A DNA stretch of 33,644 nt, from NCBI GenBank assembly GCA_021158185.1, contig JAGGVC010000058.1:1-33644 (forward strand), given 5' to 3'. Origin of the DNA: a bacterium. GTDB lineage: Bacteria > 4484-113 > JAGGVC01. Positions 1 through 33,644 of this stretch are shown here, in pieces. Both the position numbers and the translations under genes were made by a program. The notes under the pieces were generated by a model, which was not told the DNA's origin, made no database searches, and saw only the letters and a list, made by a program, of their open reading frames with translations. Every line of letters begins with the position of its first letter. The first letter of the stretch is position 1.

Positions 1-630
1 GATGTGGCGGTAAAGACGAGGAATGCCGCGGAAAGCCGTCTCGATTCTGCAAATGAGCGGCTGAGCCTAGTTACGGAAGGCCCGCGCGAAGAGCAGATTG
101 AAGCCGCGCGCTCCGCGCTCTCTCAGGTGAGTGCGGCGTACAGCGAGGCGAAGCACGGCCCGCGGGAGCAGACGATTGCCAAGGCCGTCGCGAACGTGGA
201 GATGGCCAGATCCGCGCTTCAGATTGCGGAGGTGAAGCTTGCGCAGACAAAGCTCTTTGCGCCTGCATCGGGTGTTGTTCTGTCGAAATCGCTCGAACCC
301 GGCGAGTACGCGCGGCCGGGAACGCCGATAGTAACGATCGGCAATCTCGACGATGTATATCTTCGTGCGTATATAAACGAAACAGACCTTGGAAAGATAA
401 GGCTCGGGCAGGCAGTTGAAGTGACGACTGACTCGTATCCGGGCAAGATATATCATGGGAGTATCACGTTCATATCGTCGGAAGCGGAATTCACACCAAA
501 GGTGGTTCAAACTTCCGAGGAGCGCGTGAAGCTCGTCTACCGGATAAAGATTCGGATCGCGAATCGGGATCGGGAACTGAAGCCCGGAATGCCCGCGGAT
601 GCGAAAATCAACATTGGCGGTGCGGGATAG
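1..630 (+). CDS. HlyD-family periplasmic adaptor of an ABC exporter (3' part, runs off the left edge)
   Basis: The frame is open to the first base, so this is the C-terminal 209 residues of a longer protein. The first ~90 residues are heptad-like and Ala/Glu/Arg-rich with repeated GPRE(E/Q)(Q/T)I blocks, the alpha-helical hairpin of YbhG/YhiI-type adaptors. Next comes the second half of a lipoyl-like domain (LFAPASGVV, then GEYARPGTPIVTIGNLDDV at about residues 85-115), then a beta-barrel (DLGKIRLGQAVEVTTDSYPG) ending in KPGMPADAKI. Such proteins join an inner-membrane ABC transporter to an outer-membrane channel. The next gene starts 2 bp downstream, so it belongs to the operon running to 4879. 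The substrate is unknown. Family assignment is firm; the N-terminus and signal or anchor are outside the window. Confidence 0.9.
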   Translation, partial: DVAVKTRNAAESRLDSANERLSLVTEGPREEQIEAARSALSQVSAAYSEAKHGPREQTIAKAVANVEMARSALQIAEVKLAQTKLFAPASGVVLSKSLEPGEYARPGTPIVTIGNLDDVYLRAYINETDLGKIRLGQAVEVTTDSYPGKIYHGSITFISSEAEFTPKVVQTSEERVKLVYRIKIRIANRDRELKPGMPADAKINIGGAG

Positions 631-632
631 TC

Positions 633-1580
633 GTGGATGCGATACGCACCGAAGGCCTCACGCGGCGTTTCAAAGACCTGACGGCTGTGAACCGGCTTAC
701 GGTAAACGTGAAACGCGGGGAGATTTTCGGCCTCGTAGGCCCTGACGGTGCGGGAAAGACGACAACGATGCGGATGTTATCGGCGATTCTGACCCCGACC
801 GATGGCAGCGGATGGGTTATGGGATACGATATCCGCACCGAATGCGCGGCTGTAAAGGATCGGATCGCGTACATGAGCCAGCAGTTCGGTCTATATACCG
901 ACCTTACCGTGATGGAGAATATCGAGTTCTATGCGGATCTGTACGGCGTTGCGAAAAAAGGACGAAGGGAGAGGATAGACGAGCTTCTGAACTTCAGCTA
1001 CATGCACCCGTTCAAACGGAGGCTTGCGGGCAACCTGTCGGGCGGGATGAAACAGAAGCTGCAGCTCATGTGCGCGCTCATCCACACGCCTGAAGTGATG
1101 CTTCTCGACGAGCCGACGAACGGTGTCGATCCGGTTTCGAGGCGCGATTTCTGGCGCATTCTCTACAGGCTGCTGAGTGAAGGTGTGACTATCTTTGTTT
1201 CCACCGCGTATCTCGATGAGGCGGAGCGGTGCAACAGGATCGGTCTGATGCACGAGGGTGAATTGATCGCGCAAGGCACGCCGTCCGAAGTAAAGAAGCT
1301 GATGCGCGGCAGGATTATCGCCATAACTTCACCTGAGGCGCGTCGAATTGCATATCTTCTCAAATCCGAGCTTGAGGCGGTTTCCATATGCATTTTCGGC
1401 GACAGCGTGCACGTCGTAACCGACAGTCCTGAGAAAACATCAGTTTCCGCGGGGAAAATCATCAGCGAGAGCGGTCTAAGTGCGGACAGCATCCGTTCCA
1501 TAGACGCGACGCTTGAAGATGTTTTCGTGTCGATGCTCGGTGAGAAGCGAGCGTCGGCGGGGGCGGAAGATGAAAACTGA
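633..1580 (+). CDS. ABC transporter ATP-binding protein, first of a pair (YbhF N-half-like, degenerate switch)
   Basis: 315 residues. The GTG start at 633 follows the adaptor stop by 2 bp. Walker A is GPDGAGKTT (Asp where Asn is usual) at about residue 37, the Q-loop region is YMSQQFGLY, the signature is LSGGMKQ, and Walker B plus D-loop is LLDEPTNGVDP. At the H-loop it reads STAYLDEAE: the histidine expected at the Ala (THYxDEAE in the partner) is missing. A C-terminal ~90-residue domain, ending in SLDATLEDVF-type sequence, is typical of drug/ABC-2 exporter ATPases. In E. coli YbhF two such domains are fused; here they are separate genes. The likely role is half of a heterodimeric nucleotide-binding pair driving the two permeases at 2549-4879. 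The next ATPase overlaps it by 11 bp. Confidence 0.92.
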   Translation: MDAIRTEGLTRRFKDLTAVNRLTVNVKRGEIFGLVGPDGAGKTTTMRMLSAILTPTDGSGWVMGYDIRTECAAVKDRIAYMSQQFGLYTDLTVMENIEFYADLYGVAKKGRRERIDELLNFSYMHPFKRRLAGNLSGGMKQKLQLMCALIHTPEVMLLDEPTNGVDPVSRRDFWRILYRLLSEGVTIFVSTAYLDEAERCNRIGLMHEGELIAQGTPSEVKKLMRGRIIAITSPEARRIAYLLKSELEAVSICIFGDSVHVVTDSPEKTSVSAGKIISESGLSADSIRSIDATLEDVFVSMLGEKRASAGAEDEN

Positions 1581-2556
1581 AAGCACGGACATCGCGGTTT
1601 CGGTGAGCGGGCTGACGCGCAAGTTCGGAAACTTCGTCGCCGTGGATAACGTGAGTTTCGATGTGCGCAAGGGCGAAATATTCGGATTCATCGGGCCGAA
1701 CGGTGCGGGGAAGAGCACAACGATTCGTATGCTCTGCGGCCTGCTTATGCCGACGAGCGGCGAAGGCCGGGTAGCGGGGTATGACATTTCACGCGAGCAG
1801 GAGAAGATAAAGAAACAAATCGGCTATATGAGCCAGAAATTTTCGCTTTACGCCGATCTGACCGTCGAAGAGAACATCAATTTCTACGGCGGGATTTACG
1901 GGCTGAAGGCGAGTGAGTTGAAGGCGCGCGGAGAGTGGGTTATCGAGATGGCGGGGCTTACGGATCACCGCCGTTCGCTTACGGGGATACTGTCGGGCGG
2001 ATGGAAGCAGCGGCTTGCGCTCGGATGCGCGATATTGCATGAGCCGCCCATCATTTTCCTCGACGAGCCGACGAGCGGTGTCGATCCGATCAGCCGACGC
2101 GCGTTCTGGGATTTGATCTACGAGATGAGCGCGCGCGGTGTAACCGTGTTCGTGACCACGCATTACATGGACGAAGCCGAGTACTGCGACAGGATCGCGC
2201 TCATCTACCGCGGGCTTGTGATCGCGCTCGGCACACCGCAGGAACTCAAGACCGAGCGAATGAGCGATGAAATTCTCGATGTCAGATGCGAAAACCCGCA
2301 CGATGCGATGGATGAAATAGAGGAGCTTGCCTGCGTGAAGGACGTCGCGCTTTTCGGATCGGGGCTGCACGTCGTAACGCCCGATGCCAGCCTGGCAGAG
2401 ACCGAGGTAGCGAGTCTTCTCAATGAGAAGGGATACGGTTTCGACGCTATCGGAAGGATTTCGCCGAGCCTGGAAGATGTATTCGTGTCGTTGATCGAGG
2501 AAGCCGACAGCGAGAATGACGGTGGAGGCACGATGCGGGAGGCGCGCGATGCGTGA
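1570..2556 (+). CDS. ABC transporter ATP-binding protein, second of a pair (canonical site)
   Basis: 328 residues from the ATG at 1570, which overlaps the previous gene by 11 bp and sits after a GGGCGGAAG stretch. An in-frame upstream start at 1513 lies inside the previous gene and adds a poor Arg/Cys-rich sequence, so I did not use it. All ABC motifs are canonical: Walker A GPNGAGKST, Q-loop YMSQKFSLY, signature LSGGWKQR, Walker B IIFLDEPTSGVDP, H-loop TTHYMDEAE. The C-terminal regulatory-type domain ends in PSLEDVFVSL. It corresponds to the C-terminal half of YbhF and should pair with the product of 633-1580. The permease gene overlaps its 3' end by 8 bp, consistent with translational coupling. 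Confidence 0.94.
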   Translation: MKTESTDIAVSVSGLTRKFGNFVAVDNVSFDVRKGEIFGFIGPNGAGKSTTIRMLCGLLMPTSGEGRVAGYDISREQEKIKKQIGYMSQKFSLYADLTVEENINFYGGIYGLKASELKARGEWVIEMAGLTDHRRSLTGILSGGWKQRLALGCAILHEPPIIFLDEPTSGVDPISRRAFWDLIYEMSARGVTVFVTTHYMDEAEYCDRIALIYRGLVIALGTPQELKTERMSDEILDVRCENPHDAMDEIEELACVKDVALFGSGLHVVTPDASLAETEVASLLNEKGYGFDAIGRISPSLEDVFVSLIEEADSENDGGGTMREARDA

Positions 2557-3718
2557 TTCCCGGGAAAAAGCGAGTACGTCCGGGCTGAGCGCGCGGCGCG
2601 TTTTCGCCATCGCGCGCAAGGAATTCACTCATGTACTGCGCGACTGGCGGAGCCTTACGCTTGCACTTGCCATCCCAGTGATGCTGATTCTCCTTTTCGG
2701 TTATGCCCTTAACCTCGATGTGAAAAACGTGCCGACCATCGTGTACGATGCATCGGGTACGCCTGAGAGCCGCGATTTCGTCAGACTGTTCGGCGGATCG
2801 ACGTATTTCACTTTCGTTGATCGATGCGATAACCACCGCGACATCGCGCGCGCGATAGATCGCGGGCGCGCGATGGTGGCAATTGTGATCCCAACGGACT
2901 TTGCAGAATGCGTGAACGCCGGTCGAAAAGCCGAGATTCAGGTCATCGTGGACGGCAGCGACGCAAACACTGGGAGGCTCGTCACAGGTTACGTAAGCGC
3001 AGTGGGTCTGATTTATTACCGCAATCTCGTCGTGAAGCGCGCCGAGCAGGCAGGAGGAGGTGCGGTTTCGATGCCCGTCAGCGTGGAGCATAGGGCGTGG
3101 TACAACCCGGAACTGAGGAGCACGAACAACATAATCCCAGGAATCATCGCAATCGTGATGATGGTGATCGCCGCGATCCTGACGAGCACGACGGTTGCCA
3201 AGGAGTGGGAGCTCGGCACGATGGAGCAGCTGATCAGCACGCCTGTACGCGTTCAGGAACTCGTTGTCGGGAAGCTTACTCCGTTCTTCGTCATCGGCTT
3301 TCTGGACGTAACCGTTGCTGTGGCGATGGGGCAGTGGATTTTCGGCGTGCCTCTGAGGGGGAATGCCGCTCTCCTTTTTCTTATGGCAGCGGTATTCCTC
3401 ATCGGCGCGCTCTCAACCGGGTTCATGATAAGCGCGATGCTCAAGACCCAGGTTCTTGCAACACAGATCGCACTTCTTTCGACCTATTTACCGACATTGC
3501 TTCTGAGCGGTTTTGTTTTCGCGATCGAGAATATGCCTCAAGCTATCAGGGCGATTACGTATTTCGTGCCCGCGCGCTACTTCATCGCGATTATGCGAGG
3601 GATCTACATGAAGGGAATCGGGCTTGATGTAATGTGGTTCAATGCGCTTCTTCTTTCATTATGGGCGCTTTTCATGTTCGCCCTGGCGAACAGAAAGCTC
3701 AGGCTTAAGCTGGACTGA
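2549..3718 (+). CDS. ABC-2 type permease (YbhS/YbhR-like), first copy
   Basis: 389 residues. The ATG at 2549 is preceded by GGGAGG and overlaps the ATPase gene by 8 bp; the in-frame start at 2516 lies further inside the ATPase gene. Topology is classic ABC2_membrane_3: one N-terminal membrane helix (about residues 30-50, LALAIPVMLILLFGYAL), a large extracytoplasmic domain (VPTIVYDASGTPESRDFV... VIVDGSDANT), then five or six helices from about residue 205. A conserved cytoplasmic coupling segment, KEWELGTMEQLISTPV, lies after the second helix. It should form the membrane channel together with the permease at 3740-4879. The substrate could be a drug, a bile-salt-like compound or a lipid; nothing in the window decides. 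Confidence 0.92.
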   Translation: MRDSREKASTSGLSARRVFAIARKEFTHVLRDWRSLTLALAIPVMLILLFGYALNLDVKNVPTIVYDASGTPESRDFVRLFGGSTYFTFVDRCDNHRDIARAIDRGRAMVAIVIPTDFAECVNAGRKAEIQVIVDGSDANTGRLVTGYVSAVGLIYYRNLVVKRAEQAGGGAVSMPVSVEHRAWYNPELRSTNNIIPGIIAIVMMVIAAILTSTTVAKEWELGTMEQLISTPVRVQELVVGKLTPFFVIGFLDVTVAVAMGQWIFGVPLRGNAALLFLMAAVFLIGALSTGFMISAMLKTQVLATQIALLSTYLPTLLLSGFVFAIENMPQAIRAITYFVPARYFIAIMRGIYMKGIGLDVMWFNALLLSLWALFMFALANRKLRLKLD

Positions 3719-3739
3719 TTACTCGTAAGGACTTACGTT

Positions 3740-4879
3740 ATGTTCGGGCGTCTGAAACATATGTTTATTAAGGAGTTCCTGCAACTGCTCAGGGACCCGC
3801 GGATGCGTATGATTACATTTGCCGGGCCCGTGATACAGATGACTGTGTTTGCATTTGCACTCACAACTGACGTGATGAACATTAATACCGCGGTTCTCGA
3901 TTTCGATCACACGAAGTCGTCGCGTGAATTCGTAGAATATTTCACTTCGAGCGGATATTTCGAAGTGACCGAGTACGCGGATTCCCAGTCTGATATAGCC
4001 GACATCCTCGATTACAGCAGGGCGCGCCTCGTTATCAATCTGCCGTCGGGATTCGAGGATGACCTTCTGAGCGGACGCACCGCGAAGGCGCAGGTGCTCG
4101 TGGACGGAACCGACAGCAATACAGCGTCAATCGTGTTCGGCTATGCAAACAGGATTGTCGCGGATTATTCGCGCGCGAAAATGGTCGAGTTTGAGAACGC
4201 ATCGGGAAGCGCGGGGATGGTGGGGGCCGAAGGTGCGCCCTTCGAGATCGTAACGCGATCCTGGTTCAATCCGAACCTCGAAAGCAAGTATTACTTCGTT
4301 CCCGGTCTTATCGCAGTGATGATTCTCGTTATCAGCATGGTAATGACGAGCGTCGCAATTGTAAGGGAAAAGGAAATCGGCACTATCGAGCAGGTGATGG
4401 TGACGCCGATCACGCGCACCGAGTTCATCCTTGGTAAGACCGTTCCGTTCGCGATCGTCGGCTACATCGTGATGACGCTCATGCTCATAGTAGCGATGCT
4501 CGTATTCGGAATTCGGGTTAACGGAAGCATTGTGCTGCTCTATCTGCTGACCGGAATATATCTCTTCGGAAACCTGGGGCTTGCCCTCTTGATAAGCGTG
4601 ACCGCGCGGACCCAGCAACAGGCGGTTCTCACCGCGTTCCTTGTCATGATGCCGTGCGTGCTCCTGAGCGGATTCCTGTTCCCCGTTCACAACATGCCCG
4701 AAATAATCCAGTACGCAGCCTTCCTCAATCCGATGCGGTGGTATTTGGACATACTTCGCGGAGTCATTATCAAGGGTGTAGGAGCAGGTGATATATTGTG
4801 CGCGATAGTCGCGCAAACTGTTCTTGCATGCTCGTTCGTGATGCTTGCGGTATCCCGTTTCAGGAAAACGATGGCCTGA
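3740..4879 (+). CDS. ABC-2 type permease (YbhR-like), second copy
   Basis: 379 residues; ATG at 3740, 21 bp after the preceding permease. Same architecture as its neighbour: N-terminal helix (about 22-42), an extracytoplasmic domain beginning NINTAVLDFDHTKSSREFVEYF with LVDGTDSNTAS later, then a five/six-helix transmembrane block. The coupling motif REKEIGTIEQVMVTPI is followed by LSGFLFPVHNMPEIIQY near the last helices. The two permeases are clear paralogues, matching the two ATPases, so the transporter is probably a heterotetramer with the adaptor at 1-630. It is the last gene of the operon: the next gene starts 131 bp downstream behind its own flagellar-type promoter. Confidence 0.92.
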   Translation: MFGRLKHMFIKEFLQLLRDPRMRMITFAGPVIQMTVFAFALTTDVMNINTAVLDFDHTKSSREFVEYFTSSGYFEVTEYADSQSDIADILDYSRARLVINLPSGFEDDLLSGRTAKAQVLVDGTDSNTASIVFGYANRIVADYSRAKMVEFENASGSAGMVGAEGAPFEIVTRSWFNPNLESKYYFVPGLIAVMILVISMVMTSVAIVREKEIGTIEQVMVTPITRTEFILGKTVPFAIVGYIVMTLMLIVAMLVFGIRVNGSIVLLYLLTGIYLFGNLGLALLISVTARTQQQAVLTAFLVMMPCVLLSGFLFPVHNMPEIIQYAAFLNPMRWYLDILRGVIIKGVGAGDILCAIVAQTVLACSFVMLAVSRFRKTMA

Positions 4880-4955
4880 TTATCCCGGGATGTCGTCCGA
4901 AAACCCTTCATTCATCCTGTTTGACCGGCTTACTCGCCCACTTCATCAAGCATAA

Positions 4956-4983
4956 TCAAGTTTCCCCGAAAACCTGCCGATAT
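4956..4983 (+). promoter_or_regulatory. Sigma-28/sigma-D (FliA/SigD)-type flagellar promoter
   Basis: The -35 element TCAAGTTT (4956-4963) and -10 element GCCGATAT (4976-4983) differ from the FliA consensus (TAAAGTTT, GCCGATAA) by one base each, with 12 bp between the octamers. In the Bacillus SigD convention this is TCAA-N16-GCCGATAT. A transcript would start near 4990, 20 bp before the ATG at 5011. It lies in the gap between the ABC operon and the flagellar genes, where a late flagellar promoter makes sense. Read directly from sequence; activity is inferred. Confidence 0.7.
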
Positions 4984-5010
4984 ACCCGATGGCTGAGTAT
5001 GGAGAGTGCG

Positions 5011-5661
5011 ATGGCCAAGATTCACTGCAACCTTAACGAAGTTGATATTGAAGGAGCGGGAGTAGCGACGCTGGGCGATTTGATCGTGCATTTCGCTGGA
5101 GATGCGACGGAGCCCGGAGAAGTGATCTACCGAATCATCGTTGACGGCGAAGAAATCAACGAAGATAGGGAGAATGAACTCGCTGCAACGAACCTCGAAA
5201 CGTATGAGATTATCGAGATATACACGCGTAAAGCGGTGGATATCGCCATCGAGGGGCTGAAGAGCGCGTGCGAACTCGTTCCGAGCATTCGTGTGGATGT
5301 TCTCGACGGCTCCGCTTCGCTCCGGTCGGGTGACTTCGAGCGCGGGTACGGCCTGATAAGCGATCTCGCACCATATCTGGGCTGGTACCTGGAGCTGCTG
5401 ACAGCCATTGACAGCGTATTCATCAAGCCCGGCAACGAATTCATCCTGCGAGCGGATAACGGTGGCGAGAAGATTAGAAGCTTCGAACAGGTCGAACGGA
5501 TGCGGGAACAGATCGTAGCCCTTGCGCAGGCGCAGTCGTACCGCGACCATGCCGCGGTCGCAGACATTCTCGAATACGAAATAGCGCCGCTTCTCAAGAT
5601 CTGGAGCGATGAAGTCGCAACGCTGCTTCAAAGGATGACCGAGTCCAAGGCGAGCGATTGA
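5011..5661 (+). CDS. Uncharacterised protein, probably flagellum-associated (sigma-28 promoter, next to Maf-like gene)
   Basis: 216 residues. I chose the ATG at 5011 because GGAG lies 6 bp upstream and the sigma-28-like promoter ends at 4983. No family is recognised. The first ~75 residues alternate short strands (ending EEINEDRENELAATNL then YEIIEIYTRK), compatible with a small beta-rich domain. From about residue 76 to the end it looks helical and acidic (AVDIAIEGLKSACELVPSI; LGWYLELLTAID; SFEQVERMREQIVALAQAQS), resembling in general character the helical export chaperones FliS/FlgN. It has no signal peptide or membrane helix, so it is probably cytosolic. The Maf-like gene follows 53 bp later, likely in the same transcript. 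A chaperone or flagellin-modification helper is a guess from context only. Confidence 0.8.
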   Translation: MAKIHCNLNEVDIEGAGVATLGDLIVHFAGDATEPGEVIYRIIVDGEEINEDRENELAATNLETYEIIEIYTRKAVDIAIEGLKSACELVPSIRVDVLDGSASLRSGDFERGYGLISDLAPYLGWYLELLTAIDSVFIKPGNEFILRADNGGEKIRSFEQVERMREQIVALAQAQSYRDHAAVADILEYEIAPLLKIWSDEVATLLQRMTESKASD

Positions 5662-5714
5662 AGCTGATGACGGAAGATGTTGATTCATTTGTTTTCTTAC
5701 GAACTTGAACAAAT

Positions 5715-7667
5715 ATGGATGAGCAGAATATTTTCGAGAAGAACATGGTCCTCCTGGAAAAGGCAAATCCGGAGCTTGCCGCGCTTATGTCGGCTCGTCA
5801 CGAGTCCGGCGTGGCGCTCGATATGCCCGCGGGGTGGCAGGCGAGGCGCTTTGATTCCAAGACCGGCCTTGAGGGAATAGAGCTTGCGACTTCGGACGAA
5901 AGGCGGGTGTCGCTAACCAGCAGGTACGACCCGGAGCGTGAAGCGGAGCAGTACATCGAGAGGCACAGTGAGGATTTCGGCAGCCGCAACTACTTCGCAA
6001 TTATCGGCTTTGGCGCAGGTTACCACGTCAGCAGACTCGTCAAAGACTTGTGCCACGACGCAATGCTCGTGATTGCCGAGGCATCCCCTGAAATCTTCTA
6101 CCACGCGATGAGCATCCGCGATCTCTCCGATATTCTCGCCTATCCGAGATTGGCTCTTTCCGTAGGGGATGATCCCGATGTATTCGTCGAACGATGCAAC
6201 CGCATTTTCAATGTAATGACCTTCAGGGGACTGAATATTCTGGAGTGGGATTATTACGTAGATACACCTTTCAGCGAGAAATACGATGAAATCAGAAACA
6301 AGCTCCGCGCACAAATGCTCCAGGTTGCCGGCAACCTTCAGACGATGATGGCGATGGGTCATTCCTACACTGTGAACTCACTGCTCAATTTCAAGTACCT
6401 GGTGAAGGAACCATCCGTCAAGAATCTCCTCGGCAGATTCGATGGGATACCGGGCGTTGTAATCAGCGCGGGACCGAGCCTGTCGAAGAACGCTCACCTG
6501 CTTAAAGAAGTGGGCGACCGCGCGTTGATATGCGCAGTGGATACCGCCGTGAAACCGCTTCTGAAAATGGGAATCGAGCCGCATATTGTTGCAACGGGCG
6601 ACCCCCAGGAAGCGAACTATCGGCATCTCAAGGGCGTAGTAATGCCCAATACAAGCCTCGTATGCGATCCGCAGGCACCGATAAAGACTGTAAGCGAATG
6701 GGCGGGCAACCGATTCTTCTGTTCGTTCGGCACAAGGTTCTTCCATTGGTTCGAATCGAGGATGGACGTCGGGCGCGTGGATGTGTGGGGCAGCGTTGCC
6801 ACGATAGCGTACGACCTGGTGCTCCAGATGGGCTGCGATCCGATTATCTTCATTGGGCAGGATCTGGCTTTCAGCTGGGGGCGAACATACACTGAAGGAA
6901 CGTACTTCGAGGATGACGATAAGAACGATATGTCCGTGGAAGCGTTCGAGGCGAAGGATAAGCGCCTGATAAAGATGAAGGACATTTACGGTAACGATGT
7001 TCCCACAAACCGCCAGATGTTCGCGTATTTCGATTTCTTCCAGAAAAGATTTGCCGAGCCTCACGGCAGGCGTATTGTGAACGCCACAGAGGGCGGGATT
7101 ATGCATGGACCGAATATCGAGGTGGACACCTTCCAGAATGCGATAGACAAGTACTGTACCGAAGTCAACGATATCAAGGGAATGCTTGATGAAGCGTACG
7201 GCGAGGGAAACAGTTACAGGCTCGTTTACGTTTCGAGGGAGATGGACAGGCTGATTCTCGAATTCAGGAATATGATGAAGTATGCGAAGAAGGGCTACAA
7301 GTTTTCTGAGGAACTCGGTAAATTACTGGAAACGGAGGATTTCGATTCGGCGGAGGTTCGGGAAGCATACAACAGGATGATCAGGCTCAGGAACGACATG
7401 GACAGGCTTAACGAGGCCAAACCATTTCTGGAAATGGTGAATCAGGCGGGGCTTTACCTCTACTTCACGCGGCTACAGAACATCGAGCTTCCAAACGGCG
7501 CTATCGACAAGGATGCGATCCTCCAGATCAACAAGGCTATGAACGTTCTCTTCGCGTCCTGCCTTTCGCTCAGCGCGCAGCTCCTGCCGCATTTCGAGAA
7601 CGCCAGGGACGATATCGGGAAAATTATTGCAGGAAAGGACAAGGATTCCGTTGTTCTTACCGTCTGA
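5715..7667 (+). CDS. Maf/MptE-like (DUF115) motility accessory glycosyltransferase-type protein
   Basis: 650 residues. The central domain is the 6-hydroxymethylpterin-pyrophosphokinase MptE-like/DUF115 fold: VVISAGPSLSKNAHLLKE at about residues 246-264, ICAVDTAVKPLLKMGIEPH at about 273-292, then IVATGDP, and IFIGQDLAFSWGRTYTEG near 375-395. The N-terminal ~220 residues include IIGFGAGYHVSRLV and VIAEASPEIFY, as in the Maf N-terminal region; the C-terminal ~180 residues are helical. In Campylobacter, Clostridium and Aeromonas, Maf proteins attach nonulosonic or other sugars to flagellin. The flagellar context supports that role here. The ATG at 5715 has no clear ribosome site; an in-frame ATG at 5745 after GAGAAG is an alternative start. 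Family confident, acceptor and sugar unknown. Confidence 0.88.
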   Translation: MDEQNIFEKNMVLLEKANPELAALMSARHESGVALDMPAGWQARRFDSKTGLEGIELATSDERRVSLTSRYDPEREAEQYIERHSEDFGSRNYFAIIGFGAGYHVSRLVKDLCHDAMLVIAEASPEIFYHAMSIRDLSDILAYPRLALSVGDDPDVFVERCNRIFNVMTFRGLNILEWDYYVDTPFSEKYDEIRNKLRAQMLQVAGNLQTMMAMGHSYTVNSLLNFKYLVKEPSVKNLLGRFDGIPGVVISAGPSLSKNAHLLKEVGDRALICAVDTAVKPLLKMGIEPHIVATGDPQEANYRHLKGVVMPNTSLVCDPQAPIKTVSEWAGNRFFCSFGTRFFHWFESRMDVGRVDVWGSVATIAYDLVLQMGCDPIIFIGQDLAFSWGRTYTEGTYFEDDDKNDMSVEAFEAKDKRLIKMKDIYGNDVPTNRQMFAYFDFFQKRFAEPHGRRIVNATEGGIMHGPNIEVDTFQNAIDKYCTEVNDIKGMLDEAYGEGNSYRLVYVSREMDRLILEFRNMMKYAKKGYKFSEELGKLLETEDFDSAEVREAYNRMIRLRNDMDRLNEAKPFLEMVNQAGLYLYFTRLQNIELPNGAIDKDAILQINKAMNVLFASCLSLSAQLLPHFENARDDIGKIIAGKDKDSVVLTV

Positions 7668-7692
7668 TTCCGTTGCAAACCGAGGTGTTTAG

Positions 7693-8367
7693 ATGGCGAA
7701 ACCTGACAATCGCAAGCTCGAGGTAATCGAGGTATTTCCAACTACACCACAGCTAATCGCAGGACTTATTATTGCACTCGTTATTCTTTGCGCACTTTTA
7801 TTTCTAAATTTCAGGGGCACGGAAGGAAGTGTGGAGATCGCGGAGGAAAAGCCCGCAAAGATGAAGTACTTCAACACGATCACGCTTGCAGAACTTGCGA
7901 TGTACGAGGGAAACATCGCCGGCAGGGAGGCACTGAAGCCTTCCGGTGTTAGACCGCTCGATTCCGAAGTCATCCGGACGAAGCTTGAAAGGGCATTGGA
8001 ACTCACGCTTTCCTCGAAGCTCGCGGATATCTACGCGGGTCTTGATCCTGAAGAGCAAGTATTCGTAAGAACAGCTGTTTCCGACTGGAAACTTTCGAGA
8101 CTTCTGACGAGGCTTGAGGCAGCGGATTCACAGGAACTTGTAACGGATATACTTGCCGATTACGCGCAGGCGAAAGAAGATGAAGAAAATGCACCTGCAT
8201 CTGCTGCAAAACCGACAAGCGTTTCAAGCGATGCGGAAGTTTCCGGAGCTGATGTCGGAAACGGCGTGGTTGCAGGCGGCGGCGATGCGGCTGGCGCATC
8301 GGATGACGCTGTCAGCGCAGGTGACATTCAAGGAATGTTCGAGCCTACCGATAATCTAGGCGAATAA
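7693..8367 (+). CDS. Single-pass membrane protein upstream of fliK, YlxF/MotE-like by position
   Basis: 224 residues, ATG at 7693 with GAGGTG 5 bp upstream, 25 bp after the Maf-like gene. One membrane helix at about residues 21-40 (LIAGLIIALVILCALLFLNF), then a helical extracytoplasmic or periplasmic part. Residues ~108-158 (LSSKLADIYAGLDPEE, then a repeat-like run to ELVTDILADY) loosely resemble the MgtE-N-like domain of YlxF/MotE. The last ~60 residues are an Ala/Gly/Ser/Asp-rich linker. In Bacillus-type operons the gene just before fliK is ylxF, a motor-associated protein. I therefore suggest an equivalent role, but sequence evidence alone is weak. The 3' end contains a second sigma-28-like promoter (8328-8354). 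Confidence 0.75.
   Translation: MAKPDNRKLEVIEVFPTTPQLIAGLIIALVILCALLFLNFRGTEGSVEIAEEKPAKMKYFNTITLAELAMYEGNIAGREALKPSGVRPLDSEVIRTKLERALELTLSSKLADIYAGLDPEEQVFVRTAVSDWKLSRLLTRLEAADSQELVTDILADYAQAKEDEENAPASAAKPTSVSSDAEVSGADVGNGVVAGGGDAAGASDDAVSAGDIQGMFEPTDNLGE
8328..8354 (+). promoter_or_regulatory. Second sigma-28-like promoter, upstream of fliK
   Basis: TCAA (8328-8331), 15 bp spacer, ACCGATAA (8347-8354), against the consensus TAAA-N15-GCCGATAA: 10 of 12 positions match. It sits inside the last codons of the preceding gene and would start RNA near 8361, giving a ~237-nt leader before the fliK start. The -35 TCAA is the same as in the 4956-4983 promoter. Weaker than that one, so a moderate call. 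Confidence 0.45.
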
Positions 8368-8369
8368 AA

Positions 8370-8597
8370 CGCCCGCGGGGCGAAAACTTAGGGGGTCGCA
8401 AGGATGCGGCCTTTCAATGTTGATGTAACCGGAACCTGGGTCGAATGCCGTTTAAGGAACGGTGGGGCATCCGCGCGCGCGGAACAATCCAAATCCTTGC
8501 GAAGCTGCATCACAGCACTTTTCTCAATTTCATCCTCGGAACATTACATCGCGAGGGATCGCGCGCGCGAAAAATACGACAAAAAGGAGGTGATAAT
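8370..8597 (+). promoter_or_regulatory. Structured untranslated leader of fliK
   Basis: A 230-bp gap with no credible gene. Elements in order: hairpin CGCCC/GGGCG at 8370-8382; hairpin GGTCGC-AAGGAT-GCGGCC at 8394-8411, with GGA in a six-base loop as in CsrA sites; hairpin CCGTT-TAAGG-AACGG at 8448-8462; a 12-bp alternating palindrome CCGCGCGCGCGG at 8471-8482; ATCCTTGCGA at 8493-8502, a perfect 10-nt complement of 8396-8405; a second 12-bp palindrome TCGCGCGCGCGA at 8559-8570; then the Shine-Dalgarno. The 10-nt pairing and the GGA hairpin exclude each other, a switch-like arrangement. Structures are by-eye predictions; function is inferred. Confidence 0.5.
8584..8594 (+). promoter_or_regulatory. 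Ribosome binding site that fixes the TTG start of fliK
   Basis: AAGGAGGTGAT contains nine consecutive bases (GGAGGTGAT) complementary to the 16S rRNA 3' end, and GGAGG is 7 nt from the TTG at 8598. The in-frame region upstream (from 8445) has no ribosome site and encodes an Arg-rich sequence unlike FliK. Confidence 0.85.
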
Positions 8598-10736
8598 TTG
8601 GCTGAAAACATACAGGCGATTATTTCATCACTCAACGCCGGCGGCGCAAATTCTGTCGGCGCACAATCTGCAGCAACTGCAGGTGTACCGCCTGGCGCGT
8701 TTGCAGAATTGCTTGCGAACGCTGTCTATGCGAGCAAGTCAGGCGAAGCATTCAACACCGGCATTGCGCGCTTTGAGCTTACGCAACCATCATTCGGCAA
8801 TTCCGCGGATGGGACAGGATGGGACTGGACCGCGGCTCTCAGGGAGATTGCAGATTTCCTGAAGTGGGCCAAGGAGGAATCATCCGGGCTTTCGAGCATC
8901 CAGCCAGATTTGAACGGCACAAGCCTTGAAGGTATATTCAGGCAGCCGCTTGAGCATCTTTCGGTAGAAGGTACGCGCGAGATTCCGATTGCTGACGCAC
9001 TCAGAATGCTCGCGGATCTGATCGCAGCAGACGGCCTCGAGGGGTCCAAGCAAAGCGCAGCTCAACACGGCGAAGCGATCCTCGCTTACAACCTGATTAC
9101 AGGCAGGAACTTTGGCGATAATGCGCAAAGGCTCTCGGAGCTTTCCGATGCATTAAGGTTCATTGCAGATTTTCTCGCGGAGAACCCGGGTGCTCATCTT
9201 GAAGCTTCCGAAGGTCGCAATGGGTCGCAGGTTGAACTGGATCGAATGCTCAGGCTTCTTGCAGAAGCATTGGCAGGCTGGGATACCGGTCGAGCCGAAG
9301 CAAAGGAAAACGGTCTCTTGACCGCACTTTCGAGGATTCTAAGCGTTGATCCGCAGGGCAACCCTCAGCTTGAAAACGCTGTCAGACTCATTCTTGAAGC
9401 GCGCGAACGTAATGCATCAGCCGTATACAGCGAAACCAGATCTGCTCTTTCTTCACTCATCGAACTGTTACGCGGAAGCAATGCAGATTCGCGTCAGATT
9501 GCCGATGCAATTCGCCAAGCTCTGGACACGGTTGCGGGCGACGAACAGAATCTGAAGTCCTCTCTGAAGATGGTTCTAAATGCCCTGACGGGCGGAGGAA
9601 ATCAGGCGGACAAGATTCTATCGCACGCAAATTTGAGCGCGACGGACGGCTTGCAGAGTACTGGCGCGCAGGACGGTCTGTGCATTAAAACTGCCCAGGG
9701 GATTGTAACGCTCTCGATTCTGAAGGCGGTCAGCCTGCCCGATGGCAAATGTGAATTCCTTGTAAGGCTTTCATCTGCCGAAGGCGGCGAGCTTGTAGCA
9801 AAGGTAATCGTTGACGGCACCAGTGCTTCTGAAAATGTCGAAGCGAAAGGGAACGCCACTCTTCCGCCGGGTTCGGAAGGCTTCAAGAGCTTCGAGACGA
9901 CGGATGGTGCAAGACCTGCCGCAATCTTCGCGCGGCCCGGCGCATCTCTTAACGTTGAGGCGGCGAGCAATAATGTGATTCCTGCGCCCGTATCCGACGA
10001 TGCCAAGGCTGATGCGCGTGTACAAGTAACGATGAAGCAGAACGTCGGGCAGGCGCGGAATCCCTTGCCGATACTTACACAGCCCGCTCCGATCGAAACA
10101 CCCATCAGGATGATGCGGCAGGGATCCGTTATCGAGCAAATTTTGCAGGGAAAGGAGTTCGAATTTAAGGATGTTCTTGCAGGACTGTCGAACCGTCATC
10201 GGATTGGATCAACGCGTTTGACTGGCGAACAGTTCGAGCCGATACTCGGCAACAATCTGAGCTTTGCCGTCCGTGAAGCAGCCGTTACCAGCGAATCTCT
10301 TCTTACTCACCCGTCGCGGATCACCGCAACCGAGCTGTATCGCACAATTACAGAGCATGCTACGGAGATGCGCAGGTTGAGCGAGACAGCCCGGCTAGTC
10401 AGAATCAACGTGAATCCTCCCCATCTCGGACCGGTTCACACCAGAATCGAGATGAACGGAGCAACGATAAGCCTGACAATTGCAGTAAGCGGATTGGCCG
10501 CTAAAGAGATGATCGAAAGTCAGTTGAGTGATCTGAAAACCGCGCTTCAATCTCAGGGATTTGATTCCCCGCAGGTTGGCGTGGAAGTTGAAACGAATGA
10601 AGGTAGGAGCTGGAGCAACGGCGGAGACGCACCGGAAGGGCAAAACGCGCAAGACGGTGATAACCGGTGGGGCAAAGGCGATGTACGTAATAACGACGAT
10701 GCAAGGCCGCGTGAGAGAACGGGGCTCTACATCTAA
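8598..10736 (+). CDS. fliK: Flagellar hook-length control protein FliK
   Basis: 712 residues from a TTG start chosen by the strong ribosome site at 8584-8594. FliK is a secreted molecular ruler that stops hook growth and switches export specificity through FlhB. The C-terminal Flg_hook domain (about residues 575-670) is clear: LVRINVNPPHLGPVHTRIEM, ISLTIAVSGLAAKEMIESQL, then LKTALQSQGF. The N-terminal ~550 residues are Ala/Glu/Asn-rich, low in Cys and variable, as expected for the ruler part; the tail after 670 is Asp/Gly/Asn-rich. It is much longer than Salmonella FliK (405 residues), which would predict a longer hook. flgD follows 12 bp later. Confidence 0.88.
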   Translation: MAENIQAIISSLNAGGANSVGAQSAATAGVPPGAFAELLANAVYASKSGEAFNTGIARFELTQPSFGNSADGTGWDWTAALREIADFLKWAKEESSGLSSIQPDLNGTSLEGIFRQPLEHLSVEGTREIPIADALRMLADLIAADGLEGSKQSAAQHGEAILAYNLITGRNFGDNAQRLSELSDALRFIADFLAENPGAHLEASEGRNGSQVELDRMLRLLAEALAGWDTGRAEAKENGLLTALSRILSVDPQGNPQLENAVRLILEARERNASAVYSETRSALSSLIELLRGSNADSRQIADAIRQALDTVAGDEQNLKSSLKMVLNALTGGGNQADKILSHANLSATDGLQSTGAQDGLCIKTAQGIVTLSILKAVSLPDGKCEFLVRLSSAEGGELVAKVIVDGTSASENVEAKGNATLPPGSEGFKSFETTDGARPAAIFARPGASLNVEAASNNVIPAPVSDDAKADARVQVTMKQNVGQARNPLPILTQPAPIETPIRMMRQGSVIEQILQGKEFEFKDVLAGLSNRHRIGSTRLTGEQFEPILGNNLSFAVREAAVTSESLLTHPSRITATELYRTITEHATEMRRLSETARLVRINVNPPHLGPVHTRIEMNGATISLTIAVSGLAAKEMIESQLSDLKTALQSQGFDSPQVGVEVETNEGRSWSNGGDAPEGQNAQDGDNRWGKGDVRNNDDARPRERTGLYI

Positions 10737-10748
10737 CGGAGGTTTCTT

Positions 10749-11333
10749 ATGCCAATTGAAGGTGTTTCAGGTGGCGATCAAAATTACTCGAACCAGATTG
10801 AGAAGCCCAACGGCTCAGTCTATTTCACTGGAATAGACGGTCCCGAGATCGTCCGCCCAGGCGAGGATACGAGCGAAAAGGACATGTTTCTCAAACTCAT
10901 GATCGAGCAGATGCGACAACAGGATCCGCTCAATCCCATGGATTCGACGGAGATGATGGCGCAGCTCGCTCAACTCAATACGGTTCAGCAGATGATAACG
11001 CTCAACGACTCGTTCAACAAGTTCATGACAAACCAGGATCTGATTCAGGCGAACAGCCTGATGGGTCGCTGGGTTGAGGGACTTGACGCAAAACTCCAGC
11101 ATATCGGCGGAAAGGTGGACTGGATCGAAGTGATCGACGGCGTCGTAACGCTTCACCTCGGCGATCAGCTCCTTATGCTGTACCAAGTGATTAGCGTGCG
11201 TGACGACGCTCCTGTTGACGGATCTGAAATTCCAGACGAGGGAACGGACGAGGTAGGCGGGGATGGTAATTCCGGTCAAGGGGCGGAAACGGGTGGAACT
11301 GAAGCCGGTGGTGAAACCGGTGAGGCTGCCTGA
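10749..11333 (+). CDS. flgD: Flagellar hook capping protein FlgD (short form)
   Basis: 194 residues; ATG at 10749 after CGGAGG. The FlgD N-terminal domain is recognisable at about residues 42-110: MFLKLMIEQMRQQDPLNPMD, then EMMAQLAQLNTVQQM and LIQANSLMGRWVEG. The scaffold cap adds FlgE subunits to the growing hook. After about residue 155 there is an acidic Gly/Glu/Thr-rich tail instead of the Ig/FnIII and Tudor-like domains of enterobacterial FlgD; short FlgDs of this kind occur in Firmicutes-type clusters. It lies between fliK and the flagellar-operon protein, with 11 bp to the next gene. Confidence 0.93.
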   Translation: MPIEGVSGGDQNYSNQIEKPNGSVYFTGIDGPEIVRPGEDTSEKDMFLKLMIEQMRQQDPLNPMDSTEMMAQLAQLNTVQQMITLNDSFNKFMTNQDLIQANSLMGRWVEGLDAKLQHIGGKVDWIEVIDGVVTLHLGDQLLMLYQVISVRDDAPVDGSEIPDEGTDEVGGDGNSGQGAETGGTEAGGETGEAA

Positions 11334-11344
11334 AGGAGGGAAAG

Positions 11345-11743
11345 ATGGTAGATAACGTGAATAATCTGCACCCGCCAATCGGTCCGGCAAAGCCTGTTCA
11401 GCAGAGTCAAAAGCTCGTTAAGACGGACCAGCTTGATAGCACACAAGGCTCATTCGGCGATTTCCTGAAGGAAGCCTTGAGGAAACCGACCGATGTAGCA
11501 TTCAGTGCACACGCACAGAAGAGGCTCTCAAGCAGGGGAATAAGCATGAACGACTCTCAGATGAGCAGGCTGAGCAATGCGGTTGATCTTGTCAATGGAA
11601 AGGGCGGACAGGACAGTCTCGTCATGCTTGACGGGCTTGCCCTGATTGTGAACGTGCCCAGCCGTACAGTTGTTACCGCAATGGAAGTTGCAGGTATGGG
11701 CGAGCGCGTTGTAACCAACATTGATAGTGCCGTCTTGGGATGA
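11345..11743 (+). CDS. Flagellar operon protein of the TIGR02530 family
   Basis: 132 residues; ATG at 11345 after AAGGAGGG. The conserved block VAFSAHAQKRLSSRGISM (about residues 56-73) followed by NAVDLVNGKGGQDSLVMLDG and LIVNVPSRTVVTAME matches the small family found between flgD and flgE in Clostridia, Thermotogae and other Firmicutes-type flagellar operons. Its biochemical role is not established; the position suggests hook assembly. The sequence has no signal peptide or membrane helix. A 162-bp structured gap separates it from flgE. Confidence 0.88.
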   Translation: MVDNVNNLHPPIGPAKPVQQSQKLVKTDQLDSTQGSFGDFLKEALRKPTDVAFSAHAQKRLSSRGISMNDSQMSRLSNAVDLVNGKGGQDSLVMLDGLALIVNVPSRTVVTAMEVAGMGERVVTNIDSAVLG

Positions 11744-11780
11744 TTCCTTTGGCGGAACTATGTTCATATACAGTTGTTGT

Positions 11781-11856
11781 TGAAGGGAAAGTAGGCCGGA
11801 CGCACCTTCAGGTGCGAGGCTTGGGGCGTGGATCGATCGAAGCGCCCGTCCCTTCA
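11781..11856 (+). ncRNA. Predicted three-way-junction RNA element in the flgE leader
   Basis: Stem P1 pairs TGAAGGGA (11781-11788) with TCCCTTCA (11849-11856), 8 of 8 bases. Inside, P2 (11793-11822) pairs AGGCC with GGCTT, has an asymmetric internal loop GGA/A, then CGCACC-TTCA-GGTGCG. P3 (11824-11847) pairs GGGCG with CGCCC, plus a U-G pair, around a 12-base loop containing GATCGATC. Junction strands are short (AAGT, G, G). The element ends 50 nt before the flgE ATG. It does not match the c-di-GMP-I consensus or other riboswitches I know. It could be a cis-regulator, a processing site or a small RNA. Structure is predicted by hand. Confidence 0.5.
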
Positions 11857-11878
11857 GGTTTTAAGGATTAGCGTATTC

Positions 11879-11890
11879 TTAAACGTTTAA
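11879..11890. promoter_or_regulatory. 12-bp perfect palindrome TTAAACGTTTAA before flgE
   Basis: Perfect inverted repeat ending 4 bp before the flgE ribosome site (GGAGGG, 11895-11900). A palindrome of this size near a start codon could be an operator, but AT-rich palindromes also arise by chance. Confidence 0.25.
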
Positions 11891-11905
11891 CCATGGAGGG
11901 CTAAT

Positions 11906-14197
11906 ATGACCAGCGCATTTTTTACGGCTGCCGGTGGACTTAGAAACCAGCAGACCAAGATGGATGCAATCGCGTCCAACATCGCAAACATAAATACCGC
12001 GGGGTATAAGGCAAGCTCGACTATTTTTTCCGAGCTCCTTGCTCGGACCCTGCGCGGAGCCGCCGCACCGCAGGGCAACATCGGCGGAACGAATCCACTG
12101 CAGATCGGATTCGGGGCAACGATTGCCGCGATTCACACTATCATCGGACAGAGCACACTCGAGAACACCAACCGCTCGACGGATTTCGCCTTGAGCGGGC
12201 AGGGATTCTTCATCCTGAGGGACGGAACGCAGGAAGTGTACACGAGGGCTGGAGATTTCGGCGTGGACGCGTCGGGTTCCCTTGTATCCAACAGCGGGGC
12301 CAATGTACAGGGATTCACTCATCTCACCGCCAACGGATTTGAAGTCGACCCGAGCGCCGGCATCGGTGACATCATCATTCAGTTCGGCCAGAAACTTGCA
12401 GCATGGGCGACGACCGAAGTCACCTTTGCAAGCAACCTCGATGCATCGAGCGACCGGTACGGCAGCGTGAACAAGGCCACGCTCTCGTTTGGGCAGACAG
12501 GGATAATTACAGCATCCGGCGCAGCCGAGCCTTACGCTGTCACCGTTTCCCAGACGGCGATCGATCCTTTAGCGTACGTCGATCCGAGCGACATCATCAT
12601 CGACGGAAACACCGTAGACCTTTCCGGATTAACTGGCGCAACATCACTTACGCTGGCACAGCAGATTGCAGATGCGATTAACGCGGATGCAGTCGTGAAC
12701 CAGATTGTGCAGGCGACGGTAAGAAACGTTGATAACGAGGGGTTTCTCGTTCTTCAGTCGATAACCGGAGGAAGCCAGTTTACTGTAAACGGTTCAACCG
12801 CGGCGCCGTACATCGGTTTCGCCGCTACGGATGTTACATATACTTCGCCGAGCGTTCCCGGTGATTTCCTTGTGGGCAGCCACCAGATCACGGTAACGGA
12901 CAGCAAGTCGGCTACCGCAACGACAACCCAGGCTGTAGGAGTCGGTGCAAACGCCCCGCAGGTCACTGGCACATTCGACATTAATGCAGTTACAGTTAAC
13001 CTTGACGGCACCGGTACGGGTATTGCATTCGGCGATACCGGAACCTCTGCGGGCAATGCCGCAAGGATCGCAGAGATCATCAACGCGACGCCGGGAATCG
13101 AGGTTGTCGCAACCGCAAACGCCAACGGCACGATTAACCTAACCCATAAGCTCAAGGGCGAGGCGAATATTTTCGCGCTTGACAATCCCAGCTTCGGCGA
13201 CCTGTTCGATCGTCTGGGATTCAGCAGCATACCTGATGGCGACGGCGTACCGGGTCTTCCGATAACCGTCAACAACGGTATCAACGCACGCGTCGAGGAT
13301 ATTTTCTCACCTGAAGCGGGAGGAGAAGAACTTGTCAGATTCGTCGAAGACATAATCGTGTCGGGAACATCGAGCGAACTTTCAAACATCAAGGCACGCA
13401 TCAGCGGTCTTACTGCAAGCTTCCCGCTCATCCCAGGTATTATCCTCTCGATAGATGAACTGTCCGCAGGGCGCGCCTTCATCGGTACAAGCACTGCATT
13501 TGTTCATTCCACAAACAAGGTAGTTTATGACACGCTCGGAAATCCGCATGAGCTTACATTCAAGTTCACGCACGTCGACGAGAGCGTCTGGAACTGGGAA
13601 GTTTCGCTGCCCAACGAGCCGCAACTCATTCTGACGAACAACCTCGGTGATATAAACTTCGATAGCATGGGGCTTATCTCGACCCCCAATCCTGAGAGCC
13701 CGATTACATTTATGGGTGAAGGTGCGGAGCCTTCCGAAATCCAGCTTATCTTCGACGGCGGCGGACAACCGATCAACGGAATTACTCAGTTCACGGGTGA
13801 GACCACGACGGCTGCTCGTACCCAGAACGGGTATCCGATGGGCGTACTGACCGATTTCGAGACGGATTCGAGCGGTACCATCACAGGTTTCTTCAGCAAC
13901 GGTCAGAGAAGGCCGATCGCGCAGTTGGCAATTGCCACCTTCACGAATTCCGAAGGGCTTTCACGTATGGGTGAAACGACATTCAGGGATACGCCGAACA
14001 GTGGTACAGCAATGCTGAGAAGCCCTAATACCGAAGGTGCCGGGGCTGTGTTTGGCGGTTTCCTCGAACAGTCCAACGTCGATCTTGCCCTTGAATTCAC
14101 GAACCTGATCGTGGCGCAAAGAGGACTTCAGGCGAATACGAGAGTCTTTTCGGCACAGGACGAAATCCTGACCGAAATCGTGAATCTCAAGAGATAG
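11906..14197 (+). CDS. flgE: Flagellar hook protein FlgE, enlarged
   Basis: 763 residues; ATG at 11906 with GGAGGG 5 nt upstream. The D0/D1 N-terminus is typical (AAGGLRNQQTKMDAIASNIA, NINTAGYKASSTIFSELL, then DFALSGQGFFILRDG near residue 92), as is the C-terminus (NVDLALEFTNLIVAQRGLQA, NTRVFSAQDEILTEI). It polymerises into the hook, the universal joint between rod and filament. The usual length is about 400-500 residues. The extra sequence lies in the surface-exposed middle and includes two modules resembling the flagellar hook-IN motif (about residues 205-312 and 350-442). The neighbours fliK, flgD and flbD confirm identity. A predicted RNA structure precedes it and a strong hairpin follows it. 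Confidence 0.93.
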   Translation: MTSAFFTAAGGLRNQQTKMDAIASNIANINTAGYKASSTIFSELLARTLRGAAAPQGNIGGTNPLQIGFGATIAAIHTIIGQSTLENTNRSTDFALSGQGFFILRDGTQEVYTRAGDFGVDASGSLVSNSGANVQGFTHLTANGFEVDPSAGIGDIIIQFGQKLAAWATTEVTFASNLDASSDRYGSVNKATLSFGQTGIITASGAAEPYAVTVSQTAIDPLAYVDPSDIIIDGNTVDLSGLTGATSLTLAQQIADAINADAVVNQIVQATVRNVDNEGFLVLQSITGGSQFTVNGSTAAPYIGFAATDVTYTSPSVPGDFLVGSHQITVTDSKSATATTTQAVGVGANAPQVTGTFDINAVTVNLDGTGTGIAFGDTGTSAGNAARIAEIINATPGIEVVATANANGTINLTHKLKGEANIFALDNPSFGDLFDRLGFSSIPDGDGVPGLPITVNNGINARVEDIFSPEAGGEELVRFVEDIIVSGTSSELSNIKARISGLTASFPLIPGIILSIDELSAGRAFIGTSTAFVHSTNKVVYDTLGNPHELTFKFTHVDESVWNWEVSLPNEPQLILTNNLGDINFDSMGLISTPNPESPITFMGEGAEPSEIQLIFDGGGQPINGITQFTGETTTAARTQNGYPMGVLTDFETDSSGTITGFFSNGQRRPIAQLAIATFTNSEGLSRMGETTFRDTPNSGTAMLRSPNTEGAGAVFGGFLEQSNVDLALEFTNLIVAQRGLQANTRVFSAQDEILTEIVNLKR

Positions 14198-14255
14198 CCT
14201 GGATAATGATTCTATGGCAGTAAAATATGTTCAGGGCAGTAGCAATGCCGATTTA

Positions 14256-14291
14256 ACGGGTCATCGGGGGCATGTGCCCCCGTCGACCCGT
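14256..14291 (+). terminator. Strong hairpin after flgE, no U-tract
   Basis: The arms ACGGGTC...CGGGGGCA and TGCCCCCG...GACCCGT pair over 15 bp, interrupted by a 2x2 internal loop, with a two-base loop (TG). Position is 59 nt after the flgE stop. With no T-run after it, it is more likely an mRNA-end stabiliser, a processing site or a Rho-independent terminator of atypical form. The flbD promoter begins 21 bp downstream, consistent with a transcript boundary here. Confidence 0.55.
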
Positions 14292-14311
14292 TATGCACAA
14301 CAATCCACACT

Positions 14312-14339
14312 TTGTTCATTTCAAAGATATTGGTATAAT
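14312..14339 (+). promoter_or_regulatory. Sigma-70-type promoter of flbD, predicting a leaderless mRNA
   Basis: -35 TTGTTC (14312-14317), 16-bp spacer, -10 TATAAT (14334-14339). Only six bases separate the -10 box from the ATG at 14346, so the predicted transcription start is at or within a base of the start codon. No Shine-Dalgarno is present. It would drive flbD-fliM-fliY separately from the hook genes. Confidence 0.65.
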
Positions 14340-14345
14340 CAAGCG

Positions 14346-14582
14346 ATGATTGAAATCACGCGAATCAACGGAGAGTCGCTAGTACTCAATTGTGACTTGA
14401 TTGAGTCGCTGGAGGCTACACCTGATACAATCATCAGGCTGACGAGCGGTAAGACAATCGTTGTCTTGGAATCGGTGAAGGAAGTCGTAGAGAAGGTGAT
14501 CGCATTTAGGCGAAAGCTCCATACGATTTCCGTCGCAGCGCCAGTGAGTGAAAGCGATGAAGCATCGGCGGACGATGAGTAA
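14346..14582 (+). CDS. flbD: FlbD/SwrD-family flagellar protein
   Basis: 78 residues. The ATG at 14346 is where homology begins (MIEITRINGESLVLNCDLIE, then TPDTIIRLTSGKTIVVLES and EVVEKVIAFRRKL). An upstream in-frame start at 14214 would add an unrelated 44 residues running through the hairpin. FlbD/SwrD proteins follow flgE in Firmicutes-type operons; in B. subtilis SwrD raises flagellar power by favouring stator assembly. It has no ribosome site and lies directly after a -10 box. Its TAA overlaps the fliM ATG by one base. The motA, motB and fliL genes that often follow flbD are absent. Confidence 0.9.
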   Translation: MIEITRINGESLVLNCDLIESLEATPDTIIRLTSGKTIVVLESVKEVVEKVIAFRRKLHTISVAAPVSESDEASADDE

Positions 14583-15592
14583 TGACTGACATTCTCTCAC
14601 AGGACGAAATCGATGCTCTGCTCGGCGCCTTGGATGCAGGTGACATTGAAACCGAGAACGGCGAGGGAGCGGCTGCCGCAGATTCTCACGCGCGCTTGTA
14701 CGATTTTAAGCGCCCAGACAAGTTTTCCAAAGAACAGCTTCGCACAATCCAAATGCTCCATGAAACCTTCGGAAGGCTTTGGTCGAGTGCATTGTCCGGC
14801 ATGCTCAGAAGCCTTGTCAATATGAGCGTGATCAGCGTCGATCAGCTTACATACAGGGAATTCCTTCTTTCGATGGCTGACCCGTCTGTGATCTGCGTGT
14901 TTTCGATGTCCCCGCTCGAAGGGCGAGCTGTTATTGAATTTTCTCCTGCAATCGCCTTCCCGCTGATCGACAGACTGCTGGGTGGGCACGGCGCGGCTGG
15001 CCATAAAATAAGGGAGCTGACGGACATTGAACAGCGGATTATCAGTACGCTTATCGAAGAGGGCTTGCTTTTCCTGAAAGAAGCCTGGGTGAGCATGACT
15101 GAGTTTTACCCGGAGATGCTTGCCGTTGAGAGCAATCCAATGTTCGTACAGATCGTTCCGCCAAGTGATATGGTACTGCTTCTATCGCTCGAGGCAAAGG
15201 TGGGCGATTTAACCGGAGTTATCAACGTATGTTATCCGTACATCGTGCTGGAGCCCATCCTGACACATCTATCGCAGCAGTTTCTTTTTGCAAGCTCAGG
15301 CAAGGGCGCCACGAAAGATACGCGTACAGCAATCCTCGATACCCTCAAGGAGGTCAGCCTTGATGTTGAAGTACAACTCGGCGAGGCGGAATTGACGTTC
15401 GGGGAAGCTCTTGACCTGAAGCCGGGTGATGTAATAAAGCTCAACACGAAGATTGACAGCGAGTTGAATGTTTCCGTTAGCGATAGGGTGAAATTCATGT
15501 GTGTTCCGGGTGTTCATCATGGTCATAATGCCGTGCTGATCACCCGCTTGATCGAGAACCCGGAGGAGAAGCTTAAAGATGTGCGCGTGTAG
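14582..15592 (+). CDS. fliM: Flagellar motor switch protein FliM
   Basis: 336 residues; ATG at 14582 sharing one base with the flbD stop. The N-terminal CheY-P-binding segment is [13 protein letters not shown] (residues 5-17). The CheC-like middle domain contains [19 protein letters not shown] and [12 protein letters not shown]. The C-terminal SpoA/FliN-like domain spans about residues 255-325 ([28 protein letters not shown]). It forms the C-ring with FliG and FliN/FliY and sets rotation direction. An intact EIDALL motif implies chemotaxis control through CheY, though no che genes are in the window. fliY overlaps its end. Confidence 0.95.
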
Positions 15593-16724
15593 CGATCTAA
15601 TGTCACAGAATGACATCGATGCTCTTTTCGACAGCGCAGCTGAAAACGCTGCTCAGGAAGACAAGGCTGAAGTCTTTCTCAAGAAGCTCCAACCCATTGT
15701 CGAGAGAGCGCTTGACAGCATGACGTCCATCCTATCTGCTTTTATTGGCAAGGAATGCAAGCTGATTGCCTTTGAGGTCGTGCCGACAAGGACTGGTGAA
15801 CTGGCAGCAATGGTATCGGGCTCTGATATCGTGTTCGAGAGCGCTATCGAATTCGATCAGAAGTATCCGGCCTTTCTCATTCTGGAGCAGGATGCCGCCA
15901 AGAAAAGTGCGAACATGATGACGGGACAGCCTGCGGATTATGAACTTGATCAGCCCCTAGGCGACGAGCGTAAAGCCGCGGCTTACGAAATCATGAGCAA
16001 GATCTTTGGCGGAATCTCCGATGTTCTGCTCGGAAGAAACAAGTCAGAGAGCGACATTGCGATTGCCCAAGTGGAGGCGATCACGGAGAACCAAGTCTCG
16101 AAAATCGAAGGTTCGCTAGCGGAAGAATTCTACCTGGTGAGCGTTACGATGGATCTGGACAGCGGTGAAAGCTGGCATTACCAAGTGGTCCTGGGCAAGG
16201 ATCTTGCTGAAAATATTGTCTCAGCGCTAGGAGAAGACGAACCACCCCCCGCTCCCAAACAGGTTGTCACGGCGACTCCCCTGGAGGGTGTAGCTTCACC
16301 AGTAGAACCTCAACCGGACATAAGCGCAGCACCGGCTGCAGCCCCCCCTCAGCCTTCATCCGTTCCACCTCCTTCAGCCAGAGAGCCAGAGATAACGTAT
16401 CAACCCGCGCAGTTTCAAGAATTACCGGAAAGAACTGCGAGTTACGAGGCCAGGAATATGGATGTGCTCTTGGATGTTCCGCTGAACATTACGGTTGTGC
16501 TTGGCAGAAGCAAAGTACCCGTGAAGCAGGTTCTCGAATACGGCCAGGGATCGCTTATTACACTGGACAAGCTGGCCGGTGAGCCTGTTGACCTCGTCAT
16601 TAACGGGAAGTACTTCGCCAAGGGTGAAGTTGTGGTTATTGACGAGAATTTCGGCGTTAGAATATCTGCCATACTTTCACCTGAGGAGCGTATCCAGGCG
16701 CTAACATCGAGTCAGATGGATTAG
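15579..16724 (+). CDS. fliY: Flagellar motor switch protein FliY (FliN fused to a CheC-like domain)
   Basis: 381 residues. I used the ATG at 15579 because GGAGGAG lies 10 nt upstream; the in-frame ATG at 15600 ([10 protein letters not shown]) is the alternative. Order: FliM-like N-terminal peptide [11 protein letters not shown]; CheC-like domain (about 30-225); Pro/Ala-rich linker (about 232-285); FliN SpoA domain (about 295-375: [40 protein letters not shown]). Length matches B. subtilis FliY (378). FliY is a C-ring component, and some members dephosphorylate CheY-P. The CheC active-site pattern ExxN is not visible here: the aligned helix reads [10 protein letters not shown], with Ser for Asn, so phosphatase activity is doubtful. 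Confidence 0.9.
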
Positions 16725-16781
16725 GCTGTTTTATCGCTTGGCGATTCATAATTCCGGTCATGAAATCTCTGGGAAACGTGA

Positions 16782-16787
16782 TATAAT
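16782..16787 (+). promoter_or_regulatory. -10 box (TATAAT) upstream of fliO
   Basis: A perfect TATAAT, 57 bp after the fliY stop, with no convincing -35 hexamer. RNA would start near 16794, which argues that fliO translation begins after that point. Confidence 0.4.
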
Positions 16788-16818
16788 TCCGCCCGCGTTA
16801 GTGGTCTGGGGTGATGGT

Positions 16819-17580
16819 GTGCCGGTAAATGCAACTGTGCGGGTGATGACATGCGTATCAATCGCGCTAATTAGCCTTAATTCTAGCCTGGTACTTAACA
16901 TACCCCAATTTGTATCTGCATCAGATCAACCTGCAATTTGCTTAATTGCATTCGCTCAACAAGAGGAGGCTGCACCAAACCAGGATGACACGGCAGTAGA
17001 GGAACGGGCTGGCGGAGAGAGCGGCGATCCTGATGTGAGTGCCGCTGGAGGCAGCGAAGAACAACGAGACGAAATCCAGGAATCGCCTGACGACGATTCA
17101 CTGTCTGATTTTCTGCCCTCGAATGATGCGTCCGGCCCAGTATTCAAAGAGGATTTTCTGCCTGAGGATATGCCCGAAGCGGATATAGACTCGTTCAATC
17201 CCTGGCAGGCCGTTGCCGGATCGCTTTTAGTACTCGCGCTTCTCTTCGTGCTCGTGTGGTTTCTCAGGAAATTTGCAGGTCCGAACCTACGATTCACTTT
17301 GGGGCGGCAGATGCGCCACATTGAAACTTTATCCCTCGGTATGGGGAAGCAGGTAATCCTCGTTCAAGTAGGTGATCGGATTCTCATTCTCGGTGCAACG
17401 CAGAACGGGATCAGCCTGCTTGACAAGATGAGCTCCGAACAATTCAAAATGCTGCAGGACAGGGAGTTTGAGCACGTAGAGATGGTTAGCATCGAGGAGA
17501 TAGACGAGCCAATCGAGACGTCCTTTTCGGAGAAGCTTGGGGAAGTAAGAAAGCGTCTTGAAGAGGTAAAGGATGAATAA
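16819..17580 (+). CDS. fliO: Flagellar biosynthesis protein FliO
   Basis: About 253 residues. The start is uncertain. I chose the GTG at 16819, which follows GGGGTGAT and the -10 box at 16782; the ATG at 16846 is the other candidate, and the TTG at 16738 lies before the -10 box. A signal-like N-terminus (VSIALISLNSSLVL, possible cleavage after VSA) precedes an acidic Glu/Asp-rich extracytoplasmic stretch of ~90 residues. Then comes one membrane helix (about residues 137-153, AGSLLVLALLFVLVWFL) and the cytoplasmic FliO core (IETLSLGMGKQVILVQVGDR, ILILGATQNGISLLDK). FliO helps assemble the FliP ring of the export gate. fliP overlaps by 8 bp. Confidence 0.82.
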   Translation: MPVNATVRVMTCVSIALISLNSSLVLNIPQFVSASDQPAICLIAFAQQEEAAPNQDDTAVEERAGGESGDPDVSAAGGSEEQRDEIQESPDDDSLSDFLPSNDASGPVFKEDFLPEDMPEADIDSFNPWQAVAGSLLVLALLFVLVWFLRKFAGPNLRFTLGRQMRHIETLSLGMGKQVILVQVGDRILILGATQNGISLLDKMSSEQFKMLQDREFEHVEMVSIEEIDEPIETSFSEKLGEVRKRLEEVKDE

Positions 17581-18382
17581 GCGCGATCATCAAAGACGTA
17601 GACTGAAGATGATCGGCAGAGTTCTTCGCCGGCACAGGTTCACGTTGACGATTCTTCTCGGTCTTTTCATCGCCGCATATTGCACACCGCTTCTGGCGCA
17701 AGGGCTTCCCGCGGTTAATATCGACATCGGAACTGCCGAGGGTCCGAGCGACGTTGTCGGTCTTCTCCAGATACTCCTTCTTCTGACGCTTATTACGCTC
17801 GCACCGTCGCTTCTCGTAATGGTCACGCCATTTACTCGTATCATCGTGATCCTTTCGCTTCTGAGGAGCGCTCTCGGCACACAACACGCACCGCCCAATA
17901 CCGTCCTTGTGGGGATTGCGCTTTTCCTTACACTCTTCATAATGGCGCCGGTCAATTATCAAATCAATCAGAATGCCGTACAGCCCTATCTGAAGGGAGA
18001 TATCGAGTTCGGAACCGCAATACAACAGGCGGAGGCGCCCCTTCGGAAGTTCATGCTCGCGCAAACACGGCGCCGCGACCTTGCGCTTTTTACGGAGATG
18101 TCACGTCTGGAAAACGTGGAAACGATCGATGATATACCTACTTACGTTATCATCCCTGCATATATGATCAGCGAGCTCAAAACAGCGTTTCAGATCGGGT
18201 TCATCATTTTCATTCCGTTTCTCGTAATCGATCTAGTCGTATCGAGTGTGCTGATGAGCATGGGAATGCTCATGCTTCCGCCGGTACTTATCTCGCTGCC
18301 GTTCAAGCTGCTCCTATTTATACTGGCGGATGGCTGGCACCTCATTTTCGCAAGCATCGCAAAGAGCTTCAACATCGGCTGA
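17573..18382 (+). CDS. fliP: Flagellar export gate protein FliP
   Basis: 269 residues; ATG at 17573 after GAGGTAAAGG, overlapping fliO by 8 bp. N-terminal signal sequence after an Arg-rich start, with cleavage likely after LLAQG-type sequence near residue 44. Strong family blocks: LLLLTLITLAPSLLVMVTPF, TRIIVILSLLRSALGTQHAP, VGIALFLTLFIMAP, and near the end IPFLVIDLVVSSVLMSMGM, LPPVLISLPFKLLLFILADG. FliP forms the FliP5-FliQ4-FliR1 channel in the inner membrane. It is followed by a terminator and not directly by fliQ. Confidence 0.96.
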   Translation: MNKRDHQRRRLKMIGRVLRRHRFTLTILLGLFIAAYCTPLLAQGLPAVNIDIGTAEGPSDVVGLLQILLLLTLITLAPSLLVMVTPFTRIIVILSLLRSALGTQHAPPNTVLVGIALFLTLFIMAPVNYQINQNAVQPYLKGDIEFGTAIQQAEAPLRKFMLAQTRRRDLALFTEMSRLENVETIDDIPTYVIIPAYMISELKTAFQIGFIIFIPFLVIDLVVSSVLMSMGMLMLPPVLISLPFKLLLFILADGWHLIFASIAKSFNIG

Positions 18383-18387
18383 TTACG

Positions 18388-18424
18388 CGCCCGGGCCGTC
18401 AAAGGTTCGGGCGGAGACTTTTTT
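18388..18424 (+). terminator. Rho-independent terminator between fliP and fliQ
   Basis: A 10-bp stem (CGCCCGGGCC with GGTTCGGGCG, two G-U pairs) around loop GTCAAA, 18388-18413. After GAGAC comes a run of six T (18419-18424). It starts 5 bp after the fliP stop. The 5-nt gap before the T-run weakens it, so partial termination is possible. Confidence 0.7.
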
Positions 18425-18476
18425 GAGCTTTCCGGTGCTACATTTGCTGAAAGCGGATTACGGAAGTGATATTCTG

Positions 18477-18482
18477 TATAAT
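18477..18482 (+). promoter_or_regulatory. -10 box (TATAAT) upstream of fliQ
   Basis: Perfect TATAAT 53 bp after the terminator T-run and 53 bp before the fliQ ATG. No good -35 hexamer is seen at 16-18 bp. Together with the terminator it suggests that fliQ and the CAP-protein gene form a separate transcript. Confidence 0.45.
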
Positions 18483-18535
18483 AAGAAGTGGTCTTGGATT
18501 TCGACGACAGGGTATTTCGGAAGCGAGGGTTTTAT

Positions 18536-18802
18536 ATGAATGATGTGTATCTGGGAGTGGGGCATCGAGCGGTAATGACCGCCCTTCAAGTCGGCTTGCC
18601 CATCCTGATTACAGCGCTTGCAGTGGGGTTCATTATCAGTATTTTCCAAGCAGTTACGAGCATTCAAGAAGCAACTCTTACGTTCATCCCCAAAATCCTG
18701 GCAGTTGCGATGGCGCTGATTATCCTTGGGCCCTGGATGGCGAATACAATTACAACATTTTCGAGAGACCTATTCTCTAACGCTTGGTTGTACGTCAGAT
18801 AA
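18536..18802 (+). CDS. fliQ: Flagellar export gate protein FliQ
   Basis: 88 residues, the family's usual length (about 89), from the ATG at 18536 with GAGGG upstream. Two membrane helices, with ALQVGLPILITALAVGFIIS and then ILAVAMALIILGPWMANTIT; the intervening FQAVTSIQEATLTFIPKI is the FliQ hallmark. It is part of the export channel with FliP and FliR. fliR, flhB and flhA normally follow in Firmicutes-type operons but are not here. The next gene encodes a secreted CAP-domain protein 18 bp downstream. Confidence 0.95.
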   Translation: MNDVYLGVGHRAVMTALQVGLPILITALAVGFIISIFQAVTSIQEATLTFIPKILAVAMALIILGPWMANTITTFSRDLFSNAWLYVR

Positions 18803-18820
18803 GTGGAAAAAGATAGAATT

Positions 18821-19813
18821 ATGAAAATGAAGTACATAGCCCTGCTTGCATTCATCGCGTTTTTCATTGTCCATCCATCTTTGGCGTTTGCGCAGGATGA
18901 TCTGGACTGGAACATGTCCAGCATGACTGACGTAGAGCTAAGGAATCGCTATGGTGATGCGAGCGATGAAATCGGGCTGGATGATGCGAGAAAGCTGATG
19001 CTTAAGCTTGTGAACAGCGACCGACATGAATATGATCGACTGCCCAAGCTTCGTTTGCAAAAGCTTGCTTGCGATGTTGCGCAGGCTCACGCGGAGGATA
19101 TGGCCGACAACCGCTATCTCGGTCATTACGATCGTTCGGGTTGGAAAGCGCCTGAGCGCTACAACGCGGCTGGCGGCACGGATATGGTCATCGAAAACGT
19201 GAGCTACTGGGAGGTTGAGAACTTCGAGGCTGTCATCACACCCCAAATCGTGAAGAACTTCGAAGAAAGATGGATCAGAAGTCCCGGTCATCACAGGGCG
19301 ATTATGACTCCGCAGGCTACCCATTTGGGATTCGGCATTGCACTCGCCCGCCATGGCAATATCACGGTTATCACAGCGGTTCAGCTGTTCGTCGTGGACA
19401 AGAGCGACTTCAAGCCCGTTTCAGGGAGAATCAGAAGGCGGGGCAAGGAAAGCCCCGTCGTGAAAATTTCAGGAAGACTCCATTCGGGCGTTGCCTTTTT
19501 CTACGCCGCAGTGGGTATGGAGCCGCTTCCAGAGCCGATGACGCCCGAATTTCTCAATAAGAACTTATCGTCCTATCAGACGCCTGAGCCGTTCGCCGGC
19601 TACCTCGAACAGGTTGCCGAGGGCAGGCAGCGCCTGTCGAACCTGCAGACGCGATACACCTTTGCTCTCGGGCCGAACGGACTTGCAGTAAAAGGACAGG
19701 TGGAGCTTGGGAATGGAGATGGCAGCCCGGGCCTTTATTATATCTATGTCTTCGTGCGCGACGCGGACGGCAATGTCTATCCAATAATGATTCAGACCTG
19801 CGAAGTCGTGTGA
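18821..19813 (+). CDS. Secreted CAP/SCP-domain protein
   Basis: 330 residues from the ATG at 18821; the in-frame GTG at 18803 touches the fliQ stop but has no better ribosome site. Signal peptide of about 24 residues (cleavage after LAFA). The CAP domain spans about residues 52-190 with the usual landmarks: AQAHAEDMADNRYLGHYDRS, then IENVSY, then EERWIRSPGHHRAIMTP. These supply the likely His-Glu-Glu-His metal or catalytic groove. The C-terminal ~130 residues look like a beta-sandwich (LYYIYVFVRDADGNVYPI). Bacterial CAP proteins are extracytoplasmic with mostly unknown targets. Its position in the fliQ transcript suggests co-expression with export genes, but a functional link is unproven. It converges on nuoM, 91 bp away, with no clear terminator between. 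Confidence 0.88.
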   Translation: MKMKYIALLAFIAFFIVHPSLAFAQDDLDWNMSSMTDVELRNRYGDASDEIGLDDARKLMLKLVNSDRHEYDRLPKLRLQKLACDVAQAHAEDMADNRYLGHYDRSGWKAPERYNAAGGTDMVIENVSYWEVENFEAVITPQIVKNFEERWIRSPGHHRAIMTPQATHLGFGIALARHGNITVITAVQLFVVDKSDFKPVSGRIRRRGKESPVVKISGRLHSGVAFFYAAVGMEPLPEPMTPEFLNKNLSSYQTPEPFAGYLEQVAEGRQRLSNLQTRYTFALGPNGLAVKGQVELGNGDGSPGLYYIYVFVRDADGNVYPIMIQTCEVV

Positions 19814-19904
19814 TTCACATTGCGCCGTGGCGTGTCAAATGCTAGTTTGCAGTTCGGAACTTCCTCAAAAGCGATTTCGCAAGCATCATTTCTCTGGCGC
19901 GCAG

Positions 19905-21716
19905 CTAGCCGAGTAATCGTGCAGACATCATTGCGGAGAACGAGGAAAAGAGATCCATCAGCGGCTTCGGGTAAACGCCGAAAATGACCATAAACACTCC
20001 GAGCGGCGCAAGGCTCCACCACTCGCGTGTCGATAAGTCCTTGAGGTGATTCCATCGTTCCTTTGCCTTACCGAGGAATACGCGCTCGATCATCCAGAGC
20101 AGGTAACCTGCGGTCAGGATCATTCCGATTGCCGCGATGACCGCCATCCAGCGGAAGAAAACCAGCCCTGTTCCAAATCCCGGAACCTCGATACCCATCC
20201 AGAACGCTTCCGGAGCCTGGAATGTGCCCTTGAGTATGAGGAATTCACCCCAGAATCCGACAAGGCCCGGCAGTCCGAGCGACGTGAACGCCGCAAGGCT
20301 CATCATCCCCGTATATTGCGGCATCTGGTTGTATAGTCCGCCCAAATCAGCTATTTGCTTAGTATGGGCTCGGTCGTAGATCACTCCTACGAGAAGGAAG
20401 AGAGCGCCAGTCGAAAGCCCATGCGCGCACATAAGCATTATCGCACCGTTTATTCCGTCCTGGCTCATTACACTGATTCCGAGCGTCATATAGCCCATGT
20501 GCGAAACCGAGCTGTACGCTATCAGTTTCTTGAGATCGGCTTGAGCCATCGCAACGAGCGCGCCGTATATTATTGCGATTACCGAGAGAACCGCAATGAA
20601 CGGCCCAAGCTCCTTGGCGACGTCTGGAAAGGTCGGCCAGGCGACGCGGAGGAATCCGTACGTTCCCATTTTCAGAAGAACGCCGGCCAGGATGACGCTG
20701 ATTGCCGTGGGGGCCTCGACGTGAGCGTCAGGAAGCCACGTGTGGAACGGGAACATCGGGACCTTGATCGCAAATCCGACTATGAGTCCTACGAAGAGAA
20801 GTGTGCGGACAAGTGAACTCTGCCCAAGGAGTGCGACGCTGTCTGCTATTTCGAGCATATTCCAGCTTCCTATGTCATAGCTCGTAATCAGTCGCATTGC
20901 GATGATGCAGATAAGCATGAACACGCTTCCAAAGAGCGTATAAAGGAAGAACTTGATTGCGGCGTATTCCTTCCTTTTTCCTCCCCAGATTGCAATCAGG
21001 AAGTACATCGGCACAAGCATGATCTCCCAGAACACGTAGAAGAGGAAGTAATCGAGCGCCACGAAAACGCCGAGCATCGCAAATTCGAGTATAAGAAAAA
21101 GAACGAAGTATTCTTTTTCTCGGAATTTGATGCTGAAGCTTCCGATTAAGGCCATCAGGCCCACGAAGCTCGTAAGAAGGAAAAGTGGCAGCGAAAGACC
21201 GTCAATTCCGACGGTGTAATGAACCTTCAGAAGAGGAATCCACTCTACATCGAACCAGTGATTCGGAATCTGAAGATCTGGGCTGAAAACCGTAACGAAA
21301 CCGATTTTCAGGAAGAATATGCCAAGAAGAATGACGATGGATGTGGCTATCGAAAGGATGTACACCCAGGTTGATGAAAACTTCGGAAGCGCGCTTTTAT
21401 ATATGAAGCTTATCAGGAATGCTGCAACGATAATGAAGAGCACAAGGAGTGTGTATCCAAGTCCCGGACTGTTGGTGATGAACGGAAGCGGCCTTATCGA
21501 AAACGTCGGCACGGCAAGAGCGAAAACGGACAGGATAACCGTTGCAATTCCAATTATTAGCGAGAAAGCCTTGATCGCACGAGGTCTGTCTTTCGGGAAA
21601 AACATGATTGCGATGGCACCGAACAACGGCAGGAAAACAACCTGATTCAGCGGGTTCATAAAGAACAGCTGAAGCGCTGACAAGAAGCTTTCGTTTACAA
21701 TAACGACATTTCCCAT
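19905..21716 (-). CDS. nuoM: NADH-quinone oxidoreductase (complex I) subunit M
   Basis: 603 residues. Start is the ATG at 21716 because GAGG lies 8 nt upstream; a GTG at 21722 overlaps the nuoL stop but has no spacing. Antiporter-like proton-pumping subunit. Key residues: the Glu in FYVFWEIMLVPMYFLIA, the Lys in GFAIKVPMFPFHTWLPDAHV, the Lys pair in AMAQADLKKLIAYSSVSHMG, and the His in MCAHGLSTGALFLLVGVIYD. About 90 residues longer than E. coli NuoM (509), mostly near the N-terminus, where two additional hydrophobic segments appear (LLVLFIIVAAFLISFIY and WVYILSIATSIVILLGIFF). It is the last gene of the operon; nuoN does not follow. Confidence 0.95.
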   Translation of the reverse strand: MGNVVIVNESFLSALQLFFMNPLNQVVFLPLFGAIAIMFFPKDRPRAIKAFSLIIGIATVILSVFALAVPTFSIRPLPFITNSPGLGYTLLVLFIIVAAFLISFIYKSALPKFSSTWVYILSIATSIVILLGIFFLKIGFVTVFSPDLQIPNHWFDVEWIPLLKVHYTVGIDGLSLPLFLLTSFVGLMALIGSFSIKFREKEYFVLFLILEFAMLGVFVALDYFLFYVFWEIMLVPMYFLIAIWGGKRKEYAAIKFFLYTLFGSVFMLICIIAMRLITSYDIGSWNMLEIADSVALLGQSSLVRTLLFVGLIVGFAIKVPMFPFHTWLPDAHVEAPTAISVILAGVLLKMGTYGFLRVAWPTFPDVAKELGPFIAVLSVIAIIYGALVAMAQADLKKLIAYSSVSHMGYMTLGISVMSQDGINGAIMLMCAHGLSTGALFLLVGVIYDRAHTKQIADLGGLYNQMPQYTGMMSLAAFTSLGLPGLVGFWGEFLILKGTFQAPEAFWMGIEVPGFGTGLVFFRWMAVIAAIGMILTAGYLLWMIERVFLGKAKERWNHLKDLSTREWWSLAPLGVFMVIFGVYPKPLMDLFSSFSAMMSARLLG

Positions 21717-21721
21717 TATCA

Positions 21722-24070
21722 CTACCTCATTTTGCTTGGATTCAAGTCAATCCAGTCTTGAATACCCGCGACGTTGCCGAAAAGCCCGATGACGAGGGCG
21801 AGAACGGTGCTTAAAAGAATGACGAAGATGTACGTCTGGATATAACCGCTCTGAACCCTTCTTATGACCCAGTTGATGGCTATCCACATAAGCCCCGCAG
21901 CGTTGACTAGGCCGTCCACCACAGTCTTGTCGAACCATCCGGAAAGGAGCGCGAAGAATTTTGTTAGTGCTGCAACTGCGTTGACTGCGAAGTCAATCAC
22001 ATACTGATCGAAGATAAAGAAGATGCGTGCGAGCGAAAGCTTGGTGTCTTCTACATTGCGTACGATGAGCGGCGAGAGCATGCCCGTATAGAGATCGTCC
22101 ATGTAGTACTTGTTCACGAGCAATGTTTTCAGCCATATGAATCTGGCGGAAATTCCCGCAAATGCGGTCGACTTGCTTACGAATATCATCCAGCCTACGC
22201 CTACTCCTGCAAGCCCCATAAATGTAGAGAGAATCAGTACAAACCAGTTGATGTGCGGCATATGTGGGTGCGCAAATAGCCCATCCTGCACGAACGTCTG
22301 AAACCACGGGAACACCCCCGGTATGCCGGTAAATCCCCAGAGAAGGCCGAGCGTGCCAAGCACTATCAAGGGAATCGTCATGTTGAACGGGCTTTCTTTG
22401 GGCAAAGCGCCGTGAGGGGCATGGTGCTCATCATCGTGCTCGTCGTGTGGCGCTTCGTCGCCTCGGTACTTATCGCCCAGGAATGTCATGGCAAAAAGCC
22501 GCGTCATATAAAACGCGGTAATGAAGGCGGCGAGCTCGCCAAAAACGAATAGAACCCAGTAAACCGCCTGCCCGTCCATCGCCCTGTCGAAAACACTTAC
22601 CAGGATCTCGTCCTTCGAAAACCAGCCGGATGCAAACGGGAGAGCGACGAGCGCCGAGGTCGCCATCGCGAACGTAATGAATGTAATCGGCATGTATTTG
22701 CGGACTGCGCCCATATACCGCATATCCTGCTGATGATGACAGCCGATGATTACCGAGCCGCTCCCGAGGAACAGGCAGCCCTTGAAGAAAGCATGCGAGA
22801 TCAGGTGGAACATCGCGCCGACCCAGCCGCCAGCGCCGATACCGAGAACCATGTATCCGAGCTGGCTTATCGTCGAGTACGCGAGAACTTTCTTGATGTC
22901 GTTCATCACCGTTCCGAGAAGTGCGGCGATGAGAGCCGTAAATCCGCCGATTATGGCAACGATAAGAAGCGTTGTGGCGCTTGCCGCGACGATTGGAAAT
23001 ACGCGCCCCAGCATATACACACCTGCGCTAACCATGGCTGCGGCGTGGATCATCGCACTGACCGGAGTCGGACCTTCCATCGCGTCGGGAAGCCAGACCT
23101 GTAACGGAAATTGCGCGCTTTTGCCGATCGTGCCCATAAACAGGCAGATTCCCGCAGCAGTGATCCACGGCAGGATCGAGCTTTCCGCGCCGCTCGCACC
23201 GACAGGGAACTGCCGCCATATTTCGGAGAAGTCGAAACTCCCGACAATCATGAAGGTCATCACAATGCCGAGAAAGAAGCCTACATCGCCGATGCGTGTC
23301 GTTATAAATGCTTTCTTGCAGGCGTCCATTACGCTCTTTTTGGTGAACCAGAAACCGATGAGAAGGTACGAGCAAAGCCCCATAATCTCCCAGAACATGT
23401 ACATAAAGAGAAGCGAACTAGTAATTGTGTGGGCGATCATCGCCGCTGTGAAAAGGCAGATAAAAGCGTGGAAGCGCGGAAAGAGGCTGTCGCCATGCAT
23501 ATAGCCAACGCTGTATAGGTGGATCATGAAGCAGGCGATCGTGACCATAAGGAGCATGATCGCAGCCATCTTGTCGATGCGTACGCCGTACCGCACAGCG
23601 GTGATCTGCCGGTCGAAATCGGGATTTATGTCCAGTTTCGCACCGCCGCCATGTGCATCGCCGCCCGCTTCGCCGTGCGCTTCATCGTGTCTGGTCTCGG
23701 AAAGCTCTGCAGACAAAACGAGATGCCCGTTTCCTTTGTTCACGAAAGCCAGGTACCAAGGTGTAGCATCGTGCTCCGCAGAATTATTTCCGGTTCCGCC
23801 GGATGCGATCTGATTCTCAGTGTTTGCAGCTCTTTCGATCTGAGGATTGAGGTTGAATACCTCGAACGATTCTTCATACACATAGCCGGGCCCTTTGCCG
23901 ATCATGGTGAAAAGAACCATCAGCCCCATAAACGCTGCCAGTCCGGTCAGGATGGCCGAAAGGTTGCCGCTCCATCTGTCCTTCAGCGTTTTCGAGAAGA
24001 ACGTGATGAGAACGAACCCCAGAAACGGCAGGAGCGGAATAAAAATCGCTTTTTCAAGAAACCAGTCCAC
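21722..24070 (-). CDS. nuoL: NADH-quinone oxidoreductase (complex I) subunit L
   Basis: 782 residues. Start is the GTG at 24070, with GGAGG 7 nt upstream; a GTG at 24088 overlaps nuoK but lies before that ribosome site. Motifs: LLFMYMFWEIMGLCSYLLIG (key Glu), GTIGKSAQFPLQVWLPDAME (key Lys), HAAAMVSAGVYML, DIKKVLAYSTISQLGYMVLG. The C-terminal part with the long lateral helix and extra helices is present. Longer than E. coli NuoL (613): a loop of ~90 residues (about 55-150) rich in Asn, Gly, His and Glu precedes the conserved VRIDKMAAIMLLMVTIACF, and a His/Asp-rich loop (HDEHDDEHHAPHG) lies near residue 545. Likely periplasmic and cytoplasmic insertions respectively. Confidence 0.95.
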   Translation of the reverse strand: MDWFLEKAIFIPLLPFLGFVLITFFSKTLKDRWSGNLSAILTGLAAFMGLMVLFTMIGKGPGYVYEESFEVFNLNPQIERAANTENQIASGGTGNNSAEHDATPWYLAFVNKGNGHLVLSAELSETRHDEAHGEAGGDAHGGGAKLDINPDFDRQITAVRYGVRIDKMAAIMLLMVTIACFMIHLYSVGYMHGDSLFPRFHAFICLFTAAMIAHTITSSLLFMYMFWEIMGLCSYLLIGFWFTKKSVMDACKKAFITTRIGDVGFFLGIVMTFMIVGSFDFSEIWRQFPVGASGAESSILPWITAAGICLFMGTIGKSAQFPLQVWLPDAMEGPTPVSAMIHAAAMVSAGVYMLGRVFPIVAASATTLLIVAIIGGFTALIAALLGTVMNDIKKVLAYSTISQLGYMVLGIGAGGWVGAMFHLISHAFFKGCLFLGSGSVIIGCHHQQDMRYMGAVRKYMPITFITFAMATSALVALPFASGWFSKDEILVSVFDRAMDGQAVYWVLFVFGELAAFITAFYMTRLFAMTFLGDKYRGDEAPHDEHDDEHHAPHGALPKESPFNMTIPLIVLGTLGLLWGFTGIPGVFPWFQTFVQDGLFAHPHMPHINWFVLILSTFMGLAGVGVGWMIFVSKSTAFAGISARFIWLKTLLVNKYYMDDLYTGMLSPLIVRNVEDTKLSLARIFFIFDQYVIDFAVNAVAALTKFFALLSGWFDKTVVDGLVNAAGLMWIAINWVIRRVQSGYIQTYIFVILLSTVLALVIGLFGNVAGIQDWIDLNPSKMR

Positions 24071-24081
24071 GAACCTTCCTC

Positions 24082-24519
24082 CTACCACCTCATCAGATCT
24101 GCATCCTCAACCTTGACGCTATGGCGTTGCCTGTAAAAAGCAATAACAATCGCAAGGCCGACAGCCGCTTCGGCTGCAGCGATAATGATTATGAAAATCG
24201 TGAATATCTGCCCCACCGGTGTCAGCACATCCTCGTTTGACGTAAACGCGGCGCGTGTAATCTTCAGCCCCCAGATCTGGTTGAAGGCGACGAAGTTGAG
24301 ATTGACGGCGTTGAGCATGAGTTCAATGCTCATTAGAATGCTTATCGCGTTTCTCCGGACGATCACGCCGTAGAATCCGATGGTGAAGATGATCGCGGCG
24401 ACCGTAAGATAATGATGGATGCTTATATGCTTGAAAATATTCCACATCGTCAAGAGAGCGTTTCCGCCCGACTCAACGTTTGCCCAGTTCGAAAGGAAGT
24501 ATAGGCTGTCGTTGTCCAT
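24082..24519 (-). CDS. nuoK: NADH-quinone oxidoreductase (complex I) subunit K, N-terminally extended
   Basis: 145 residues from the ATG at 24519, preceded by AAGGAGG and overlapping the nuoJ stop. Three helices, with the two proton-path glutamates present: SIELMLNAVNLNF and IIIIAAAEAAVGLAIVIAFY. NuoK is normally about 100 residues. The homologous part begins at about residue 33 (HHYLTVAAIIFTIGFYGVIV), so about 32 extra residues precede it. An internal ATG at 24447 would shorten it but has no ribosome site. Confidence 0.92.
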   Translation of the reverse strand: MDNDSLYFLSNWANVESGGNALLTMWNIFKHISIHHYLTVAAIIFTIGFYGVIVRRNAISILMSIELMLNAVNLNFVAFNQIWGLKITRAAFTSNEDVLTPVGQIFTIFIIIIAAAEAAVGLAIVIAFYRQRHSVKVEDADLMRW

Positions 24520-25061
24520 CAGTCGTCCTCCTTGCGATGAGCGAGTACAACTCCACCGATAAGCGCCATGAGAAGGAGTATTGACGCAATTTCGAACGGT
24601 AATGAATATGTTGCCATAAGCGACCACCCAACTATCATCGTGTTGTCGAGCTTCTCCGAAGCTTCCGCCAGCCAAGCAGGATAAAACGGCACGTGATAGT
24701 CTTCAACGAATCGCGTAGAAATAATTACGAAAAATGTCGTAACAAGAAACGCAAGGGAAACTATGATGCCGGGGAGCACATACGCATTCGTTTGGACGAT
24801 GTCTCTACGCATTATTCGGGTCGACAAGAGGATTGCGAATATGATGAGCACCATTATCGCCCCGACATAGATGATCACCTGGACGGCAGCGAGGAATTCC
24901 GCATTCAGAAGGACGAAAAATCCCGCCACTGCAAATAGGCATACGATCATCGAGAGCACACTGTGGAAGATATTGCGCAGCACAACGACACCGAGTGCGC
25001 CGAGAATCGCCAGTGCTGCAAAGAAGTAGAAGTAGATCGCAATTAGATCCGCCGGGCTCAC
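24519..25061 (-). CDS. nuoJ: NADH-quinone oxidoreductase (complex I) subunit J
   Basis: 180 residues; GTG start at 25061 after GGGGAGG, overlapping the nuoI stop by 4 bp. Five predicted helices with the family core SVLSMIVCLFAVAGFFVLLN, EFLAAVQVIIYVGAIMVLII, then FAILLSTRI. NuoJ contributes the pi-bulge helix (the YVGAIMVL region) involved in coupling to proton pumping. Length is in the normal range. Confidence 0.95.
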   Translation of the reverse strand: MSPADLIAIYFYFFAALAILGALGVVVLRNIFHSVLSMIVCLFAVAGFFVLLNAEFLAAVQVIIYVGAIMVLIIFAILLSTRIMRRDIVQTNAYVLPGIIVSLAFLVTTFFVIISTRFVEDYHVPFYPAWLAEASEKLDNTMIVGWSLMATYSLPFEIASILLLMALIGGVVLAHRKEDD

Positions 25062-26092
25062 ATTTCCTCCCCTGTGCTCTTTCCAAGCATCTTCACTTTT
25101 TCGAGGTATTCGCCGAATATATCAATAACGAGATCGTCCCTGCAAAAAGCCGAGTACGCGAATTCTGGAGTGTGCTTGATTGCACTCGTCGGGCATACAT
25201 CCTCGCACAATCCGCAGAAACTGCACCTAGAATTGTCGAGCAGGAATCCGGTGAGCACCTGCTTTTTAGTCTCGGGATTTCTCACGCTCTCGATAATGAT
25301 CAGTCTGTCGGGACAAATCCTCTCGCAGGCCTTGCAGGCGATGCAGAGGTGATCTCCCTTTTCATCGAAAGCGAGCATGTGGCGTCCGCGGAAGATCGGA
25401 GCAAGGTCGGGCTTCTCTTCGGGGTAAAGCTCGGTTGTGGGCGGGCGCAGCAGGTGAACTCCCGTGATCTTCATTCCAAGCAGAATGGATACGAACTGGT
25501 CGTGCCAGCGTGAGACCCAGAACCATCCGCGTCTCACGCAAAAAATGAAATTGTCGAACAAAAGTGCAACGAAAAGAGCGGCTAGAAGCAGCGCGATGAG
25601 GAATACTCCCGCGTTCATTTTGCCGATCAATGGAAAGTTGCTCAGGAGATAGTGAATTCGGTTAAGCGGGTCGAGGTACACTATGGATGCACATATCAGC
25701 GCCAGCATCCAGAACCATCGGGCGACATTCGGGTTCTCTCTGCCCCATGAGTTCCATGTCGTGAACCGTCCCGCCAAATACCAGAAGACTGCGACTGCCG
25801 CGATAGCAATGAAAAGGATTGGCGGAAGCGTAAGAATAATCAGCCCCAGACCGCGTTCATGCGCCTCGACATCGAGTATCTGTTCGTAAAAAACAAGCCC
25901 GCTGACAATAACCGTCCAAAAAAGAGCTATGAGAATAAGAATTGCAGCGATTTGCCCGCGCTTCGATGGCAGGACATCTTCGTGCGCAGAAGATGGATCC
26001 AGTCTGTCAAACACCTCGCGCCCGAGGGAAGCACGCCCCTTCTGATGCTCGTCGTGGAGTTCCCTGTTATCGGCGTTATCAGGCTTTTGCAT
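25058..26092 (-). CDS. nuoI: Complex I subunit I (2x[4Fe-4S] ferredoxin) fused to an N-terminal membrane domain
   Basis: 344 residues, about twice normal NuoI (160-180). Start is the ATG at 26092, with GGAGG 8 nt upstream; a GTG at 26101 overlaps that site. Residues ~1-45 are hydrophilic. Four hydrophobic segments follow: about 46-72 (AAILILIALFWTVIVSGLVF), 82-107, 122-140, 158-185. Then comes the NuoI core, LAPIFRGRHML, with two complete cluster motifs, CIACKACERICP (about 248-259) and CSFCGLCEDVCP (about 284-295). The core should carry clusters N6a and N6b on the peripheral arm. The reading frame is continuous and the gene overlaps nuoH and nuoJ, so the fusion is not an assembly join at a gene boundary. 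The function of the membrane part is unknown. Confidence 0.93.
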   Translation of the reverse strand: MQKPDNADNRELHDEHQKGRASLGREVFDRLDPSSAHEDVLPSKRGQIAAILILIALFWTVIVSGLVFYEQILDVEAHERGLGLIILTLPPILFIAIAAVAVFWYLAGRFTTWNSWGRENPNVARWFWMLALICASIVYLDPLNRIHYLLSNFPLIGKMNAGVFLIALLLAALFVALLFDNFIFCVRRGWFWVSRWHDQFVSILLGMKITGVHLLRPPTTELYPEEKPDLAPIFRGRHMLAFDEKGDHLCIACKACERICPDRLIIIESVRNPETKKQVLTGFLLDNSRCSFCGLCEDVCPTSAIKHTPEFAYSAFCRDDLVIDIFGEYLEKVKMLGKSTGEEM

Positions 26093-27551
26093 CCGCTTCA
26101 CCTCCGCTTACAGCACTCCACATCACTTCGAGCTTCGGCGCCCGTTTCACGCCGCGAATCACCTTCCAAACTGTGAAAAGGATTAAAATCAGGAACAGGA
26201 ACGCAAATACGTTGTATGCCCAGAAGAACGTTTTCATATCGTCCGACATCGCGCCATAGGCCGTGTTGATCCAGCCGAAGTCCACTGTGCCGTTTCCTTC
26301 AATTATCCGCACCGGACCTTCGACTTTCTCACTATCGAACATAATGTTATAGATCGAGCTCGATGACAGTTGTGTAAGCGCAACGACCCTCGCGTCTGCT
26401 GTGAGTCTTTCGTTGATATTGCCCGGCGATCCCATATAAAGCGGATGGCTGAATGCAACGCCAAGGCCAATAACGAGAATATTTACAACTGCAACCGGTA
26501 CGAGGAACTTCCAGGCGAAGCCCATCAGGTGATCGACGCGGAACCTCGGCAGAGTGGCTCGAAGCCAGACGAAGATCGTAACCATTATGTAGGTCTTGGC
26601 AAGGAACCAGAAGATGCTCGTCAGCCAGAGTCCGCCTGCGCCGAGAAACATCGGCCCCTTCCATCCGCCCAGGAAGAGCGTCGTTATGATTGCACTTATC
26701 ACGAAGACGTTCGTATATTCGGCCAGGAAGAACAGCGCGAACTTCATGCCGCTGTACTCGGTATGGAATCCTGCGACAAGCTCGCTTTCTGCTTCCGGAA
26801 GGTCGAACGGGCAGCGGTTCGTTTCTGCCAGGCCGCAGATGAGATAGATCAAGAAACCCACGAATTGCGGAACAATGTTCCATACAACGGACTGGCTGTG
26901 CACGATATCCACCATCGAGGTCGAGCCCGCCACGAGCACCACGCCGAGGATCGCGAGTATCATCGGTACTTCGTAACTGATTATCTGCGCTGCGTTTCTG
27001 AACGCGCTTATAAGGGCATATTTATTGTTGCTGCCCCAACCCGCCATTAAGAACCCGATAAGTGCAACGCTCGAAACAGCGAGCAAATACAGGATGCCGA
27101 TGTTCAAATCCCTCACTATGAGAACGTTGTAGCTTCCACCGACGTACGCCGCGCCCATAGGAATCACGACGAATGCGAGAATGCTCGGCACGAACACGGC
27201 GAACGGAGCGATGTTGTATGTGATCGGCTCCGCCGCGAGCGGCATTATGTCTTCCTTCTGGAGGAGCTTCAGGGCGTCGGCTACGGTCTGGAAAAGCCCC
27301 TGCGGGCCGACGCGGTTCGGACCGTGACGAATCTGGAAGAAACCGAGAACCCTTCGCTCGAATAAAACGACAAAAAGCACGGTTACAACGATGAAGATAA
27401 CGATGATGAGGAATGCAATTAGCTGGTTCATCCCGCTTGCCCAGGCAGCGGCACTCGCTTCCGACATGTTCCAGTTCAGAAACAGGTTATAGAACCAGTT
27501 GAACAGCCAGTCGAGTATTCCGTTGTGGGGCGCCGCGCCAAGTGCTTTCAT
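26079..27551 (-). CDS. nuoH: NADH-quinone oxidoreductase (complex I) subunit H, C-terminally extended
   Basis: 490 residues (E. coli NuoH 325). ATG at 27551 overlaps the nuoD stop by 4 bp (ATGA). Quinone-chamber motifs are present: FERRVLGFFQIRHGPNRVGP, QTVADALKLLQKEDIMPLAA, CPFDLPEAESELVAGFHTEY, WLRATLPRFRVDHLMGFAWK. The standard fold ends near residue 375. Beyond it are about 65 polar residues (NINERLTADARVVAL... to SDDMKTFF), an extra helix (AYNVFAFLFLILILFTVWKV) and a basic tail. The extension resembles no domain I recognise. Confidence 0.94.
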   Translation of the reverse strand: MKALGAAPHNGILDWLFNWFYNLFLNWNMSEASAAAWASGMNQLIAFLIIVIFIVVTVLFVVLFERRVLGFFQIRHGPNRVGPQGLFQTVADALKLLQKEDIMPLAAEPITYNIAPFAVFVPSILAFVVIPMGAAYVGGSYNVLIVRDLNIGILYLLAVSSVALIGFLMAGWGSNNKYALISAFRNAAQIISYEVPMILAILGVVLVAGSTSMVDIVHSQSVVWNIVPQFVGFLIYLICGLAETNRCPFDLPEAESELVAGFHTEYSGMKFALFFLAEYTNVFVISAIITTLFLGGWKGPMFLGAGGLWLTSIFWFLAKTYIMVTIFVWLRATLPRFRVDHLMGFAWKFLVPVAVVNILVIGLGVAFSHPLYMGSPGNINERLTADARVVALTQLSSSSIYNIMFDSEKVEGPVRIIEGNGTVDFGWINTAYGAMSDDMKTFFWAYNVFAFLFLILILFTVWKVIRGVKRAPKLEVMWSAVSGGEADAKA

Positions 27552-28696
27552 CGGTCAACATCTCCCAACACGATGTCGATGCTTCCAAGTATTGCGATCA
27601 TATCGGCAACCATGTAACCTTTGCTCATCTCCTCGATGGCCGCAAGATTCGCGAACGACGGCGCACGGAGGTGGAAGCGCCACGGTTTCTTCGCCTTGTC
27701 CTGATCGGTGATCATAAATCCGCCAAGCTCGCCCCGCGGGCTTTCGATTCTCCTGTATGTCATTCCCTTCTTGCATCTGACGCTCGTTGGTACCTTTGCG
27801 GTATGCGAACCCTCTGGCAGTCCTTCCACAGCCTGCTTGAGCATCCTGTTGCTCTGGCGCATCTCCATCATTCTCACGCGGTAGCGCGCCATTACATCGC
27901 ATCCTTCTTCTACCGCAGCGTCGAACGTGAATTCGGGATACGCGCTGTAGGGCTCGTTGATCCTTAAATCCCAGTTTACGCCGCTGCCGCGCAGCATCGG
28001 CCCTGAAAGCGCCCAGTTGACCGCCCTCTCTTTGGAGATGACGCCCACGTTTGTGACGCGCTCGATGAAGATGGCGTTGCCCGTTACAAGCTCTTCATAC
28101 TCGTCTATGTAAGGCGGGAAACGATTTGTGAATCCCTCAAGCTTTTTCATGAACTCCGGCGTTACATCACCGCGTACGCCACCGGGCCTGATGTAATTGT
28201 AGAGAAGCCGTGCGCCGCTGATGAGTTCCAGGAGATCGATAACATCCTCGCGGTCCCTGAAGGCGTATAGCAGTGGAGACGAAGCACCGAGGTCGAGGCA
28301 GAACGTTCCCCACCACAGAAGATGGCTGGCGATCCGGTTTAACTCCATCGCGACTACGCGGATCCACTCTGCACGCCTGGGAACTTCGATTTCCGTAAGT
28401 TCCTCGACGCAGGCGGCCATTATGTAGCTGTTGAACATGCTGGACAGGTAATCGCACCTGTCGAGAAGCGGAATGCCCTGGAGGAATTCCTTAGATTCAA
28501 GATTTTTCTCGACCCCCCGATGGAGGTAGCCGAGGTGTGGAGTGATTGCGGTTATTACTTCGCCGCTCGCTTTCGCTTCCAGGCGGAGTACCCCGTGCGT
28601 GGACGGATGCTGAGGGCCGAAGTTTATCGTGATCTCGTCCGTGAGAAGCGAGTCGATCCTGCGCTCAAGGACGCTGTTCTTCTCGATGCTGCTCAT
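27548..28696 (-). CDS. nuoD: NADH-quinone oxidoreductase (complex I) subunit D (49-kDa type)
   Basis: 382 residues, typical length. ATG at 28696 overlaps the nuoC stop by 4 bp. Motifs: NFGPQHPSTHGVLRLEAKAS, PHLGYLHRGVEKNLESKEFL, RCDYLSSMFNSY, ELNRIASHLLWWGTFCLDLG, RGSGVNWDLRINEPYSAY, and near the end PSFANLAAIEEMSKGYMVAD. It forms the quinone-binding site with NuoB next to cluster N2. The His in the PQHPSTHG loop, which contacts quinone, is present. It is a separate gene from nuoC, unlike E. coli nuoCD. Confidence 0.96.
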   Translation of the reverse strand: MSSIEKNSVLERRIDSLLTDEITINFGPQHPSTHGVLRLEAKASGEVITAITPHLGYLHRGVEKNLESKEFLQGIPLLDRCDYLSSMFNSYIMAACVEELTEIEVPRRAEWIRVVAMELNRIASHLLWWGTFCLDLGASSPLLYAFRDREDVIDLLELISGARLLYNYIRPGGVRGDVTPEFMKKLEGFTNRFPPYIDEYEELVTGNAIFIERVTNVGVISKERAVNWALSGPMLRGSGVNWDLRINEPYSAYPEFTFDAAVEEGCDVMARYRVRMMEMRQSNRMLKQAVEGLPEGSHTAKVPTSVRCKKGMTYRRIESPRGELGGFMITDQDKAKKPWRFHLRAPSFANLAAIEEMSKGYMVADMIAILGSIDIVLGDVDR

Positions 28697-29292
28697 TCGG
28701 CTTCCCCTTTCTTCGAATCATCCGATTTCGACGACGATGCGGATTTTTCGCTGCTGGCTGCTGCGGGCTTAGCCTTTTCTTCCGAAGCGGCGAGGATTTT
28801 CTTCAGCATCTCATCCTCCCGCTCCTTGATGTTCCTGAGGTTTACAGCAGGATCGAGAATGAAGTTCTTACGAAGAGGGTAGAAATCGAATGTATCTTCA
28901 AGGAGGATGCGGCGATGATCGGGATGACCCTCGAAACGCACCCCGAACATATCGTAGACTTCACGCTCCTGCCAGTTTGCCGCAGAGAACACAGGCGTGA
29001 GCGATTGAACCACAAGCGCATCCTCGCTCAAAGGAACAAAAACCGTAACCGTGTGATTGTGAGTAAGACTCGCAATGTGATAAACGAGCGTAACTCCCTG
29101 CTCATCCATGCGCTCAAACGCCGTGAGATTCCTGAGATACTTCAGATCGGTAATCGGATCGTCCCTGAGCGCGGCGAAAATCCCGGTGCTGAAGTCGCCT
29201 TTCAGCGTAAGCTCGGCGCTTTCCGCATCCCACGATTCAGCTTCAGGTACAAGCTCCCTGATTCTATTCGCAGTTTCTTCGCTTAAAGACAT
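28693..29292 (-). CDS. nuoC: NADH-quinone oxidoreductase (complex I) subunit C (30-kDa type)
   Basis: 199 residues if it starts at the ATG at 29292 (GAGG 5 nt upstream). In-frame ATG 29310 and TTG 29325 are alternatives that add 6 or 11 residues. The signature is WQEREVYDMFGVRFEGHPDH followed by RRILLEDTFDFYPLRKNF (about residues 110-150). A C-terminal tail of ~45 residues is Lys/Ser/Ala/Glu-rich and probably disordered. Peripheral-arm scaffold subunit that packs against NuoD and NuoI. Confidence 0.93.
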   Translation of the reverse strand: MSLSEETANRIRELVPEAESWDAESAELTLKGDFSTGIFAALRDDPITDLKYLRNLTAFERMDEQGVTLVYHIASLTHNHTVTVFVPLSEDALVVQSLTPVFSAANWQEREVYDMFGVRFEGHPDHRRILLEDTFDFYPLRKNFILDPAVNLRNIKEREDEMLKKILAASEEKAKPAAASSEKSASSSKSDDSKKGEAE

Positions 29293-29311
29293 GCTTTCCT
29301 CTGCGCTCATA

Positions 29312-29827
29312 CTATTTGCCTGCAAGGATAAATCGGTCGCTGTTCTTGCGGAGCTTTTCCTGCTTCATCTTCTTTTGGACAAGCATAAGCCCGTCCAGGA
29401 GGGCATCGGGCCGCGGCGGACAGCCCGGAACGTAAACATCAACAGGGATAATTTTGTCGATTCCGCGGAGAACACTGTAGCTGTCAGCGTGAATCCCGCC
29501 GCTGATCGCACAGCTTCCCATAGCCATCACGTACTTGGGATCAGGCATCTGCTCGTAGAGCTTCTTCACCCTCATCGCCATCTTGTACGTAACAGTGCCT
29601 GCTACGATCATCAGATCCGACTGCCTGGGGCTTGGTCGGAATACTTCGCTTCCGAAACGCGCTATATCGTACCTAGACGCGCCCGCGCAGATCATCTCGA
29701 TCGCACAGCACGCAAGACCCATCGTAAACGGCCATACCGAGTTGCCGCGCCCCCAGTTGAGCGCCGCTTCGAGTGATGTGATCAGGATATTGTCGTCTTT
29801 GGTGTTCAAGCCGTCGATCAAACCCAT
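29312..29827 (-). CDS. nuoB: NADH-quinone oxidoreductase (complex I) subunit B
   Basis: 171 residues; ATG at 29827, overlapping nuoA by 10 bp. All ligands of cluster N2 are present: the adjacent pair in [10 protein letters not shown] (about residues 36-37), then MGSCAISGG and [19 protein letters not shown]2 passes electrons to quinone. The reading frame extends further upstream, but only the 29827 start gives the usual NuoB beginning; sequence before it is Arg-rich shadow of nuoA. Confidence 0.96.
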
Positions 29828-30210
29828 TCGAACGCTCCCTTCTTCCAGGCGAAAAGCCATCCGAGCAAAAGAATCACAAGGAAGATGAACATCTCTCCGA
29901 ACGCGGGGAGGCCAATGGCCTCGAAGTGATAGGGGATGCCGAAAAGAAGGATTTTGTACGCGGACGCCCAGGGAAACATGAAAACGACGTCTACGTCGAA
30001 CACGAGGAAGATGATCGCGATAACGTAGAACCGCGGATTGTACCGGATCCAAGCAGTGTACTGAGGCTCCTCGCCGCATTCATAGGTTGTGAGCTTCGAA
30101 AAAGCGATCCTGCTCGGGCGAATAAGCCAGGCGACAAGTAACGCCACGCCGGTGAATGCGATCCCAGCAAGTATGAAGAGCGCAACCCAGTTGTAGTCCT
30201 GATAAGGCAT
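29818..30210 (-). CDS. nuoA: NADH-quinone oxidoreductase (complex I) subunit A
   Basis: 130 residues; ATG at 30210 preceded by GGAGG. Three helices with the family loop TYECGEEPQ (about residues 43-51) and [15 protein letters not shown] (about 71-85), whose acidic residues line the E-channel. The Cys in the TM1-TM2 loop is conserved. It is the first gene of the nuo operon, served by the promoter at 30269-30297. An upstream in-frame start at 30324 lies before that promoter and is rejected. Confidence 0.95.
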
Positions 30211-30242
30211 CTTCTCGCCTCCGAGGCCTTCATTAGCAGAAG

Positions 30243-30258
30243 CGGGGCTTGCGCCCCG
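30243..30258 (-). promoter_or_regulatory. Hairpin at the 5' end of the nuo mRNA
   Basis: CGGGGC and GCCCCG form a perfect 6-bp GC stem around a four-base loop. It begins about 4 nt after the predicted transcription start (about 30262) and lies 33 nt upstream of the nuoA start codon. A 5'-terminal GC hairpin commonly protects mRNA from RppH/RNase E decay; that role is inferred. Confidence 0.5.
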
Positions 30259-30268
30259 AATCCTCAAA

Positions 30269-30297
30269 ATGATAGACACGTCATTCTTTGTTGTCAA
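30269..30297 (-). promoter_or_regulatory. Sigma-70-type promoter of the nuo operon
   Basis: On the minus strand: TTGACA (30297-30292, perfect -35), 17-bp spacer, TATCAT (30274-30269). Expected start near 30262, 5'-UTR about 52 nt. A weaker second candidate lies upstream: TTGAAA (30378-30373), 15 bp, TATCAT (30357-30352). The remainder of the gap up to 30456 shows nothing else I can support. Confidence 0.75.
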
Positions 30298-30456
30298 GAA
30301 ATCCCGTAGAAAACAGGCATTCATCGACGATGTTTCAAGCGGTCACAAGCGATGATACAACATAAGAGAGCTTTTCAACACAGGATTAGGTGTATCGAAC
30401 TGGATTTTAGCGCGCTGGTTAAGCGGGAAGATCTACCAAACCCAGTAATTATTCGA

Positions 30457-31320
30457 TTATGTCGGAAACAGCGATATTGCGAATGCGACTGCAAAGATGG
30501 CGCCTGCAAGCGTGCAAGCGAGATTGACCGCGGTGTTGCCGATCGTGATTCGCAGACGGCCAAGGACGAGCGTCGAGCCTTCGATGGTCGCGCCGAGTAT
30601 GCTGTCTGCCAGGTTTCCGATAATCCCGCCGAGTGCGATAGGAATAATCATTGTCACGCCGAATGCTGCAAACGCCTTGCATTGAGCAATCACGGGTAAC
30701 GCATATGGAAGATCAGACGCAGCGTCTATCATCCACCACGAAAAACCTGCAATTGCGAACGAGGCAATCGCGCCCGCGATCGTGCCGATGATGCTCACAC
30801 CACCATTGCTTCCAACTTCGACGGGCTTGAATGTCGTAATCAAAACCGCGCGCGCGCGAAATGCGCGGCCTATTTCACCCGCGACCGTGTCCGAGGCCGC
30901 GGCCGCAAGGCTTCCCGCGATGGCGATCAGCATTACGCCTGAAAGGTATACGTAGCCAAGCATAAAAAGCAGTCCGCAGATAACGGAAAGCGATGCTGCA
31001 ACTCCGCCATTCCCGATTACAGAGCCTGCACTTCGCGGCGAATGAAGTGAATCGGCGCTCGCAATTGCATTTCGGCTGCGCTTTTTGTCGCACAAAACGC
31101 GCGCGCGCGTTGCAAGCTCACCCATAAGAACCATCGCGAAAAGTACGGGAAACATTGTAGGCGCGAAAAGAATGACCGCGGTTCCAACGAAAAACGCCGC
31201 GATCGCGCCATCGCGCGTGAGCACGCGGTACCATGCTCCGAGCGCGCTCAGTACCGCCGGAACGAGCACTGCGACTACCGCTGTTGCAATCGCCGAAAAA
31301 TTGCCATGAATAATCTGCAA
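30457..31320 (-). CDS. DUF92 family membrane protein
   Basis: 287 residues with about eight hydrophobic segments. Family landmarks: VLTRDGAIAAFFVGTAVILF, GSVIGNGGVAASLSVICGLL, LAAAASDTVAGEIGRAF, TTFKPVEVGSNGGVSIIGTI, and LADSILGATIEGS near residue 240. DUF92/TMEM19 relatives include the plant VTE5/VTE6 phytol and phytyl-phosphate kinases, which belong to a CTP-dependent polyprenol-kinase-like group. A polyprenyl-type substrate is possible, but the bacterial members are uncharacterised. Start TTG at 31320 is provisional: no ribosome site, but a TAGAAT box at 31336-31331 would place the RNA start about 4 nt upstream. It is on the same strand as nuo but separated by 246 bp and a promoter. Confidence 0.85.
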   Translation of the reverse strand: MQIIHGNFSAIATAVVAVLVPAVLSALGAWYRVLTRDGAIAAFFVGTAVILFAPTMFPVLFAMVLMGELATRARVLCDKKRSRNAIASADSLHSPRSAGSVIGNGGVAASLSVICGLLFMLGYVYLSGVMLIAIAGSLAAAASDTVAGEIGRAFRARAVLITTFKPVEVGSNGGVSIIGTIAGAIASFAIAGFSWWMIDAASDLPYALPVIAQCKAFAAFGVTMIIPIALGGIIGNLADSILGATIEGSTLVLGRLRITIGNTAVNLACTLAGAIFAVAFAISLFPT

Positions 31321-31417
31321 ACCCGCCAGTATTCTAGCGCGGCCCTACGCGGGAGACTCCATCGTCGCTCAGATCGGGAATAAATGATGATTAACTGCGA
31401 GTATCAAGAGATTCAGG

Positions 31418-31467
31418 TATAATATCCTTGGTCGAGGGCGTGCGGAAATCGCAGCCCTTTTTTGTTT
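31418..31467 (+). terminator. Promoter -10 box followed at once by a Rho-independent terminator
   Basis: TATAAT at 31418-31423 predicts RNA starting near 31430. The hairpin GGGC-(G)-TGCG / CGCA-GCCC (31436-31457, loop GAAAT, one bulged G, extended by outer A-T and G-U pairs) is followed by TTTTTTGTTT (31458-31467). Transcripts would be about 35 nt unless read-through occurs into the gene at 31552. It may be an attenuator or a tiny RNA. The rest of the gap (31468-31551) holds short complementary segments, AGTGC/GCACT and GTTTG/CAAAC, of uncertain meaning. Confidence 0.6.
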
Positions 31468-31551
31468 GTCAGTGCAGGTTCAAACAGCACTCAGGAAAAA
31501 GCCCGCGAGGAAAAGCTGAATCTGTGGAGTGATTGATTTAAGGAGGATATT

Positions 31552-31875
31552 ATGAGCTTTGTGTATATTTTTTACGCTGGCTTCCCATTTGAAGGACCTT
31601 TTCCAGATTCGAGCTCAATGAAGAACAAGTCGGGTGTCTATGTAATCCTCGATCGCACTTATGGCGAACAGTTCGCCGTGGACACCGCAATCGCTGTACA
31701 CGAAGCGGAGGATGTCAGAAAGGAGGTTGAGGATCCCGAACGTTCTGCTTGCTGGGAGAAAGAGAAAGTTGGCTCCCTCCATTACGCTGCTTACTACTGC
31801 GATGAGCATGAGAGAATGGACGTGGAAAAAGCGGTTCGAAAAGATCACAACCTGCCCTGCGGAGAGGAAGAGTAG
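31552..31875 (+). CDS. Small soluble protein, possibly GIY-YIG-like
   Basis: 107 residues; ATG at 31552 with a perfect AAGGAGG 7 nt upstream, so translation is likely. The sequence SGVYVILDRTYGEQFAVDTA, then VHEAEDVRKEVED, a CW pair (SACWEK), LHYAAYYCDEHE and a C-terminal RKDHNLPCGEE recalls a widespread family of ~100-residue proteins distantly like GIY-YIG nucleases (xVYV..., CW..., YAVxY..., IRxxxxPPCG). The YIG tyrosine and the catalytic Arg/Glu of true nucleases are not evident, so I would not assign activity. It is possibly attenuated by the terminator at 31436-31467. Confidence 0.8.
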   Translation: MSFVYIFYAGFPFEGPFPDSSSMKNKSGVYVILDRTYGEQFAVDTAIAVHEAEDVRKEVEDPERSACWEKEKVGSLHYAAYYCDEHERMDVEKAVRKDHNLPCGEEE

Positions 31876-31992
31876 GGATCGTCCAGTAGTTCCCGACGGG
31901 ATAATCCTCGTTCTGAGGAGTTGAGATTAGGATACATTCTCTGACTAACTTCCCGTTAGAATTTAGCAATCTATGGGTTTTTTGCGATCTGT

Positions 31993-31998
31993 TATAAT
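31993..31998 (+). promoter_or_regulatory. -10 box (TATAAT) of first lipoprotein gene, very short leader
   Basis: TATAAT ends 18 bp before the ATG at 32017. The expected RNA start (about 32005) coincides with the first base of the ribosome site GAGGTGAT (32005-32012). No good -35. The same arrangement is repeated before the second copy. Confidence 0.5.
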
Positions 31999-32016
31999 TT
32001 CATTGAGGTGATGAAA

Positions 32017-32433
32017 ATGAGATCGCTTTTTTTGATGACGATGTGCCTGAGTATCGTGTTCCTGCTGTCCTGCGGCGGCGGGAAAGAATCCGCGGTAGTG
32101 CTAGGTTCAGGCGGATATGGCTGGCAAACCGGTGATCTGGAAATAATGGTTTGTTGTCACTACCCAGGCGAGGATGTGGCAGGGCGCTTCGCCGGAGTTG
32201 ATGTCGCTGTATGGAAAACGACATCGGAACTCTTTAAGTCGGGAGAAACTTGGTCGGGAGGCAAATGCCTTTTCGAGGATTTGCCGGTTGGCAATTATCT
32301 TGTCACGATTCGGGGTGTCATAGACGACGGGTATTTTATTAGGGATTTCCCGAATGACGAATGGTTTCCCGTGACGATCAGAGAAAACGAAACGACGTAT
32401 TTCTCGTATACCGTGGAATGTAGAGAGAAATAA
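32017..32433 (+). CDS. Small lipoprotein with CnaB/SpaA-like beta-sandwich (copy 1)
   Basis: 138 residues; ATG at 32017 chosen for the GAGGTGAT site 4 nt upstream (ATG 32011 and GTG 32008 overlap that site). Lipoprotein signal MRSLFLMTMCLSIVFLLSCG, with lipobox LLSC and Cys at residue 19, followed by a Gly linker. The mature part (DLEIMVCCHYPGEDVAGRFA, then FAGVDVAVWK, LFEDLPVGNYLVTIRG, FPNDEWFPVTIRENETTYFS) has the strand pattern of a single prealbumin-like/CnaB domain, whose hallmark is lpxGxYxVxI. It has a tandem paralogue at 32550-32984. Role unknown; probably anchored in the cell envelope. Confidence 0.83.
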   Translation: MRSLFLMTMCLSIVFLLSCGGGKESAVVLGSGGYGWQTGDLEIMVCCHYPGEDVAGRFAGVDVAVWKTTSELFKSGETWSGGKCLFEDLPVGNYLVTIRGVIDDGYFIRDFPNDEWFPVTIRENETTYFSYTVECREK

Positions 32434-32493
32434 AACGTCTATATTACGACGCACGCCGGATGATGTTCGACACCGTGCAGTCCTTCCTGAACA

Positions 32494-32511
32494 GCGCCCA
32501 TTCCTGGGCGC
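32494..32511 (+). terminator. Hairpin between the two lipoprotein genes
   Basis: GCGCCCA-TTCC-TGGGCGC, a perfect 7-bp stem 60 nt after the first lipoprotein stop. There is no T-run, so it is a weak terminator candidate. It overlaps where a -35 for the -10 box at 32525 would lie and might affect that promoter instead. Confidence 0.35.
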
Positions 32512-32524
32512 TTCCCGAATCTAG

Positions 32525-32530
32525 TATAAT
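32525..32530 (+). promoter_or_regulatory. -10 box (TATAAT) of second lipoprotein gene, very short leader
   Basis: TATAAT ends 19 bp before the ATG at 32550. RNA start is expected near 32537, the first base of GAGGTGAT (32537-32544). The promoter/ribosome-site unit is duplicated from copy 1. Confidence 0.5.
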
Positions 32531-32549
32531 ATCTCCGAGGTGATGAAAT

Positions 32550-32984
32550 ATGAGATCGCTTTTTTTGATGACGATGTGTCTGATCGTGTTCCTGCTGTCC
32601 TGCGGCGGCGGCGGGAGTGAGTTGCAGCAAATTCTAAATCCACCGCCAAGACTAATAGGGAATTTGGAGATTACGGTTTACAGAGAATACGCACACTGGG
32701 CAGGTGATGATCGTCCTCCCACAACAGCCGGTGGAATAGAAGTCGGCATCTGGGCGTCTCAAACTGAGTTGTTGTATTCCGGCAAAACAGATAGTGCGGG
32801 AATGTGGGGAACGTATAATTTGACCGTTGGCGATTATCTTGTCACGATTCGGGGCGAAGAAGAATCCAATGATGAGGATTGGTATCGCTATTTTCCGAAC
32901 GATGAATGGTTTCCCGTGACGGTCAGGGAACACGAAACGACGCTGTTTTCGTATACCTTGGAGTGGCGTCAGAAAGACGATTAA
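32550..32984 (+). CDS. Small lipoprotein with CnaB/SpaA-like beta-sandwich (copy 2)
   Basis: 144 residues, tandem paralogue of 32017-32433. The signal MRSLFLMTMCLIVFLLSCGG is nearly identical, one residue shorter by a 3-bp deletion, with lipobox LLSC. The C-terminal half also aligns (TVGDYLVTIRGEEES, FPNDEWFPVTVREHETTLFS), while the middle (IGNLEITVYREYAHWAGDDR, IEVGIWASQTELLYSGKT) has diverged and contains a longer loop. Both copies carry a run of seven T in codons 4-6. Its TAA overlaps the stop of the convergent gene at 32981. Function unknown. Confidence 0.83.
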   Translation: MRSLFLMTMCLIVFLLSCGGGGSELQQILNPPPRLIGNLEITVYREYAHWAGDDRPPTTAGGIEVGIWASQTELLYSGKTDSAGMWGTYNLTVGDYLVTIRGEEESNDEDWYRYFPNDEWFPVTVREHETTLFSYTLEWRQKDD

Positions 32985-33421
32985 CTCCCGTTTTCATCCG
33001 GCAGTGGTTTCAGCCATCGGGATTTGACCCATCCCGATTCGCCAATATACTTCCCCTCGTAAATCCTGACCTCTGCTCCGTAAAATCCAGCTCCGATCTT
33101 GAGAACTTTCGTTCTGCGGTCTACCAGGATGGACTTGCCTTCAAGCGTCTGCTTCGCCGCGCCGAGTTGATCGTCGACAGAAATCAGTCGGTCGAATTCC
33201 TTCATATCGTCTACCGTCGTAAATACCCAAACGGGCGAATCTACGCCCAAGTCAAGAATTCCATATTCACCTGTCCTGAGCAATGGGGTTGATTCCGAAG
33301 TGGTTATTGACTTTTGCGGGTACGACGGCGAGCTATTCAGGAGTCCACATGCCGCCCGAAATGTGACGAAAATGACGAGAGCAACAAAAATCCAAATACA
33401 ACTATAACTCCGCCCTTTCAT
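32981..33421 (-). CDS. Putative lipoprotein with SH3-like C-terminal domain
   Basis: 146 residues; ATG at 33421 with GGAGGAAG upstream. N-terminal hydrophobic segment (CIWIFVALVIFVTFRAAC) ends in a possible lipobox RAAC at residue 25, so it is a lipoprotein or a simple membrane anchor. The C-terminal ~60 residues (SILVDRRTKVLKIGAGF, then EVRIYEGKYIGESGWVKSRW) have the SH3b pattern ending GxxGWVxxxxL, often used to bind cell-wall peptides. A perfect -10 box TATAAT (33450-33445) lies 23 bp upstream. It converges on the second lipoprotein gene with shared stop-codon bases (TTAA, 32981-32984). Confidence 0.75.
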   Translation of the reverse strand: MKGRSYSCIWIFVALVIFVTFRAACGLLNSSPSYPQKSITTSESTPLLRTGEYGILDLGVDSPVWVFTTVDDMKEFDRLISVDDQLGAAKQTLEGKSILVDRRTKVLKIGAGFYGAEVRIYEGKYIGESGWVKSRWLKPLPDENGS

Positions 33422-33444
33422 AACTTCCTCCAGAAATCACGCCG

Positions 33445-33450
33445 ATTATA
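33445..33450 (-). promoter_or_regulatory. -10 box (TATAAT) of the SH3-like lipoprotein gene
   Basis: Perfect TATAAT on the minus strand, start expected near 33438, giving a ~17-nt leader that holds only the ribosome site. TTTTCA 16 bp upstream is a weak -35. It is divergent from the galactokinase promoter. Confidence 0.45.
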
Positions 33451-33492
33451 TCACGCTGTCGCGCGATGAAAATAATTTTTTCGCATGAAATT

Positions 33493-33521
33493 TTGTGCAT
33501 ATCCGGGATTTCTGGTATCTT
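33493..33521 (+). promoter_or_regulatory. Promoter of the galactokinase gene, predicting a leaderless mRNA
   Basis: TTGTGC (33493-33498), 17-bp spacer, TATCTT (33516-33521). Seven bases separate the -10 from the GTG at 33529, so the start codon would be at the very 5' end of the RNA. No ribosome site is present before this GTG. Confidence 0.45.
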
Positions 33522-33528
33522 TTTTGCC

Positions 33529-33644
33529 GTGGATAAGCCAGTTTTTCTTGGGGAAGCTGACGCGTTCAAGAAGCTCTACGGCGCGAGTCCCGATGTCATC
33601 GTCAGAAGCCCAGGCCGCGTGAACATCATCGGTGAGCATACCGA
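33529..33644 (+). CDS. galK: Galactokinase (GHMP kinase), first 38 codons, cut by the right edge
   Basis: GTG start at 33529; the frame encodes a short lead-in (FLGEADAFKKLYGASPD) and then VIVRSPGRVNIIGEHT, which is the galactokinase signature (PGRVNLIGEHTDY) at the usual place near residue 25-40. Galactokinase phosphorylates galactose at C1 in the Leloir pathway. Other GHMP kinases with the GEHTDY motif, such as N-acetylgalactosamine kinase types, cannot be excluded because only the N-terminus is present. It has no ribosome site, and the promoter abuts the start codon. Confidence 0.78.
   Translation, partial: MDKPVFLGEADAFKKLYGASPDVIVRSPGRVNIIGEHT

Follow-up and report, generated by a model that had tools for sequence, protein, structure and literature searches.

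A structured RNA occupies positions 11,781-11,856 of the window, the whole 33,644-nt stretch analysed here, in the leader of the hook-protein gene flgE. It belongs to a new RNA family, found in flgE and flgG leaders, whose reality as a structured family we regard as virtually certain. The element recurs upstream of these two genes and very probably regulates them in cis; its most likely role, to which we give about even odds, is that of an operator bound by the TIGR02530/PF12611 'flagellar operon protein'. The family crosses phyla, sits before two core flagellar genes and is apparently missing from Rfam, and its pairing with TIGR02530 offers a testable function for an uncharacterised flagellar protein family.

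The operon order in the window is fliK-flgD-TIGR02530-[RNA]-flgE-flbD-fliM, and all features given for the window element and its two neighbouring genes lie on the forward strand. The element starts 37 nt after the stop codon of the TIGR02530 gene (11,345-11,743), which encodes the trans-acting partner proposed from co-occurrence and an AF2 model. It ends 49 nt ahead of the start of flgE (11,906-14,197), the putative regulated gene, whose Shine-Dalgarno sequence GGAGG is found at 11,895-11,899; the initial annotation had named the downstream gene correctly. RNAfold reproduces exactly the three-way junction drawn there, with its 8/8-bp closing stem, its hairpin bearing a GGA/A loop and a capped GC stem, and its second hairpin.

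The optional closing stem P1 pairs UGAAGGGA (11,781-11,788) with UCCCUUCA (11,849-11,856), according to RNAfold and a P1 pairing test. P2 opens with the P2a 5' strand UAGGCC (11,792-11,797; nGGCY across the family), followed by the GGA of an asymmetric internal loop (11,798-11,800), the capped, GC-rich 6-bp hairpin P2b, CGCACC-UUCA-GGUGCG (11,801-11,816), the single A facing GGA (11,817; A or G across the family) and the P2a 3' strand GGCUUG (11,818-11,823), placed by RNAfold and the family alignment. P3 consists of strands GGGCGU (11,824-11,829) and GCGCCC (11,842-11,847), both assigned by RNAfold and by the loop-anchored test described below, around the 12-nt loop GGAUCGAUCGAA (11,830-11,841). 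This loop does contain GATCGATC, read initially as an eight-base GATC repeat; it is, however, simply the form taken here by a 12-nt loop that the family conserves (consensus NGANYGAYYGAN), and not an independent repeat. The predicted energy is -38.0 kcal/mol, against -26.1 +/- 3.2 kcal/mol for dinucleotide shuffles (z -3.77; 1/200 shuffles as good).

Ten genomes of the window's phylum were examined, six of which have flgE. The three-way junction lies between TIGR02530 and flgE in 6/6 flgE-bearing genomes of the window's class; the stem sequences differ and the pairing is retained, and on these comparative grounds the pairing is beyond chance, as the early judgement had it. P1, for instance, reads UGAAGGGA/UCCCUUCA in the window; in G001 it is CGGGGC/GCCCCG, and G002, G005 and G007 have the GGAGC/GCUCC type, with other complementary stems in its place at loci L003, L005-L007, L034, L035 and L032. 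A BLAST-type DNA search for relatives found none, being blind to them because the sequence diverges while the structure holds. Viral contigs searched for FlgE also yielded nothing, nor did an initial scan through contigs of genomes. Two class members lacking FliM and FlgE matches have FlbD-like genes (G004:C29:17482-17655 and G006:C90:4055-4231), which could be relics of lost flagella or reflect another role of FlbD.

Elsewhere in the window, two small lipoprotein-like genes (32,008-32,433 and 32,550-32,984) are tandem duplicates whose upstream regions are duplicated too (repeats D1, D3, D12 and D14). At 633-4,879, an HlyD-like gene is neighbour to an export system of the ABC type, which comprises two ATPases and a pair of RbbA/DrrB-like permeases.

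In unrelated bacteria, a descriptor search detected the same core directly before flgE or flgG. We built a covariance model, R1, from four such loci, none of them from the window's class, using an indel-free four-sequence seed because MAFFT had at first aligned the cores with a wrong structure. R1 recovers the window element (E 0.003 in 0.72 Mb) and matches about 24 other loci, nearly all immediately upstream of flgE or flgG. Among the lineages represented are Actinomycetota, Candidatus Aquicultor, Hydrogenedentota, Omnitrophota, Chitinispirillales, Rhodothermaeota, Kapaibacterium, Clostridia and Alkalibaculum. Iteration gave a family of 52 sequences, drawn from many phyla and again lying with few exceptions right ahead of flgE or flgG.

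All of the 17 modelled pairs show double-sided changes with pairing retained. Paired cells amount to 93.9% vs 67.1% in shuffled alignments, and the covariation score of 0.703 (vs 0.222 shuffled) is reached in 0/500 shuffles and lost when the register is slid. RNAalifold returns the same 17 pairs from the family alignment. Since alignments made by a model lean towards its own structure, P3 was also examined blind to structure, anchored solely on the loop sequence NGANYGAYYGAN: 222/234 flanking positions pair, with a shuffle mean of 136 and maximum of 155. Across distant genomes, compensatory changes are thus found in P2 and P3, and for a subset in P1, together with recurrence before flgE, which is what the covariance search suggested at the outset was meant to look for. 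The adverse outcomes named beforehand, leaders lacking the pairing or stems broken without compensation, were not the pattern seen: relatives keep the pairing with compensatory changes, and the proposal of a new structured RNA is borne out. Intergenic regions often contain GC-rich inverted repeats, with many in the window, and a reader might take the element for hairpins arisen by chance or for a palindromic repeat that moves. The 17/17 covarying pairs and the loop-anchored P3 result refute both; the position is conserved as well, a DNA search detects just one copy in the own genome, and we consider the likelihood of either origin negligible.

The family consensus of P2 is nGGCY-GGN-CC...GG-[A/G]-RGCCn. 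Its GG is present in 52/52 members and followed by A in 42/52; the remaining 10/52 carry GGC, GGU or GGG. In P3, some 7 bp of stem carry a 12-nt loop in which GA recurs at positions 2-3, 6-7 and 10-11; the first and last of these could, from their sequence, form tandem sheared G.A pairs; the strict pattern fits 39/54 members. P1 is optional: it exceeds the 95% null in 14/53 leaders, most of the window's class among them. Four leaders (L052, L160, L163 and L097) have P2 only, and members differ in the size of P2b and in their distance from the start codon. Conserved sequence is small, being limited to the GG, one A/G and three GA steps.

Besides flgE, the family precedes flgG in several lineages, the copies sitting between flgF and flgG where the context was read. 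The own genome has such a second copy (G000:C49, about 4464-4522, minus strand; L036 1936-1994), 33 nt before flgG, which scores E 4.8e-6 and carries its own P1. Further copies precede flgG in G001, G003, G005, G076 and G128, and in the separate class containing G128 there are one to three copies per genome in 7/7 genomes. Other genomes have copies before flgG that are unlinked to the TIGR02530 gene. Control of hook expression by the element, as the initial annotation proposed, is plausible; control extends likely to the distal-rod gene flgG, a point absent from it.

Since the window element lies between genes of one operon, and the TIGR02530 stop is often only 0-15 nt ahead of P2, so that a terminating ribosome would melt P2, it might instead be an intercistronic processing or stability element (an RNase site, 5' protective hairpins or a coupling spacer) with no dedicated ligand or protein. 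We find this improbable: a generic hairpin would not keep GG/A and NGANYGAYYGAN across phyla, nor recur before an unlinked flgG, nor track TIGR02530 in its presence.

A few copies have other surroundings. A good copy outside flagellar genes (L173 995-1052, minus strand; G141:C29) has as its neighbours a gene resembling type II secretion F and one for a KdsB/PseF-like cytidylyltransferase. We considered P3 as an intrinsic terminator and rejected it, as this fits only that copy, in which a T-run follows P3. In L155 and L178 (G128 and G243) the element is ahead of a gene for a Pro-rich protein of about 300 aa (MSLDRIDNSNMYLAML...) with no NCBIfam match, which may be a further regulated gene. In L054 and L071 (4881-4970), the P2 5' strand TGAACTGGACCTC has a second possible partner in a repeat further downstream, GAGGCCAGTTCA, which suggests a local switch with this pairing as the alternative to P2.

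The three-way junction had been likened to ligand-sensing leaders, and a riboswitch that turns flgE or flgG expression on or off in response to a small molecule, for example a nucleotide second messenger, has some appeal: the junction is compact with conserved internal and apical loops, two tandem copies stand ahead of flgE in G187 (L175, G187:C82), and in 4/6 leaders of the window's class the flgE Shine-Dalgarno sequence is complementary to a strand of P1 or P2. Sequestration of that sequence by the element reaches p<0.05 in 5/42 leaders of the family and in 4/6 of the window's class, the window itself not among them. A Shine-Dalgarno switch is thus suggested within this class, and a general one is unsupported family-wide. 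No general expression platform was found, conserved nucleotides are few, P2-only versions exist, and the element is strictly confined to TIGR02530 genomes. Neither the c-di-GMP riboswitches nor any other riboswitch in Rfam matches; the GEMM-I core and an RF01051 match are absent, in agreement with the initial annotation, which had seen no c-di-GMP-I consensus. Altogether, the ligand-sensing idea is unsupported, and we think a riboswitch unlikely. The scarcity of conserved nucleotides, the P2-only leaders and the presence of TIGR02530 in all RNA genomes point to a protein partner instead.

For this co-occurrence we used 231 genomes, of which 96 are flagellated (FliM+). The RNA occurs in 29 and TIGR02530 in 43 of the 231, and TIGR02530 is present in 29/29 RNA genomes. 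Among the 96, 29 have both, 13 have TIGR02530 only, none has the RNA only and 54 have neither (p 8e-15, phi 0.75, values inflated because the RNA and TIGR02530 are syntenic and co-inherited with the operon). The genomes are not phylogenetically independent, and the syntenic neighbour flbD also correlates. On inspection, some of the TIGR02530-only genomes have P2-only or divergent versions, or nothing recognisable. Among flagellated genomes the phi with the RNA is 0.46 for FlbD, 0.17 for FliW and 0.13 for CsrA, which leaves TIGR02530, with the strongest co-occurrence, as the best candidate partner; we would put the chance that it is the partner at about one half, on these genomic grounds.

CsrA itself deserves consideration, since it could, within the FliW-CsrA circuit, block flgE translation by binding the conserved GGA. 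That triplet is present in 42/52 members, and CsrA and FliW are common in RNA genomes, the own genome included. But the GGA lies in the P2 internal loop and not in a hairpin loop, and GGC, GGU or GGG replaces it in the other 10. CsrA is absent from 4/29 RNA genomes and FliW from 4/29, with both absent from G164 and G179, and among flagellated genomes the RNA shows no association with CsrA (p 0.29). This lack of association and the GGC/GGU/GGG variants led us to reject CsrA as the partner, and such an operator is very improbable. In the own genome (G000:C115:10074-10973), the frame after FliW encodes 187 aa and has two stretches resembling CsrA; this double architecture in a single protein is found throughout the window's class, and is possibly a fused, single-chain CsrA dimer.

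The AF2 model of the preferred partner, TIGR02530, is a confident beta-alpha-alpha-beta-beta-beta domain (pLDDT 89), and its invariant polar residues are S54, H56, R60, R64, T111, N125 and D127. The order of secondary structures resembles that of RelE-type RNases. The family has a weak match to Pfam DUF4258 (7/19 members, best E 0.0026). Foldseek returned nothing significant for the model in the PDB, the top matches including CdiA-CT NC101 and colicin E5-type nuclease domains, so that we treat a RelE/BECR fold as no more than a lead. In a literature search of largely openly readable papers, none dealt with TIGR02530, and DUF3766 was mentioned once, in passing.

With TIGR02530 as the partner, the recognised surface would be two hairpins, P2 with its GGN/A internal loop and P3 with its 12-nt NGANYGAYYGAN loop, often closed by the variable P1 into a three-way junction. 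The protein would bind P2/P3 of the flgE leader in cis and, as we infer, of the flgG leader in trans. Binding would then co-ordinate the hook and rod mRNAs through their translation or through their stability and decay; activation and repression are both compatible with the data. Because it is conserved before flgE and flgG and confined to TIGR02530 genomes, the element is probably a switch for making hook and rod. For the hook and the distal rod, the known controls act mainly on transcription and through the export switch; if the proposal is true, there would be dedicated post-transcriptional control of both. More tentatively, TIGR02530/PF12611 may be a dedicated RNA-binding regulator of flgE and flgG mRNAs, possibly RelE/BECR-like and RNA-cleaving, constituting a second post-transcriptional checkpoint of flagellar assembly that would serve rod and hook much as FliW-CsrA serves the filament.

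At gathering thresholds, Rfam 15 has no match in the window or in 24 loci that contain the element or lie close to it. In relaxed scans the window element has no match even at E 10, and further loci give chance-level matches only. A literature search, covering largely openly readable papers with the 2017 set of 224 candidate RNAs outside the comparison, found no description of a flgE leader RNA; as this literature was partial, an unindexed earlier description is possible.

The c-di-GMP-I and -II riboswitches (RF01051, RF01786) precede flagellar operons in some bacteria. Their junction architecture is alike, but the conserved nucleotides differ and there is no match even at E 10.

The Termite-flg motif (RF01729; Weinberg et al. 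2010) is likewise a candidate structured RNA whose name points to flg genes, and several members of the new family come from Clostridia MAGs resembling gut symbionts. It is, however, a 106-position model reported from termite hindgut only (PMC2864571), whereas the new family occurs in many phyla. No element found here matches it at gathering or relaxed thresholds; a search with it gave matches in 0/8 genomes at E<=1, and the genomes of L072, L075, L083, L085, L095 and L107 have no match. The flg-Rhizobiales motif (RF01736), also a flg-named structured RNA, differs by its restriction to Rhizobiales (PMC2864571) and has no Rfam match here.

A known system with points in common is FliW-CsrA, in which flagellin mRNA is controlled post-transcriptionally via a GGA-containing leader RNA (PMC6529632, PMC4894983). 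Both concern a flagellar structural protein, with predicted post-transcriptional control for the new family, and a leader containing GGA. FliW-CsrA, however, acts on flagellin, while the new RNA precedes flgE and flgG, does not track CsrA or FliW, and does not strictly keep the GGA.
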